From Microbacterium oleivorans (GTDB lineage Bacteria > Actinomycetota > Actinomycetes > Actinomycetales > Microbacteriaceae): DNA of 64,000 nucleotides. A program made the translations under genes and the position numbers. The stretch spans positions 2,852,001-2,916,000 of the forward strand of contig NZ_CP058316.1 of assembly GCF_013389665.1 (NCBI RefSeq), in the 5' to 3' direction. Shown here one piece after another: positions 1 to 64,000 of the stretch (its first letter is position 1; every line of letters starts with the position of its first letter). The notes under the pieces were generated by a model. That model searched no databases and was not told the DNA's origin. It saw only the letters and a list, made by a program, of their open reading frames with translations.

Positions 1-74
1 TGTCGGATGTCGTTCCCGACGACATCGCCGGTCTGGACGACGAGCTGGTCACCCCCGAGCTCTCGCTGCGCTGA
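1..74 (+). CDS. C-terminal end of an unidentified gene
   Basis: Only the last 23 codons are present, read from base 3 to the TGA at 72-74. The tail is acidic (DVVPDDIAGLDDELV) and shows no recognisable motif. It runs in the same direction as the DUF3046 gene, 15 bases upstream of it. In related actinobacteria the gene just before DUF3046-recA is often a small helix-turn-helix regulator of the ClgR type, so that is a possible identity, but nothing in the visible tail proves it. Confidence 0.45.
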   Translation, partial: SDVVPDDIAGLDDELVTPELSLR

Positions 75-89
75 TCCAGCGCGTCCCCC

Positions 90-314
90 ATGCGTCGCAG
101 TGAGTTCGAGCGCGCCGTCGACGCCGAGTTCGGATCGCGCGGGCCGGCCCTGATCGACGACCTCGGCCTGCAGCCCTTCGGCAATCGCACGGCTCGGCAG
201 GCGTTGGCCGACGGTGAGCCGCCCCGATCCGTCTGGATCGCATTGTGCGTCGAGGCGGATGTCCCCGAATCCCGGCGCTACGGTGTGGGCAGGCTCGACC
301 CGCGCGACAGATAG
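90..314 (+). CDS. DUF3046 family protein
   Basis: A 74-residue cytoplasmic protein with the conserved layout of DUF3046: an N-terminal EFERAVDAEFG segment, a central RTARQALADGE stretch and a C-terminal helix IALCVEADVPES. The family is confined to Actinobacteria and typically sits directly upstream of recA, as here. Its biochemical role is unknown. The ATG at 90 gives the usual family length. The gene ends 21 bases before a SOS box, so recA can be transcribed independently of it. Confidence 0.8.
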   Translation: MRRSEFERAVDAEFGSRGPALIDDLGLQPFGNRTARQALADGEPPRSVWIALCVEADVPESRRYGVGRLDPRDR

Positions 315-335
315 CTCGCGCGGCGCGGCGTGTCG

Positions 336-351
336 TCGAATATCCGTTCGA
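336..351. promoter_or_regulatory. SOS box (LexA operator) of recA
   Basis: TCGAATATCCGTTCGA matches the actinobacterial/Gram-positive LexA consensus TCGAAC-N4-GTTCGA at 11 of 12 fixed positions. It lies about 200 bases upstream of recA and after DUF3046, so LexA should repress a recA-recX transcript started here and release it after DNA damage. lexA itself is in this window (14709-15374) and has similar sites upstream. Confidence 0.8.
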
Positions 352-548
352 ATCGAGCGTAGGCTCCTTCGCAGGTGGTCTCTTCTGACAGCTCTCCACC
401 GGAACGGGCAGGCCGACGACCGATGTCGGAGGCCCTCCGTACCGTGAGGGAAGTCGGAAGACACCCCATGCCTTGTCGCAGCATCCCGGCACCGAGCCGG
501 GAGCGCGACAGCCTACAGGCGTCGGAATGCGAGCATAAGGAGCACGCC

Positions 549-1604
549 ATGCCATCACCCGCTGACCGCGAGAAGGCCCTCGAATCGGCTCTCGCCCAGA
601 TCGACCGGCAGTTCGGAAAGGGCTCGGTCATGCGCCTGGGCTCCGACGAGCGTGCGCCGGTCGAAGTCGTGCCCACCGGTTCGATCGCTCTCGATGTCGC
701 GCTCGGCATCGGCGGACTTCCGCGCGGCCGCATCGTCGAGATCTACGGCCCGGAGTCCTCGGGTAAGACCACGCTCACCCTGCACGCCATCGCGAACGCG
801 CAGCGCGCCGGTGGCATCGCCGCGTTCATCGACGCGGAGCACGCGCTCGACCCGTCCTACGCCGAGAAGCTGGGCGTCGACATCGACGCGCTCCTCGTGT
901 CTCAGCCCGATACCGGTGAGCAGGCGCTCGAGATCGCCGACATGCTGATCCGGTCCGGTGCGATCGACCTGGTCGTCATCGACTCGGTCGCCGCACTCGT
1001 CCCCGAGGCCGAGATCAAGGGTGAGATGGGCGACTCGCACGTCGGCCTCCAGGCCCGACTGATGTCGCAGGCCCTGCGCAAGCTCACCGGTGGCCTGAAC
1101 CAGACCAAGACCACGGCGATCTTCATCAACCAGCTGCGCGAGAAGATCGGTGTCTTCTTCGGTTCGCCCGAGACCACCGCCGGTGGAAAGGCGTTGAAGT
1201 TCTACGCATCGGTTCGACTCGACATCCGTCGTATCGAGACGTTGAAGGACGGCACCGAGGCGGTCGGCAACCGGACGCGCGTGAAGGTCGTGAAGAACAA
1301 GATGGCGCCGCCGTTCAAGCAGGCCGAGTTCGACATCCTCTACGGCGTGGGCATCTCCCGCGAAGGGAGTCTGATCGACTTCGGCGTCGAGCACGGCATC
1401 GTGAAGAAGTCCGGCGCCTGGTACACGTATGACGGCGAGCAGCTCGGCCAGGGCAAGGAGAACGCGCGCAACTTCCTGATCAAGAACGCCGACATCGCCA
1501 ACGACATCGAGAACAAGATCAAGCAGAAGCTCGACATCGGTCAGCCGGCCGCTCCTGCCGTCGCAGCTGAGCCCGACGAGCTCGCGGCCCGTCGCCCGGC
1601 GTGA
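549..1604 (+). CDS. recA: Recombinase RecA
   Basis: A 351-residue RecA, the strand-exchange ATPase of homologous recombination and co-protease for LexA self-cleavage. Walker A is GPESSGKT (residues 67-74), the catalytic Glu lies in FIDAEHALD (about residue 97), Walker B is LVVIDS (about 141-146), and loop L2 is around [17 protein letters not shown]. No intein is present. An upstream in-frame ATG at 375 exists, but the ATG at 549 has an AAGGAG ribosome site at 536-541 and gives the normal RecA N-terminus. The stop overlaps the recX start. Confidence 0.98.
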
Positions 1605-2341
1605 GCGGATCGAGCCGCGACGGGGGCGAGGCCGAGCGCCTCGCCCCTGTCATCCCCCTCTTCGGCGGGACCGACCCCACGCCGGTGCCCGATGCGGCGC
1701 GGGCGACGTCGCGGGCCGACCGCGATGAGACGCGGCCCGCGGAGCGGTGGCACACGACGTGGGTTGCCGAGACCAGACGTGGAACCGCGATGAGCCCGAA
1801 CCCATCGGCTGGCGGAGTCTCAGCAGCAGCAGTGGTGCCGCCCACCGGCGACGCGTCGGCACCCGTGACGGATGCCGGTGATGATCGGATGCGCGCGGAG
1901 CGCTCGCTCCTGAAGCGACTGCGCGGACGTTCGCTCTCGGTACGCGAGGCGCGAGCGGTGCTCGGCGAGGGCGGCATCGATGAGGGTACGCGAGATGAGA
2001 TCATCACCGCGTTCCTCGACAACGGCTATCTCGATGACAGCCGACTGGCCGAGCAGCTGCTCGACGGCGCACTCGGGCGCAAGGCCCAGGGTGCTCAGGC
2101 CATTTCGCAGACCCTCGCGCGACGCGGACTCGAGCGCGACGTCATCGACATCGCGCTGGCGTCCCTGCCCGATGACGAAGACGAGCGTGCGCTCGAATTC
2201 GCACGCGGCCGGGCGCGAGGAATGACGGGGCTCGACCCCGATACGGCGCTGCGCCGCCTCCACGGTCAGCTCGCGCGACGCGGATTCGGCGGATCCCGGG
2301 CGATGTCGGCGGCGCGGCAGGCGCTCGACGAATTACGCTGA
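1601..2341 (+). CDS. recX: Regulatory protein RecX
   Basis: A 246-residue protein starting at a GTG that overlaps the recA stop codon, so the two are translationally coupled. RecX binds RecA filaments and limits their ATPase and recombinase activity. The RecX core of three-helix repeats begins near residue 97 ([22 protein letters not shown]) and runs to the C-terminus ([25 protein letters not shown]). The first 95 residues are low-complexity and absent from short RecX proteins; such extensions are common in this family in Microbacteriaceae. An internal ATG at 1790 is an alternative start that would shorten but not remove the extension. Confidence 0.92.
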
Positions 2342-2377
2342 GCTCCGCAGAGGCGCGCTGACGTCGATCGTCGGCGC

Positions 2378-4991
2378 TCAGGCCCACGAGCGTCGCGGCT
2401 CGTCCTCGTCCTGACGGTCGGTTCCGACCATCGAGCCCAGATCGCTGCGGTTGCGAGCGCCGATCTTCGAACGCGCCTGATAGATGTGCGACTCGACAGT
2501 GCGCACCGACAGGAACAGCGCGTGGGCGATCTGCCGGTTGGTGAGTCCCTCGTGCACGAGCCCCGCGATCTCGCGCTCCCGGGCCGTCAGGAGGTCGCGC
2601 GCGGCATCCGCTGCGACGGCTCGGCGCGCGTGCCCGCGCCGCAGCAACTCCGGCGGGCACAGGTCGAGGCAGAGGTGCGCCAGCGCGGCGCTCGCACCCA
2701 ACGCCTCATCTGCAGCCGCGCGCTCGGCGCTGCGGAGGATCATCTCGATCGCATCGGTCTGCACGGTCTCCGCGATCGCGCGGAGCCGGTCGAGCGCCTC
2801 ATCGGCGTCAGGATGGCGCACGACGATCAGCCGATGGAGGCAGCGCACCTGCAGCATGACGGCGTCCGTGGTCGAGCTGATCTGCCATGCCGCGGCGGCA
2901 TGCGTGCGCGCGTCGTCCCACCGTCCTTCGGCCAGCGCGAGCGTGGCCTGGGTGGCCTCCATCATGTGGCGGTAGAGCGGATTCGTCGCGCCATGGGGAG
3001 GATTCACCGCATCGAGAACGTCGCGAGCCTCGGAGGTGTACCCGAAGAGCGCGAGCCCGAGGGCGGTCTCCATCGTGAGCATGCCCTGGCCGGTGCCGCC
3101 GAGGAGTGGGCTGCGGTTCAGCGACGCGGTCAGCTCGAGTCGAGCCTCCAGCACGTGTCCGCGCCGGAGGAGCGCGAGTACGGAGGCGGCTCCCGCGAGG
3201 GCGAGGCTCGCGCCGCCGCGGCGCGCGGCGAAGTCCCGGTCCGCCGCGAGATCGACGAGCGTGGCCGTGTCGTCGTCGCCGACGATCGTGCGTGCGGCCA
3301 GGTCGAGGCATCGTGCGCGCAGGAGCTCGATGGCCGACCCTCGCCGCTCACCCGAACGCAGCAGACGCTGGACGGTACGCAGCGCGACGCGCATGTCCTC
3401 GTCGCGGCCGAGATACGCCGCGATCGTGGCGGCGAGCAGCTCGGTGTCGACCCGGTCGGCGGTGTCGAGTTGCGGGTGAGCGCGCAGCCGAGCGACGATC
3501 TCGTCTGCGCGCCGGATCTGCAGGGCGTCGATCGCCTGGCGGGCGGCCGCGAGTTCGTGGTCGGGTGTGGTGCGGGGCGGGCGGTCGTCCTCCGGCGTGC
3601 CGGAGCGCTCGGTGGCCGACGCGTCGACGGGGAGGGCCAGTGCCAGCGCCACGCTGAGCGTGCGCCGTTGCCCCTCGGCGGGCAGGGCGTCGAGCCGGAG
3701 ACCGGCGGCCTCGGAGGAGCCCAACGCGGTGTGCGCAAGGTGCTCCTCGAGGGAGAGCACCGCTGTCGCGGCCTCCGCCCCCGCCCAGGTCGCGTACGCA
3801 GCCGCCGAGGATGCGTCACCGTGATCGTTGGCCTCGCGCGCTGCGTCGCTCATGACCCGTCGCACCAGCTCGATGGGCACCTCTCCGGGCAGCGATGCCG
3901 CATCGGGCACATCGCGTAGCCAGTGCTCGGCCAGGAGACGCGCCAGCGGGGCGTTCCACCAGAGGCCGCGATCCGAGATGAGTCTGTCGAGAGCCTCCTT
4001 CACCACCTCGTCCGCCGCAGCGGGGCCGAGGTGGCGCGCCGCGGCGCGCGCGATCGCCCGGTTGGCGGTGAAGCGGTGCATGATCGTCTGATCATCGTGA
4101 AGCAGCCCCGCCGCGCGAAGCGCGTTCAGCGTTGCCGAGGGGATGAAGCGTGCGGCGTCGCCGAAGCTCAGTCCGGGCGTGTGGTCGAGGAGCACCAGAG
4201 CACGCAGCACCTCGTCGTCGAAGCCCCGGATGTGCGCGTGCACGGTGGCTGCCAGGCGGCTGTGGGCCGAGACGTCGTCGATGGCCTGGATGGGGTCGTC
4301 GCCGCGCAGAGCGGCCTCGATGGCGATCTCTGTCAGTGCGCGCAGCAGTGCGCGCGATCCGTCGGCCTGCCAGAGGATCGCGGCGCGCGTCACCGAGTCG
4401 AGCCGGTGACCGCCGGAGAACTCCGCCAGCAGTTGAGCGCCGTCGTCCGTCTGGAGTGGACGCAGATCCAGCCGGTCCGCTGCGCCGCTCAGCCACAGGT
4501 CGTGCAGCCGTTCGACCTCCGGGCCGATCGCGCGTGCACCCAGCCGCGGCTCGGTCACCGCGAACAGTGCCGACACGTGCGGGGTGTGCACGCCCCGCAG
4601 CAGAGCGTGCAGGGAGGCGCTGTCGAGGTCGTGGGCATCGTCGATGGCGACCACCAGCGGCTCGTCGATCGTCCCGTCGCGCAGCCCGGCGGCACGCGGA
4701 TCCGAGGACGCCTCGAGGGCTCCGAACGGCACCTGTGACAACGACGTCGCGCCTCGGAGCACAAGGGGCGGTGACCCCCCGTCCGAGAGCGCGGCGACGA
4801 CGCGATGCAGCAAGAAGCTTCTTGCCGGAACCGAGCGGACCGCCCATCACGGTGGTGACGCCACGTGACAACGACGCCGCAAGAGCCCGAGGATCTCTGC
4901 CGGCGCCGACGACCGGCGCCGAACGCATCCCTCTCGCGGCATCCTCTGGGGGTCGCTGCGACGCATGCGTTCCCGTTTGCGTACTCCCCAT
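2378..4991 (-). pseudogene. LuxR-family AAA/ATPase regulator, frameshifted in Walker A
   Basis: A large LAL-type regulator: N-terminal nucleotide-binding domain, long helical middle and a C-terminal LuxR HTH (LTAREREIAGLVHEGLTNRQIAHALFLS... at about 2400-2600). The N-terminal part, from the ATG at 4989-4991 (GGAG ribosome site), reads in one frame up to GGPLGSGK. From there the protein continues only in another frame (FLLHRVVAALSDGG). One extra A in the AAGAAG at about 4815-4823 breaks Walker A; removing one base restores GSGKSFLL. The downstream frame is open for over 800 codons without stops, so the break is recent or a sequencing error. The TTG at 4813 that opens the long frame is not a credible start, since it lies inside the P-loop. 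Confidence 0.85.
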
Positions 4992-5262
4992 GCTCCGACA
5001 TCGCCCCCCGTGTCCAGCCCGTAGTTGCTCAAGATACTCAGCCCCCTGCGCGAGGTACCAGTGTCGATGGACTTTTTGACTACTGAGGTAACCCTGACGC
5101 ACTACCGAGACTCCTACGGGCCGCCGCGGTGTGAGGTCGGCGGGCGGTCGCGGGTGACACGGACACCACACGGGGATGCGGCGCACCGGCCACGCCGTGG
5201 CGACTCACGTACTACCGTCGCGGAATATCGCGACCGCGACGCGGCGGCCACGAGACCTGGGG

Positions 5263-5856
5263 GTGGGGACGGTGCACGATACGGATCGGATCGACGCGAA
5301 ACGGATCGTCCCCGCCGCGGCGGCGACCGCGGGCACCGATGGCGTCGCACGGGACGACCGGCTGGCGACGGTGGCGGGGATCACCCTGATCCTGGTCGTC
5401 GGATGGCTGATCGCCGCCTGGGTGTTCGACGTCTCGCTGCACCCGGTCGCAGCTCCCTCCATGTCGCCCGCCATCGTGACGGGCTCGCTGGCCGTCGTCC
5501 AGCGGGTGCCCGCGGGCGACCTGGAACCGGGCGACGTCGTGTTCGATCCCGCTCGCGACGCTCCGGCGCGTGTGATCGGCGTCATGCCGAGTCGGGACGG
5601 CGGAGCGGACGTCGTCGTCACCCTGCGCGGTGACGGCGAAACCGATCTCCCCCCTCACGTCCTGGCGATCCGGGAGATGGAGCGGATCGAGACCACCGCG
5701 CCCATGCTCGGCTGGGTCGCGCTGGCTGTGACGACGCCTATCGGTGGCGCGCTCGGAGCGATGACGGTCGTGACGATCGTGGTCGTCGTGGTGCGGCGTC
5801 GTCGTCGACATCCGCCACTCGGCGGGGCGCGGGGGACAGGGGGATCGAGTGCCTGA
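5263..5856 (+). CDS. Signal peptidase I-like S26 family protein, catalytic His missing
   Basis: An integral membrane protein resembling archaeal/ER-type (SipW-like) signal peptidases. After a first membrane helix (ITLILVVGWLIAAWVF) comes the Ser box APSMSPAIVTGSLAVVQRV, then EPGDVVFD and a TLRGDGETDLPP segment equivalent to the TKGDANxxxDP box, and a second membrane helix followed by a basic tail. In this peptidase type the general base is a His in an HRV motif; here the equivalent reads ARVIGV, with Ala in place of His, so activity is doubtful. Start is uncertain: in-frame GTG codons lie at 5263 and 5272, and an ATG at 5176. The gene overlaps the next one by 8 bases. Confidence 0.65.
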   Translation: MGTVHDTDRIDAKRIVPAAAATAGTDGVARDDRLATVAGITLILVVGWLIAAWVFDVSLHPVAAPSMSPAIVTGSLAVVQRVPAGDLEPGDVVFDPARDAPARVIGVMPSRDGGADVVVTLRGDGETDLPPHVLAIREMERIETTAPMLGWVALAVTTPIGGALGAMTVVTIVVVVVRRRRRHPPLGGARGTGGSSA

Positions 5857-6610
5857 GCCCGGACGGCGCGACGCCGCTCGAACGGCGGCGGCCGCCGCCG
5901 GAGCCCTCATCCTCGCTCTGGTCGTGTCGGCCGCGCCGAATGCGTTCGCGGCCGTGGGTGGCGCCGGCGCACCCCCGCCCGATGCGCGGTTGGTCATCAG
6001 CGCCGGCGCGCTCCCGGACGACGCGCTCACGATGGCGCCCGGCGACGAACGGCACTGGCCGGTGTCGGCGCGGCTCGTCGGGGCGCAGCGGGCGATGCTG
6101 ACGGTGCGGATCGACCGTTCGGGGTCGTTGGCCGACCACCCGGACGGGCTCGAGGTCGGTGTGCGCGCCTGCCCGGAGCCCTGGCTCGTCTCGGCGCCGG
6201 TACCGGCGTGCGCGGTCGGCGGCACAGCGCTGGTCGATACCGTCGCGCTCGCAGCGAGCGATCGTGCGCCCGCCTTCGCCCTGCCGTCGCCGTACGACGA
6301 CGACGACGCGGTGCATCTTCTGGTCACCGTCTCCCTCGGCGACAGTCCGGCGGCGCGGTCGGATCCGTCGCTGCAGGGTCTGCGATCGGACGTCGCCGTC
6401 GTCCTGACCGCGACATCGATCGACGGCGAGCCGGTGCCGCCGTCGGCGACCGCGCTCGCGCGATCCGGCGGGTCATCGCCCATGCTGCTCGCCGTTCTGT
6501 CGGCGGTGGTCCTCCTCCTCGTCGGTGCCGCCGCGACACGGCGTCGCGAGAGCGTGCCCGAACGTAGAATGGGCGCATCATGTCGTCCCCTTCGAGCGCC
6601 CCCACCCTGA
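5849..6610 (+). CDS. Secreted, C-terminally membrane-anchored protein of unknown function
   Basis: A 253-residue protein starting at a GTG within the end of the signal-peptidase-like gene. It has an N-terminal signal peptide ([22 protein letters not shown]), an extracellular domain of about 180 residues rich in beta-prone segments, with two Cys likely to form a disulfide (VRACPEPW and VPACAVG), and a C-terminal hydrophobic helix ([18 protein letters not shown]) followed by TRRRE. This is the layout of a surface protein anchored by a stop-transfer helix. Coupling to the upstream gene suggests it is a substrate or partner of that protein. The end overlaps the miaB start by 31 bases. No family recognised. 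Confidence 0.6.
6565..6570 (+). promoter_or_regulatory. -10 element of miaB, leaderless spacing
   Basis: TAGAAT sits 9 bases before the miaB ATG inside the 3' end of the preceding gene. Transcription would start at or next to the start codon, giving a leaderless message. The same arrangement recurs before dapF, hisC, pheS, argH, tyrS and others in this window. Confidence 0.5.
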
Positions 6611-8127
6611 TCGCGCCCTCGACCGCCGCACGGGCCGCCGACGGTCGCATCCGCACGTACGAGGTGCGCACCTTCGGCTGCCAGATGAACGTCCACGATT
6701 CCGAGCGACTGTCGGGCTCTCTCGAGAGCGCCGGGTACCTGCGCGCCGAGCCGGGTGCCGAGGCCGACGTCATCGTCATCAACACGTGCGCCGTGCGCGA
6801 CAACGCGGCCGGCAAGCTCTACGGGACGCTCGGTCATCTCAAGTCGCGTAAGGACAAGCACGACGGGATGCAGATCGCGGTCGGCGGCTGCCTCGCGCAG
6901 ATGGATCAGGATGCCGTTCAGCAGAAGGCGCCCTGGGTCGACGTCGTCTTCGGCACCCACAACATGGGTGCGTTGCCGGGTCTGCTGGAACGCGCTCGCC
7001 ACAACGGCGAAGCCGAGCTCGAGATCCTGGAGGCGCTCGAGACGTTCCCCTCGACGCTTCCCACCAAGCGCGATTCGGTCTCGAGCGGGTGGGTGTCGAT
7101 CTCGGTCGGTTGCAACAACACCTGCACGTTCTGCATCGTCCCGCACCTGCGCGGCAAAGAGAAGGACCGCCGCCCCGGTGACATCCTCAGCGAGATCCGT
7201 CTGCTCGTCGACGACGGGGCGGTCGAGGTGACGCTGCTCGGCCAGAACGTCAACAGCTACGGGGTGGAGTTCGGCGACCGACAGGCGTTCGGCAAGCTGC
7301 TGCGCGCCGCCGGGGAGATCCCGGGTCTCGAACGCATCCGATTCACGAGCCCGCATCCGGCAGCCTTCACCGACGACGTGATCGACGCCATGGCGGAGAC
7401 GCCGGCGGTCATGCCGCAGCTGCACATGCCGCTGCAGTCGGGATCGGACCGCATCCTCAAGGTCATGCGGCGGTCCTACCGCAGCGCGAAGTTCCTCGGC
7501 ATCCTCGAGCGCGTGCGCGAGCGCATCCCGCACGCCGCGATCTCGACCGACATCATCGTCGGGTTCCCCGGCGAGACCGACGAGGACTTCGAGGACACGC
7601 TCCGCGTCGTCGAGCAGGCCCGCTTCGCGAGCGCTTTCACCTTCCAGTACTCCATCCGCGAGGGCACGCCCGCCGCGACCATGCCCGACCAGGTGCCGAA
7701 GGCCATCGTCCAGGAACGCTACGAACGCCTCACAGCGCTGCAGGACCGCATCGCGCTCGAGGAGAACCAGATGCAGGTCGGTCGCGAGCTGCACGTGCTC
7801 GTCTCGTCGGCCGAGGGCAAGAAGAGCGCCGAGACGCACCGGCTCAGCGGTCGTGCCGAGGACAACCGCCTCGTCCACTTCGAGGTGCCGAGCGGCTCGG
7901 TCCTGCCGCGACCGGGCGACGTCGTCTCGGTGACCGTCACCCGCGCCGCGCCCTTCCATCTCTTGGCCGACAGCATCGACGGAGCGCCGCTGCGCGTGCG
8001 TCGCACGCGTGCGGGGGACGCCTGGGATCGCTCGCAGGCCGAGTCCTGCGGCGTTCCCGCGCCCGCCACCGCGAGCGGGCCGCGAGCGGTGTCGCTCGGG
8101 CTGCCCGCGCTCCGCGTCGGCGTGTGA
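6580..8127 (+). CDS. miaB: tRNA-2-methylthio-N6-dimethylallyladenosine synthase MiaB
   Basis: A 515-residue radical-SAM methylthiotransferase that adds the 2-methylthio group to i6A37 of tRNAs. The N-terminal UPF0004 domain holds its cluster cysteines at C34 (FGCQMN), C70 (INTCAV) and C104 (GGCLAQ). The radical-SAM CxxxCxxC is GCNNTCTFC (C178, C182, C185). A TRAM domain follows near residues 390-460. The last 50 residues are an unconserved extension. It is followed with a 4-base overlap by miaA, whose product makes the MiaB substrate, so the two steps of the pathway are co-expressed. Confidence 0.96.
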
Positions 8128-9071
8128 CCGAGGGCGTTCGTCCCGGTTCCGGGGGGTCGCTGCTCTGGGCGGTCGTCGGCGCCACGGGGACCGGCAAGAC
8201 CGGTCTGTCGCTCGACCTCGCCGAGGCGCTCGGCGCGGTCGGTCGATCGGCCGAGGTCGTCAACGCCGATGCCATGCAGCTCTACCGCGGCATGGACATC
8301 GGCACCGCCAAGGTGCCGGTCGCCGATCGACGCGGCATCCCGCATCATCTCTTCGACGCGCTGTCGGTGACCGATGAGGCCGCGGTGGCCTGGTACCAGG
8401 ATGCCGCGCGCCGCGCGATCGCCGACATCGCCGCGCGCGGGTCCGACGCGATCCTCGTCGGCGGTTCCGGGCTGTACGTCTCGAGCGTGCTCTTCGACTT
8501 CCGCTTCCCGCCACGGGACGAGGGGCTGCGGGCGCGGCTGGAGGACGAGCTCGACGACCTCGGTGCGCCGTCGCTGTTCGCACGGTTGCGCGAGGCCGAT
8601 CCCGTCGCTGCCGACCGCATCGACCCGCGCAACGGCCGGCGCATCGTCCGCGCGCTCGAGGTCCTCGCGCAGGGCGGCGCGACCCACGGGGGCGCGCTGC
8701 CGGTTTCGCCGAAGGCGTGGCATCCCGCGACCAGGATCGTCGCGACCGGCATCCCACGCGGCGAGCTGGTCGCGCTTCTCGACCGCCGCGTCGAGCGGAT
8801 GTGGGCCGACGGCCTGGTCGACGAGGCGGCGCGGTTGCGCTCCGCCGGCATCGAGGACGGCCCGACGGCGGGTCGGGCGATCGGGTACGCCCAGGCCCTG
8901 GCCCAGCTGCGCGGCGAGATGACGTCCGCCGAGGCCATCGCACAGACCCAGGCGCTCACCCGCCGCTATGCGCGGCGACAGGTGTCGTGGTTCCGGCGCT
9001 ACGACACGGCGCGCTGGATCGACGCGAGGGAGGTCGATGCGGCCTCCCTCGTCGGAGAGGATGAGGCATGA
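8124..9071 (+). CDS. miaA: tRNA dimethylallyltransferase MiaA
   Basis: A 315-residue enzyme that transfers dimethylallyl from DMAPP to A37 of tRNAs reading U-starting codons. The P-loop is GATGTGKT (residues 19-26). The family motifs [32 protein letters not shown] and the C-terminal [12 protein letters not shown] are all present. The GTG start overlaps the miaB stop, which gives translational coupling. The stop overlaps the ATG of the next gene. Confidence 0.96.
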
Positions 9072-9526
9072 GCATCGTGCTGCGTCCGTTCCGGCCCGCC
9101 GACGAGGACGTGGTCGTCGCCCTGTGGCACGAGGTCGGCCTCACCCGCCCCTGGAACGACCCCCGGGCCGACATCAGACGCAAGCTCGTCGTGCAGCCCG
9201 AGCTCTTCCTCGTCGCCGTGGACGACGGCGGTGAGGGCGAGGTCGTCGGCACCGTGATGGCGGGATACGACGGTCACCGCGGCTGGCTCTACTACCTGGC
9301 ATCGGCGCCGACCCGGCGAGGGCGCGGCATCGGCCGGCTTCTGGTCGCCGAGGCCGAACGTCTGCTCGCCGCACAGGGTTGCCCCAAGGTCCAGCTGATG
9401 GTGAGACCTGAGAACGCCGGGGTGCGCGCGTTCTACGCCGCCCTCGGCTATGAGCCATTCGACACCTGGGCCACGGGCAAGCGGCTCGTCGTCGACGGTC
9501 CGGGCAGCCCCGCTCCGCCCGCCTAA
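9068..9526 (+). CDS. GNAT family acetyltransferase (YpeA-like)
   Basis: A 152-residue single-domain GNAT protein. The acetyl-CoA binding motif A is [21 protein letters not shown], preceded by the beta-strand [10 protein letters not shown], and motif B includes [20 protein letters not shown]. It resembles YpeA acetyltransferases, which often lie in tRNA-modification or core operons; the substrate is unknown. It is coupled to miaA by an ATGA overlap. dapF follows 9 bases later but has its own promoter. Confidence 0.85.
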
Positions 9527-9529
9527 ACT
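9524..9529 (+). promoter_or_regulatory. -10 element of dapF, leaderless spacing
   Basis: TAAACT lies 6 bases before the dapF ATG at 9536 and overlaps the stop codon of the acetyltransferase gene. No Shine-Dalgarno fits between it and the start, consistent with a leaderless transcript. Confidence 0.5.
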
Positions 9530-9535
9530 GGGCCC

Positions 9536-10408
9536 ATGTCGACTGTCGCGTTCACCAAGGGTCACGGAACCGGGAACGACTTCGTCGTGATCGCCGATCC
9601 CGACGGAGGACTCGAGCTCGCCGACGAGCAGGTCGCGGCGCTGTGCGACCGCCACTTCGGGATCGGGGCGGACGGGCTGCTGCGCGTCGTCCGGTCCCGC
9701 GCGCTCCTCGACGGTGCCGAGGCCGCCGTGGCCGGCGCCGAGTGGTTCATGGACTACCGCAATGCCGACGGCTCCGCCGCGGAGATGTGCGGCAACGGCA
9801 TCCGGGTCTACGCGAGATACCTCTTCGAGGCGGGCCTCGTCCCCGCGGACGCAGCCGAGCTGCGCATCGGCACGCGGGCGGGGGTGAAGACCGTCACGCG
9901 CTCCGAGAACGGCTTCGAGGTCGACCTGGGGCTCTGGCGCACCGAGTCGGAGGACGTCCTGGTTCGCGCGCGCGGGCTGGGCGTCGCGCGTCCCGGGCAG
10001 CCGATCGACGTCGGCAACCCGCACGTCGTGGTCGCCCTCGCCAGCGAGGACGAGCTCGCGGGCCTCGACCTGACGGTGCAGCCGCAGCTCGAGCCGCAGC
10101 CCGCATCCGGTGCGAACGTCGAGTTCGTCGTGCCCGCCGATCCGCTGGTGCAGGGAGGCGTCGGCGTCATCCGGATGCGCGTCTTCGAGCGCGGCGTGGG
10201 GGAGACCCTGTCGTGCGGCACGGGCGTGGCCGCATCCGCTCTCGCCGTCCGACACTGGGCCGGGGCCGCGGCTCCCGACCGGTGGAGCGTGGAGATCCCC
10301 GGCGGGCGTCTCGGCGTGCGCGTGGTCACCCATGACGACGGCGAGCACGTGCTGCTGTCGGGGCCGGCGACGCTCGTCTACTCCGGGCAGGTCGCGCTCG
10401 CGGGCTGA
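9536..10408 (+). CDS. dapF: Diaminopimelate epimerase DapF
   Basis: A 290-residue, PLP-independent epimerase that converts LL- to meso-diaminopimelate for lysine and peptidoglycan synthesis. The two catalytic cysteines are C85 in AEMCGNGIR and C227 in [13 protein letters not shown]. The N-terminal [12 protein letters not shown] motif is also typical. It starts 9 bases after the GNAT gene and ends 16 bases before a convergent methyltransferase gene. Confidence 0.96.
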
Positions 10409-10424
10409 TCTCGCGGAGGCGTCG

Positions 10425-11066
10425 TCAGGGAAGCTCGATGGCGCCCGTGGGTGGAACGCCGTGTCGCCGCACTCGCAGCACTCGGAAGCCCCGGCCGGTG
10501 GCCGCGCGTGTGACGCCGTAGCCGTGATCGAACGTCGCGGCGAGCCACCGCTGCAGCGAATCCGAACCGAGATTGCGCTGCACGACGAGCCAGGCGTCGC
10601 TGCGCTCCGACAGACGCGGGATCCACCGCTGCAGCATCCCGTGCAGCTCGTTCTTGCCGACCCGGATCGGAGGGTTCGAACGGATGGTGCGGAATGCGAC
10701 ATCGTTGGGAACATCGTCGGGCAGAACGGCGTTGATGTTATCGAGTCCCAGTTCAGCGGCGTTGCGTCGCACCAGGTCGAGGGCGCGTTCGTTCACATCG
10801 ACGGCCCAGACCGTGGCGCGGGGCGACTCCATCGCCAGCGACAGCGAGATCGGCCCCCAGCCGCAGCCGAGGTCGAGGAAATCCCCACCGGACGGTGCCG
10901 GAGGGGTGTTGGCCAACAGAACACCCGTGCCCGAGTCCACGTGGTCAGGGCTGAACACCCCGCCCGCGGTCGTGACCTCGACGGCGCGCCCCGCGAGGGT
11001 GACGCGGATGCGGCGGAGGTTCTGCTCGCTGGACGGGGACGCGCTGAAGTAGTGATCGCTCCCCAT
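10425..11066 (-). CDS. Class I SAM-dependent methyltransferase, RsmC-like
   Basis: A 213-residue methyltransferase with the SAM-binding motif FLDLGCGWGPISL (about residues 63-75) and the NPP catalytic motif SNPPIRVGK (131-133) characteristic of enzymes that methylate exocyclic amines of guanine in rRNA. The preceding GVFSPDHVDSGTGVLL segment is also typical of the single-domain RsmC-like proteins of Gram-positives. The likely substrate is 16S rRNA G1207, by family resemblance only. It is transcribed alone, divergent from hflX. Confidence 0.85.
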   Translation of the reverse strand: MGSDHYFSASPSSEQNLRRIRVTLAGRAVEVTTAGGVFSPDHVDSGTGVLLANTPPAPSGGDFLDLGCGWGPISLSLAMESPRATVWAVDVNERALDLVRRNAAELGLDNINAVLPDDVPNDVAFRTIRSNPPIRVGKNELHGMLQRWIPRLSERSDAWLVVQRNLGSDSLQRWLAATFDHGYGVTRAATGRGFRVLRVRRHGVPPTGAIELP

Positions 11067-11106
11067 GCATCCGAGCGTATCGGAGCCGGTGCTCCCGGCG
11101 GGAGGC

Positions 11107-11112
11107 TAGAAT
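11107..11112 (+). promoter_or_regulatory. -10 element of hflX
   Basis: TAGAAT lies 40 bases before the hflX ATG at 11153. Unlike its neighbours, this gene also has a purine-rich AAGAGAAGG ribosome site at about 11142-11151, so the message probably has a short leader. Confidence 0.45.
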
Positions 11113-11152
11113 TCACGGACGCTCGGGCATGGGCGTCCCGGGAAGAGAAGGT

Positions 11153-12670
11153 ATGACACACACCACCACCCCCGACGGCGACGACGACATCGCGGTGGAC
11201 CCGATCAATCGCGTGCTCGCGAGCGCTGAGACCCGCGCGGGACTCCGTGTCTTCGCCGGCGCTCAAGCGCTGCAGGATGCCTCGACGGTGTCCTACGGCG
11301 ACACCGACGGCGACCAGTGGGACCGGGAGGAGCGCGCCGCGCTCCGACGCGTCCCCGGCCTGTCGACGGAGCTCGAGGACGTCACCGAGGTCGAGTACCG
11401 CCAGCTGCGGCTCGAGAACGTCGTGCTCGTGGGGGTCTACCCCCAGGGCTCGCAGGAGGACGCCGAGAACTCGCTCCGCGAGCTCGCCGCGCTCGCCGAG
11501 ACGGCCGGGGCCGTCGTGCTCGACGGCGTGCTGCAGCGACGCCCGCACCCCGACCCCGCGACGTACATCGGACGCGGCAAGGCCGCGGAGCTGCGCGACC
11601 TGGTCGCCGCCGTCGGAGCCGACACCGTGATCGCCGACACCGAGCTCGCCCCCAGCCAGCGTCGCGCGCTCGAGGACGTCGCGAAGGTCAAGGTCATCGA
11701 CCGCACGACGGTGATCCTCGACATCTTCAGCCAGCACGCCAAGAGCCGCGAGGGCAAGGCGCAGGTCGAGCTCGCTCAGCTCGAGTACCTGCTCCCGCGT
11801 CTGCGCGGCTGGGGCGAGTCGATGAGCCGTCAGGCCGGTGGGCAGGTCGGTGCTGGCGGCGCGGGAATGGGTTCGCGCGGACCGGGTGAGACCAAGATCG
11901 AGCTCGATCGCCGACGCATCCGCACTCGGATGGCGCTGCTGCGCCGCCAGATCCGCGACTTCGCGCCGTCCCGGGATGCGAAGCGGGCCGAACGCAAGCG
12001 CAACACGATCCCGTCCGTGGCGATCGCGGGCTACACCAACGCCGGCAAGTCGAGCCTCCTGAACCGGCTGACGAGCGCGGGTGTGCTCGTCGAGAACGCC
12101 CTGTTCGCGACACTGGACGCCACCGTCCGACGGGCCGAGGCCGCCGACGGCCGGGTCTTCACCCTGACCGACACGGTCGGATTCGTGCGGAACCTGCCGC
12201 ATCAGTTGGTCGAGGCGTTCCGCTCCACGCTCGAGGAGGTCTCGGGGGCCGATGTCATCGTCCACGTTGTCGACGGCTCGCACCCGGATCCCGCCGCGCA
12301 GCTCGCCACCGTCCGTGACGTGATGGGCGACGTCGGAGCGCGCGCGACGCGCGAGCTGGTCGTGTTCAACAAGGCCGACCTCATCGACGACGACACCCGC
12401 CTGTTGCTGCGTGGCCTCGAGCCCGAGGCGCATTTCGTGTCGTCGCGGACGGGCGAGGGCATCGACGCGCTCCGCGGCGCGATCGAGGATGCGCTGCCGC
12501 TGCCGGCCGTCGAGGTGCGAGCGCTCGTGCCGTACGACCGGGGCGACCTGATCTCGGCCGTCCACGAGAACGGGCTCATCGTCGCCACCTCGCACGAGGA
12601 GGACGGCACCGCCGTTCACGCCCACGTCTCGGAGCGTCTGGCCGCCGAGCTCGCGCCCTACGCTCGCTGA
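11153..12670 (+). CDS. hflX: GTPase HflX
   Basis: A 505-residue GTPase that binds the 50S subunit and splits stalled or heat-damaged ribosomes. The N-terminal HflX domain covers about residues 80-270 (ENVVLVGVY, GRGKAAELRDLV, YLLPRLRGWGESMSRQAGG). The G domain follows: G1 GYTNAGKSSLLNRL, G3 DTVGFVRNLP, G4 NKAD. The start at 11153 was preferred over an in-frame ATG at 11129 because it has the AAGAGAAGG ribosome site. Confidence 0.94.
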   Translation: MTHTTTPDGDDDIAVDPINRVLASAETRAGLRVFAGAQALQDASTVSYGDTDGDQWDREERAALRRVPGLSTELEDVTEVEYRQLRLENVVLVGVYPQGSQEDAENSLRELAALAETAGAVVLDGVLQRRPHPDPATYIGRGKAAELRDLVAAVGADTVIADTELAPSQRRALEDVAKVKVIDRTTVILDIFSQHAKSREGKAQVELAQLEYLLPRLRGWGESMSRQAGGQVGAGGAGMGSRGPGETKIELDRRRIRTRMALLRRQIRDFAPSRDAKRAERKRNTIPSVAIAGYTNAGKSSLLNRLTSAGVLVENALFATLDATVRRAEAADGRVFTLTDTVGFVRNLPHQLVEAFRSTLEEVSGADVIVHVVDGSHPDPAAQLATVRDVMGDVGARATRELVVFNKADLIDDDTRLLLRGLEPEAHFVSSRTGEGIDALRGAIEDALPLPAVEVRALVPYDRGDLISAVHENGLIVATSHEEDGTAVHAHVSERLAAELAPYAR

Positions 12671-12743
12671 GCCCGCCTGCCGCACCGGGGGGCGCAGGGA
12701 TGCGTGATGCGCCTGCCGGGTCGGCGGCCTCGAGAGGGGCGGG

Positions 12744-14663
12744 TCAGGCGAGCTCCACGGGCGCGACATCCGGGGTGGCGAAGCCGAAGACCTGACCCAG
12801 GAACGCGAGCTCGCTCTCGAGCGCATGGACGATCGTCTCGGTGCGGCGGAAGCCATGCCCCTCGCCCTCGTACAGCACGTAGGCGTGGGGCACGTCCTGA
12901 GCCACGAGTGCGTCCCGGATCGCCTCGGCCTGCGCCGGCGGCACGACGGCATCCTCGTCTCCCTGCAGAAGCAGCAGCGGAACGCGGAATCGCTCCGGCC
13001 GGCTGAGGGGCGAGCGTTCGATGTAGGTCTCCTCGGCCTCGGGAAGCGGTCCGATGAGGCCGTCGAGGTAGCGGGCCTCGAAGTCGTGCGTCTCCGCCGC
13101 GAGGGCTCGCGCATCGCCGACCCCGTAGCGCGAGATCCCGGCGCCGAACACGTCGGTGCCGACGAGGGCGGCGAGCACGGTCCAGCCGCCGGCCGATCCG
13201 CCCTCGATGGCGAGTCGGCCCGGGTCGGCGAGGCCGTCGGCGGCGAGGCCCCGCGCGGCGGCCGCGACGTCGTCGACGTCGACGATGCCCCACTGTCCCT
13301 TCAGCCGCTCGCGGTAGGAGCGGCCGTACCCGGTCGAGCCGCCGTAGTTGACGTCGAGCACGCCGATGCCGCGGCTGGTGAAGTACGCGGCCTTGCTGTC
13401 GGCGGTGCCGCCGACGTGCGAGGTGGGGCCGCCGTGCACCCACACGAGATAGGGCGGCAGCTCGTCGGTCGGGGCGGAGACGCCCGGGTTGGTCGGCGGG
13501 TAGGCGAAGGCGTGCACAGGCCCGTGCGGGCCGTCTGTCGTCACCTGCCGGGCGTGGGGGATCCACGCCTCGTCGACATCCGGGGTGCCGCCGCGGACGG
13601 CGATGGCCTCACCGCTGTCGAGGTCCACGACCCACAGGCCGGTCGCTCCCGGCATGGTGCCGCTGACGAGCGCGCGGTCGCCGCGCACGTCGTCGATCTG
13701 CAGACGAGCGGTGGCTGCGAAGGGGAGGGGGATGGCGCCGCCCTCGCGGTCGATGATCACGAGCTGGTCGGATCCGTGCGTGCGGACGGCGATCACGCGG
13801 CCATCGTCGAGTGGCGCGTACCACCGTGTGCCGAGCACCCACAGGCCGCCGCCGGTGTCGGCATCGGCCGGTGACATCGCCACCGGTTCGACGCTCGACG
13901 CCGGATCGACGCGGTAGAGGTTCCAGCGGCCGGTCGGCTCGTCGAGGAGCACCAGGTCGCCGTCTGCCGACCACTCGGGCTGCAGCGCCGCCGTGGTGCC
14001 GCTCGTGACGTCCCTGACGACGTGCGGTGCGTCGAGGTCCACGACCCGGATGCGCGTACGGTCCCACGGCATGTCGGGGTGGTCCCACGCCACCCACGCG
14101 AGGTGCGACCCGTCCGGCGAGAGGGCGGGCTGCGCGACGAAGTCGCTGCCACCGGCGAGCTCGCTCACCGCCGCGACCGGATCGGACGCTGCACCGGAGG
14201 AGGCGCCGTCGATGCGGACGATGTGCCGCTCGGGCGTCGCGCCCGGGCGCTCGCGCTCGCGCACGGCGAGCAGCGTGCCGCGTTGCCAGCGCAGCCCGCC
14301 GTAGTGCGTGCCGCCGTCCTCCGGCGTCAGGGCCTCGGGTTCGCCGCCCGGCCTCAGGCGACGGATGCGCTGGTCGGACTTGTCGACGAAGAAGAGCACA
14401 CCGTCGTCCGAGGCGGTCCACGCACCGCCGCCGTACTCGTGCACGCGCGATCGGGCGTTCCACGGTGCGGGGAGCACGGCCTCGACGGAGCCGTCGATCG
14501 CCCGACGCATGACGGCGACGCGCCCCGCCTCATCGGGCAGCGACTCTCCCCACCAGATCTCGTCGCCGACGAACGCCGCGCCGTCGAGGCGGAGCGAGGA
14601 TGCGCTGGCCCAGCGGGCCGTCAGCGGGGAAGGCCAGGAACCGTAGGGAAGCTGCTGCGACAT
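12744..14663 (-). CDS. S9 family prolyl oligopeptidase-like peptidase
   Basis: A 639-residue cytoplasmic serine peptidase. The N-terminal two thirds form a beta-propeller-type region with repeated segments (LSPDGSHLAWVAWD, WSADGDLVLLDEP). The C-terminal alpha/beta hydrolase domain has the nucleophile motif GGSAGG, an Asp in QGDEDAVVPP and a His in GEGHGF. Such enzymes cleave short peptides; substrate unknown. No signal peptide. It lies downstream of lexA on the same strand, 45 bases away. Confidence 0.9.
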   Translation of the reverse strand: MSQQLPYGSWPSPLTARWASASSLRLDGAAFVGDEIWWGESLPDEAGRVAVMRRAIDGSVEAVLPAPWNARSRVHEYGGGAWTASDDGVLFFVDKSDQRIRRLRPGGEPEALTPEDGGTHYGGLRWQRGTLLAVRERERPGATPERHIVRIDGASSGAASDPVAAVSELAGGSDFVAQPALSPDGSHLAWVAWDHPDMPWDRTRIRVVDLDAPHVVRDVTSGTTAALQPEWSADGDLVLLDEPTGRWNLYRVDPASSVEPVAMSPADADTGGGLWVLGTRWYAPLDDGRVIAVRTHGSDQLVIIDREGGAIPLPFAATARLQIDDVRGDRALVSGTMPGATGLWVVDLDSGEAIAVRGGTPDVDEAWIPHARQVTTDGPHGPVHAFAYPPTNPGVSAPTDELPPYLVWVHGGPTSHVGGTADSKAAYFTSRGIGVLDVNYGGSTGYGRSYRERLKGQWGIVDVDDVAAAARGLAADGLADPGRLAIEGGSAGGWTVLAALVGTDVFGAGISRYGVGDARALAAETHDFEARYLDGLIGPLPEAEETYIERSPLSRPERFRVPLLLLQGDEDAVVPPAQAEAIRDALVAQDVPHAYVLYEGEGHGFRRTETIVHALESELAFLGQVFGFATPDVAPVELA

Positions 14664-14708
14664 AGCGCCACGCTACGCGAGCGCGGGGCGGGCCACGCCG
14701 GACCGCCG

Positions 14709-15374
14709 TCAGATGGCGCGGAGGACGGCCACGACTTTGCCGAGCACGACGGCGTCATCGCCGAGGATGGGCTCGAAGGCGGAGTTCCGGGGCAGCAGCC
14801 ACGTGTGCCCGTCGCGCTGGCGAAGCGTCTTGACGGTGGCCTCGCCGTCGAGCATCGCCGCGACGATCTCGCCGTTGTCGGCGGTGGCCTGCGACCGCAC
14901 GACCACCCAGTCGCCGTCGCAGATGGCGGCGTCGATCATGGAGTCGCCGACGACCTTGAGCATGAACAGCTCGCCCTTGCCCACCAGTTGACGCGGAAGC
15001 GGGAAGATCTCCTCCACCTGCTGATCCGCGGTGATCGGCACGCCCGCCGCGATGCGTCCGACGAGGGGCACGAGGGCGGCGTCGCCCAGGGCGGGAGCGG
15101 CGTCGGCGGGGTTCTCGGCGGCGCTGCCGGGCAGGTCGATCAGCACCTCCATGGCGCGGGTCTTGCCCGGGTCGCGGCGGAGGTACCCGCTCAACTCGAG
15201 CTGGTTGAGCTGATGGGTCACGCTCGAGAGGGACTTCAGGCCGACCGCATCGCCGATCTCGCGCATGCTCGGCGGATAGCCGTTCCGCGCGATCGCGCGC
15301 TGGATCACCTCGAGGATCGCGAGCTGCTTGTCGCTCAGATTCTTGCGTCGTCGCGTCTGCGGCTTCTCGCTCAT
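14709..15374 (-). CDS. lexA: LexA repressor
   Basis: A 221-residue SOS repressor. The N-terminal winged helix includes [18 protein letters not shown]. The self-cleavage site is Ala110-Gly111 in RIAAGVP, and the catalytic dyad is Ser145 (VVGDSMID) and Lys182 (ATVKTL). The open frame extends far upstream to 15662, but the ATG at 15372-15374 gives the standard length. It is divergent from the LysM gene, and the shared intergenic region carries SOS-like boxes, so LexA probably regulates itself and the neighbour. Confidence 0.97.
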
Positions 15375-15512
15375 CCGCCGGTCTCCTGTCGTCACGCCCG
15401 CCCCCGACCCGATGTCGGAGGTTCGTGGTGGGCTCTCGCTGTCGAAAACGTAGCCCGATCCTGAGCTGCCGGTGCGGAACGCACCGCGTGTCTCTTCGAT
15501 CGGTATCCGATT

Positions 15513-15528
15513 TCGAACCCTGGTTGAC
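15513..15528. promoter_or_regulatory. Degenerate SOS-like half site
   Basis: TCGAACCCTGGTTGAC has a perfect left half of the SOS consensus and the first three bases of the right half, then diverges. It lies 12 bases from a better box and could be a weak second LexA site in the lexA/LysM control region. Confidence 0.4.
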
Positions 15529-15539
15529 ACCAGATAATA

Positions 15540-15555
15540 TCGAAGATACGTTCGG
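15540..15555. promoter_or_regulatory. SOS box between lexA and the LysM gene
   Basis: TCGAAGATACGTTCGG matches TCGAAC-N4-GTTCGA at 10 of 12 fixed positions. It lies 166 bases upstream of lexA and 74 bases upstream of the LysM gene, adjacent to an AT-rich ATAATAT stretch that may hold a -10 element on the lexA strand. It is the best candidate for LexA autoregulation in the region. Confidence 0.7.
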
Positions 15556-15628
15556 AACCGAAGTACGCACCCGGATTTCTCCCCGAGAAGCCGTGAGCGA
15601 ATCTTCCTACCGCTCCAGAGGAGAAGCC

Positions 15629-15988
15629 ATGACCACCATCGATGTCCGCCACGCGCCGTCACCCCGCACGCGCCTGCGCCTGACGCTCCGTGGACGCCGC
15701 GCCCTCGTCGCAGTCGCAGCTCTTCCCGCCGTCGTGGCCGTCAGCTTCGCCGTGCTGTCCGGCGGCGGTGCGCTCGCCTCCGACGAGGCCGGCGCGCCCG
15801 AGGGTACTTTCGCCACCGTGACGGTGATGTCGGGCGACTCGCTCTGGACCATCGCCGAGGAGGTCGCACCCAACGACGACCCCCGCGACGTCATCGACGC
15901 GATCATCCGCCTGAACGCATTGGGCTCGGGTCAGCTCGACGCCGGCCAGACGCTCGCCATCCCGGCGGAGTACGCCGTCGCGAGCTGA
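15629..15988 (+). CDS. LysM-domain membrane/cell-wall protein divergent from lexA
   Basis: A 119-residue protein with a basic N-terminus, one membrane helix (about residues 28-50, [19 protein letters not shown]) and a C-terminal LysM domain (about 66-112, [16 protein letters not shown] to [10 protein letters not shown]) that should bind peptidoglycan. The ATG at 15629 has an AGAGGAG ribosome site. Small LysM proteins divergent from lexA are conserved in actinobacteria: Rv2719c of M. tuberculosis and DivS of Corynebacterium are linked to division arrest after DNA damage. The shared SOS boxes suggest the same role here, which is inference. Confidence 0.85.
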
Positions 15989-16060
15989 GGCCGGACGCCA
16001 GGACACGGCGTGTGACGGCATCCGTCGGGGTTCTGCGCCGACGTCCGTCGCCACGCGGCC

Positions 16061-16066
16061 TAGCAT
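16061..16066 (+). promoter_or_regulatory. -10 element of hisC, leaderless spacing
   Basis: TAGCAT ends 7 bases before the ATG at 16074. It would start transcription of the hisC-hisB-hisH genes at or near the start codon. No histidine-rich leader ORF fits between the LysM gene and hisC. Confidence 0.45.
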
Positions 16067-16073
16067 GGGTGGG

Positions 16074-17159
16074 ATGAGCCCGAGTCTGGATGATCTTCCC
16101 CTCAGAGACGACCTGCGTGGCCTCACCCCGTACGGCGCCCCGCAGGCTCCGCTCCCGGTGGCGCTGAACGTCAACGAGAACACCCACCCCGTCCCCGAGG
16201 AGGTGGCCGACGACATCCTCGACGCCATCGCCCGGGCGCTGCGCGAAGTGAACCGCTATCCCGACCGCGAGTTCACGCGGCTGAGGGAGTCGTTCGCCGA
16301 TTACCTGGGGCACGGCTTGACTCCGGACCGGATCTGGGCCGCGAACGGCTCGAACGAGGTGCTTCAGCACCTGATGCAGGCTTTCGCCGGTCCGGGGCGC
16401 ACTGCTCTGGGGTTCGGACCGACGTATTCGATGTACCCGCTGCTCACCCGGGCGACGGGAGCGCGCTACGTCGCGGGGGAGCGCGGCCCTGATTTCACGC
16501 TGGATGCCGCCTCCGCCGCGGCCCAGGTCGCCGAGCACCGCCCCGACGTCGTGTTCCTCTGCGCACCGAACAACCCGACGGGCACGCCGCTCGGTCTCGA
16601 CGTCATCGAGGCCGTCTACGAGGCGGCCTCCGGAATCGTCATCGTCGACGAGGCCTACCAGGAGTTCGCCCCTCGCGAGACCCCGTCGGCGCTGACGCTG
16701 CTGGGGGAGCGCGAACGTCTGGTCGTGTCGCGCACGATGAGCAAGGCCTTCGCGTTCGCGGGAGCGCGTGTGGGCTACCTCGCCGCCGACGCCACCCTGA
16801 TCGACGCGCTGCGGCTCGTGCGGCTGCCCTACCACCTCAGCGCCCTGACGCAGGCGGCCGCGACAGCGGCGCTCTCGCACTCGTCGACCATGCTGCGCAT
16901 GGTGGACGAGATCGTCGCACAGCGCGACCGGATGTCGGCCACGATCGATGCCCTGGGCTACCGCTCCTACGAGAGCTGGACCAACTTCGTGCTCTTCGAC
17001 GGCGTCGACGATCCCGCCGCGACGTGGCAGGCGCTGTACGACCGCGGCATCCTGATCCGCGACGTCGGCATCCCGCACGCGCTGCGGGTCACCGCCGGCA
17101 CGGAGGAGGAGACCACCGCGTTCCTGGAGGCACTGGCCTCGATAGACTCGGAGGCATGA
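16074..17159 (+). CDS. hisC: Histidinol-phosphate aminotransferase HisC
   Basis: A 361-residue fold-type I PLP aminotransferase that converts imidazole-acetol phosphate to histidinol phosphate. The PLP lysine is in [18 protein letters not shown], the cofactor-binding Asn/Asp in CAPNNPTG and VDEAYQEF, and a C-terminal Arg in ALRVTAG. An in-frame ATG at 16065 overlaps the -10 element, so the second ATG was chosen. The stop overlaps the hisB start. Confidence 0.95.
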
Positions 17160-17761
17160 CCAGCCCCCGAACGGCCAGCATCCGCCGCGCGACGAGCGAA
17201 TCGTCCGTCGAACTGGAGCTCGACCTCGACGGCACCGGTGTCAGCACGATCGAGACGACCGTGCCGTTCTTCGACCACCTCCTCACGGCGTTCGCGAAGC
17301 ACTCGCTCACCGATCTCACCGTGCGTGCCAGCGGCGACACCCACATCGACGCGCACCACACCGTCGAGGACGTGGCCATCGTGCTCGGCCAGGCGCTCCG
17401 ATCGGCGCTCGGCGACAAGTCGGGCATCTCGCGCTACGGCGACGCGCTGGTGCCGCTCGACGAGGCGCTCGCGCAGGCCGTCGTCGACATCTCCGGTCGG
17501 CCGTACCTCGTGCACACGGGCGAGCCCGACGGGTACGAGCACCACCTCATCGGCGGCCACTTCACCGGCTCGCTCGTGCGTCACACCTTCGAGGCCATCG
17601 CGTTCAACGCGGGGCTGACCGTCCACGTGTGCGTGCTGGGCGGCCGTGATCCGCACCACATCGCCGAGGCGGAGTACAAGGCCTTCGCGCGGGCGTTCCG
17701 GCAGGCCAAGGCCCTCGACCCGCTCGTCCACGGCATTCCCAGTACGAAGGGTGCCCTGTGA
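17156..17761 (+). CDS. hisB: Imidazoleglycerol-phosphate dehydratase HisB
   Basis: A 201-residue monofunctional dehydratase for the sixth step of histidine synthesis. The metal-binding motifs [11 protein letters not shown] and EHHLIGGHF and the C-terminal [16 protein letters not shown] are present. There is no fused histidinol-phosphatase domain. The ATG at 17156 overlaps the hisC stop and the stop overlaps the hisH GTG, so hisC-hisB-hisH are coupled. Confidence 0.96.
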
Positions 17762-18423
17762 CCGGCGCCGAGACGGACCGGGGCGCTGCGCCTCTGGTGG
17801 CCGTGCTCGACTACGGGTCGGGCAATGTCCACTCCGCGGTCAAGGCGCTCTCGGCGGCGGGTGCCGACGCGCGGCTGACGTCGGACCGCGGTCTCATCCA
17901 GGATGCCGACGGTCTCGTGGTGCCCGGCGTCGGCGCCTTCAGCGCGGTCATGTCGGCGCTGCGCGAGAGTCGCGGCGGTGAGCTCATCGAGCGTCGCCTG
18001 GCGGGCGGTCGGCCCGTGCTGGGGATCTGCGTCGGCATGCAGGTCATGTTCGACAACGGCGTCGAACGCGGACACGACGCTGCGGGCCTGGGTCAGTGGC
18101 CCGGGACGGTCTCCGAGCTCGATGCTCCGGTGCTCCCGCACATGGGCTGGAACACCGTGCGGTCGGGGGCGGGTTCGGTGCTCTTCGACGGCATCGAGGA
18201 CGAGCGGTTCTACTTCGTGCACTCCTACGGCGCCCAGCAGTGGAGCCTCGAGGTGATGAGGCCGTTCGCCGAGCCGGTGCTGACCTGGTGCGACTACGGC
18301 ACGCCGTTCCTCGCGGCGGTCGAGAACGGCCCGTTGGCGGCGACCCAGTTCCACCCCGAGAAGTCTGGGGCGGCCGGCATCCGGCTGCTGTCCAATTGGA
18401 TCGGCGCCCTGCCTGGCCGCTAG
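17758..18423 (+). CDS. hisH: Imidazole glycerol phosphate synthase glutaminase subunit HisH
   Basis: A 221-residue class I glutamine amidotransferase that supplies ammonia to HisF. The catalytic triad is Cys91 in GICVGMQ and His199/Glu201 in QFHPEKSG. HisF, its obligate partner, is not in the window. priA follows 58 bases later. Confidence 0.96.
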
Positions 18424-18481
18424 TGTCCTCCGTGGCGCGCCCGCGTGGACGGGTGCGTCTTCCTCCACGATCTGGAATGTG

Positions 18482-19228
18482 ATGAACGACTTCGCGTCCA
18501 CCCCCGAACTGATCCTCCTTCCCGCGGTCGATGTCGCCGACGGCAAGGCCGTGCGCCTGACCCAGGGCGAGGCCGGCAGTGCGACCACCTACGGCGACCC
18601 GGTCGACGCGGCGCTCGCGTGGGCCCGACAGGGTGCGCAGTGGATCCACCTCGTCGACCTCGACGCCGCTTTCGGTCGGGGCAACAACGCCGCCGTCCTG
18701 CGCAAGGTCATCAAGCAGGTCAAGGGCGTGCAGATCGAGCTGTCCGGCGGCATCCGCGACGACGCCACCCTGGAGGCCGCCCTCGAGAGCGGAGCGTCGC
18801 GCATCAACCTCGGCACCGCAGCCCTGGAGAACCCGGAGTGGGCCGCCGACGTCATCGGCCGCTACGGCGACGCGATCGCCGTCGGGCTCGACGTGCGCGG
18901 CACGACCCTGGCCGCGCGCGGCTGGACCCGCGACGGCGGCGACCTGTGGGACGTGCTGGAGCGTCTCGAGGATGCCGGCTGCACCCGGTACGTCGTCACC
19001 GACGTCACCAAGGACGGCACGCTGCAGGGGCCGAACCTCGACCTGCTCCGCGAGATCACCTCGCGCACCCCCAAGCCCGTCGTGGCGTCGGGGGGCATCT
19101 CGAGCCTCGACGACATCGCCGCCCTCCGCGAGCTCGTGCCAATGGGCGTCGAGGGCGCGATCGTGGGCAAGGCCCTCTATGCCGGCGCCTTCACGCTGGC
19201 CGAGGCGCTGGATGTCGCCGGAGACTGA
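18482..19228 (+). CDS. priA: Bifunctional ProFAR/PRA isomerase (HisA/PriA)
   Basis: A 248-residue (beta/alpha)8 isomerase of histidine synthesis. Catalytic aspartates lie in [15 protein letters not shown] and [15 protein letters not shown]; phosphate loops are LSGGIRDD and ASGGISS. In Actinobacteria this enzyme usually also does the TrpF reaction of tryptophan synthesis, hence the name PriA. That second role is inferred from lineage, not from a residue unique to it. The start could also be the GTG three bases upstream. Confidence 0.92.
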
Positions 19229-19994
19229 CGGACCGCACGGTCATGCGGCCGATTCGGCCGGTGTCCCCTGGGAGGGACGCAGCTTCGAGTCGAACCCGCA
19301 CGCCACCGACGACGGGTCGGCCGACCCGGCGCTGCTCGCCGCCCTCGAAGCATTCCGAGCCGGGTCGGGGGACGCGGTCGCGGTGGTCGAGGCCTACCGG
19401 GCCGCGCGTCTGCTGATCCCGCTGGTCCCCGAGAAGGGCGACGAGGGCGTGGGGCCCACGGGCCTGCGCGTCGACAAGACGCAGGAGCTCTCCATCGTCA
19501 CGGTCGCCGCGCCCGACGGGCGACGTGTGCAGCCGGTGTTCACCTCGGTCTCGGCGCTGTCGAGATGGGATCCGGTCGCACGCCCGGTGCCGGCCGACGG
19601 AGTGCGCACGGCGATGGCCGCGGCATCCGACGACACCGACCTCATCGTGATCGACCCGGGATCCGATACGGAGTTCGTCCTTCGCCGCCCCGCGGTGTGG
19701 GCGATCGGACAGGGACAGCCGTGGGAACCGGCGCCGACATCGCCTGCGGTGTTCACCGCGTTGCAGGAGAGCATCGGAGGCGAGCTGGCGGTGCTCGACC
19801 TGTCGGTCGCGGCGGGCGATCCCGACGCCCGCATGCGCGGGCCCGAGCTGATCGTGCGCCTGCATCTCATCGACGGACTGGACGCCGCGCAGCTCGACAC
19901 CGTGCTGTCTCGGCTGGCGACGCGTTGGGCGGCCGACGACCGCATCGCGGTGCTCGTGGACTCGCTGACGGTGAAGCTCGTCCGCGCCTCCTGA
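19212..19994 (+). CDS. SseB-family protein
   Basis: A 260-residue cytoplasmic protein with an SseB N-terminal-like domain (about residues 45-160; [27 protein letters not shown]) and a second region ending in [10 protein letters not shown]. Proteins of this type are common between hisA and infC in Microbacteriaceae; function unknown. The ATG at 19212 lies inside the end of priA (17-base overlap), so it is probably made from the his transcript. Confidence 0.75.
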
Positions 19995-20028
19995 CGCCCG
20001 CGGCGCCGGCCGCGTCCGAACGGCGGCC

Positions 20029-20433
20029 TCAGGTGACGGGACCGGTGTACTTCTCGCCGGGCCCCTTTCCGATCGGGTCCGGGATCGTCGACGCCTCGCG
20101 GAAGGCCAGCTGCAGCGACCGCAGGCCGTCGCGGAGCGACCGTGCGTGCATGTCGCTGATCTCGGGGGCGCCGGCCGTGATGAGGCCCGCGAGAGCGTTG
20201 ATGAGCTTCCGCGCCTCGTCGAGGTCGAGCTGGTTCGCGGGGTCGTCCGCGAGTCCGACCTTCACGGCGGCCGCGCTCATCAGGTGGACGGCCGCGGTGG
20301 TGATCACCTCGACGGCGGGCACGTCGGCGATGTCGCGCGTGGCTGCGGAGGCGGCGCGCTCCTGGTCCTCCCACCGCCGGCGACGGGCCTCGTCGTCGGC
20401 GTGGGCGGTGTTCTCGGCGGGGTTCGTGTCCAC
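20029..20433 (-). CDS. DUF1844 family protein
   Basis: A 134-residue soluble protein. The DUF1844 core is PAVEVITTAAVHLMSAAAVKVGL followed by LDEARKLINALAGLITAG, a predicted helical bundle. The gene is conserved next to infC in actinobacteria, as here, and divergent from it. The frame is open to 20463, but that start would sit over the infC promoter; the GTG at 20431-20433 gives a typical N-terminus (VDTNPAENTAH). Function unknown. Confidence 0.75.
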   Translation of the reverse strand: MDTNPAENTAHADDEARRRRWEDQERAASAATRDIADVPAVEVITTAAVHLMSAAAVKVGLADDPANQLDLDEARKLINALAGLITAGAPEISDMHARSLRDGLRSLQLAFREASTIPDPIGKGPGEKYTGPVT

Positions 20434-20447
20434 GTGTCGCTCTCTGC

Positions 20448-20453
20448 TAGACT
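20448..20453 (+). promoter_or_regulatory. Putative -10 element of the infC operon
   Basis: TAGACT lies 240 bases before the infC start. Transcription from here would produce a long leader that begins with a hairpin, CCGGAGT (20463-20469) pairing with ACTCCGG (20475-20481) around a GTTCT loop. Confidence 0.45.
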
Positions 20454-20459
20454 GTGCGG

Positions 20460-20693
20460 GCACCGGAGTGTTCTACTCCGGATCGAAAGAGGATCACATC
20501 CCACCCGCGCTTGCCGCTCCAGGCTACCGGGTTATGCACTCCGCCCCGTCCGGTTCGCCGCGTACGGGGTAGCCAGGGTGCAGAACACAGAAGCCGACGC
20601 CTGTGCGTCGTGCGGGGTGGATGCGATGTTCTTCCGCCCGGGCCGCGTCCTCGCGTCCCGGTGGCCACCACCGCACGAACAGGAGTTCCGCAC
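20460..20693 (+). promoter_or_regulatory. Long 5' leader of infC-rpmI-rplT
   Basis: About 230 bases without a credible gene on this strand between the likely promoter and infC. It contains the 7-bp hairpin at 20463-20481 and a second possible stem, CCCCGT pairing with ACGGGG, near 20543-20570. Long structured leaders on this operon are known in other bacteria, where IF3 or L20 control expression. No known riboswitch motif was recognised. Confidence 0.4.
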
Positions 20694-21332
<639 letters not shown>

Positions 21333-21376
21333 CCCCCCGACTCCCGCCCGGCGGGATCCACAACGAAGGAAGAGAC

Positions 21377-21571
21377 ATGCCGAAGCAGAAGACCCACTCG
21401 GGTGCCAAGAAGCGCTTCAAGGTCACCGGCAGCGGAAAGATCAAGAAGCAGCAGGCGAACCTCCGCCACAACTTCGAAGGCAAGCCCACCAAGCGCACGC
21501 GCCGCCTGTCGGCCGACAAGATCCTGGCTCCCGGCGACGCGAAGGTCGCCAAGAAGCTCCTCGGCATCTGA
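21377..21571 (+). CDS. rpmI: 50S ribosomal protein L35
   Basis: A 64-residue, very basic protein beginning [20 protein letters not shown] and ending in LGI, a standard bL35. The start follows a GAAGGAAGAG ribosome site. It lies between infC and rplT, the universal operon order. Confidence 0.97.
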
Positions 21572-21603
21572 GCGCTGCTGCGCACGAATAGGAAACAAAC
21601 GAA

Positions 21604-21984
21604 ATGGCTAGAGTCAAGCGGGCAGTAAACGCCCACAAGAAGCGTCGCGTCATCCTCGAGCGCGCCTCCGGTTACCGCGGACAGCGTTCGCGCCTGTACC
21701 GCAAGGCGAAGGAGCAGGTCACCCACTCCCTCGTCTACGCGTACCGCGACCGTCGCAAGCGCAAGGGCGACTTCCGTCGCCTGTGGATCCAGCGCATCAA
21801 CGCCGCGGCCCGTCAGAACGGCGTCACGTACAACCGCTTCATCCAGGGCCTCGGCCTCGCGGGTGTCCAGGTCGACCGTCGCATGCTCGCCGAGCTGGCC
21901 GTCAACGAGCCCGCCGTGTTCGCCTCGCTCGTCGCGACGGCCAAGGGCGCTCTGCCCGCGGACGTCAACGCGCCCAAGGCCTGA
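21604..21984 (+). CDS. rplT: 50S ribosomal protein L20
   Basis: A 126-residue bL20 ([31 protein letters not shown] core as [17 protein letters not shown]). It is required early in 50S assembly and in some bacteria represses this operon. It is the last gene before a strong hairpin terminator at 22009-22046. Confidence 0.97.
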
Positions 21985-22008
21985 CACACGCAGCGCTCAG
22001 CGCACCGC

Positions 22009-22046
22009 GCGAAGGGGCGTCCTCCCGAGGGAGGGCGTCCCTTCGC
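22009..22046 (+). terminator. Terminator of the infC-rpmI-rplT operon
   Basis: A 17-bp stem with two G-U pairs, from GCGAAGGGGCGTCCTCC (22009-22025) to GGAGGGCGTCCCTTCGC (22030-22046), closing on a CGAG tetraloop. It starts 25 bases after the rplT stop. There is no clear U-tract, as is usual in high-GC actinobacteria. Confidence 0.75.
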
Positions 22047-22048
22047 CG

Positions 22049-22054
22049 TATGCT
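22049..22054 (+). promoter_or_regulatory. -10 element of the SpoU methyltransferase gene
   Basis: TATGCT ends 6 bases before the GTG at 22061 and lies directly after the rplT terminator. The spacing fits a leaderless transcript. Confidence 0.4.
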
Positions 22055-22060
22055 GAAAGC

Positions 22061-22858
22061 GTGCTGGAGAACCCCCGATCGCCGCGCGTTCGCGCCGTCG
22101 CCAAGCTGACGAAGCGCAGCGCTCGTCAGGAGACGGGGCTCTTCCTCCTCGAAGGGCCGCAGGCAGCGCGCGAGGCCCTGGCCTATCGACCGGACACCCT
22201 CGTCGAGATCTTCGCGACCCCGAGCGCGCTCGAGCGGCACCCGGAGCTGCGCGCCAGCGCCGACGACGCCGGCCTGGACATCGTCTTCGCGAGCGAGGCC
22301 GTCCTCGAGGCGATGGCCGACACGGTCACACCCCAGGGCATCGTCGCGGTCGCGCGCCAATCCCCGACCTCGGTGCGCGACATCTTCGCCGCCGCTCCAC
22401 GTCTCGTGGCGATCTGCGAAGAGGTTCGCGATCCGGGCAACCTCGGCACCATCATCCGAGCAGCCGATGCCGCCGGTGCCGACGCCATCGTGCTCACCGG
22501 GCGCACGGTCGACCCCTACAACCCCAAGGTGGTCCGCTCCACCACGGGATCGCTCTTCCACCTGCCCGTCGCCGTCGGCGTCGATCTCGACGTTGCCGTC
22601 GAGCGCGCCCACAGCGCGGGGATGCGGGTGGTCGCGGCCGATGTGAAGGGGGAGGAGTTCCTCGCCCACCGCGGGACCCTCGCCGGGCCGACGGCGTGGC
22701 TGTTCGGCAACGAGGCGCGCGGCCTCGAGGATGACGCGCTGGCTCGCGTCGACCTGGCGTTGCGACTGCCGATCTACGGAGCGGCCGAGTCGCTGAACCT
22801 CGCCACCGCCGCGAGCGTCTGCCTGTACGAGACCGCCTTCGCCCAGCGCGCGGGCTGA
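22061..22858 (+). CDS. SpoU/TrmH-family RNA 2'-O-methyltransferase
   Basis: A 265-residue SPOUT methyltransferase. The N-terminal substrate-binding part (ARQETGLFLLEGPQAAREAL) is followed by the knotted SAM domain: motif 1 RDPGNLGTIIRAADAAGAD, motif 2 WLFGNEARGL and motif 3 LPIYGAAESLNLATAASVCLYE. It is probably a 23S rRNA or tRNA ribose methylase. Members are often found next to rplT-pheS, as here. The GTG start gives the normal length. Confidence 0.9.
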   Translation: MLENPRSPRVRAVAKLTKRSARQETGLFLLEGPQAAREALAYRPDTLVEIFATPSALERHPELRASADDAGLDIVFASEAVLEAMADTVTPQGIVAVARQSPTSVRDIFAAAPRLVAICEEVRDPGNLGTIIRAADAAGADAIVLTGRTVDPYNPKVVRSTTGSLFHLPVAVGVDLDVAVERAHSAGMRVVAADVKGEEFLAHRGTLAGPTAWLFGNEARGLEDDALARVDLALRLPIYGAAESLNLATAASVCLYETAFAQRAG

Positions 22859-22953
22859 TCGCAGCCGGCCAATCCGGGCAGCCGTGTATTCCGATTCTGT
22901 TACAGATCGGTGACTCGGCGCCGCAATGGCTGTCGCCGCTCGGGGAGTGCTCA

Positions 22954-22959
22954 TAGTGT
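22954..22959 (+). promoter_or_regulatory. -10 element of the gluABCD genes
   Basis: TAGTGT lies 8 bases before the ATG of the ATPase gene at 22968, the leaderless spacing seen across the window. Confidence 0.4.
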
Positions 22960-22967
22960 GACTTCTT

Positions 22968-23759
22968 ATGACGACTCCCGAAAACCCGGCGCCGCCGACG
23001 TCGAACATCACGGTTCGCCGCGGTGATCCTCTCGTCGTGATCGAGGGCGTGCAGAAGCACTACGGCGACTTCCAGGCCCTCAAGGACATCGACCTCACGG
23101 TCAACCGCGGCGAGGTCGTCGTGGTCATCGGACCGTCGGGCTCGGGCAAGTCGACGCTGTGCCGCACCATCAACCGCCTCGAGACGATCTCGGAGGGGAC
23201 GATCTCGATCGACGGCGAGAAGCTGCCCTCCGAAGGCAAGGCGCTCGCGGCGCTCCGCGCCGATGTGGGGATGGTGTTCCAGTCGTTCAACCTGTTCGCC
23301 CACCTCACGATCCTCGAGAACGTCACGCTCGGCCCGATCAAGGTCAAGGGCGTGAAGAAGGCCGAGGCCGACAAGCTCGCCCGCGAGCTGCTGGATCGCG
23401 TCGGCGTCGGGCACCAGGCCGACAAGCTCCCCGCGCAGCTGTCGGGCGGCCAGCAGCAGCGCGTCGCGATCGCTCGCGCGCTCGCGATGAAGCCGAAGGT
23501 CATGCTCTTCGACGAGCCGACCAGCGCGCTGGACCCGGAGATGATCAACGAGGTGCTCGACGTCATGGTCGGCCTCGCCCAGGACGGCATGACGATGGTC
23601 GTCGTCACCCACGAGATGGGCTTCGCCCGCAAGGCGGCCGACCGGGTCGTCTTCATGGCCGACGGTCAGATCGTCGAAGAGGCCGTTCCCGAGCAGTTCT
23701 TCACCGCGCCCGAGAGCGACCGCGCCAAGGACTTCCTCTCGAAGCTCATCACCCACTAA
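22968..23759 (+). CDS. gluA: Glutamate-type amino acid ABC transporter, ATP-binding protein
   Basis: A 263-residue polar amino acid importer ATPase. Walker [11 protein letters not shown]-loop [13 protein letters not shown], signature LSGGQQQR, Walker [13 protein letters not shown] and switch His in VVTHEMGF are all intact. Gene order (ATPase, binding protein, two permeases) matches gluABCD of Corynebacterium, a glutamate importer. Substrate is inferred from order and similarity. Confidence 0.9.
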
Positions 23760-23817
23760 GCCCCACAACTTCCGCGCTCTGCACCGGGCGCGGATGACCC
23801 CAACCCAGGAGGACCAC

Positions 23818-24726
23818 ATGCGCAAGACCCGCATCACCGGCGCGTTCGCCGGTGTCGCCATCGCTGCGATCGCCCTGACCGGCTGCAACAGCGGCTCGCC
23901 CACCTCGCCCGGCGCGTCCGCCGGCGGCGACGACGAGAGCACAGGCCCCCTGTGGGAGGTCGCATCCGACGTCTCCCTCGAGGGGAGCCCCACCTTCGAG
24001 GCGATCGAATCGCGCGACCAGGTGATCGTCGGGGTGAAGGAGGACCAGCCCGGTCTCGGCTTCCTCGACGCCACGACGAGCGAGCGCACCGGCTTCGACG
24101 TCGACATCGCGCGCTGGATCGCCGCGTCCCTCGGCTACGACGAGGACAAGATCGAGTTCAAGGCGATTGCCTCGGCGAACCGCGAGCAGGCCATCGTCAA
24201 CGGTGACGTCGACTACTACGTCGGCACCTACTCCATCACCGACGCACGCAAGCAGCAGATCGACTTCGCCGGCCCGTACTTCATCACCGGTCAGGGCCTG
24301 CTCGTCGCCGCCGACAGCGACATCGCGAGCGAGGACGACCTGAACGCCGACACCCGCGTCTGCTCCGCGACCGGCTCCACGCCGATCCAGAACATCAAGG
24401 AGAACTACCCCGAGGTTCCCACCGAGGAGTTCGACCTGTACTCGGCATGTGTCGATGCACTCATCAACGGCACCGTCGACGCGGTCACGACCGACCAGGC
24501 CATCCTGATCGGCTACGCCGCCCAGTACCCCGACGAGATCAAGGTCGTCGGCGAGCCCTTCAGCGAGGAGCGCTACGGCGTCGGCCTGCGCAAGGGCGAT
24601 GACGCGTTCCGTGCGCACATCAACGAGCTGCTCACCGACGGCGGCGACGTCTGGCAGGGGATCTTCGACAAGAACCTCGGCCAGTCCGGCATCACCGTCG
24701 AGCAGCCCGCGGTCGACGCGTACTGA
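23818..24726 (+). CDS. gluB: Glutamate-type ABC transporter substrate-binding lipoprotein
   Basis: A 302-residue extracellular solute-binding protein (SBP_bac_3). The signal peptide ends in a lipobox ALTGC with lipidated Cys23. The binding-domain motif GFDVDIARWIAASLGY and the DYYVGTYSITDARKQQIDFAGPYF segment are typical of glutamate/glutamine binding proteins. The ATG at 23818 has an AGGAGG ribosome site; an in-frame ATG at 23794 lacks one. It delivers substrate to the permeases encoded next. Confidence 0.9.
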   Translation: MRKTRITGAFAGVAIAAIALTGCNSGSPTSPGASAGGDDESTGPLWEVASDVSLEGSPTFEAIESRDQVIVGVKEDQPGLGFLDATTSERTGFDVDIARWIAASLGYDEDKIEFKAIASANREQAIVNGDVDYYVGTYSITDARKQQIDFAGPYFITGQGLLVAADSDIASEDDLNADTRVCSATGSTPIQNIKENYPEVPTEEFDLYSACVDALINGTVDAVTTDQAILIGYAAQYPDEIKVVGEPFSEERYGVGLRKGDDAFRAHINELLTDGGDVWQGIFDKNLGQSGITVEQPAVDAY

Positions 24727-24795
24727 TCCGCTCGGACACATGACCCCGGGGCGGGGGCGCGAGCGTCCCCGCCCCGCACCACCCAAGGAGACGAT

Positions 24796-25443
24796 GTGGG
24801 CGTCATCACCGAAAACCTCGACCTGTGGGGCGAGGCGCTCGGCAACACCCTGTTGCTGTTCTTCGCGGGAGGTGCGATCGCGCTGGTTCTCGGCACCCTG
24901 GTGGGTGCGATGCGCGTATCGCCGATCCCCGTCGCCCGTGCATTCGGCACGCTCTACGTCAACACGATCCGCAACACCCCGCTCACCCTCGTCTTCTTCT
25001 TCTTCGCCTTCGGATACCCGCAGCTCGGGCTGCCGAGCCCCGGATTCACGGTGCTCGGCATCTGGGCGCTGGGCATCTACACCGCGACCTACGTCGCAGA
25101 GGTTTTCCGCGCCGGCATCAACACGGTTCCGGTCGGTCAGGCGGAGGCGGCCCGCGCGATCGGCCTCACCTTCGGCCAGGTCATGACCCTCGTGGTGATG
25201 CCGCAGGCCTTCCGTTCGGTCGTGCCGCCCATGATGAGCGTGTTCATCGCGCTTCTGAAGAACACGACCGTCGCGGCCGGGTTCTCGGTCGCCGAGCTCG
25301 GTGTCATCCGAGCGAATCTCAGCGAGCGCGGCGAGAACGCGCTGATCGTGCTGCTCTGGGTCGCCCTCGTCTTCGTCGTCCTGGTGCTGCTGTTGAGTGC
25401 GCTGCAACGTCGCCTCGAGAACAAGTGGAGGATCGCACGATGA
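24796..25443 (+). CDS. gluC: Amino acid ABC transporter permease GluC
   Basis: A 215-residue inner-membrane permease (HisM/GlnP type) with about five membrane helices. The EAA loop is GQAEAARAIGLTFGQVMTLVVMPQAFR. It starts at a GTG with an AAGGAG site and overlaps gluD by 4 bases, so the two permeases are made in equal amounts and likely pair as a heterodimer. Confidence 0.9.
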   Translation: MGVITENLDLWGEALGNTLLLFFAGGAIALVLGTLVGAMRVSPIPVARAFGTLYVNTIRNTPLTLVFFFFAFGYPQLGLPSPGFTVLGIWALGIYTATYVAEVFRAGINTVPVGQAEAARAIGLTFGQVMTLVVMPQAFRSVVPPMMSVFIALLKNTTVAAGFSVAELGVIRANLSERGENALIVLLWVALVFVVLVLLLSALQRRLENKWRIAR

Positions 25444-26378
25444 CTTCCGTCCTGTACGACGTACCGGGGCCCCGCGCGATCCTGCGCAACCGCATCCTCG
25501 GGATCGTCACGATCATCCTCGTCGGAGCCGCGATCGGCTTCGTCGTCTTCCGCTTCGCGGAGAGCGGCCAGTTCTCCGCCGAGAAGTGGTACGTCTTCAG
25601 CTTCGGCAACGTGTGGCTGGGCATCTTCCGCGCACTCGGCAACACGCTCGCGGCGTTCGGGCTCGCGGCGGTCGGTTCGTTGGTGCTCGGGTTCGTCCTG
25701 GCGATCGGTCGTTTGTCGGATCACGCGTGGGTCCGCGTGCCGTTCGGCGTGGTCATCGAGGCGTTCCGCGCCGTCCCCGTCCTGATCTTCATGATGCTGA
25801 TGTACTACGGACTCCCGACTCTCGGCATCCGGATGGAGCCCTACTGGGCTGTGGTCATCGCGCTGGTCGCATACAACGGTTCCGTGCTCGCCGAGGCTCT
25901 CCGCGCCGGCATCGAGTCGCTGCCGCGGGGTCAGAAGGAGGCGGGTTACGCCATCGGCCTCCGCAAGAGCGGCGTGATGCGCCTCGTTCTGCTGCCGCAG
26001 GCCGTGCGGGCCATGTTGCCTGTCATCGTGGCGCAGCTGGTGGTGACGCTGAAGGACACCGCCCTGGGCTTCATCATCACCTACCCCGAGCTGCTGTACT
26101 TCGCCAAGCAGCTCACGTCGCAGCCGGGGCGGCCCATCCTGCAGGCGGGCATCGTCATCGGTGCGATCTACATCCTCATGTGTCTGCTGCTGTCGTGGTT
26201 CGCCAATGTGCTCGAGAAGCGCCTCTCGCGCTCGCCGCGTTCGACCGGCACCACGGGAGGCGGCGCGGCCGCGGTGGATCCGCTGCACCACCCGGTGCCT
26301 CCGACCACCGACACGGAGCTGATCGCCGCGCAGAAGGGCATCGGCAAAAACGACTCGAACAGCGCAGGCGAAGCCTGA
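25440..26378 (+). CDS. gluD: Amino acid ABC transporter permease GluD
   Basis: A 312-residue permease. About five membrane helices and an EAA loop GQKEAGYAIGLRKSGVMRLVLLPQAVR. It is longer than GluC, with an N-terminal cytoplasmic stretch and a hydrophilic C-terminal tail of about 60 residues. It ends 15 bases before a very strong terminator. Confidence 0.9.
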   Translation: MTSVLYDVPGPRAILRNRILGIVTIILVGAAIGFVVFRFAESGQFSAEKWYVFSFGNVWLGIFRALGNTLAAFGLAAVGSLVLGFVLAIGRLSDHAWVRVPFGVVIEAFRAVPVLIFMMLMYYGLPTLGIRMEPYWAVVIALVAYNGSVLAEALRAGIESLPRGQKEAGYAIGLRKSGVMRLVLLPQAVRAMLPVIVAQLVVTLKDTALGFIITYPELLYFAKQLTSQPGRPILQAGIVIGAIYILMCLLLSWFANVLEKRLSRSPRSTGTTGGGAAAVDPLHHPVPPTTDTELIAAQKGIGKNDSNSAGEA

Positions 26379-26393
26379 CGCTCCGGCATCCTC

Positions 26394-26432
26394 CCGGCGG
26401 GCCCCTCACGCGCCAGCGGAGGGGCCCGCCGG
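26394..26432 (+). terminator. Terminator after gluABCD
   Basis: A perfect 14-bp inverted repeat, CCGGCGGGCCCCTC (26394-26407) and GAGGGGCCCGCCGG (26419-26432), around an 11-base loop, followed by TCTGTTGTG. It separates the transporter from pheST. Confidence 0.85.
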
Positions 26433-26455
26433 TCTGTTGTGTATGTGACATTCAC

Positions 26456-26461
26456 TAGACT
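26456..26461 (+). promoter_or_regulatory. -10 element of pheST, leaderless spacing
   Basis: TAGACT ends 8 bases before the pheS GTG. There is no room for a T-box or a phenylalanine leader peptide between the upstream terminator and the gene. Confidence 0.5.
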
Positions 26462-26469
26462 CGACTCCC

Positions 26470-27510
26470 GTGTCCGACGCACCCGAGATCACCCCTGACG
26501 CGGTCGCCGCGGCGGTGGATGCGGCCCTCGCCGCCATCACCGATGCCGCCTCCACCGCCGAGCTCAAGTCCGCCCGCAACGCCCACACCGCGGAGGGGTC
26601 GCCGCTCGCGCGACTCAACGCGCAGCTGCGGTCGGTACCGAACGAGAAGAAGGCCGAGTTCGGCAAGCTCGTCGGGCAGGCGCGCGGTCGCGTCAACCAG
26701 GCTCTCGCGGCGCGCGAGGGGGAGCTGGCCGCCGCCGAGACGGCCGCCAAGCTCGAGGCCGAGGCGCTCGACGTCACCGCGATCGCGCCGCGCGGACGCG
26801 TCGGGGCGCGGCATCCGATCTCGCTCCTCCAGGAGGAGGTCGCCGACCTGTTCGTGGGGATGGGGTGGGAGATCGCCGAGGGGCCCGAGCTCGAGCACGA
26901 GTGGTTCAACTTCGACGCGCTCAACTTCGACGTCGACCACCCGGCGCGACAGATGCAGGACACGTTCTTCGTCGACCCCGTGGCCCGTCATCTCGTGATG
27001 CGCACGCACACCAGCCCCGTGCAGGTGCGATCGATGATCGAGCGCGACCTGCCGGTGTACATCCTGTGCCCGGGCCGGGTGTACCGCACCGACGAGTTCG
27101 ATGCGACGCACCTTCCCGCCTTCACGCAGTTCGAGGGTCTGGTCATCGACAAGGGGATCACGATGGCTCACCTCAAGGGCACCCTCGACCACGCCGCCCG
27201 CGTCCTGTTCGGACCCGAGGCCAAGACGCGCTTCCGCACCAACTACTTCCCCTTCACCGAGCCGAGCGCCGAGCTCGACCTGTGGCACCCCACCTTTGCG
27301 GGCGGAGCACGCTGGATCGAGTGGGGCGGCTGCGGCATGGTCAACCCCAACGTGCTGCGCGCGGCCGGCATCGACCCCGAGGAGTACTCGGGTTTCGCGT
27401 TCGGGATGGGGATCGAGCGGACGCTGATGTTCCGCTCGGATGTGAAGGACATGCGCGACATGGCCGAGGGCGATGTCCGCTTCAGCGAGCAGTTCGGGAT
27501 GGTGGTCTGA
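26470..27510 (+). CDS. pheS: Phenylalanine-tRNA ligase alpha subunit
   Basis: A 346-residue class II synthetase subunit. An N-terminal coiled coil (about residues 1-95) binds tRNA. Class II motifs follow: motif 1 region with HPISLLQEEV, motif 2 at VYRTDEFDATHLPAFTQFEGL and motif 3 FAFGMGIERTLM. It acts as an alpha2-beta2 tetramer with PheT. The stop shares one base with the pheT start. Confidence 0.97.
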   Translation: MSDAPEITPDAVAAAVDAALAAITDAASTAELKSARNAHTAEGSPLARLNAQLRSVPNEKKAEFGKLVGQARGRVNQALAAREGELAAAETAAKLEAEALDVTAIAPRGRVGARHPISLLQEEVADLFVGMGWEIAEGPELEHEWFNFDALNFDVDHPARQMQDTFFVDPVARHLVMRTHTSPVQVRSMIERDLPVYILCPGRVYRTDEFDATHLPAFTQFEGLVIDKGITMAHLKGTLDHAARVLFGPEAKTRFRTNYFPFTEPSAELDLWHPTFAGGARWIEWGGCGMVNPNVLRAAGIDPEEYSGFAFGMGIERTLMFRSDVKDMRDMAEGDVRFSEQFGMVV

Positions 27511-30017
27511 TGCGGGTTCCGCTGTCATGGTTGCGCGAATACGTCGACGTTCCCGTCGACGCGACGCCTGAGGACGTCCTCGCGGCGCTGGTCTCGGTGG
27601 GCTTCGAGGAAGAGGACGTCCACTCGTTCGACCTCACCGGGCCGATCGTCGTGGGCCGCGTCGTCTCGTTCGAGGCCGAGCCCCAGTCCAACGGCAAGAC
27701 GATCCGGTGGTGCCAGGTCGATGTCGGCGAGGCCAACGGGGGAGTCCGCGGCATCGTCTGCGGTGCCGGCAACTTCTTCGAGGGCGACAAGGTCGTCGTG
27801 ACGCTCCCCGGGTCCGTCCTTCCCGGGCCTTTCCCGATCGCCGCGCGCAAGACCTACGGTCACGTCTCGGACGGCATGATCGCCTCGGCGAAAGAGCTCG
27901 GTCTCGGCGACGAGCACTCCGGCATCCTGCGTCTGACCGAGTTGGGGCTCGAGCCCGAGGTGGGCGTCGACGCGATCGCGCTGCTGGGTCTCGACGACGC
28001 CGCCGTCGACGTCAACGTCACGCCCGATCGTGGTTATGCCCTGTCCGTCCGCGGCATCGCGCGCGAGTACGCCCACGCGACCGGCGCCACGTTCCGCGAC
28101 CCGGGCCTTCGAGACTTCGACGAGCTCGAGCATCCGGTGTCGGGGTTCGAGGTGCGCGTGGACGACGCCGCGCCCATCCGCGGGCGGGTCGGGGCGAGCG
28201 AGTTCGCCGTGCGTGTCGTCTCGGGCGTCGACCCCTCGCGTCCCACGCCGCCGTGGATGGTCGCGCGCCTGACGCTGGCCGGCATCCGCTCGCTCGGGGT
28301 GCTCGTCGACATCACCAACTACGTCATGCTCGAGCTCGGGAACCCCATCCACGGCTACGACCTCGACAAGCTCAGCGGTGGCATCACGGTGCGCCGGGCG
28401 ACGGCTGGCGAGAAGCTCACGACGCTCGACGGCAAGGAGCGCACGCTCTCGCCCGAGGACCTGCTGATCACCGACGACTCCGGCCCCATCGGCCTCGCGG
28501 GCGTCATGGGCGGTGGCGAGACGGAGATGACCGACGCTACGCGCAGCGTGCTCATCGAGGCCGCGATCTTCGACACCGTCACGATCGCCCGCACCGCTCG
28601 CCGCCACAAGCTGCCCAGCGAGGCGTCGCGGCGGTTCGAGCGGGGCGTCGATCCGCTGATCCCGTTCGTGGCCGCACGGCGCGTCGCCGACCTCATGGTC
28701 GAGCTCGCCGGCGGCACGCTCGAACCGGTCGGCGGGGCGCTGTTCGCCGAGGTGTTCCTCGCCGCGATCCCCCTCCCGCACGACTTCGTCTCGTCGCTGA
28801 TCGGCGTCGACTACCGCGACGACGAGATCGTCGGCGCGCTCGAGACCGTCGGCTGCGAGATCGAGGCGACGGATGCCGGGTGGGACGCCATTCCGCCGTC
28901 GTGGCGTCCCGACCTCACAGACAAGTGGACCCTCGCCGAGGAGGTGGCGCGGATCCACGGGCTCGACCGCATCCCGTCGGTCCTCCCGACCCCGCCGTCC
29001 GGCCGCGGCCTCACCGACGCCCAGAAGGGGCGTCGCCGCGTCGCGAACGCCCTGGCATCGGCCGGCTTCGTCGAGACCCCGTCGTTCCCGTTCACCACTC
29101 GTGAGCACAACGACCTGCACGGCTCGGCGTCGGGCGAGGCGCTGCCCTCGGTCAAGCTCGCGAACCCGCTCGACGGCCAGGCTCCGTTCCTCCGCCGCTC
29201 GCTCGTGCCCGGCCTACTCCAGGTCGCGCACCGCAATCTGTCGCGCGGGCTGACCGACCTGGCCCTGTTCGAGGTCGGCTCGGTCTTCGTGCCCGAGCCG
29301 GGCGTCACGTACGGCACCGACACCGTCCCGCCGCTCGCAGTCCGTCCGGACGACGAGACCCTCGCCGCGCTCGATGCGTCGATCCCGCCGCAGCCGCGCC
29401 GGGTCGCAGTGCTCGCCACGGGCAACACCGTGACGAAGGCCCCGGGCCGGGCACCCGTCGCCGCCGATCTCAGCGACGTGCTCGCCGCCGTGGTCGTCGT
29501 CGCGACGGCGGCCGGCGTCGAGGTGGACGTCGCGCAGACCCGCCGCGCTGCCCTGCACCCGGGTCGTGCCGCGGAGCTCTCGGTCGGCGACGTCGTGGTC
29601 GGGTACGCCGGCGAGCTGCATCCCGAGGTGTCGGCTGCGGCCGACCTGCCCGGCCGCGTGCTCGTCGCCGAGCTCGACCTCGACGTGCTGCTGTCTTTGG
29701 CGGGAGAGCGCGTGGTGGTGGCATCCCTGTCCGGCTATCCGGCCGCGACGCAGGACGTGTCGCTCGTCGTTCCGGCCGAGGTGACGGCCGGTGAGCTGTC
29801 GGCGGCTCTCGTGTCGGGAGCGGGCGACCTGCTCGAATCGGCGCGACTGGTCGACGACTACCGCGGCACGGGGGTGCCCGACGGCTCGAAGAGTCTGACG
29901 TTCGCGTTGCGCTTCCGCGCACCCGACCGCACGCTCACGGCGGCCGAGGCGACCGATGCCAAGCTCGCCGGCGTCGCCGTGGCCGCGGAGCGCTTCGGCG
30001 CGACCATCCGCGACTGA
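27510..30017 (+). CDS. pheT: Phenylalanine-tRNA ligase beta subunit
   Basis: An 835-residue bacterial-type beta subunit. In order: an OB-fold tRNA-binding domain (about residues 40-150), B3/B4 editing domain (RPTPPWMVARLTLAGIRS), B5 domain, a class II-like core and a C-terminal FDX-ACB anticodon-binding domain (about 740-835, YPAATQDVSLVV to FRAPDRTLTAAEA). The start ATG at 27510 overlaps the pheS stop. Confidence 0.97.
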   Translation: MRVPLSWLREYVDVPVDATPEDVLAALVSVGFEEEDVHSFDLTGPIVVGRVVSFEAEPQSNGKTIRWCQVDVGEANGGVRGIVCGAGNFFEGDKVVVTLPGSVLPGPFPIAARKTYGHVSDGMIASAKELGLGDEHSGILRLTELGLEPEVGVDAIALLGLDDAAVDVNVTPDRGYALSVRGIAREYAHATGATFRDPGLRDFDELEHPVSGFEVRVDDAAPIRGRVGASEFAVRVVSGVDPSRPTPPWMVARLTLAGIRSLGVLVDITNYVMLELGNPIHGYDLDKLSGGITVRRATAGEKLTTLDGKERTLSPEDLLITDDSGPIGLAGVMGGGETEMTDATRSVLIEAAIFDTVTIARTARRHKLPSEASRRFERGVDPLIPFVAARRVADLMVELAGGTLEPVGGALFAEVFLAAIPLPHDFVSSLIGVDYRDDEIVGALETVGCEIEATDAGWDAIPPSWRPDLTDKWTLAEEVARIHGLDRIPSVLPTPPSGRGLTDAQKGRRRVANALASAGFVETPSFPFTTREHNDLHGSASGEALPSVKLANPLDGQAPFLRRSLVPGLLQVAHRNLSRGLTDLALFEVGSVFVPEPGVTYGTDTVPPLAVRPDDETLAALDASIPPQPRRVAVLATGNTVTKAPGRAPVAADLSDVLAAVVVVATAAGVEVDVAQTRRAALHPGRAAELSVGDVVVGYAGELHPEVSAAADLPGRVLVAELDLDVLLSLAGERVVVASLSGYPAATQDVSLVVPAEVTAGELSAALVSGAGDLLESARLVDDYRGTGVPDGSKSLTFALRFRAPDRTLTAAEATDAKLAGVAVAAERFGATIRD

Positions 30018-30127
30018 CGCCGACCTCTGGAGGCCGCGCGCGGTGCGCCCGCGCTTCACCGCGGTGGTGTTCGGGGCAGATGTTCTTCCTCGGGGCGCGT
30101 TGTTCACGGTTTGGGGCGGGCGCCGCG

Positions 30128-30156
30128 CGTCGGGGCGCAGACTTGACGCCCCGACG
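30128..30156. repeat. 10-bp perfect inverted repeat
   Basis: CGTCGGGGCG (30128-30137) and CGCCCCGACG (30147-30156) pair perfectly around a 9-base spacer, 111 bases after pheT. It could terminate pheT transcription in part, but lacks a U-tract and is distant. Confidence 0.6.
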
Positions 30157-30430
30157 TGAAGCAGGAGCCCCGCTAGGCACCGACTCACTTCGTGGGGGCC
30201 GCTGCGCGGCATGTGTACTCGGTTCGGAGCGGACCTGCCCGCGAATGCACGGCCTAGCTTTGAGGCGGATTCTCCACTTCGGGGCGTGAGCGGCTCGACC
30301 CGGAGTGACGTGGGCGCCCCAAACGCGCTGACTGGCCCGCGCGGCGGGTGGCAATCGCGTATCGCTCGGTCGCACAGGGCTTTCGGGGCGGGTTGCTCAC
30401 CCTGGGGCGTGAACTTCATGCTCCGGGGTG

Positions 30431-30590
30431 ACGCGAGCGCCCCGAACCTGGGCCGTGGGTGGCGCGAGCGCCCCGAACCTGGGCCGTGGGTGGCGCGAGC
30501 GCCCCGGTCCCCGAACCTCGGCCCGAGCGCCCCGAACCTCGGCCCCGCTCCCCGAACCTCGGCCCCGCGCCCCGAACCCGACCCGGGGGC
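30431..30590. repeat. Tandem GC-rich repeats
   Basis: Two perfect 31-base units start at 30433 and 30464 (each begins GCGAGCGCCCCGAACCTGGG). A third, starting at 30495, diverges after GCGAGCGCCCCG and passes into about four shorter units built on CCGAACCTCGGCCC at about 30511-30590. The units are directly repeated without unique spacers, so this is not a CRISPR array. Confidence 0.8.
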
Positions 30591-30602
30591 CGCGGGGGTG
30601 GG

Positions 30603-31727
30603 TCAGCGGGAGCCCCAGTTCCAGGCCGGCACGTCGAAGAAGCCCTGCCCGACCACGCTCGTCTCGGCACCGGAGCGCCGCAGTTCGACGCGCGCCGGCT
30701 CGGGCAGGGCATCGACCAGTGCCGGAGCGTGCGACACCGTGAGCACCTGCGTCCGCTCGGCGGCCGCTCGCACGAGCCCGCCGAGGGGCTCGAGCAGGGA
30801 GGGATGCAGGCTCGATTCGGGCTCGTTCAGAACGATGAGCGGTGCCGGACGTGCGGGAAGGAGAGCGGCGCACAGCAGCAGGTAACGCAGCGTGCCGTCC
30901 GAGAGCTCTGCGGCTTCGAGCGGGCGCAGCAGACCCGGCTGCGAGATCGTGAGGCGGAACAGCCCGTCGGAGGTGTCGACGCGCACCCGGCTGCCCGGGA
31001 ACGCCTCATCCACCGCGTCGTCGAGAGCCGCCCCCTGTCCCGCTTCGACGATCGTCGCCCAGGTGGCGGCGAGGTTCGAGCCGTCGTGCGCGAGCGTGTG
31101 GGTGCGCGTCCCCACCTGGCGCGCCCGGGCCGGAGCGTCCTGATCGACGCGGAAGTGGTCGTAGAACCGCCACGCCGCCATCGCGCGCCGCAGCGACAGC
31201 AGCTCGAGCCCGGTGTCACCGTCGGCGAGGTCGGTGATGATGCTCTCGTACGGGGCGAGCTGCTGGTCGAGCACCGTCCACCGCTCGTCGCGCACGCGCG
31301 TCATCTGGCGGCTGCGGTCGATGAGCAGGGTGGATGCCTTGGCGACGGGGCCGGCGAACACCTGCTCGCGTTTGATCTCGGGATCGCGGGCGAACACGCT
31401 CGCACTGTCGCTCTGCGGGATGCCGAGGTCGACGAGATAGCCCAGTTCGTCGGATGCGTAGCCCAGGCGCACGGCGATCGGTCCGCGGCGCACCGTGGGC
31501 TCGGTGCCGCCGCTCTCGGGTCCGGCCCACAGCACGGACGGCAGTCCGCCCTCGCGGGCGAGCGCCCCCACGATGTCGCCTCGGGATGCCGCTGCCAGCA
31601 GTCGCAGCGCACGGTACAGGTTCGACTTGCCCGATCCGTTGGGGCCCGTGACCACCGTGAGGTCCCCGAGCGGCACGACGACCTCGCGCAGGGAACGGTA
31701 TCCGGATATCGCCAGGGTACGCAGCAT
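30603..31727 (-). CDS. RecF/SMC-like AAA ATPase
   Basis: A 374-residue cytoplasmic ATPase of the family often annotated as AAA or predicted ATPase (COG4637 type). N-terminal ISGYRSLREVVVPLGDLTVVTGPNGSGKSNL carries Walker A. The C-terminal half has the ABC-like signature region ELSDGTLRYLLL, Walker B LIVLNEPESSLHP and a switch His in LTVSHAPAL. Such proteins occur alone or with nucleases in defence and repair; no nuclease partner is adjacent. The ATG at 31725-31727 gives the natural N-terminus although the frame is open further upstream. Confidence 0.8.
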   Translation of the reverse strand: MLRTLAISGYRSLREVVVPLGDLTVVTGPNGSGKSNLYRALRLLAAASRGDIVGALAREGGLPSVLWAGPESGGTEPTVRRGPIAVRLGYASDELGYLVDLGIPQSDSASVFARDPEIKREQVFAGPVAKASTLLIDRSRQMTRVRDERWTVLDQQLAPYESIITDLADGDTGLELLSLRRAMAAWRFYDHFRVDQDAPARARQVGTRTHTLAHDGSNLAATWATIVEAGQGAALDDAVDEAFPGSRVRVDTSDGLFRLTISQPGLLRPLEAAELSDGTLRYLLLCAALLPARPAPLIVLNEPESSLHPSLLEPLGGLVRAAAERTQVLTVSHAPALVDALPEPARVELRRSGAETSVVGQGFFDVPAWNWGSR

Positions 31728-31774
31728 GCCGTCCACTCTCGCAGGCGCATCCGACAGGCCGCATCCGTTCCCGA

Positions 31775-31780
31775 TAGGGT
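31775..31780 (+). promoter_or_regulatory. -10 element of the ABC exporter genes
   Basis: TAGGGT ends 7 bases before the GTG at 31788, again leaderless spacing. Confidence 0.4.
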
Positions 31781-31787
31781 CGGGGCC

Positions 31788-32591
31788 GTGAGCGACATTC
31801 CTGCCAGCGTCACCCCGGTGACCGATACGTCCGCCGCCGTTCCCGCCCTCGAGCTGACGGGACTGGTCAAGCGGTTCGGTCAGAAGACCGCGGTCGACGG
31901 CATCGACCTCGTCGTCCCGTCGGGCTCGTTCTACGGCCTCGTCGGCCCGAACGGCGCCGGCAAGACCACGAGCCTGTCGATGGCGACGGGCCTGCTGAGG
32001 CCCGACGCAGGCGGTGCTCGCGTGCACGGCATCGACGTGTGGCGCGACCCCGTGGCAGCCAAGCGCACGATCGGCAACCTCGCCGACGGCGTGCGCCTGT
32101 TCGACCGGCTCACCGGTGAGCAGCTCATCACCTACACCGCGATGATGTTCGGGCTTCCGCGGCCGGAGATCGCACCGCGCGTCTCGGACCTGCTCGACCT
32201 CATGGACCTCCGCGCCGCCGCCGGCACGATCGTCGCCGACTACTCCGCGGGCATGACCAAGAAGATCGCCCTGGCCTGCGCGCTCGTCCACGCGCCGCGA
32301 CTGCTCGTGCTCGACGAGCCGTTCGAATCGGTCGACCCCGTCTCTGCGGCCAACATCGAGGACGTCCTACGCAGCTACACCGTCTCGGGCGGTTCGGTCA
32401 TCGTCTCGAGCCACTCGATGGACCTCGTCCAGCGCATGTGCGACCACGTCGCCGTCATCGCCGCCGGACGCGTGCTCGCCGCGGGCACGATCGACGAGGT
32501 GCGCGCGGGCCAGAGCCTGCAGGACACCTTCGTCTCGCTCGTCGGCGGACGCCACCAGTCGGAGGGACCGCAGTGGTTGCGACAGTCCTGA
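31788..32591 (+). CDS. ABC transporter ATP-binding protein
   Basis: A 267-residue ATPase of an ABC-2-type exporter. Walker A GPNGAGKTTS, Walker B LLVLDEPFESVD and a switch His in VSSHSMD are intact. The signature motif is atypical: YSAGMTKKIALA in place of LSGGQ, as in some exporter ATPases of this clade. The GTG start at 31788 is close to a -10. It overlaps the permease gene by 19 bases, so they form one exporter of unknown substrate. Confidence 0.85.
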   Translation: MSDIPASVTPVTDTSAAVPALELTGLVKRFGQKTAVDGIDLVVPSGSFYGLVGPNGAGKTTSLSMATGLLRPDAGGARVHGIDVWRDPVAAKRTIGNLADGVRLFDRLTGEQLITYTAMMFGLPRPEIAPRVSDLLDLMDLRAAAGTIVADYSAGMTKKIALACALVHAPRLLVLDEPFESVDPVSAANIEDVLRSYTVSGGSVIVSSHSMDLVQRMCDHVAVIAAGRVLAAGTIDEVRAGQSLQDTFVSLVGGRHQSEGPQWLRQS

Positions 32592-34153
32592 AGCTCCGTT
32601 ACCGCGTCCTCGCCAACACCCTGGCGCGACGGCCCTGGCAGCTCGTCGGTTTCATCCTCAGCTCGCTGTGGGGTCTCGGAATGCTCGGGCTGCTGATCGC
32701 CGGGATGGTCGCACTGGCGGTGTTCGAGAATCTCCAAGCCGCTACCGTCGTCATGATCCTCGGCGGCTCGCTGCTGGTGCTCGGTTGGCTCGTCGGCCCC
32801 ATCGTGATCGCGGGGCTCGAGAGCACCGTCGATGCGGTGCGGCTCGCCCCGTTCCCGCTCACGCGACGACAGGTCATGCTCGCCCTGGCGGGAACCGGTG
32901 CGACCGGCATCCCCGGCATCGTGACCACGCTCGCGGTGCTCGCGACGTTGATCGTCTGGGTGCGCTGGCCCTTGGCGGCCGTCGCCGCGGTGCCGACCGT
33001 GCTCATCGGCGTGCTCACGTGCGTGCTCGCGTCACGCCTGATGGGGGAGCTGTCGGGCGGGCTCGGCGGCCGACGGGGCCGCGAGATCGTCGGGACCGTC
33101 GTGCTCGTCGTGCTGATCATGACCGGGCCGATCCTCACGGGGATCTTCGCGCTGCTCGACCAGGCCGGCGGCGACCTGTGGACCCGGTTGCAGCAGGCCG
33201 CGAGCATCCTCGCCTGGACGCCGCTGGGCGCGGCGTGGTCCGTTGCGCCGAGCGTGGCGGCAGAGCAGTGGGTTCCGGCGCTCGTGAGCACGCTCATCGC
33301 CGTGGCGACCGTGGTCGTGCTGTGGGTCGTCTGGGACCGCGTGATCGAGGCATCGACCTCGTCTCCGCGCCAACGGGCGACGCGTGCCGTCGCGGCGGGC
33401 AAGCTCGGCCTCTTCGGCGTCATGCCCACCGGGGGGGTCGGCGCGACCTGGGCGCGCTCGCTCTCGGGCTGGCTGCGCGACCCGCGCTACCTGCGGCAGC
33501 TCATCGTCATCCCGCTCTTCCCGGTGCTCTTCGCCTTCACCGGCGGGGTCGACGGCTTCATGTTCCTCGTCTCGCCGATCCTCGCCGCCCTCGTCATGGC
33601 GGCGGTCAGCTACGCCGACATCTCGTACGACGGTTCCGCCTTCGGCACCACCCTCGCCACCGGGATCGCCGGGCGTGCCGACCGTTGGGGTCGCGTGCTG
33701 GGTGCCGCGTGCGTCGGCGTTCCGCTGATCGTCGTCATGACGATCGCGACCGCCGTGCTCGCGGGTGACGCCGCGCACCTGCCGGCCGTGCTGGGCGCCG
33801 CCTTGGGGATCCTGCTGGCCGGCTACGGAGCCTGCGCGGTGTCGTCCGCACTCATCGTGGTGCCGGTACCGGCACCCGGCGACAGCCCCTTCAAGAGCAC
33901 GCCGGGGCAGAACTCGGTCGTGGGTCTGCTGGTCTTCGCCGTCTGGGGTGCCGTGCTCGTCCTCGGCTCGCCGGCGATCGTCCTGGCGATCGTGAACGCT
34001 GCGACCGGCGATCAGCTGTGGGGCTGGGCGGCGCTGGCCGTCGGCGTCGTCTTCGGCGCCGTGGTGACGATCGCCGGGGTCTTCCTCGGCGGACGCACGC
34101 TGGAGCGGACCGGGCCCGACCTGTTCATGCGCATCAAGGCGTTCCCCACCTGA
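32573..34153 (+). CDS. ABC exporter permease
   Basis: A 526-residue membrane protein with about twelve predicted helices (for example LVGFILSSLWGLGMLGLLIAGMVAL region, GTVVLVVLIMTGPILTGIFALL region and VVGLLVFAVWGAVLVLGSPAIV region). The GTG start has a GGAGGG ribosome site inside the end of the ATPase gene. It is the membrane half of the exporter. Substrate unknown. Confidence 0.8.
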   Translation: MVATVLKLRYRVLANTLARRPWQLVGFILSSLWGLGMLGLLIAGMVALAVFENLQAATVVMILGGSLLVLGWLVGPIVIAGLESTVDAVRLAPFPLTRRQVMLALAGTGATGIPGIVTTLAVLATLIVWVRWPLAAVAAVPTVLIGVLTCVLASRLMGELSGGLGGRRGREIVGTVVLVVLIMTGPILTGIFALLDQAGGDLWTRLQQAASILAWTPLGAAWSVAPSVAAEQWVPALVSTLIAVATVVVLWVVWDRVIEASTSSPRQRATRAVAAGKLGLFGVMPTGGVGATWARSLSGWLRDPRYLRQLIVIPLFPVLFAFTGGVDGFMFLVSPILAALVMAAVSYADISYDGSAFGTTLATGIAGRADRWGRVLGAACVGVPLIVVMTIATAVLAGDAAHLPAVLGAALGILLAGYGACAVSSALIVVPVPAPGDSPFKSTPGQNSVVGLLVFAVWGAVLVLGSPAIVLAIVNAATGDQLWGWAALAVGVVFGAVVTIAGVFLGGRTLERTGPDLFMRIKAFPT

Positions 34154-34160
34154 TCGGCGG

Positions 34161-34913
34161 TCATCGGTAGCGGCGGCCCTCGTCGCGTCGGTACAGCCGT
34201 ACGGCGAGGGCACCGAGCACGAGCGTCCAGGCGACGACCCCGACGCCGGCCCAGAGGGGCACCTCGGTGCCCGTCGCCGTACCGACGACGATCTCGCGTG
34301 CCTGGCGGATGGGGAGGAACGCCGAGGCGGTGTCGAGCCACGCGGGGAACAGCTGCGGGGGAAGGAAGAGCCCGCCGCCGAAGGCCAGCAGGAACAGTGC
34401 GACCTGCGTGACCGCGATGGCGGCCTTGGGCCCGGTGGTGATTCCGATGATCGCGCCGATCAGCATCGGCGGCAGGGCCGTGACGATGACGAGAGCGATC
34501 GCGGCGACCAGTCGCAGGGGCTCGGGGCGGGCGCTCGTGAACAGGCCGCCCACGAGCAGCAGCGGAACCATGGCGACGGTCGCGATCGCGAGGGTCGCCA
34601 GTATGAGCGCGCCGATACGGGCCAACGGGCTCCCGGGCAGAGTGCGCAGATACGGCGCCCACGGCTTGGCGCGCTGCTCGGCGAGCTCGAGGCCGACCGA
34701 GAACAGTCCCGACGACATGTAGGCGAACACGATCATGGACGCGACGGCGGCCGTGGCGAATGCGCTGTCGTCGACGACGACACGCTGCGGGAGCACGAAC
34801 AGGCACAGCGCGAGGGTGGGGAACACGATCGAGCCGATGACGGCGATCGGCACCCGCGCCGTCTCGACGAGGTTGTACTTCGTCGCGGTCAGGGTGAGGG
34901 CGAGAGCGGACAT
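34161..34913 (-). CDS. ABC-2 type transporter permease
   Basis: A 250-residue integral membrane protein with six helices and the ABC-2 permease layout, including LALCLFVLPQ, VGLELAEQRAKPWAPYLRTLPGSPL (the intracellular coupling region) and LPPQLFPAWLDTASAFLPIRQA. It is the last of four co-oriented genes and its start shares one base with the stop of the ATPase gene. Substrate unknown; drug or lipid export is usual for this class. Confidence 0.85.
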   Translation of the reverse strand: MSALALTLTATKYNLVETARVPIAVIGSIVFPTLALCLFVLPQRVVVDDSAFATAAVASMIVFAYMSSGLFSVGLELAEQRAKPWAPYLRTLPGSPLARIGALILATLAIATVAMVPLLLVGGLFTSARPEPLRLVAAIALVIVTALPPMLIGAIIGITTGPKAAIAVTQVALFLLAFGGGLFLPPQLFPAWLDTASAFLPIRQAREIVVGTATGTEVPLWAGVGVVAWTLVLGALAVRLYRRDEGRRYR

Positions 34914-35812
34914 CAGGCGGCCTTCCCGGTTCGGGCGGTCTTGTCGGTCAGGGTGAGGAACGCCTCTTCGAGCGTCGCGCCGCGCACCGCGAGGTCGGCG
35001 AACGGGAGTCCCCGCTCGACCAGCGCGCGGACGAGGGCGTCGGAGTCTCCTACGACCGCCGTCACGACGTCGTCGTCGACGGTGACGGATGCCGCCGGGT
35101 CGAGGCGCCGGATGTCGTCGGCCTCGACGCCGCGCAGGCTCACGCGCCGGCGGGCCACGCTCGCGACGACCGCGTCGAGCGTGTCGTCGGTGCGGACGAC
35201 ACCGTCATCGATGACGACGACGCGCTGCGCGAGCTGTTCGATCTCCTCGAGGTGATGGCTCGTCACGACGACGGCGCACCCCGCCGCGTGCCGCGCGCGG
35301 ACGGCATCCCACAGCGCACGACGAGCGTCGACGTCGAGTCCCGTCGTGGGCTCGTCGAGGAGCACGAGCTCGGGGTCGCCCACGAAGGCGAGTGCGACGG
35401 CGACCCGCCGCTGCTGGCCGCCGGACAGGCCACCGCACTGCTGACGCAGCACCGGGCCGAGGTCGAACTCCTCGATGATGCGCGAGCGCGCGGCGGGCGC
35501 GGGGAAGTGCGCCGCGACGAAGTCGAGCACCTCGCCGACCCGCAGGGCGTCGGGGAGCGCGGTCGCCTGAGGCGTCGAGCCGAGGCGCACGCGTGAGGCG
35601 GCATCCCGGGGGTCGCCCCCGAACACGCGCACCTCGCCGCTCGTGGGAGCGCGCAGCCCCTCGACGAGCGAGAGCAGGGTCGTCTTGCCGGCGCCGTTGG
35701 GACCGAGCAGGCCGACGCACTCGCCGGCGTCGACGTCGAGGCTGATCCCGCCGAGCGCGACGGTGTCGCCGAAGCGCTTCACGAGATCGCGCGTGCTGAT
35801 GAGGGCGGTCAT
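34913..35812 (-). CDS. ABC-2 type transporter ATP-binding protein
   Basis: A 299-residue ATPase. Walker A GPNGAGKTT, signature LSGGQQRR, Walker B LVLLDEPTTGLD and switch HH in VVTSHHLEEIEQ are intact, and a C-terminal regulatory region of about 80 residues follows. The ATG at 35810-35812 overlaps the regulator gene stop by 4 bases. It pairs with the permease downstream. Confidence 0.92.
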   Translation of the reverse strand: MTALISTRDLVKRFGDTVALGGISLDVDAGECVGLLGPNGAGKTTLLSLVEGLRAPTSGEVRVFGGDPRDAASRVRLGSTPQATALPDALRVGEVLDFVAAHFPAPAARSRIIEEFDLGPVLRQQCGGLSGGQQRRVAVALAFVGDPELVLLDEPTTGLDVDARRALWDAVRARHAAGCAVVVTSHHLEEIEQLAQRVVVIDDGVVRTDDTLDAVVASVARRRVSLRGVEADDIRRLDPAASVTVDDDVVTAVVGDSDALVRALVERGLPFADLAVRGATLEEAFLTLTDKTARTGKAA

Positions 35813-36108
35813 GATCCTCCTCCGAGAAGGTCGAGCAGGTGGGTCCGATAGACGCGGAACGCGGCGCGCCCGGCCGGGGTGAGGGCGACGTAGGTGACGG
35901 GCTTGCGCCCCGCGAAGGCCTTGGTCGTCTCCACGTAGCCGGCGGCCTCGAGCTTGCCGAGGTGGGTGGTGAGGTTGCCGGCGGTCATGCCGAGCAGCTT
36001 CTGCAGCAACGGAAAGGTGAGCTCGTCGCCGTCGGCGAGGGCCTCGTTCAGGGCCGTGACGATGCGCAGCCGCGCGGGCGCGTGGATGACGGGATCGAGC
36101 TCTGTCAT
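35809..36108 (-). CDS. Winged-helix transcriptional regulator
   Basis: A 99-residue single-domain regulator of the winged-helix type (HTH_27/ArsR-like): LRIVTALNEALADGDELTFPLLQKLLGMTAGNLTTHLGKLEAAGYVETTKAFAGRKPVTYVALT. Small regulators of this kind usually repress the ABC exporter they are cotranscribed with. It is coupled on both sides by 4-base overlaps. A possible operator lies upstream of the first gene at 36767-36781. Confidence 0.85.
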   Translation of the reverse strand: MTELDPVIHAPARLRIVTALNEALADGDELTFPLLQKLLGMTAGNLTTHLGKLEAAGYVETTKAFAGRKPVTYVALTPAGRAAFRVYRTHLLDLLGGGS

Positions 36109-36758
36109 CGTCGGCCCTCGGCGGGGATGACGCCGCGCAGCATGAGGGTCGCCACCACCACCATCGCAAGGGGGCCGACCGTCGCGTAGACGAGGTAGTT
36201 GGTCGGCGTTCCGGCGTACGACGCGACGATCGCCGTGACGATCATCACGATGCCCAGCGCGTACTGCACGGGGGAGCGCACGAGAGCGCCCCCGGCGAGG
36301 TACAGGATGCCCACGATGAGCACGAACAGCGCCGGCGTCGTCACGGCCATCGTGGTGGCATCCGCCCCCGTGCGCTGGATGGCCCCGATGAGAAGACCGG
36401 CACCCGTCATCGACAGCGTCCACGACCACCCGTACATGGCGCCCGAGAGGCGCGAGGGGCCGCGCGTGCCGACCCCCGATCGCACGCCCGCGACCACCGA
36501 GACGACGATGGCGCTGACCGTGGCGACCCCGAAGACGATCCACGCGGGCGCCGCCGGGATGCGCAGCCACGGGTTGCCGCCGCCGACGTCGGCGCTCCAG
36601 ATGGCGCCGAACCCGATCGCCCATGCCGCGGCCCAGGTGATGAGCATCGTGGCATAGCTGCGGTTGGCCCAGTGCACCGTGCGCCGCCGCTGCTGCTGCA
36701 TCAGCGCGAGCATCGCCGCGGGGTCGGCCTGCTGTTCGTCGGAAGGATCGGTGCTCAT
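36105..36758 (-). CDS. Six-helix membrane protein of the exporter operon
   Basis: A 217-residue protein with a soluble N-terminus (DEQQADPAAMLALMQQQRRR) and about six hydrophobic helices. It is first in the operon with the winged-helix regulator and the ABC-2 exporter. It may sense membrane stress or assist export; no family recognised. The ATG at 36756-36758 was chosen over an upstream ATG at 36794 that would run through the likely operator. Confidence 0.7.
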   Translation of the reverse strand: MSTDPSDEQQADPAAMLALMQQQRRRTVHWANRSYATMLITWAAAWAIGFGAIWSADVGGGNPWLRIPAAPAWIVFGVATVSAIVVSVVAGVRSGVGTRGPSRLSGAMYGWSWTLSMTGAGLLIGAIQRTGADATTMAVTTPALFVLIVGILYLAGGALVRSPVQYALGIVMIVTAIVASYAGTPTNYLVYATVGPLAMVVVATLMLRGVIPAEGRR

Positions 36759-36766
36759 GCAAAGTA

Positions 36767-36781
36767 GTTTGCAGTTCAAAC
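36767..36781. promoter_or_regulatory. Candidate operator of the exporter operon
   Basis: GTTTGCAGTTCAAAC is a 15-base inverted repeat (GTTTG and CAAAC, 5-base spacer) 8 bases upstream of the first ATG of the minus-strand exporter operon. It is the most AT-rich spot in the region and the likely site of the winged-helix regulator encoded in the operon. Confidence 0.45.
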
Positions 36782-36805
36782 CTGAGGATGTCAACGTCCG
36801 CGGAT

Positions 36806-36835
36806 TTGCCCGGGGGCGTCCGGGCCCGCTACTGT
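36806..36835 (+). promoter_or_regulatory. Promoter of the arginine leader ORF
   Basis: TTGCCC (36806-36811) and TACTGT (36830-36835) are 18 bases apart. The -10 ends 6 bases before the ATG at 36842, the same spacing as at other leaderless genes here, so transcription should start at that ATG. Confidence 0.5.
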
Positions 36836-36841
36836 CGCCCC

Positions 36842-36913
36842 ATGTCTTCGGCTCTGCAGCGCACCGTCACGGTGTTCCGCGCGCGCCGACGTCTGGGCGA
36901 CCGCCGACGTTAG
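36842..36913 (+). CDS. Arg-rich leader peptide upstream of argC (candidate attenuator)
   Basis: A 23-codon ORF, ATG to TAG, too short for ordinary gene finding. Eight of 23 codons are Arg, and six of them cluster in the last eleven residues, RARRRLGDRRR. It starts immediately after a promoter with leaderless spacing and ends 104 bases before argC, the first gene of arginine synthesis. This is the design of a leader peptide that senses charged tRNA-Arg. After the stop, nested stems can form: GGCGAC (36913-36918) with GTCGCC (36955-36960), enclosing ACGCTC (36924-36929) with GAGCGT (36944-36949). The same GTCGCC could instead pair with GGCGAC at codons 19-20. A caution: bases 36884-36918 form an imperfect tandem repeat, which alone could produce the Arg run. 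Confidence 0.45.
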   Translation: MSSALQRTVTVFRARRRLGDRRR

Positions 36914-36972
36914 GCGACCCCGTACGCTCCCGCCCACGCGGTCGAGCGTGTGGAGTCGCCGCCGCCGGTCCC

Positions 36973-36991
36973 CGTCACCGATGAGGTGACG
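36973..36991 (+). promoter_or_regulatory. Hairpin before argC
   Basis: CGTCACC (36973-36979) and GGTGACG (36985-36991) form a 7-bp stem with a GATGA loop, 26 bases before the argC ATG. It could act as the terminator or anti-ribosome-site stem of the proposed attenuator. There is no U-tract. Confidence 0.45.
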
Positions 36992-37017
36992 TCATCCCAG
37001 ACAATAAGGTGGAAGCC

Positions 37018-38076
37018 ATGCCCCTCTCCGTCGCCGTCTCCGGCGCTTCCGGCTACGCGGGAGGCGAGATCCTGCGCCTGCTCGCCGCCCACCCCGAGGT
37101 CGAGATCCGCACGGTCACCGCGCACTCCAACGCCGGTCAGCCGCTCATCGACCACCAACCGCACCTGCGGTCGCTGCGGCACCTGACCCTGCAACCCTCG
37201 ACGCCCGAGGTGCTCACCGGACACGACATCGTCTTCCTGGCGCTGCCGCACGGTCAGTCCGGAGCCTTCACCGACGCGCTCACGGGCACCTCGCTCGTGA
37301 TCGACGCCGGCGCCGATCACCGGCTCACCTCCGCCGACGACTGGGCGGCCTTCTACGGCGGCGCCTTCCACGATCCGTGGGCCTACGGCGTCCCCGAGCT
37401 GCCCGTCGCCGGAGGTTCCGCCGGCACCAAGCAGCGCGACCGGCTCGTCGGTGCCTCGCGCATCGCGGCACCGGGCTGCAACGCCTCGACCGTCGCGCTC
37501 AGCCTCGCCCCCGGGGTCGCCGCCGGCGTGATCGACCCGGGCGACATCGTGAGCGTGCTCGCCGTCGGCCCGTCCGGCGCGGGCAAGAGCCTCAAGACCA
37601 CCCTGCTCGCGGCCGAGATCCTCGGCTCCGCCAACGCCTACGGGGTCGGCGGCACGCACCGGCACATCCCCGAGATTCGGCAGGCGTTGCGCGAGGCCGG
37701 TGCGGTGGGCGAGATCCGCATCTCGTTCACGCCCGTGCTCGTGCCGATGTCGCGCGGCATCCTCGCCACCTCGACCGCACCGATCACCGAGGGTGTCACC
37801 GACGCGCAGATCCGCGACGCGTGGGAGAGCGCGTACGCCGGCGAGGCGTTCGTGCAGCTGCTGCCCGAGGGGACCTTCCCGCGCACCGCCGACGTCGTGG
37901 GCGCCAACACCGCGCTGATGGGCCTCGCGATCGACCGCGCAGCCGGTCGTGTCGTTGTGGTCACCGCGGTCGACAACCTCGCCAAGGGCACCGCCGGTGC
38001 CGCCATCCAGTCGATGAACATCGCCCTGGGGCTCCCCGAGACCCTGGGCCTGAGCGTGAACGGAGTCGCCCCGTGA
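37018..38076 (+). CDS. argC: N-acetyl-gamma-glutamyl-phosphate reductase
   Basis: A 352-residue NADPH-dependent reductase, third step of arginine synthesis. Nucleotide motif [13 protein letters not shown] (residues 8-20), catalytic Cys154 in [15 protein letters not shown] at 37005-37012 can be read as a ribosome site or as a -10 (TAAGGT, 7 bases before ATG), so the gene may be translated from the longer leader transcript, from its own leaderless one, or both. The next gene overlaps by 4 bases. Confidence 0.96.
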
Positions 38077-39230
38077 GCGTCACCGCCCCCCGGGGTTTCG
38101 CGGCGGCGGGGGTCGCCGCGGGCCTGAAATCCACCGGCAAGCCCGACGTGGCCGTCGTCGTCAACCGCGGCCCGCACAAGGTCGGCACGGCCGTGTTCAC
38201 ATCGAATCGAGCCAAGGCCAACCCGATCCTGTGGTCGCAGCAGGCGGTGGCCGACGGCGTGGTCGAGGCGGTCGTCCTCAACTCCGGTGGCGCGAACTGC
38301 TTCACCGGCACGTTCGGCTTCCAGACCACTCACCAGACCGCCGAGAAGGCCGGCGAGCTGCTGGGCGTGAGCCCCGGCGACGTGCTCGTGTGCTCGACCG
38401 GACTCATCGGAACCGGGGACGAGGTCTTCCGGACGAAGGTGCTCGACGGCACCACGGCTGCCATCGGATCGCTCAGCGACGACGGGGGCGAGGATGCGGC
38501 GCGGGCGATCATGACCACCGATTCGCGGCCGAAGAACGCCGTCGTCTCGCGCGGCGGATGGACGATCGGCGGCATGGCCAAGGGCGCGGGCATGCTCGCG
38601 CCGGGTCTCGCGACGATGCTGGTGGTCATCACCACCGACGCGGTGCTCGACCGGGATGCCGCCGATGCCGCTCTGCGGTCGGCGACGCGCACCAGCTTCG
38701 ATCGTCTCGACTCCGACGGCTGCATGTCGACCAACGACCAGGTGACGCTGATGGTCAGCGGAGCCTCGGGCGTGGTCCCCGACACGGACGAGTTCGCCGA
38801 CGCGCTCGCCGAGCTCTGCCGCGATCTCGCGGAGCAGCTGCAGGGCGACGCCGAGGGCGCGAGCCACGACATCTCGATCGAGGTCGTCGGTGCGGCATCC
38901 GAGGACGACGCGGTGGTGGTGGGTCGCTCGGTCGCGCGCAACAACCTCTTCAAGGCCGCGATCTTCGGAAACGACCCGAATTGGGGCCGGGTGCTCGCCG
39001 CGATCGGCACCACCGACGCGACGTTCGACCCGTACGACGTCGACGTGTCGTTCAACGGGGTGCGGGTCTGCAGCGCCGGTGGACCGGATCGCCCTCGCGA
39101 GGACGTCGACCTGACGCCGCGCGCGACGCACATCCTCATCGACCTGAAGTCCGGCGATGCGGCGGCGACGATCCTCACGAACGATCTGACGCACGAGTAC
39201 GTCCACGAGAACAGCGCGTACTCCTCATGA
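38073..39230 (+). CDS. argJ: Bifunctional ornithine acetyltransferase / N-acetylglutamate synthase
   Basis: A 385-residue ArgJ. It recycles the acetyl group from N-acetylornithine to glutamate. It is made as a precursor that cleaves itself before Thr181 in [10 protein letters not shown], after the KGAGMLAP motif, to give alpha and beta subunits. Whether it also uses acetyl-CoA (true bifunctional) cannot be read from sequence alone. GTG start overlapping the argC stop. Confidence 0.95.
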
Positions 39231-40128
39231 ACGACATCGACCTGCAGCACACGACGCCCGAAGAGGCGGCGGCCAAAGCCGGTGTCCTCATCGAGTCTCT
39301 GCCCTGGCTGCAGCGCTTCCGCGACCAGATCATCGTGATCAAGTACGGCGGCAACGCGATGGTTTCGGAGGAGTTGCAGGAGTCCTTCGCCCAGGACATC
39401 GCCTACCTCCGCTTCGTCGGGGTCAAGCCCGTCGTCGTGCACGGCGGTGGCCCGCAGATCTCGAAGATGCTCGACCGCCTCTCGATCGAGAGCGAGTTCA
39501 AGGGCGGGTACCGGGTGACGAGCACCGAGGCCATCGACGTCGTCCGGATGGTGCTCACCGGCCAGATCAACCCGCAGCTGGTCGCCCGCATCAACGCCTA
39601 CGGGCCCTTCGCGACCGGTCTGTCGGGTGAGGACGCCGGCCTGTTCGGCGGTCGACGCCGCGGGGTCATCGTCGACGGGACCGAGCACGACCTCGGACAC
39701 GTCGGCGACGTCGTCGCGGTCGATCCGCAGCCGGTGCTCGACCAGCTCGCCGCCGGCCGCATCCCGGTGATCTCGTCGATCGCTCCCGACCTCGACAACC
39801 CGGGGCAATCGCTCAACGTCAACGCGGATGCCGCCGCGGCCGCAGTGGCCACGGCGCTGAATGCGACGAAGCTCGTCGTGCTCACGGATGTGCCCGGGCT
39901 CTACGCCGACTGGCCCAACCGCGACTCGCTCGTCTCGCACCTGACGGCGACCGACCTGCGCGCGATGCTCCCCGGCCTCGAGTCGGGCATGATCCCCAAG
40001 ATGCAAGCCTGCCTCGACGCCGTCGACGGGGGAGTGGACACGGCCGCGATCATCGACGGACGCCAGCCGCACTCGGTGCTCGTCGAGGTCTTCACGGCGC
40101 AAGGAATCGGCACGGAGGTGGTGGCGGG

Positions 40129-40132
<4 letters not shown>
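39227..40132 (+). CDS. argB: Acetylglutamate kinase
   Basis: A 301-residue kinase with the N-terminal KYGGNAM phosphate-binding motif, VVHGGGPQI, and the [15 protein letters not shown] segment near the ATP site. In Actinobacteria this is the arginine-feedback-inhibited step; the N-terminal helix before KYGGNA that allows hexamer formation and inhibition is present (about residues 1-30). Overlaps argJ and argD by 4 bases each. Confidence 0.96.
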
Positions 40133-42296
<2,164 letters not shown>

Positions 42297-42317
42297 CCGG
42301 GCGGTGACGGAGGGACG

Positions 42318-44896
<2,579 letters not shown>

Positions 44897-44909
44897 CATC
44901 AGTCGTACG

Positions 44910-44930
44910 CTGATATCTCGGCGTTATCAG
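44910..44930. promoter_or_regulatory. SatD operator, copy 1
   Basis: CTGATA (44910-44915) and TATCAG (44925-44930) flank TCTCGGCGT. Its core ATATCTCGGCGTTAT matches the core of the second site 28 bases away at nearly every position. Strongly AT-rich compared with surrounding DNA. Confidence 0.65.
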
Positions 44931-44936
44931 ACCACG

Positions 44937-44959
44937 ACTTATATCTCAGCGATATAAGT
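44937..44959. promoter_or_regulatory. SatD operator, copy 2
   Basis: A perfect inverted repeat: ACTTATATC (44937-44945) and GATATAAGT (44951-44959) around TCAGC. It covers the expected -35 region of the promoter whose -10, TAATCT (44962-44967), ends 6 bases before the ATG at 44974, so a bound regulator would block transcription. Confidence 0.75.
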
Positions 44960-44973
44960 GTTAATCTCATATC

Positions 44974-45618
44974 ATGACGATCGCTGTGATCGCCGACATC
45001 GTCGGCTCTCGCCGCCTCGATGACCGCAGCCTCACCCAGGCGCGGATCGAGCGGACGATCGCCGAGGTCGACGCGGCGCTCCCGGTGAGCCGAGCCCCGA
45101 TGCGCGCGACGTTCGCCGACGAGTTCCAAGCCGTGTTCGATGAGCTCGACGACGCGCTGGCCTGGCTCCTGCTCCTGCAGCTCGCTCTGCCCGATGAGGC
45201 GGCACTGCGGTTCGGGGTGGGTGTCGGAGACGTCGACCAGGTCGACTCCGCCACGCCGACGATCTCAGACGGCCCCGGATGGTGGCGCGCACGCGAGGCG
45301 ATCGAGCAGGTCCACGGTCTGCAGGACCGCACCGTGCCGCGCGCCCGCACCCGCGTTGTCGCCGGTGGCGAGGAGGATGTCGCCATGGCCGACCGCATCC
45401 GTTTCGTCAACGCCTACCTGCTCGCGCGCGACGAGCTGGTCGGTGCCATGTCGCAGCGTGCCCGCCGCCTCGCCTACGGCCGGTGCCTGGGTCGCACGCA
45501 GGGTGCGCTCGCCGCCGAGGAGGGCATCTCGCAGTCGGCGGTATCGCAGCTGCTCGCCTCGTCGGGTGCTCCCGCCGTCGTCGGCGGGTTCGCGGCACTG
45601 CGGGAAGGCTTCCGATGA
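44974..45618 (+). CDS. SatD family protein with C-terminal HTH
   Basis: A 214-residue protein. The N-terminal SatD domain shows MTIAVIADIVGSRRLDDR and TFADEFQAVFDELDDAL, a nucleotidyl-cyclase-like arrangement. The C-terminus carries a helix-turn-helix, GRTQGALAAEEGISQSAVSQLL, so it can bind DNA. Twin palindromes directly upstream suggest autoregulation. SatD was named from a streptococcal acid-tolerance locus; its biochemical role is unknown. The stop overlaps the next gene by 4 bases. Confidence 0.85.
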   Translation: MTIAVIADIVGSRRLDDRSLTQARIERTIAEVDAALPVSRAPMRATFADEFQAVFDELDDALAWLLLLQLALPDEAALRFGVGVGDVDQVDSATPTISDGPGWWRAREAIEQVHGLQDRTVPRARTRVVAGGEEDVAMADRIRFVNAYLLARDELVGAMSQRARRLAYGRCLGRTQGALAAEEGISQSAVSQLLASSGAPAVVGGFAALREGFR

Positions 45619-46310
45619 TCGGGGCCGGGCTCGCGCTGCTCGCCGTCGGCGGGCTCGACCTCGCTCGGCGCCGCCTGGCGGGTGCCCGGCTGGGGGTCGT
45701 CCTGGTGCTGATCGGCGCCGTGCTGCTCCCGCTCGCCGCCTGGGCCGGCGCCGCCGGCTGGTGGTTCGCCGCGGTCGCCGTCGCGGCCGGGTGGGCGGCG
45801 ACGACCTCGACCCGCGACCCCACGCGCTGGGGACTCTGGCCCGCGGCGGGCATCGCCGTTGTGGTGGCCGTCATGGTCGCCTTCGTCGGGGTGCGCGACG
45901 GGCAGGGCCCGCTCGAGCGCATCTGGCCGATAGACTCGCCTCTCGGCGCCGTCACCCTCGACCTCGCCGTTGCGATCGCGGGATCGCTGGTGTTCCTCGT
46001 CGAGTCGGGCAACGTCATCGTCCGTGCGTCGCTGCGCGACGGCGCCGTCGCCGAGGAGGCCACCAAAGCGCTCAAGGGCGGCCGTCTCATCGGCCCGATC
46101 GAGCGGCTGCTCGTCTTCGCCCTCACCCTCACCGGGGCGTTCACGCTGCTGGCTGCGGTCCTCGCGGCCAAGGGCATCGTGCGCTTCCCCGAGATCTCCC
46201 GCGACGAAGACGGCGGCGACCGTGCCGAGTACTTCCTCGTGGGCAGTCTCGTCAGCTGGGTCGTCGCCCTGGGAGCGGCGTTTCTCGTCTGGTGGGGTGG
46301 CGCGGGCTGA
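45615..46310 (+). CDS. Membrane protein cotranscribed with satD
   Basis: A 231-residue protein with about six membrane helices (for example LGVVLVLIGAVLLPLAAWAG and LLVFALTLTGAFTLLAAVLAA). It is translated by coupling to the SatD gene (ATGA overlap), so the two likely work together. Partner membrane proteins of SatD in firmicutes are DUF3307 proteins; whether this one belongs to that family could not be decided by eye. Confidence 0.75.
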   Translation: MIGAGLALLAVGGLDLARRRLAGARLGVVLVLIGAVLLPLAAWAGAAGWWFAAVAVAAGWAATTSTRDPTRWGLWPAAGIAVVVAVMVAFVGVRDGQGPLERIWPIDSPLGAVTLDLAVAIAGSLVFLVESGNVIVRASLRDGAVAEEATKALKGGRLIGPIERLLVFALTLTGAFTLLAAVLAAKGIVRFPEISRDEDGGDRAEYFLVGSLVSWVVALGAAFLVWWGGAG

Positions 46311-46348
46311 CCCTTGCCGTCCCGCGCCGGCTGCGTCATGCTCGCCGC

Positions 46349-46699
46349 ATGGCGAAGATGGAGCTTTTCGAGATCCCGGCCGACGACATCCAGCGTGCGC
46401 AGGCGTTCTATCGGTCGGTGCTCGGGTTCGAGTACGAGCCGTGGGCCGACGACATGGGCATGCTGCGGCAGCCCGATGGTCACGGTGTCGACGGTGATCT
46501 GCACCAGCGGGGTGAGGTGCCGCATCCCACGATCGTGTTCACGGTCGACCGCATCGAGGATGTCGTGGCTGCCGCGGTCGCCGCCGGCGGCGAGCAGGTG
46601 GGGGAGATCCAGCAGCTCGGCGAGGACTCGCGGTGGGTGTACCTGCGCGACTCCGAAGGCAACGTCATCGGGTTGTTCGACGAGGTCGCGGTGGGCTGA
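46349..46699 (+). CDS. VOC family (glyoxalase-like) protein
   Basis: A 116-residue protein with one vicinal-oxygen-chelate module pair: MELFEIPADDIQRAQAFYRSVLGFEYEPW at the N-terminus and YLRDSEGNVIGLFDEV at the C-terminus with the metal-ligand Glu position in EGN region. Substrate unknown; YdjA-like VOC proteins of this size are widespread and often of unknown function. Confidence 0.8.
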   Translation: MAKMELFEIPADDIQRAQAFYRSVLGFEYEPWADDMGMLRQPDGHGVDGDLHQRGEVPHPTIVFTVDRIEDVVAAAVAAGGEQVGEIQQLGEDSRWVYLRDSEGNVIGLFDEVAVG

Positions 46700-46724
46700 C
46701 ACGGGGCGGCGGCGCGCCCGCTGA

Positions 46725-46730
46725 TAGCCT
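46725..46730 (+). promoter_or_regulatory. -10 element of tyrS, leaderless spacing
   Basis: TAGCCT ends 7 bases before the tyrS GTG at 46738. No T-box leader fits in the 38-base gap. Confidence 0.45.
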
Positions 46731-46737
46731 GGAGCGC

Positions 46738-48042
46738 GTGTCTGATGAAGCCCTGACGGCCGCCCCCGTGGCGCTCGATCCCGCGTTCGAGAACGTGTGG
46801 GACGAGCTCGTGTGGCGCGGTCTCGTGCATGTGTCCACCGACCAGGAAGCGCTGCGAGAGGCGCTCGGCGGAGACCCCATCACGTATTACTGCGGCTTCG
46901 ACCCCACGGCGGCATCCCTGCACCTCGGCCACCTCGTGCAGCTGTTGACGCTCCGCCGCCTGCAGCTCGCCGGGCACAAGCCGCTCGGGCTCGTCGGAGG
47001 CTCGACGGGTCTTATCGGCGACCCGCGGCCGACTGCCGAGCGCACGCTGAACTCCCGTGAGACCGTCGCCGAGTGGGTCGACCGCCTGCGCGGCCAGATC
47101 GAGCGGTACCTGAGCTTCGAGGGCGAGAACGCTGCCCGCATGGTCAACAACCTCGACTGGACGGCACCGCTGTCGGCGATCGACTTCTTGCGCGAGATCG
47201 GCAAGCACTACCGTGTCGGCACGATGCTGAAGAAGGATGCCGTCGCCGCGCGCCTGAATTCCGATGCCGGCATCAGTTACACCGAGTTCAGCTACCAGAT
47301 CCTGCAGGGTCTCGACTTCCTCGAGCTGTACCGGCAGTACGGCTGCACGCTGCAGACCGGCGGGTCGGACCAGTGGGGCAATCTCACCAGCGGCACCGAC
47401 CTGATCCACCGCGTCGAGGGCACGTCGGTGCATGCCTTCGGCACGCCGCTGATCACCAACAGCGACGGCACGAAGTTCGGCAAGAGCGAGGGCAACGCGA
47501 TCTGGATCGACGCGGAGCTCACGAGCGCGTACGCGTTCTACCAGTTCTGGCTCTCTACCGCGGATGCCGATGTCGTCGAGCGTCTGAAGGTGTTCACGTT
47601 CCTCTCGAGCGACGAGATCGCCGAGTACGAGCGCCTCGTCGCCGACGAGCCGTTCCGCCGCGCCGCTCAGAAGCGTCTGGCGTTCGAGGTCACCGCGACC
47701 GTCCACGGTGTCGATGCCACGGCCAAGGTCATCGCGGCGTCCGAGGCGCTGTTCGGTCAGGGCGACCTGACCGCGCTCGATGCCGACACGCTGCGCTCGG
47801 CCCTGCTCGAGCTGCCGCACGCGACCGTCCCGAAGGGAACCGGGGTCGTGCAGCTGCTGGTCGACACCGGCCTGGTCGGCAGCCTGTCGGAGGCGCGACG
47901 CGCGATCGCCCAGGGCGGCGTGTCGGTCGACGGAGTGAAGGTCGACGACGAGTCGGCCATCGTCACCGGCGACCTGCCGGGCGGGGTGTCGGTGCTGCGA
48001 CGCGGCAAGAAGACGCTCGCCGGCGTTCTCATCGGGGGCTGA
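46738..48042 (+). CDS. tyrS: Tyrosine-tRNA ligase
   Basis: A 434-residue class I synthetase. The HIGH motif is HLGHL and the KMSKS motif is KFGKS. YCGFDPTAASLHLGHL and QYGCTLQTGGSDQWGN form the tyrosine pocket. The C-terminal S4 RNA-binding domain is at about residues 365-434 (SEARRAIAQGGVSVDGVKV). GTG start with leaderless promoter. Confidence 0.97.
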   Translation: MSDEALTAAPVALDPAFENVWDELVWRGLVHVSTDQEALREALGGDPITYYCGFDPTAASLHLGHLVQLLTLRRLQLAGHKPLGLVGGSTGLIGDPRPTAERTLNSRETVAEWVDRLRGQIERYLSFEGENAARMVNNLDWTAPLSAIDFLREIGKHYRVGTMLKKDAVAARLNSDAGISYTEFSYQILQGLDFLELYRQYGCTLQTGGSDQWGNLTSGTDLIHRVEGTSVHAFGTPLITNSDGTKFGKSEGNAIWIDAELTSAYAFYQFWLSTADADVVERLKVFTFLSSDEIAEYERLVADEPFRRAAQKRLAFEVTATVHGVDATAKVIAASEALFGQGDLTALDADTLRSALLELPHATVPKGTGVVQLLVDTGLVGSLSEARRAIAQGGVSVDGVKVDDESAIVTGDLPGGVSVLRRGKKTLAGVLIGG

Positions 48043-48050
48043 CCAGCCGG

Positions 48051-48830
48051 ATGCCGTTCACCCCGAGCCATGCCGTCGTCGCGCTCGCGGTCGTGCGGAC
48101 CCCGCTCGTGCCCGCGGCGGTGGCGATCGGGGCGATGGCGCCGGATCTGCCGCTGTTCGCGCGCGGGATCGGCATCAGCTACGCGCAGACGCACGCGTAC
48201 CCGTGGCTGACCGTGGTGATCGCGGGCGTGCTGCTGCTCGCGTGGTGGCTTCTGCTGCGCCCCGCCGCGCGTGAGCTCGCGCCGGGATGGATGGCGTCGA
48301 GGCTGCCGTCCGCGTGGGACGCGCAGGGCGGCGAGGCGCTGCGGACGGTGCGGCGGGGGACCGTGCCGATGACGGTCGCGATCATCGTGGCATCCCTCGC
48401 GATCGGGGTGCTCAGCCATATCGCGTGGGACGCGTTCACCCATGAGGGGCGGTGGGGCGTCGAGCTGATCCCGGCGCTCGCGGAGCGCTGGGGGCCGCTG
48501 CACGGCTACCGGTGGTTCCAGTACGCCTCGAGCGTGCTCGGGCTGCTGGGCCTCGCGGTAGCGGGCGCCGTGTGGCTGCGCGGTGGAGCTCGTGGCGCGG
48601 TGCGGCGGGTGCTGCCCAGCGTCGTGCGCGTGACGTGGTGGGCGTCGCTGCCGGTCGCGCTCGTGATCGCCACGGCCGTCGGGTTCGCGGCCTACGGGCC
48701 GCTGACGGCGGAGTGGACCGCGCAGCACCTCGCGTACCGGGTGCTGCCGCCGGCGTGCGCCATCTGGGGTGCCGGCACGGTGATGCTGTGCATCGCGGTG
48801 CAGATCGTGCGGCGGCGCGCCTTGCGCTGA
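48051..48830 (+). CDS. DUF4184 family membrane protein
   Basis: A 259-residue membrane protein with about six helices. The N-terminal MPFTPSHAVVALAVVRT and GAMAPDLPLFARG motifs and HIAWDAFTHEGRWG in the middle are the conserved signature of DUF4184, resembling metal-dependent hydrolase YdjM-type proteins through their His/Asp pattern. Function unknown. Begins 8 bases after tyrS, so probably cotranscribed. Confidence 0.8.
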   Translation: MPFTPSHAVVALAVVRTPLVPAAVAIGAMAPDLPLFARGIGISYAQTHAYPWLTVVIAGVLLLAWWLLLRPAARELAPGWMASRLPSAWDAQGGEALRTVRRGTVPMTVAIIVASLAIGVLSHIAWDAFTHEGRWGVELIPALAERWGPLHGYRWFQYASSVLGLLGLAVAGAVWLRGGARGAVRRVLPSVVRVTWWASLPVALVIATAVGFAAYGPLTAEWTAQHLAYRVLPPACAIWGAGTVMLCIAVQIVRRRALR

Positions 48831-48878
48831 GCTCGCGCCACCGCAGAGCCGAAGCCGACCAGCTCGATACAGGGTGCG

Positions 48879-49247
48879 TTACTCGACACCGCGGAGGCGG
48901 TCGATCTCGCGACGCTCGCGCTTGGTCGGGCGCCCGGCACCGCGGTCGCGGACGGCGAGCATCGCGGTGGGTTCGCGCGGGGGAGTGCGCTCGTCGACCG
49001 CTGTCGCGGCGACCGGGGCCCCGACGCGCTTGGTGAGCGTCTGGCGGACGACGAGGATGCGGTCGAAGCCCGCGATGCGCACGCGCAGCTCGTCTCCCGG
49101 GCGCACCGACTGGGATGCCTTGACCTTCTCGCCGTTGACGCGGACGTGTCCGGCACGGCAGGCGGTGGTCGCCGCGGAGCGGGTCTTGTAGACGCGGACC
49201 GCCCAGAGCCACGAGTCCACGCGGACGGGGGCGTCGGATGCGGTCAT
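48879..49247 (-). CDS. S4-domain RNA-binding protein (Hsp15-like)
   Basis: A 122-residue protein with an N-terminal S4 domain, RVDSWLWAVRVYKTRSAATTACRAGHVRVNGEKVKAS, and a basic C-terminus (TKRERREIDRLRG). It resembles HslR/Hsp15, which binds stalled 50S-nascent chain complexes. The frame is open upstream to 49568, but the ATG at 49245-49247 gives the family N-terminus. Confidence 0.88.
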   Translation of the reverse strand: MTASDAPVRVDSWLWAVRVYKTRSAATTACRAGHVRVNGEKVKASQSVRPGDELRVRIAGFDRILVVRQTLTKRVGAPVAATAVDERTPPREPTAMLAVRDRGAGRPTKRERREIDRLRGVE

Positions 49248-49269
49248 GCGTTCCATTCTCGCCGACGCG

Positions 49270-49887
49270 TCAGGTCGGGTCGCCGTCGGTGTGCTCGGTC
49301 GCGCCGGACAGGTCGAGCGAGACGAGGGCGACGTGGGGCTTCGGGCGGGCGACCTCCCGGAAGTCGGCGGTGAGGAACGTCGAGAGTGCCCCGTGGTAGA
49401 GCTCGTTCGAGGTGACTTTGCGCCCAGCATCCGGGTCGACCGGATACGCCTCGACCACTCTGGCGCCGTTCTCTCGGGCGAAGGCGACCGCCGCCTCGAG
49501 GAGCGCGGCGTTGAGGCCCGAGCCGCGGTGCTCTTTGCGCACCGCGAAGCAGCTGATGGCCCAGACATCCGCGTCGTCCCAGGGCTCTTCGGTTGCGCCG
49601 GCGTAGGCGCGCGTCTTGCTCAGGCGTACCTGGCGGGTGCGCGGACCGACGCGGACCCAGCCGGCGGCGTCGCCGTCGACGTAGGCGACGAGCCCGGGGG
49701 AGGGCGCGGCATCCACTTCATCGCGGAAGGCGTCCGCGCGTCCCGCGATGTCGGTGCGCTGGAAGTCGGCGTTCGTCATCGTCCACCATTGGCACTGACA
49801 CTCGCCCCCGTCGCCGCCACCGCTCATCGCCTGCTGCGCGTCGCTGAAGCTGCCGGGTGTCACCGGCACGATCGTCGTCTCGCTCAT
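49270..49887 (-). CDS. GNAT family acetyltransferase
   Basis: A 205-residue protein. A conserved CQCQWW motif near residue 24 is typical of a GNAT subgroup of unknown substrate. The acetyl-CoA motif is VRKEHRGSGLNAALLEAAVAFARENGARVVEAYPVD. Start taken at the ATG 49885-49887. Cotranscribed with the S4 gene 22 bases downstream. Confidence 0.85.
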   Translation of the reverse strand: MSETTIVPVTPGSFSDAQQAMSGGGDGGECQCQWWTMTNADFQRTDIAGRADAFRDEVDAAPSPGLVAYVDGDAAGWVRVGPRTRQVRLSKTRAYAGATEEPWDDADVWAISCFAVRKEHRGSGLNAALLEAAVAFARENGARVVEAYPVDPDAGRKVTSNELYHGALSTFLTADFREVARPKPHVALVSLDLSGATEHTDGDPT

Positions 49888-49964
49888 GGGCCGACCGTAG
49901 CGCCCAGCTCCGACACCGGCAACGCGCCCGGGTGCAGCGGTTCGCGAGCAAGCCCGGGACCGGT

Positions 49965-49970
49965 TAGGAT
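49965..49970 (+). promoter_or_regulatory. -10 element of the tRNA-Pro gene
   Basis: TAGGAT 30 bases before the mature tRNA 5' end. A perfect GTCCGC/GCGGAC hairpin (49979-49992) sits in the 5' leader of the precursor. Confidence 0.45.
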
Positions 49971-50000
49971 AGGGGAGTTGTCCGCGTGCGGACAGCGGAC

Positions 50001-51533
<1,533 letters not shown>

Positions 51534-51721
51534 GACGCGAGGCCGCGTGATGGGGCGTTAGTCATCTATTGGGGTTTGGCTTTTCGGGGGCGTCGTGGGT
51601 TTTGTGCTGTCGCGTTTTGGTTCGTCGAGGGTGAAATCGATCGGGGTGAGCGCGGGGAGCCTGACCCGCTTTTCCGGACACCAGTTTTGAGGCGATGATC
51701 GTCTCGGAAGGAGTCCGTGAG

Positions 51722-52006
51722 ATGCCTGCTGCCCACCCGCCGGAGTTCCGGCGTCGAGCCCTTGATCTCGTTGCCCAGGGAAACCCGGTTGCGCAGACCG
51801 CTCGTGATCTTGGGATCAGCGAGTCGTGCCTGCGGAACTGGATGAACCGTGACGCGGTCGACTCCGGCCGCAAGTCCGGGATCACGACCGATGAGCACAA
51901 GGAGCTCGTCGAGTTGCGGCGCCGGAACCGGGTGCTGGAGATGGAGATCGAGATCCTCAAGCGCGCGTCGGCGTACTTCGCGAGGGAGAACGTGCTCCCA
52001 AAATAG
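51722..52006 (+). CDS. IS3 transposase OrfA
   Basis: A 94-residue helix-turn-helix protein (FRRRALDLVAQGNPVAQTARDLGISESCLRNWM) with a leucine-zipper-like C-terminus (LRRRNRVLEMEIEILKRASAYF). It binds the IS ends. Start at 51722 with an AAGGAG site; an upstream in-frame ATG at 51695 lies in the IS leader. The heptamer CCCAAAA at 51997-52003, just before the TAG, allows a -1 shift into orfB. Confidence 0.88.
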   Translation: MPAAHPPEFRRRALDLVAQGNPVAQTARDLGISESCLRNWMNRDAVDSGRKSGITTDEHKELVELRRRNRVLEMEIEILKRASAYFARENVLPK

Positions 52007-52053
52007 GGTTCCGGCTGGTCCAGGAGCTCGCCGCTGACGGTGTTCCCGTCGCG

Positions 52054-52878
52054 GTGGCCTGCCGGTTCCTGAACGTCTCGAAGTCCGGCTTCTACGAGTG
52101 GGTCGGCCGGCCACCATCGCGGCGTGCGGTCTCGGATGCGGAGCTGACGACCACGATCCGTCGAATCCACGCTGACTCGAGGGGGACGTATGGGGCGCCG
52201 CGGGTGCTTGCCGAGCTTCGGCTCGGACTCGGGGTTCACGTTGGCCGGAAACGCGTCGCCCGGCTGATGCGGATCGACGGTCTTGTGGGCGTCTCGCACC
52301 GCCGGAAGCGGCGCGGATGGAAGCCCGATACCGCTACGCACGAGGACCTCGTGAAGCGACAGTTCCGCGCCGACACGCCGAACCGGCTGTGGTTCTGCGA
52401 CATCACGCAACACCGCGCGAAAGACGGATGGGTCTACTGCGCGGCCGTGATCGACGCGTTCAGCCGCCGGGTCGTTGGCTGGTCGATCAGCGACCGGATC
52501 ACTGCGGAGATCGTCGTTGACGCGCTCGAGATGGCCCGCTGGCGCCGCCGCCCCGAACCCGGGACCGTGGTCCACGCGGACCGAGGAGCGCAATACACCT
52601 CATGGCTCTTCGGGCATAGGCTCCGCCAAGCCGGGCTCCTCGGCTCAATGGGACGCGTCGCTTCCAGCGTCGACAACGCACTCATCGAGAGCTTCTGGTC
52701 AACGATGCAACGCGAGCTCCTCGACCGGTCGACCTGGGCCTCGAAAGCGGAACTGTCGTCGGCGATGTTCGAGTGGATCGAAGCGTTCTACAACCCCACC
52801 CGCCGACACACCGCGCTCGGCAACCACAGCCCCGTGGAGTTCGAACGACTTCACATCCCCGCCGCAACCGCGGCATGA
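52054..52878 (+). CDS. IS3 transposase OrfB (DDE integrase domain)
   Basis: The catalytic part of the transposase. HTH_21 region (TIRRIHADSRGTYGAPRV), then an rve domain with the DDE triad: Asp in WFCDITQH, Asp in VVHADRGAQYTS and Glu in NALIESFWSTMQRE. The open frame is continuous back to 52003, where the sequence IGFRLVQELAADGV shows it is normally reached by -1 frameshifting from orfA to give an OrfAB fusion. The ATG at 52054 is only the first ATG in frame. The gene appears intact. Confidence 0.88.
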   Translation: MACRFLNVSKSGFYEWVGRPPSRRAVSDAELTTTIRRIHADSRGTYGAPRVLAELRLGLGVHVGRKRVARLMRIDGLVGVSHRRKRRGWKPDTATHEDLVKRQFRADTPNRLWFCDITQHRAKDGWVYCAAVIDAFSRRVVGWSISDRITAEIVVDALEMARWRRRPEPGTVVHADRGAQYTSWLFGHRLRQAGLLGSMGRVASSVDNALIESFWSTMQRELLDRSTWASKAELSSAMFEWIEAFYNPTRRHTALGNHSPVEFERLHIPAATAA

Positions 52879-52909
52879 TCAACAAAGAGAAACCGTCCGG
52901 GAAACCGGG

Positions 52910-52999
52910 TCAGGCTCCGCCCTCGTCGTAGCTCGGGTCGACGTGAAGGGGTTCCGGCTCTTGCGGCACGATTTCGTCGTTGAGCTTGTCGACGTTCAT
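52910..52999 (-). pseudogene. Small acidic ORF cut by the IS end
   Basis: A 29-residue frame, MNVDKLNDEIVPQEPEPL and onward, beginning just after the MFS gene on the same strand and stopping within the right terminal repeat of the IS. The composition looks like real coding sequence, so it may be the N-terminus of a longer gene truncated by the IS. Too short for a family call. Confidence 0.3.
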
Positions 53000-53004
53000 G
53001 GCCG

Positions 53005-54276
53005 TTATTCCGTGGCGCTGGGTTCTGATGCGGTGGGTCGGGGCGCCGGCCACGCTTTGCGTGGTTGGGGCACGATGGCGATGGAGCCGGTGGCGACCGA
53101 GACTCGGTATTCGCGGTCGATGGTTCTGACCGGCTTGGCGATGCTGATGAGGATGAGTGCTGTTGCGGCGAATGCGGCCGCGGCCCATGCGTTCAGTGTG
53201 TAGGGGGGGCCAAATATGAGGAGGGCTCCGCCGACGGTAGAGCCGAGGACGTTGGCGAGTCCCACTGCACTCTGAGTAAGGGCGGCGGCAAACGCCGGTG
53301 CGAAGGGAGCGGTGTCGATCAGTCGAATCTGTAACGGCAGGATGATCAGCTGTGCAGAGATGCCGATGCCGAAGGCGGCGATGAAGACGAATACTTCGCT
53401 GCTCATGGTGAGGGCGAAGACGACCATCACCACTCCGGTCACCGCGTAGGCGATTACGAGGGCGCCTTTGACCGATCTATCGGCAATCCGCCCGCCGATG
53501 ACGGCGCCAACTGTCATCCCAACTCCGAAGAGCACCAGTATCCAGGGCGTGGCGCTGGTGGTGAGCCCTGCCGCCGCGGCGATGACGGAGATGTACCCGT
53601 AGACGGAGTTGATCGAGGCGAATCCGATGGCACCGGCGATGATGCCGATCCACATTTGACCTCGCTTTAGAGCGGCCAGGTCGGCCGTCACGGGTCCGGC
53701 TTCCCGAGGCTGGGCCTGCGGGAGAAGCACTGTTATGGCGATAGCTGTGGCGGTGAATATGGCGGTGATGCCTAGGAATACGGCGCTCCAGCCGGCGGTG
53801 TCGCCGAGCGCGGTCGCGAGGGGGACGCCGGCGATGTTTGCGATTGTTTGTCCGAGCACCACTGTAGAGGCGGCTCGTCCGCGGTGTTGTGGGGCCAGCA
53901 GCGTCATCGCGGTTGCAGCCGCCGCCCCGAAGTACGCGCCATGGGGCAGGCCCGAGAGGAATCGAGCGAGGATAAACACCTCAAGGTTCGGGCTGAGTGC
54001 TGTGATCAGGGTTGCGATGGCCAGGAGCACGACCTCCACGATCAGCACACGTTTGAGAGGGAGTCGGCGAAGCAGCAGGGTGAGCACCGGGGCGCCCAGC
54101 ATCGCTCCGAAGGCGTAGGCGGCGATGGCCGCGCCGATGGCCTGGCTCGATGAACCGAACGATTCGGCGATGTTCGGGAGTAGACCCACCACCGCGAATT
54201 CGGTCGTTCCGAGCCCGAATGTGCCGAGGGCCAGCGCGGCCAAGGCCGGGCCGGCGGGTCTGCGACTGGCGGTCAC
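53005..54276 (-). CDS. MFS transporter (sugar-efflux type)
   Basis: A 423-residue protein with 12 membrane helices of the AraJ/arabinose-efflux type. GTTEFAVVGLLPNIAESFG in helix 1, the loop motif GAPVLTLLLRRLPLKRV between helices 2 and 3, and FLSGLPHGAYFG in helix 4 are family hallmarks. It is the last gene of the minus-strand cargo cluster and probably moves a sugar or glycoside related to the rhamnosidase substrate, or exports a toxic product. Confidence 0.85.
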   Translation of the reverse strand: MTASRRPAGPALAALALGTFGLGTTEFAVVGLLPNIAESFGSSSQAIGAAIAAYAFGAMLGAPVLTLLLRRLPLKRVLIVEVVLLAIATLITALSPNLEVFILARFLSGLPHGAYFGAAAATAMTLLAPQHRGRAASTVVLGQTIANIAGVPLATALGDTAGWSAVFLGITAIFTATAIAITVLLPQAQPREAGPVTADLAALKRGQMWIGIIAGAIGFASINSVYGYISVIAAAAGLTTSATPWILVLFGVGMTVGAVIGGRIADRSVKGALVIAYAVTGVVMVVFALTMSSEVFVFIAAFGIGISAQLIILPLQIRLIDTAPFAPAFAAALTQSAVGLANVLGSTVGGALLIFGPPYTLNAWAAAAFAATALILISIAKPVRTIDREYRVSVATGSIAIVPQPRKAWPAPRPTASEPSATE

Positions 54277-54307
54277 CGTGTTCCTCCGGCGAGCTGAGAT
54301 GAGCTAT

Positions 54308-56662
54308 TCACGACGAGATGGGTGTGATTGGGTATTGCAACTGGTGCTCGCCGGGCGTTAGATGCCGGTCGATCGGACCGATCAGCAACCGTGCGGTGGT
54401 TCCCTCAGGCACAGTGACGTTCACGTCGAGGTCGTCGCCGTCGATGCGCCAGCCCGCTTGAGCGCTTCCGAATGGTGTGCCGACGGTGGCCTCAGCGTGG
54501 GTGAGCCCGGGGAGTAGGGTGGGACGGATATTGATGGTGCGGAACCCGGGTTCGGCGGGTGAGATGCCGACGAGTCGTTCGATGAGGAAACCGGTGACGG
54601 CGCCGTAGGCGTAGTGGTTGTGGCTGGCGTGTGCCTTTCCTTTCTGGGTGTAACCCTCCCAGGTTTCCCAGGTCGTGGTCGCTCCCCGCTCGACTTGGGA
54701 CAGCCATGAGGGCGTCGTGGTCTGCAGAAGCAGACGTGCGGCGACATCGGCACGACCGTTGTCTGTCAGGACGAAAAGAAGCCATGGGGTGCTGAGGAAT
54801 CCGGTTCCGAGATGGTCGCCGGCTTCCTCGATCAGGTCCACGAGTCGCTCAACTGCGGCGGCCTTCTCGTCGGCCTGAAGGAGGCCGAACGCGAGGGCGC
54901 GCACGTAGTCGTCTTGACGGTTCATGCCGATGCGCCCGTCGGGGTGGATGAAAGCGGCACGCCACGCTTTTCGGGTGCGGTCTGCGAGCTGCCGGTAGTG
55001 TTTAGCGTCGTTCTCGCGGTCCAGGGCGGTGGCGAGTGTGGCGAGTTGCCGCGCAGAGTGCTCGAGGTAGGCGGTGGCGATGACGGGCCCCGAGCGCAGC
55101 GCTGAGTCGGCTACGGAGGCGATGAAGGACTCACCGGGCCGGAGCCATTCACCCCAGTTGAAACCTGTGTCGACGATGTATTTCTCGTTCTCCAGCGCGG
55201 CACCTCGAGCGCGGAGACGTCGCCTGATGCTGCGCTTGTGGGCGGCTCTGTGTTCGAGGTGGTCCACCCAGCGTTTGGCGGCCGGATAAGCAAGCTCGAC
55301 CGATGTGGTGTCGTCGTAGTACTGGTGGAGCACGGTGGGGAGTTGCACACTCACGTCCCCCCAGCCGGCGGAGCTGGAAAGAATGGTGAAAGCCTTACTC
55401 AGCCCGCCGCTGAAACTGGACGTCTCAGCCGGGATGAACGGTGGGATCCGCCCGTCGGGGAGCTGCTCGACGGCGAGATTGCGGAGGTAGCGGCGGAGGT
55501 ACTCGGAGACGTTTGCGTAGGTCGTGGCCGTGGCGGCGAACGCCTGAATGTCACCTGTCCACCCGGATCGTTCCCGGGTGGGGCAGTCGGTCGGGGTGTC
55601 AGTGAAGTTGGACCGCATTGACCACTTTGTGTTCTCGTATAGCTTGTTCAGTCGTTCATCGGAGCACTGGAATGTGCCGGTGGGGGCGAGGTTGGTGGAC
55701 AGGACGACATATTCGAGGTCGTCGGCGGTGAGCGTGTTGGGGAGCCCGTCGATTTCGACGTAGCGGAAACCGTGGATGGTGAACCATGGTTGCCACCATG
55801 TCGGGGTGCCGTCAAGGATGACCCTGTCGGCTTGGACTATTCCCTTTGCGACGGGCGGGAGGGCGAGGTAGTCGATGTCGACGCTGCCGTTGGCGGCGAC
55901 GAGCTCGCTGTGGGTGAGGGTGACGACAGTGCCTGCCTTTCCCTGGAGGTGGATGCGAACCACGCCGGCGGCGTTCTGCCCGAAATCGACCAGCTGCGTG
56001 CCGGCGGGTGTGCGGGTGATGCTGAGCGGGCGCAGTGTGTCGACCTTCTCGACGCGTCCGCCCTCTTCTGGGATGAGGTTTCGCTGGGTGGGGAAAATCT
56101 CGACGGGACCGAACCTGCCGGGATCGTTCGGTGGCGGTGTCGTGGCAGAGAGCCAGTTGTCATCGGAGACGCGCAGATCCACTTTCTCTCCGAGCATGGG
56201 ATCGGAGATGGATATCCGTCCGGCACCCGCGAGCCATGACGAGTCGCTGACGATGGTGGCGGTGCTTCCGTCGGTGTATTCGATGTCGATGGTGACGTGT
56301 CCGGCGAGACGGTCTCCGTAGACGTCTGGGCGACTCGAGCCGCCGATGTGACCGCGGAACCTCCCTTCCCCGATTGCCATCGCGAGCACATTGTGGCCTT
56401 CCCGTAGGTGCTCGGTGATGTCATATTCCTGGTACTCGACGTAGTGATCGAACGGTGTCCACCTGGGGACGAGCGCCGTGCCGGTCTGATTGACGGAGTT
56501 GACGAAGAACCGGTACCAGCCGAGCGCGCTCACGCGGGCCCGCGCCTCCTGGACTTTCCTTTCGACAGTCACATCACCACGCAGATAGAGCGTGGTGCGG
56601 TCGCTGGGTGAGGTAGGGGAGGGGCCGGTGATCCACTTCGCAGAGGTGGTCGCGGAAGTCAT
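54308..56662 (-). CDS. GH78 alpha-L-rhamnosidase
   Basis: A 784-residue glycoside hydrolase. An N-terminal beta-sandwich (FVNSVNQTGTALVPRWTPFDHYVEY, LREGHNVLAMAIGEGRF) is followed by a Bac_rhamnosid domain, an (alpha/alpha)6 catalytic barrel with the acid motif DCPTRERSGWTGDIQAFAAT and GFNWGEWLRPGE, and a C-terminal beta domain (TINIRPTLLPGLTHAEATVGT). It has no signal peptide, so it acts inside the cell on imported rhamnosides. The start has an AAGGAG site. Confidence 0.9.
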   Translation of the reverse strand: MTSATTSAKWITGPSPTSPSDRTTLYLRGDVTVERKVQEARARVSALGWYRFFVNSVNQTGTALVPRWTPFDHYVEYQEYDITEHLREGHNVLAMAIGEGRFRGHIGGSSRPDVYGDRLAGHVTIDIEYTDGSTATIVSDSSWLAGAGRISISDPMLGEKVDLRVSDDNWLSATTPPPNDPGRFGPVEIFPTQRNLIPEEGGRVEKVDTLRPLSITRTPAGTQLVDFGQNAAGVVRIHLQGKAGTVVTLTHSELVAANGSVDIDYLALPPVAKGIVQADRVILDGTPTWWQPWFTIHGFRYVEIDGLPNTLTADDLEYVVLSTNLAPTGTFQCSDERLNKLYENTKWSMRSNFTDTPTDCPTRERSGWTGDIQAFAATATTYANVSEYLRRYLRNLAVEQLPDGRIPPFIPAETSSFSGGLSKAFTILSSSAGWGDVSVQLPTVLHQYYDDTTSVELAYPAAKRWVDHLEHRAAHKRSIRRRLRARGAALENEKYIVDTGFNWGEWLRPGESFIASVADSALRSGPVIATAYLEHSARQLATLATALDRENDAKHYRQLADRTRKAWRAAFIHPDGRIGMNRQDDYVRALAFGLLQADEKAAAVERLVDLIEEAGDHLGTGFLSTPWLLFVLTDNGRADVAARLLLQTTTPSWLSQVERGATTTWETWEGYTQKGKAHASHNHYAYGAVTGFLIERLVGISPAEPGFRTINIRPTLLPGLTHAEATVGTPFGSAQAGWRIDGDDLDVNVTVPEGTTARLLIGPIDRHLTPGEHQLQYPITPISS

Positions 56663-56701
56663 GTCTACTCCTTAGTAGTAGTGATTCGATGGAGCTGTCG
56701 G

Positions 56702-57661
56702 TCAGTTGTCCGACGAGGCCATTGCTTTCCGTAGTGCCGCGTCCCGGCTCTCACGCAGCCCGACGATCAGTGGGTGGTTCGGTCGCATCACGTCCGCGCC
56801 GTGGTACATTCCGGGCACCACGCGCAAATCACATGGCACCCCCGCGGCCTTGAGCCGTTCCGCGTAGTCGAGGCATTCGTCGTAGAACTGATCGATGTCG
56901 CCGACGCCGATCCAGGCGGGTGCGAGACCGTGCAGATTTGCACGGCGGGCGGGAACGGCGTAGGGCCGCGATTCGCCGTCCCCGGGTGCGTGCCCGAGGT
57001 AGCTCGCCCAGCCGTAGCGGTTCGAGGGGACCGTCCACGTCAGGTATACCTCGCGGTTCGCTTCCGCACGAAGCACCGTGCGGTCGTCCAGCATGGGGTA
57101 AGTCAGCAGTTGCACGCAGAGCGCGATGCTCTCATCGTGTGCGCGCTGAGCCATCGCCGCGGCGAGTCCCGCGCCGGCACTATCCCCTCCTACCGCGATC
57201 CGGTCGACGAACACCCCGAGATGGCCAGCGTTGGCAACGATCCACTCCAGAGCCGCGAAACAGTCATCGATTGCCGCGGGGTACGGATACTCAGGGGCGA
57301 GCCGGTAATTCGGGACGACCACGATGATCCCGTGAGTACGGGCCAAGTAGGACGCGACATCGTTGGCGTGTTCCGCGGAACCTGAGATCAAGCCACCTCC
57401 GAAGCACCAGACCAGGGCACCGCTTGGGGCAGCGCGCACGTCCGGCTCGTGGATGGTGACCGGCACCTGGCTCGTGCCGACGGTCACCCGTCGTGTACGT
57501 ACCCCGGGCAGGACGGCGGTCGGCTTGGCGTTACCGTAACGCATCACCGCGCGTAGGGGTGTGCGTCCGGTGAGATGAAACGGCAAGCGGATCACTGGAA
57601 CCAAGAGGTCAGGGTTCGCGGCACGAATTGCTTCGCGCCAGGTCGTTGGTTTGATTGTCAT
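56702..57661 (-). CDS. Alpha/beta hydrolase (hormone-sensitive lipase family esterase)
   Basis: A 319-residue esterase. The oxyanion motif is CFGGGLISG, with Phe where most members have HGGG. Nucleophile motif GGDSAGAGLAAAM, Asp in IGVGDIDQFYDE and His in VPGMYHGAD complete the triad. It would remove acyl groups, possibly from acylated rhamnosides. First gene of the minus-strand cluster, 39 bases before the rhamnosidase, and divergent from the MarR regulator. Confidence 0.88.
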   Translation of the reverse strand: MTIKPTTWREAIRAANPDLLVPVIRLPFHLTGRTPLRAVMRYGNAKPTAVLPGVRTRRVTVGTSQVPVTIHEPDVRAAPSGALVWCFGGGLISGSAEHANDVASYLARTHGIIVVVPNYRLAPEYPYPAAIDDCFAALEWIVANAGHLGVFVDRIAVGGDSAGAGLAAAMAQRAHDESIALCVQLLTYPMLDDRTVLRAEANREVYLTWTVPSNRYGWASYLGHAPGDGESRPYAVPARRANLHGLAPAWIGVGDIDQFYDECLDYAERLKAAGVPCDLRVVPGMYHGADVMRPNHPLIVGLRESRDAALRKAMASSDN

Positions 57662-57756
57662 CAGCCATCTACCTCTCTCACCAGTCCGCGGAATGGTCCG
57701 ACGTCAAGCAGCACGAGTACGGGATCGTCGTTTTCCGAGCAGGAACAATGTATCAG

Positions 57757-57775
57757 TATTTTCCTAAGGACAATA
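57757..57775. promoter_or_regulatory. Candidate MarR operator
   Basis: TATTTTCCTAAGGACAATA is a 19-base palindrome with one mismatched pair around a central A. It lies in the divergent region between the esterase and the MarR gene and reaches the -35 area of the MarR promoter, so bound MarR could repress both directions. Confidence 0.65.
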
Positions 57776-57790
57776 GATGCGGCGACTGTC

Positions 57791-57796
57791 TAGAAT
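57791..57796 (+). promoter_or_regulatory. -10 element of the marR gene, leaderless spacing
   Basis: TAGAAT ends 6 bases before the GTG start at 57803. Confidence 0.5.
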
Positions 57797-57802
57797 CGTC
57801 AC

Positions 57803-58324
57803 GTGCCAAGACCAGACCAGCTCAAGCTCGACCCAATCGACGGAGCCGATTTGTCTGCGTTGTCGGGGGCTGAGCCGGATGGGCTCATCGGGCTGATCGA
57901 ATCGGTCATCCGTCTCGCGAACAGCGGACATGTACGGCAAACCCTCATGCGCCTCAGCGGGTTCCCTGCGGAGGACATACCCGCGTTTCTCGCTTTGAAT
58001 CAGTTGGTGCTGCACGGGGCGCTGCGTCCGACGGACCTGGCCGAGCAACTCGATACGGGCCGGTCGAACGCGACCAAGATCGTGGAGCGCCTGCAAGCAA
58101 TGGATCTCGTTCTCCGGCTCCCCGATCCAGAAGATGCGCGCGGAGTGCTCGTAGCCCTATCCCCTCATGGGCGGGCAATCGGCCGACGTCTAGTCGACAC
58201 GAACCAATCGATGCTGGACCGTCTGAGCGCCGACTGGCACCCCGACGACATCCCCACCTTCCAGCGACTGCTACGCCAACTAATCTCAGGTTACGAGACC
58301 ATCAACGATCCACCCCTGGGGTGA
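57803..58324 (+). CDS. MarR family transcriptional regulator
   Basis: A 173-residue winged-helix regulator. The recognition region is LRPTDLAEQLDTGRSNATKIVERLQAMDLVLRLPDPEDARGVLVALSPHGR with the conserved wing DPEDARG. An N-terminal dimerisation helix precedes it. GTG start from a leaderless promoter. It is divergent from the esterase-rhamnosidase-MFS genes and is their likely repressor, released by a substrate of the pathway. Confidence 0.9.
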   Translation: MPRPDQLKLDPIDGADLSALSGAEPDGLIGLIESVIRLANSGHVRQTLMRLSGFPAEDIPAFLALNQLVLHGALRPTDLAEQLDTGRSNATKIVERLQAMDLVLRLPDPEDARGVLVALSPHGRAIGRRLVDTNQSMLDRLSADWHPDDIPTFQRLLRQLISGYETINDPPLG

Positions 58325-58365
58325 GGCGCGAGCAGAAAAGTTTGCCACGTCCGATCTGGGGATAC

Positions 58366-58449
58366 CGCGTCGAGATCCGCCGAGTGATCTGCACGACCAA
58401 CGCGATCGAGTCGATCAGCGCAGCGTACCGGCGGGCGGTGGAGGTCAAG
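58366..58449 (+). pseudogene. Fragment of an IS256-family transposase
   Basis: The stretch RRVICTTNAIESISAAYRRAVEVK matches the C-terminal conserved block of mutator-type (IS256) transposases. Only about 28 residues remain, and sequence identity ends abruptly at about 58449 where another fragment begins. Confidence 0.75.
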
Positions 58450-58573
58450 TCTCCCCGCCCTGCGTGCGCGTGGCCGGCGCGCTGTTCCACTCAAAGACCA
58501 CCGCTAGCACGCCTCGTCGTTCGAGCACGCGGGCGAGAACGAGTCCACCCATCCCGGCGCCGACGTGATGCTC
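58448..58573 (-). pseudogene. Fragment of an FAD-dependent monooxygenase
   Basis: On the minus strand HHVGAGMGGLVLARVLERRG then VVFEWNSAPATRTQGG is the N-terminal Rossmann motif (GxGxxG) and following strand of TetX-type flavin monooxygenases. It lacks a start and ends at once in a stop where the IS256 fragment begins. Confidence 0.7.
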
Positions 58574-58640
58574 GCTACTTCTTCGATCCGCTGTATCGGT
58601 CCGACTTGCGATCCGGTGTACCGAAGGAGGGACACCGCAC

Positions 58641-58740
58641 ACGACGAACAACGTCCGTCGTCAGCTCCGTGACGTCATGGACCAAGCCGGCATCACAGAC
58701 GTAACCCCACATCGGTTCCGCCGCATCCCCGCCATCGCGA
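58641..58740 (+). pseudogene. Fragment of a tyrosine recombinase
   Basis: NNVRRQLRDVMDQAGITDVTPHRFRR is the C-terminal catalytic block of phage-type integrases, including the HxxR motif (HRFR). The rest of the gene is gone. This may be what is left of the integrase that inserted the island. Confidence 0.65.
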
Positions 58741-58987
58741 GCAGGTCTCGGAAGAGGGAGCTGAGCAGCCGAGAAACCTGCCGGCTCCGATGCGGTGTCC
58801 GTCATCGGATTCGCTCGGGATGGGTGATCGGGCACTGCACGCTGGAGTCGACGATTTCGAAGGGCGCCGGGCTGTAGGTCGTCCCGTAGGAGGAGCCTTC
58901 TGCTGAGCTCAGATCCCGCGGTCGTTCCGTCGATACGCTGAGGTTCAGACGGCGGCGGCACCGTGTGCCGTTCCTGTGAGGAGCAGC
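58741..58987. other. Non-coding decayed sequence
   Basis: No gene recognised. The open frames here do not resemble protein families. The last bases supply the ribosome site (GTGAGGAGC) of the AlbA_2 gene. Confidence 0.5.
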
Positions 58988-59308
58988 ATGCTCGACGACG
59001 AACAGCTCGCGGCGATCATCGGAGTTGGGTATGAACAGCGAGGAGTCGAGTTCAAAGCCACCGGCGATCGCACCGACCGGGCCTTCCCCGCGATCGTCGC
59101 GCGCGCGGTCGTCGCGCTCTTGAACCAACGGGACGACGGCCACGTCATCGTCGGTCTCAGCGAGGATGGCATCGACGCCGATGGAATCGGGCTCAGCGAC
59201 GAACAGCTTGGACAGTGGCTCTCGTTTGACGACGTGACGAACGCTTCTATATACCCCGCGATGAAGTTGCGGCCGACTACCAAGCGCCGGGACCCTGCCG
59301 GGACCTGA
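58988..59308 (+). pseudogene. AlbA_2 (schlafen-like) domain protein, truncated
   Basis: A 106-residue frame. The N-terminal EQRGVEFKATGDRTDRAFPAIVARAVVALLNQRDDGHVIVGLSEDG is the start of an AlbA_2 DNA-binding domain, as in putative ATP-dependent helicase-like/schlafen AlbA_2 proteins of 200 to 500 residues. After about residue 95 it loses similarity and stops, so the C-terminal part is missing. Such proteins occur in defence and regulatory islands. Confidence 0.7.
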
Positions 59309-59400
59309 TGCATGCAAACTATGCAACGTATGACGTGAAAGCGGGCGTCCTGCGGAGCAGCGAGGCCCGGAAAATCAAAGGAGTCGGCCGAACGGTCTAC

Positions 59401-59444
59401 CTGGGGGTCAAGGGGTCGCAGGTTCAAATCCTATCATCCCGACC
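59401..59444 (+). repeat. Right attachment repeat (attR), tRNA-Pro 3' half
   Basis: A copy of bases 50033-50076, from the anticodon loop to CC, with one change (A for G at 59433) that would unpair the T-stem. It is not a functional tRNA as the 5' half is absent. Confidence 0.88.
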
Positions 59445-59445
59445 G

Positions 59446-59489
59446 GAAACACAGAAGGGTCGGCCGAATGGCCGACCCTTCTGTGTTTC
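59446..59489. terminator. Strong bidirectional hairpin after attR
   Basis: A perfect 20-bp stem, 59446-59465 with 59470-59489, around a GAAT loop. It starts one base after the attR repeat, so it was probably the native terminator of tRNA-Pro before the island inserted. Confidence 0.85.
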
Positions 59490-59637
59490 GAGCGAGCGCG
59501 GACGCCCCTGCCCCAGGAAGATGAGGCATCAGCGGCGCTGAAGCGCATTCGTCATTAGAGGGAGCCCGTACTGCATTCCCTGCCCGGGCCCGCGAACACG
59601 ATCCCGGATGCGGGAGCCTGATCGATGAGCGGTGAGC

Positions 59638-60399
59638 TCATTTGGCGACGAGCGTCGTCTCGAAGCTGTACATGTCCGGTCGGTAGCAGTGATGCCCGAA
59701 TTCGATGACTTGCCCTGCCTGGTCGAACGCCACTCGCTCCATCGTCAGCACCGGGCCCCCCTTGTCGAGGTCCAACAAGTCGCTCTCCTCCTTCGTCGCG
59801 CGCCGTGCACCGATCTTCTGCTTGGCGACCCGAATCGTCACGCTCTTCGCGCGGAGGAGTTGGTACAGCCCCCGTGCTTCGAGCTGTTCGGCCGTGATGT
59901 CCGCGAACTGCAACGGCATATGGTTCTCGAGGATGGCGACAGCGACCCCGTCAGTGCTCCTGAGGCGCCGGAAGTAAGCGACTTCCGTTCCGGGCGCGAC
60001 GCCGAGGTGCTGAGCGACGTCCTCCGAGGCCTCGACGATCTTGCGGTCCAGTACTTTCGTTCCGGGCGCGTGCTGTGTGCGCACCAGGTCCTCGTACAGA
60101 CTGGTGAGTTCGACGGGCCGGGTGACTTGTCCTTGCACGACCTGGGTGCCGATACCCCGACGGCGCACGAGGAGGCCCTTGTCGACGACCTCCTGGATGG
60201 CGCGGCGGATCGTGGGGCGAGATAGGCCGAGACGGTCGGCGATGGCGAGTTCGTTCTCGAGTCGCGCGCCAGCAGGCAGGGCGCCGGACATGATGGCGCT
60301 CTCAAGTCGACTGGACACCTGGTAGTAGAGGGGCACGGGCCCTGTGCGGTCGATGTCGGCGAACAACTCTTCGGGCCACACTGGCGTGTTTTCAGGCAT
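59638..60399 (-). CDS. GntR-family regulator (HutC subfamily), likely inositol repressor
   Basis: A 253-residue regulator. N-terminal winged helix ALPAGARLENELAIADRLGLSRPTIRRAIQEVVDKGLLVRRRGIGTQV; C-terminal UTRA effector domain (about residues 90-245, ending HHCYRPDMYSFE). It is divergent from iolC-aldolase-iolA and is the obvious candidate for their repressor, responding to an inositol pathway intermediate. Confidence 0.88.
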   Translation of the reverse strand: MPENTPVWPEELFADIDRTGPVPLYYQVSSRLESAIMSGALPAGARLENELAIADRLGLSRPTIRRAIQEVVDKGLLVRRRGIGTQVVQGQVTRPVELTSLYEDLVRTQHAPGTKVLDRKIVEASEDVAQHLGVAPGTEVAYFRRLRSTDGVAVAILENHMPLQFADITAEQLEARGLYQLLRAKSVTIRVAKQKIGARRATKEESDLLDLDKGGPVLTMERVAFDQAGQVIEFGHHCYRPDMYSFETTLVAK

Positions 60400-60442
60400 G
60401 CATGTCTCTCGGTTGCATTGGTACTACGCGTAGGACGTCGCA

Positions 60443-60454
60443 TTGTCGCGACAA
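60443..60454. promoter_or_regulatory. Candidate GntR operator 1
   Basis: TTGTCGCGACAA, a perfect 12-base palindrome in the divergent region between the GntR gene and iolC, 44 bases from the GntR start. Confidence 0.5.
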
Positions 60455-60496
60455 CCTGACACGAACCAGACTATGTCACCTGTCACGAGCAGGTCA

Positions 60497-60510
60497 ACAA
60501 CTCCTGTTGT
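60497..60510. promoter_or_regulatory. Candidate GntR operator 2 at the iol promoter
   Basis: ACAACTCCTGTTGT has 5-bp perfect arms. It overlaps a plausible -35 (TTGTGC 60507-60512) whose -10 is TATTGT (60529-60534, 16-base spacing), so repression by steric block is likely. Confidence 0.45.
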
Positions 60511-60534
60511 GCGGCTCTGATGATGTGTTATTGT
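60507..60534 (+). promoter_or_regulatory. Putative promoter of the iol genes
   Basis: TTGTGC and TATTGT separated by 16 bases, about 55 bases before the iolC ATG. Confidence 0.4.
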
Positions 60535-60589
60535 TCTTACATAGTCGCAATCCGGCGACGAGCGATCTCAGGAAGTTGTACACCGGAGT

Positions 60590-61549
60590 ATGACAGGCGA
60601 AGCGGTATCCATCGACGTGCTGGCTGTGGGTCGGCTCGGCGTAGATCTCTACCCCCTTCAGGACGGGGTCGGTCTCGAAGATGTCTCGACATTCGGTAAA
60701 TACCTCGGCGGTAGCGCTGCGAACGTCGCCGTCGCGGCGGCGCGCTATGGGCGTTCGGTGCGCCTGGTCTCCCGCACGGGGGATGACCCCTTCGGTCGCT
60801 ATCTCCAACGCGAACTGGCGCGACTCGGAGTGGACCCGCGGCACGTCGCCGTAGACCCCGAGCTGAAGACTCCCGTCACCTTCTGCGAGATCTTCCCGCC
60901 TGACGACTTCCCGCTCTACTTCTACCGTGAGCCCAAGGCTCCGGACTTGAACATCTCCGTGAACCAGCTCGACGAGCAGGCCATCACGGGCGCCGGCGTG
61001 CTGTGGACCACCGTGACAGGACTGTCGCAGGAACCGAGTCGTCAGACCCAGCTCGATGCCCTGGAAATCCGCGGCCGCCGTGACCATACGATTCTGGACT
61101 TGGATTACCGGCCGATGTTCTGGGCCAGCCCCGCGGAGGCGACGCGGCTGGTCGCGCGCGCTCTCGAGCTTTCAACTGTTGCGGTCGGAAACCGCGAGGA
61201 GTGCGAGGTCGCTGTCGGCGAGACCGAGCCGCTGCGCGCAGCACAAGCGCTTCTCGATAGAGGAGTCAATCTCGCCATCGTGAAGCAGGGCCCCAAGGGA
61301 GTTCTGGCGAAGACGAAGGATGAGACGGTCGAAGTCCCCCCGCACTTCGTCGATGTGATCAACGGGCTTGGCGCAGGAGATGCCTTCGGTGGGGCGCTGT
61401 GCCACGGGCTGCTCTCCGGCTGGGGCCTCGAGCGCATCCTCCGCTTCGCCAACGTCGCCGGTGCCATCGTCGCATCGCGACGTGAATGCTCTACCGCAAT
61501 GCCAACCGCCGACGAGGTGGAAGCACGACTCGAAGGAGCTCACCGATGA
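60590..61549 (+). CDS. iolC: 5-dehydro-2-deoxygluconokinase IolC (PfkB family)
   Basis: A 319-residue PfkB-family sugar kinase. GRLGVDLYPLQ and GGSAANVAVAAARYG at the N-terminus bind sugar; the ATP/anion-hole motif with catalytic Asp is NGLGAGDAFGGAL. It phosphorylates 5-dehydro-2-deoxygluconate in myo-inositol catabolism. Context (aldolase-fold gene and iolA next) supports IolC over other PfkB kinases. Overlaps the next gene by 4 bases. Confidence 0.9.
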   Translation: MTGEAVSIDVLAVGRLGVDLYPLQDGVGLEDVSTFGKYLGGSAANVAVAAARYGRSVRLVSRTGDDPFGRYLQRELARLGVDPRHVAVDPELKTPVTFCEIFPPDDFPLYFYREPKAPDLNISVNQLDEQAITGAGVLWTTVTGLSQEPSRQTQLDALEIRGRRDHTILDLDYRPMFWASPAEATRLVARALELSTVAVGNREECEVAVGETEPLRAAQALLDRGVNLAIVKQGPKGVLAKTKDETVEVPPHFVDVINGLGAGDAFGGALCHGLLSGWGLERILRFANVAGAIVASRRECSTAMPTADEVEARLEGAHR

Positions 61550-62460
61550 GCGGAATCACCCTCAACGCCGAGGATTTCGCACGCCTGCGTGAGATCCGGG
61601 CCTCGTCGCCCGGAGACATCACCGAGGCGCTGCGCAATCGTCAACGCCGCACCCTGCTCGGCGACGATGGGAAGCTGTTCATCGTGGCCGCTGATCACCC
61701 GGCCCGCGGAGCGCTCGGTGTCGGCAATGACCCGATGGCGATGGCCGACCGCTACGACCTTCTGGATCGACTGGCCACTGCACTCTCCCGTCCCGGGGTG
61801 GACGGCGTGCTCGGCACCCCCGACATCATCGACGACCTCGCGGCGCTGGGTCTCCTGGACGGCAAGATCATCGTCGGATCGATGAACCGGGGCGGCCTGC
61901 GCGGGGCATCCTTCGAGATGGACGACCGCTACGGGGCTTACACGGTGAACGCCATGGCTGCCGTCGGGATCGACTTCGCCAAAACCCTCCTGCGAGTGAA
62001 CCTCGACGATGCCGGAACCTCCCCGACGCTTGAGGCCACCGCGGAGGCCGTCACCCAGGCCGCAGCAGCGGGCCTACCCATCATGCTCGAGCCATTCCTC
62101 AGCCGCTGGGTGGACGGGCGCATCGTCAACGACCTGTCGACCGAGGCTGTCATCAGCTCGATCGCCATCGCTTCGGGGCTCGGGGCGTCCTCCGCCTACA
62201 CCTGGATGAAGCTGCCTGTCGTCGAGGACATGGAACGCGTCATGGCGGCCACGACGATGCCCACCCTTCTGCTCGGCGGCGATTCCGGCGCTGACCCTGA
62301 CGAGACGTTCGCGGCCTGGGATGACGCGCTCAGCCTGCCCGGCGTTCGCGGACTCACCGTCGGGCGCACACTTCTCTACCCCCCTGATGGCGACGTCGCC
62401 GACGCGGTCGATACCGCGGCGAGCCTCGTGCACCCGAGCGTCGTCGTTCCCACCCCCTGA
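61546..62460 (+). CDS. Cgl0159-family (beta/alpha)8 protein, probable inositol-pathway aldolase
   Basis: A 304-residue protein with a class I aldolase-like barrel. LFIVAADHPARGALGVG at the N-terminus and TWMKLPVVEDMERVMAAT with a Lys in the place of the Schiff-base residue of DeoC/LacD-type aldolases. The family is common in actinobacterial inositol operons between iolC and iolA, where it probably cleaves 2-deoxy-5-keto-gluconate 6-phosphate, the IolJ role. This role is inferred from position. Confidence 0.8.
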   Translation: MSGITLNAEDFARLREIRASSPGDITEALRNRQRRTLLGDDGKLFIVAADHPARGALGVGNDPMAMADRYDLLDRLATALSRPGVDGVLGTPDIIDDLAALGLLDGKIIVGSMNRGGLRGASFEMDDRYGAYTVNAMAAVGIDFAKTLLRVNLDDAGTSPTLEATAEAVTQAAAAGLPIMLEPFLSRWVDGRIVNDLSTEAVISSIAIASGLGASSAYTWMKLPVVEDMERVMAATTMPTLLLGGDSGADPDETFAAWDDALSLPGVRGLTVGRTLLYPPDGDVADAVDTAASLVHPSVVVPTP

Positions 62461-62483
62461 CTCCTCGATCTCGAAAGAAAGAC

Positions 62484-64000
62484 ATGAGCACGAACTCCGA
62501 ACTGCCCGTCATCTCCCACTGGATCGACGGCGCCATCAAGGACTCCGCGAGTGGTCGCACCTCGCCTGTCCATAATCCAGCCACCGGTGCGGTCACCGGG
62601 AATGTAGCCCTCGCCGACCAGGCCGAGATCGACGAGGCCATTGCCTCCGCCGAGCGCGGCTACCAGATCTGGAAGAGCTATTCCATCGCCAAGCGGCAGA
62701 CCGTCGTCTTCGCCTTCCGTGAGTTGCTCAACGCACGCAAGCGTGAGCTGGCGCAGATCATCACGGCCGAGCACGGCAAGGTCATCTCCGATGCCATGGG
62801 CGAGATCTTGCGCGGCCAGGAGGTCGTAGAACTCGCGACCGGTTTCCCGCACCTGATCAAGGGTGCTTTCAGCGAGAACGCCTCCACAGGAATCGACGTC
62901 TACTCGCTCAAGCAGCCTCTCGGTGTGGTTGGCATCATCAGCCCGTTCAACTTCCCCGCCATGGTGCCGATGTGGTTCTTCCCCATCGCTATCGCCGCGG
63001 GCAACGCTGTGGTCCTCAAGCCCAGCGAGAAGGACCCGTCCGCAGCTCTCTGGCTCGCTCAGCTGTGGAAGGAAGCGGGGCTCCCCGACGGAGTGTTCAC
63101 CGTTCTCCAGGGAGACAAGCTCGCCGTCGATGGCCTGCTCAACAGCCCCGTCGTTCAGTCCATCTCCTTCGTCGGCTCCACGCCCATCGCCCAGTACATC
63201 TACGAGACCGCGTCCAAGAACGGCAAGCGCGTCCAGGCTCTCGGCGGCGCGAAGAACCACATGCTCGTTCTTCCCGACGCTGATCTCGACCTCGTGGCAG
63301 ACCAGGCTGTCAACGCTGGTTACGGTGCAGCAGGGGAGCGCTGCATGGCCATCTCCGTCGCCATCGCCGTCGAGCCCGTCGCCGACGAGCTCATCTCGAA
63401 GATCTCCGAGCGCATCGCCAAGCTCCGTATCGGCAACGGAGCGGGTCAAGACGGTGTCGAACCCGACATGGGCCCGCTCATCACGGACCTTCACCGCGAC
63501 AAGGTCTCGTCCTACGTCGACATCGCCGAAGCCGATGGCGCGAAGATCGTCGTCGATGGCCGCGGCCTCACCGTTGCCGGCCACGAAAACGGCTTCTTCT
63601 TCGGCCCGACGCTCATCGACGAGATCCCGACCACGTCGCGCGCTTACCAGGAGGAGATCTTCGGCCCGGTGCTGTCTGTCGTGCGGGTGAAGACGTTCCA
63701 GGAGGGACTGGACCTCATCAACTCGGGACAGTTCGGGAACGGCACCGCGATCTTCACCAACGACGGCGGAGCTGCCCGCCGGTTCCAGAGCGAGGTTGAG
63801 GTCGGCATGATCGGCATCAACGTACCGATCCCCGTTCCGGTCGCGTACCACTCGTTCGGTGGGTGGAAGGCGTCACTCTTCGGTGATGCGAAGGCTTACG
63901 GCGTGCACGGCTTCGACTTCTTCACCCGTGAGAAGGCCATCACCAGTCGCTGGCTCGACCCGGCCACCCACGGTGGCATCAACCTGGGCTTCCCCCAGAA
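62484..64000 (+). CDS. iolA: Methylmalonate-semialdehyde dehydrogenase IolA/MmsA (3' end at window edge)
   Basis: An aldehyde dehydrogenase with 505 codons in view; the last visible residues, GGINLGFPQ, are normally one or two residues from the C-terminus. Motifs: ISPFNFPAMVPMWFFPIAIA, VLKPSEKDPS (cofactor Lys), ISFVGSTPIAQYIY and the catalytic Cys in GAAGERCMAIS. It is CoA-dependent and converts malonate semialdehyde to acetyl-CoA, the last step of inositol breakdown. Start at 62484 with a GAAAGAAAG site, 23 bases after the aldolase gene. Confidence 0.94.
   Translation, partial: MSTNSELPVISHWIDGAIKDSASGRTSPVHNPATGAVTGNVALADQAEIDEAIASAERGYQIWKSYSIAKRQTVVFAFRELLNARKRELAQIITAEHGKVISDAMGEILRGQEVVELATGFPHLIKGAFSENASTGIDVYSLKQPLGVVGIISPFNFPAMVPMWFFPIAIAAGNAVVLKPSEKDPSAALWLAQLWKEAGLPDGVFTVLQGDKLAVDGLLNSPVVQSISFVGSTPIAQYIYETASKNGKRVQALGGAKNHMLVLPDADLDLVADQAVNAGYGAAGERCMAISVAIAVEPVADELISKISERIAKLRIGNGAGQDGVEPDMGPLITDLHRDKVSSYVDIAEADGAKIVVDGRGLTVAGHENGFFFGPTLIDEIPTTSRAYQEEIFGPVLSVVRVKTFQEGLDLINSGQFGNGTAIFTNDGGAARRFQSEVEVGMIGINVPIPVPVAYHSFGGWKASLFGDAKAYGVHGFDFFTREKAITSRWLDPATHGGINLGFPQ

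Follow-up and report, generated by a model that had tools for sequence, protein, structure and literature searches.

The window, the 64,000-nt stretch of Microbacterium oleivorans DNA analyzed here, contains an arginine biosynthesis cluster that is preceded by a short leader. In order, it holds divergent genes, a promoter, a 23-codon open reading frame (ORF), a structured stretch, argC, argJ, argB, argD, argF, a further ORF and argH. We take the name argC and the order argC-J-B-D-F-H from the original prediction made on this sequence and from gene order; argC, presumably encoding N-acetyl-gamma-glutamyl-phosphate reductase (37018 to 38076, + strand, the first gene after the leader), is also identified by its Pfam semialdehyde dehydrogenase domains. 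The closest named argC genes are those of Microbacterium, with a best segment of 89 percent identity to M. arborescens. Between argF and argH, the ORF at 42318 to 43469 resembles by eye a multi-pass membrane protein, and argG lies outside the arg cluster, about 1 Mb away (G000 C1:1881914).

The leader and its signals are on the + strand as well. A -35-like hexamer, TTGCCC (36806 to 36811), is followed after 18 nt by the -10 hexamer TACTGT (36830 to 36835), a TAnnnT box with a spacing shared by relatives, and after another 6 nt by the ATG at 36842 of the ORF MSSALQRTVTVFRARRRLGDRRR (36842 to 36913), which has arginine at 8 of its 23 codons and ends with the stop codon TAG at 36911 to 36913. The transcript start is predicted at, or adjoining, the A of this ATG. 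The 5' arm of a stem (region 2, 36913 to 36925) has the final base of the stop codon as its first base and faces a 3' arm at 36948 to 36960 (region 3); GGCGAC at 36913 to 36918 can pair with GTCGCC at 36955 to 36960, and an inner helix is also present. A 7-bp hairpin (36973 to 36991, with 36973-36979 pairing with 36985-36991) and the Shine-Dalgarno sequence (SD) UAAGG of argC (37005 to 37009) complete the region. The stretch from 36836 to 37030 folds better than dinucleotide shuffles of it (z = -2.89; 1 of 200 shuffles was equally good), and no Rfam family, the T-box included, scored above its gathering score between 36400 and 37200 (best, 17.5 bits versus 60). The original prediction had described the promoter, the Arg-rich ORF, the stems and the hairpin and had read them as a ribosome-mediated attenuator of arginine synthesis. 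Each of these elements is present where it was placed, the ORF with its 8 Arg codons among them, and the observation is confirmed.

The same prediction had proposed an alignment of the regions upstream of argC in relatives as a check. We sampled 120 genomes of the family Microbacteriaceae, including that of the window, found argC in 113 and examined the upstream regions of all 113 loci. The best short upstream ORF (12 to 45 amino acids) had at least 5 Arg within 10 residues at 51 of the 113 loci, compared with 13 of 113 when the antisense strand was read and 9.5 on average after dinucleotide shuffling; at least 6 Arg within 10 residues occurred at 27 loci versus 6 and a mean of 2.35, respectively. 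A rule demanding an SD plus four or more Arg within 10 residues selected 57 of the 113 loci, and after changes by eye (L018, L032 and L106 removed; L033, L039, L081 and L092 added) the set of leader-bearing loci came to 58 of 113. These loci are spread over 42 of 81 genera, and presence or absence agrees in 31 of the 32 genera sampled twice. At 49 of the 113 loci the element is absent.

From 54 of the 58 leader loci (L067, L068, L079 and L090 were excluded because of long spacers) we built an alignment, A1, and a covariance model, which matched 79 of 80 named loci found via argC alone at an E value of 0.001 or better; 75 of these 80 are titled Microbacterium, and some may share a species with the family genomes. 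The one miss, L210, has a sequence that begins 52 nt before argC. Scores near the edge were those of L032 (E = 0.0027), which had been removed, and of L067 (0.005) and L068 (0.001), both of which were kept. Within its own genome the leader element of the window is the sole clear match (1e-13; next, 0.17), and 28 outgroup argC loci gave no match better than 0.014. The ORF, the Arg run, the promoter spacing and the stop-adjacent stem are thus kept among relatives (58 of 113 family loci, 79 of 80 named loci), and, judged by these comparisons of sequence, the leader ORF is one copy of a conserved element. Its conservation also establishes a short upstream ORF rich in codons for the product of the operon, as in ribosome-mediated attenuators of the trp, his and ilv type. 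By eye, the non-Arg residues of the leader peptides differ widely between genera. The leader of L027 is divergent: its ORF is longer and has another Arg-rich stretch, and the loop joining the two arms is rich in T.

One codon stands out within the Arg run. The second codon before the stop is CGA in the window (36905 to 36907, + strand), and this position encodes Arg in all 58 family leader loci and is CGA in 57 of them, with CGA accounting for 4 of the 131 Arg codons in the arg operon of the window. Among the 12 codons before the stop position, a mean of 5.6 and a minimum of 3 are CGN (58 leader loci). The position of CGA at a fixed distance from the hairpin gives one rare codon a testable role.

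The CGA codon also served as an anchor for the reading frame. We scanned every ATG or GTG located 20 to 130 nt before it with a TAnnnT box 6 to 7 nt upstream. In the family, such a boxed start exists at 57 of the 58 loci. All 57 starts share the frame of the Arg run, and none lies in the other two frames; the 58 family loci had been preselected for an Arg-rich ORF. In the named set, which was not preselected, boxed starts are in frame at 78 of 78 loci, again with none in the other frames (L210, with no upstream sequence, and L196, with a 3' arm off the pattern, were left out of the 80; L219, among the 78 counted, was anchored on the wrong arm). ATG or GTG codons regardless of a box are also enriched in the frame of the Arg run, less strictly (131 of 217 in the family, 195 of 283 in the named set). 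The leaderless arrangement predicted in the window, with the -10 box 6 to 7 nt before the start, hence extends to 57 of 58 family and 78 of 78 named loci as a promoter predicted from sequence, and the leader looks, from this spacing, to be translated as a peptide from a leaderless transcript. The run of cysteine codons that marks the leaderless ORFs of mycobacteria is absent from it; arginine takes its place.

The start of argC itself comes in two kinds. Across the family, an Arg-rich ORF and an argC SD occur together at 47 loci, the SD alone at 19, the ORF alone at 4 and neither at 43 (Fisher P = 1e-11; the table used a wrong start for L092). An argC gene with no Arg-rich ORF upstream often has its own TAnnnT box 6 to 7 nt before the start. 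At L022, L025, L029, L043, L089 and others, argC directly follows a TAGNNT box and has no leader, and the genome lacks ArgR. The SD bases of the window can also be read as TAAGGT, and such a box could supply argC with a second promoter, bypassing the leader. In 16 of the 58 leader loci the SD stretch is not TAnnnT, and all 16 keep AAGG or GAGG, which suggests that the SD is the selected feature; the possible second promoter would apply to the other 42. In most leader loci the SD lies about 25 to 35 nt beyond region 3. This bears on the idea that the ORF merely brings ribosomes to argC, by coupling or re-initiation, and senses no arginine. Six loci that have the end of pheT in place of the ORF, described below, would fit such a role, but argC has an SD of its own at that distance and the Arg run and CGA are retained while the remainder of the peptide drifts; we regard this explanation as improbable.

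Bacteria usually regulate arginine synthesis through ArgR, and the original prediction had called for a search for argR and had noted no ARG-box. Neither PF01316 nor PF02863 has a match in the 3.35-Mb single-contig genome of the window, and PF01316 is found in 0 of the 120 family genomes, that genome included. Across the order Actinomycetales, PF01316 occurs in 224 of 248 genomes; of 20 listed among the 24 genomes without it, 18 belong to the family of the window (4 of these are also in the 120-genome set) and two to other families. The genomes of the 49 family loci without a leader likewise have no ArgR. ARG-box-like sites (at least 11 of 14 matches) were found within 80 nt of argC at 0 of 113 family loci and within 230 nt at 1 of 113, versus 21 of 28 outgroup loci near the argC start, the pattern having been derived from the outgroup loci themselves and then scored on both sets. 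The outgroup consisted of 28 argC loci from 28 ArgR-bearing genomes, one argC gene being in pieces. Of the outcomes that would have refuted the original prediction, those within reach of sequence comparison did not occur. One could still argue for ordinary control by ArgR and an ARG-box, with the ORF a chance product of high G+C, since chance Arg-rich short ORFs do arise in shuffled sequence; with no ArgR in the family sample, no ARG-box-like site close to argC, an excess of Arg-rich ORFs over the antisense strand and a conserved frame and promoter, we give this explanation almost no weight. A family whose sampled genomes lack ArgR, many members of which carry a conserved cis element before argC, allows the loss of a repressor and the gain of a ribosome-read sensor to be studied side by side.

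The stem next to the stop codon is the structural part of the element. RNAalifold returned it as the only consensus structure, with a covariation term of just -0.06. Its outer four pairs are nearly invariant and, because they hardly vary, are uninformative on covariation. At stem positions 4 to 9, the 57 distinct family loci form 270 native pairs, compared with 236 (standard deviation, 5) when arms are exchanged between loci, and 0 of 5,000 shuffles reached as high, in a control that still contains relatedness; position 4 is unpaired in 19 of the 57. The named set, in which L154, L216, L219 and L220 had no match to the 3' arm and merging of duplicates left 51 distinct arm pairs, gave no covariation signal for the stem. 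By eye, L216 (Microbacterium indicum) and L220 (Microbacterium sp. G2-8) have both arms changed together, GGCGGG with CCCGCC.

The placement of the stem relative to the stop codon is conserved. In 35 of the 58 family leader loci, the final base of the stop codon is also the first base of the 5' arm GGCGAC; in the remaining 23 the ORF continues past that point and the stop falls between the arms, 15 to 24 nt later (at an offset of 16 nt in 19 of the 23). A stop on region 2 or between regions 2 and 3 is hence seen in 58 of 58 loci, a count favored by the choice of ORFs that end at least 40 nt before argC. Of the 78 named loci, which were not so chosen, 67 have the stop on the arm and 8 have it between the arms (75 of 78), with 3 undecided. 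The stem is therefore placed such that the position of a ribosome would decide its formation, as expected of an attenuator, and the stop-adjacent stem of the original prediction holds up in relatives, with covarying inner pairs. The 7-bp hairpin fared less well: it is present at its site, but its conservation was seen only among close relatives. By eye it is kept in the four close Microbacterium relatives L144 to L147, of which L144 is Microbacterium arborescens DSM 20754, with one A-T pair replaced by G-C on both sides, and is absent from the three other Microbacterium loci inspected (L148, L149 and L152).

We propose that the leader is probably a cis-acting, ribosome-read attenuator of the arginine operon, and the core reading of the original prediction is supported to that extent. 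RNA polymerase would start at the leader ATG and, as the promoter spacing implies, translation of the ORF would begin at the very 5' end of the transcript. Under a shortage of charged tRNA-Arg, a ribosome would halt in the Arg run, about 5 to 9 codons before the stop, and leave region 2 free to pair with region 3, so that the stem forms and the operon goes on being expressed. With ample arginine, the ribosome would pass CGA and either reach a stop on region 2 (35 of 58 loci) or translate through region 2 (23 of 58); the stem would be kept open, region 3 would stay single-stranded and operon expression would be cut down. The CGA codon may slow the ribosome just where region 2 is covered. The ORF with its frame, promoter spacing and Arg run, the CGA, the stem, the position of the stop and the lack of ArgR come from comparing sequences. 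Translation, arginine sensing and the stem as the ON state are what we infer from this arrangement: a ribosome at the stop covers the 5' arm and one in the Arg run leaves it free, so that the stem is expected at low arginine and, in an operon for arginine synthesis, is expected to be the ON state.

A different kind of sensing would have the nascent peptide bind free arginine and arrest the ribosome, like the fungal arginine attenuator peptide, with charged tRNA not being sensed. The constant position of one Arg in 58 of 58 loci would be in keeping with such an arrest. The arrest domain of a nascent peptide would, however, keep residues other than Arg, and these vary widely by eye between genera; in addition, the stop lies at region 2 in some loci and 15 to 24 nt later in others, which leaves no conserved distance between an arrest site and the stop. 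We consider peptide arrest quite improbable and retain sensing by ribosome position on the Arg codons.

How the state of the stem would be passed on to argC is less clear-cut. The original prediction had the GGCGAC after the stop compete with a second GGCGAC in codons 19 and 20 for region 3, and this switch was not borne out: a second copy exists in only 4 of the 58 leader loci. Complementary runs of at least 6 between the codons and region 3 occur at 21 of 58 loci (rates of 0.31 with codon shuffles and 0.40 with mismatched loci), and between the codons and region 2 at 26 of 58 (0.40 with codon shuffles), which is hardly any excess of complementarity to either arm. A conserved, mutually exclusive second hairpin was thus not found in these loci; a competing hairpin may take a locus-specific form. 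No run of four T residues lies between region 3 and the SD in any of the 58 leader loci, so there is no intrinsic terminator of the usual kind, with a U run.

Sequestration of the SD was considered and found no support. When a ribosome footprint was imposed in folding, over either the Arg run or the stop, no consistent effect emerged; with the ribosome at the stop, opening of the argC start site became dearer in 25 of the 58 loci and cheaper in 20 (mean, +0.47 kcal/mol). The stem had a probability of 0.58 without a ribosome versus 0.62 with one on the Arg run, and its loss in the stop state follows from the footprint imposed in folding. A possible fourth arm, in which early argC codons would pair with region 3, was not convincing either (mean of 0.197 for native versus 0.115 for swapped codons; native higher in 19 of 58 loci, lower in 9). 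The stretch before the SD is C-rich and G-poor, with C exceeding G in 58 of 58 leader loci; since 11 of 12 SD-led argG loci are alike in this respect, C-richness is no evidence for Rho, and a Rho site was not assigned from base composition.

For the output step we lean, at a little short of an even chance, toward premature transcription termination, possibly Rho-dependent. Our main reason is that neither start-site occlusion nor an intrinsic terminator was found, and a lesser one is the title of a 2023 study by D'Halluin, according to which premature termination in M. tuberculosis is reportedly linked to Rho and translated uORFs. Alternatively, the leader could act post-transcriptionally, with the position of the ribosome altering argC translation or mRNA stability as in speF. 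The lack of a terminator and the SD-led argC of leader-bearing loci would suit this mode, as would the control of speF, which according to excerpts of its description runs partly via RNase G and start-site access (PMC6386406). Against it, the energy for opening the argC start site shows no consistent shift with ribosome position and the pairing of region 3 with argC codons does not convince, and we think it unlikely, though far from negligible.

The covariance model also revealed a connection to pheT. At six loci from three genera (L026, L048, L056, L076, L078 and L082; L078 and L082 are identical over 150 nt), the element lies inside the 3' end of pheT, with Pfam confirmation of the PheT identity in L026 alone. 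These loci yielded no separate Arg-rich ORF, and yet the model matches them with E values of 1.4e-7 to 1.7e-12. Here CGA and the 5' arm are the last pheT codons (such as in RFGATLRD), and all six share a stop offset of 16 nt within the element with 19 of the 23 late-stop leaders, a group with peptide ends like RRLSATPRR. At the aligned position, pheT has CGA in 6 of 6 fused loci, in 0 of 29 loci without the element and in 6 of 29 loci with a separate leader. We infer that the pheT end and the leader element share descent, in either direction. A more far-reaching scenario, which we hold as a speculation with the balance somewhat against it, is that the family lost ArgR, that in about half of the sampled genera arginine synthesis came under a leaderless leader peptide whose 3' end descended from the end of pheT and that in three genera pheT itself doubles as the arginine leader. 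If true, a tRNA-synthetase gene would serve as an arginine leader at six loci. A search before argG in 30 genomes found either no leaderless -10 box at the best short ORF or no ORF at 30 of 30 loci. Eight model matches at argG loci, with E values up to 0.1, were taken as chance, the best (0.00077) lying about 1 kb before argG in L230.

In the open-access literature, no leader peptide for a bacterial arginine-synthesis operon was among the matches listed, and a 2005 survey of actinobacteria, in the portion available, describes no conserved RNA structure before arginine operons (PMC1262725). Several known systems share parts of the arrangement. In classical attenuators, such as the one proposed for ilvB1 of M. 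tuberculosis (excerpted in PMC13236596), product codons in a leader ORF and a ribosome position that sets the RNA fold resemble the argC leader, whereas their intrinsic terminator and mutually exclusive antiterminator have no counterpart found here. The fungal arginine attenuator peptide is likewise an upstream ORF that regulates an arginine-synthesis gene, but it is eukaryotic and its nascent peptide senses arginine, as stated in the available part of PMC11550727. The leader peptide rbfL of Staphylococcus aureus also senses arginine limitation by rare Arg codons; according to excerpts (PMC13009471) it differs in repressing, upon limitation, a biofilm regulator by covering its start site rather than acting on arginine synthesis.

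Another case is that of the mycobacterial polycysteine short ORFs of Canestrari et al. 2020, as described in excerpts of PMC9094748 and PMC13236596. They are leaderless, are found in actinobacteria and place a run of the product's codons before the genes for its biosynthesis, as at argC, but they use cysteine, not arginine, and the same excerpts describe no conserved stem adjacent to the stop. The 2005 prediction of such ORFs, as far as the excerpted text goes, reported that the cysteine runs lie close to the stop and that a conserved terminator hairpin is missing (PMC1262725). A parallel in mechanism is orf34 of Salmonella speF (PMC6386406). It encodes two consecutive Arg codons (12 and 13) among 34, in a peptide that by eye is unrelated to the argC leader, has a Shine-Dalgarno sequence and precedes a gene for ornithine decarboxylase, not arginine synthesis, in gamma-proteobacteria. 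Yet both leaders combine Arg codons with a hairpin downstream of and adjacent to the stop. At speF, ribosomes pausing at the Arg codons allow this hairpin and ribosomes at the stop prevent it (PMC6386406, in part), and low arginine gives expression, to which we liken the ON state proposed here. The arrangement of ribosome and stem at argC is thus the one reported for speF in that account, which provides a precedent for our model.
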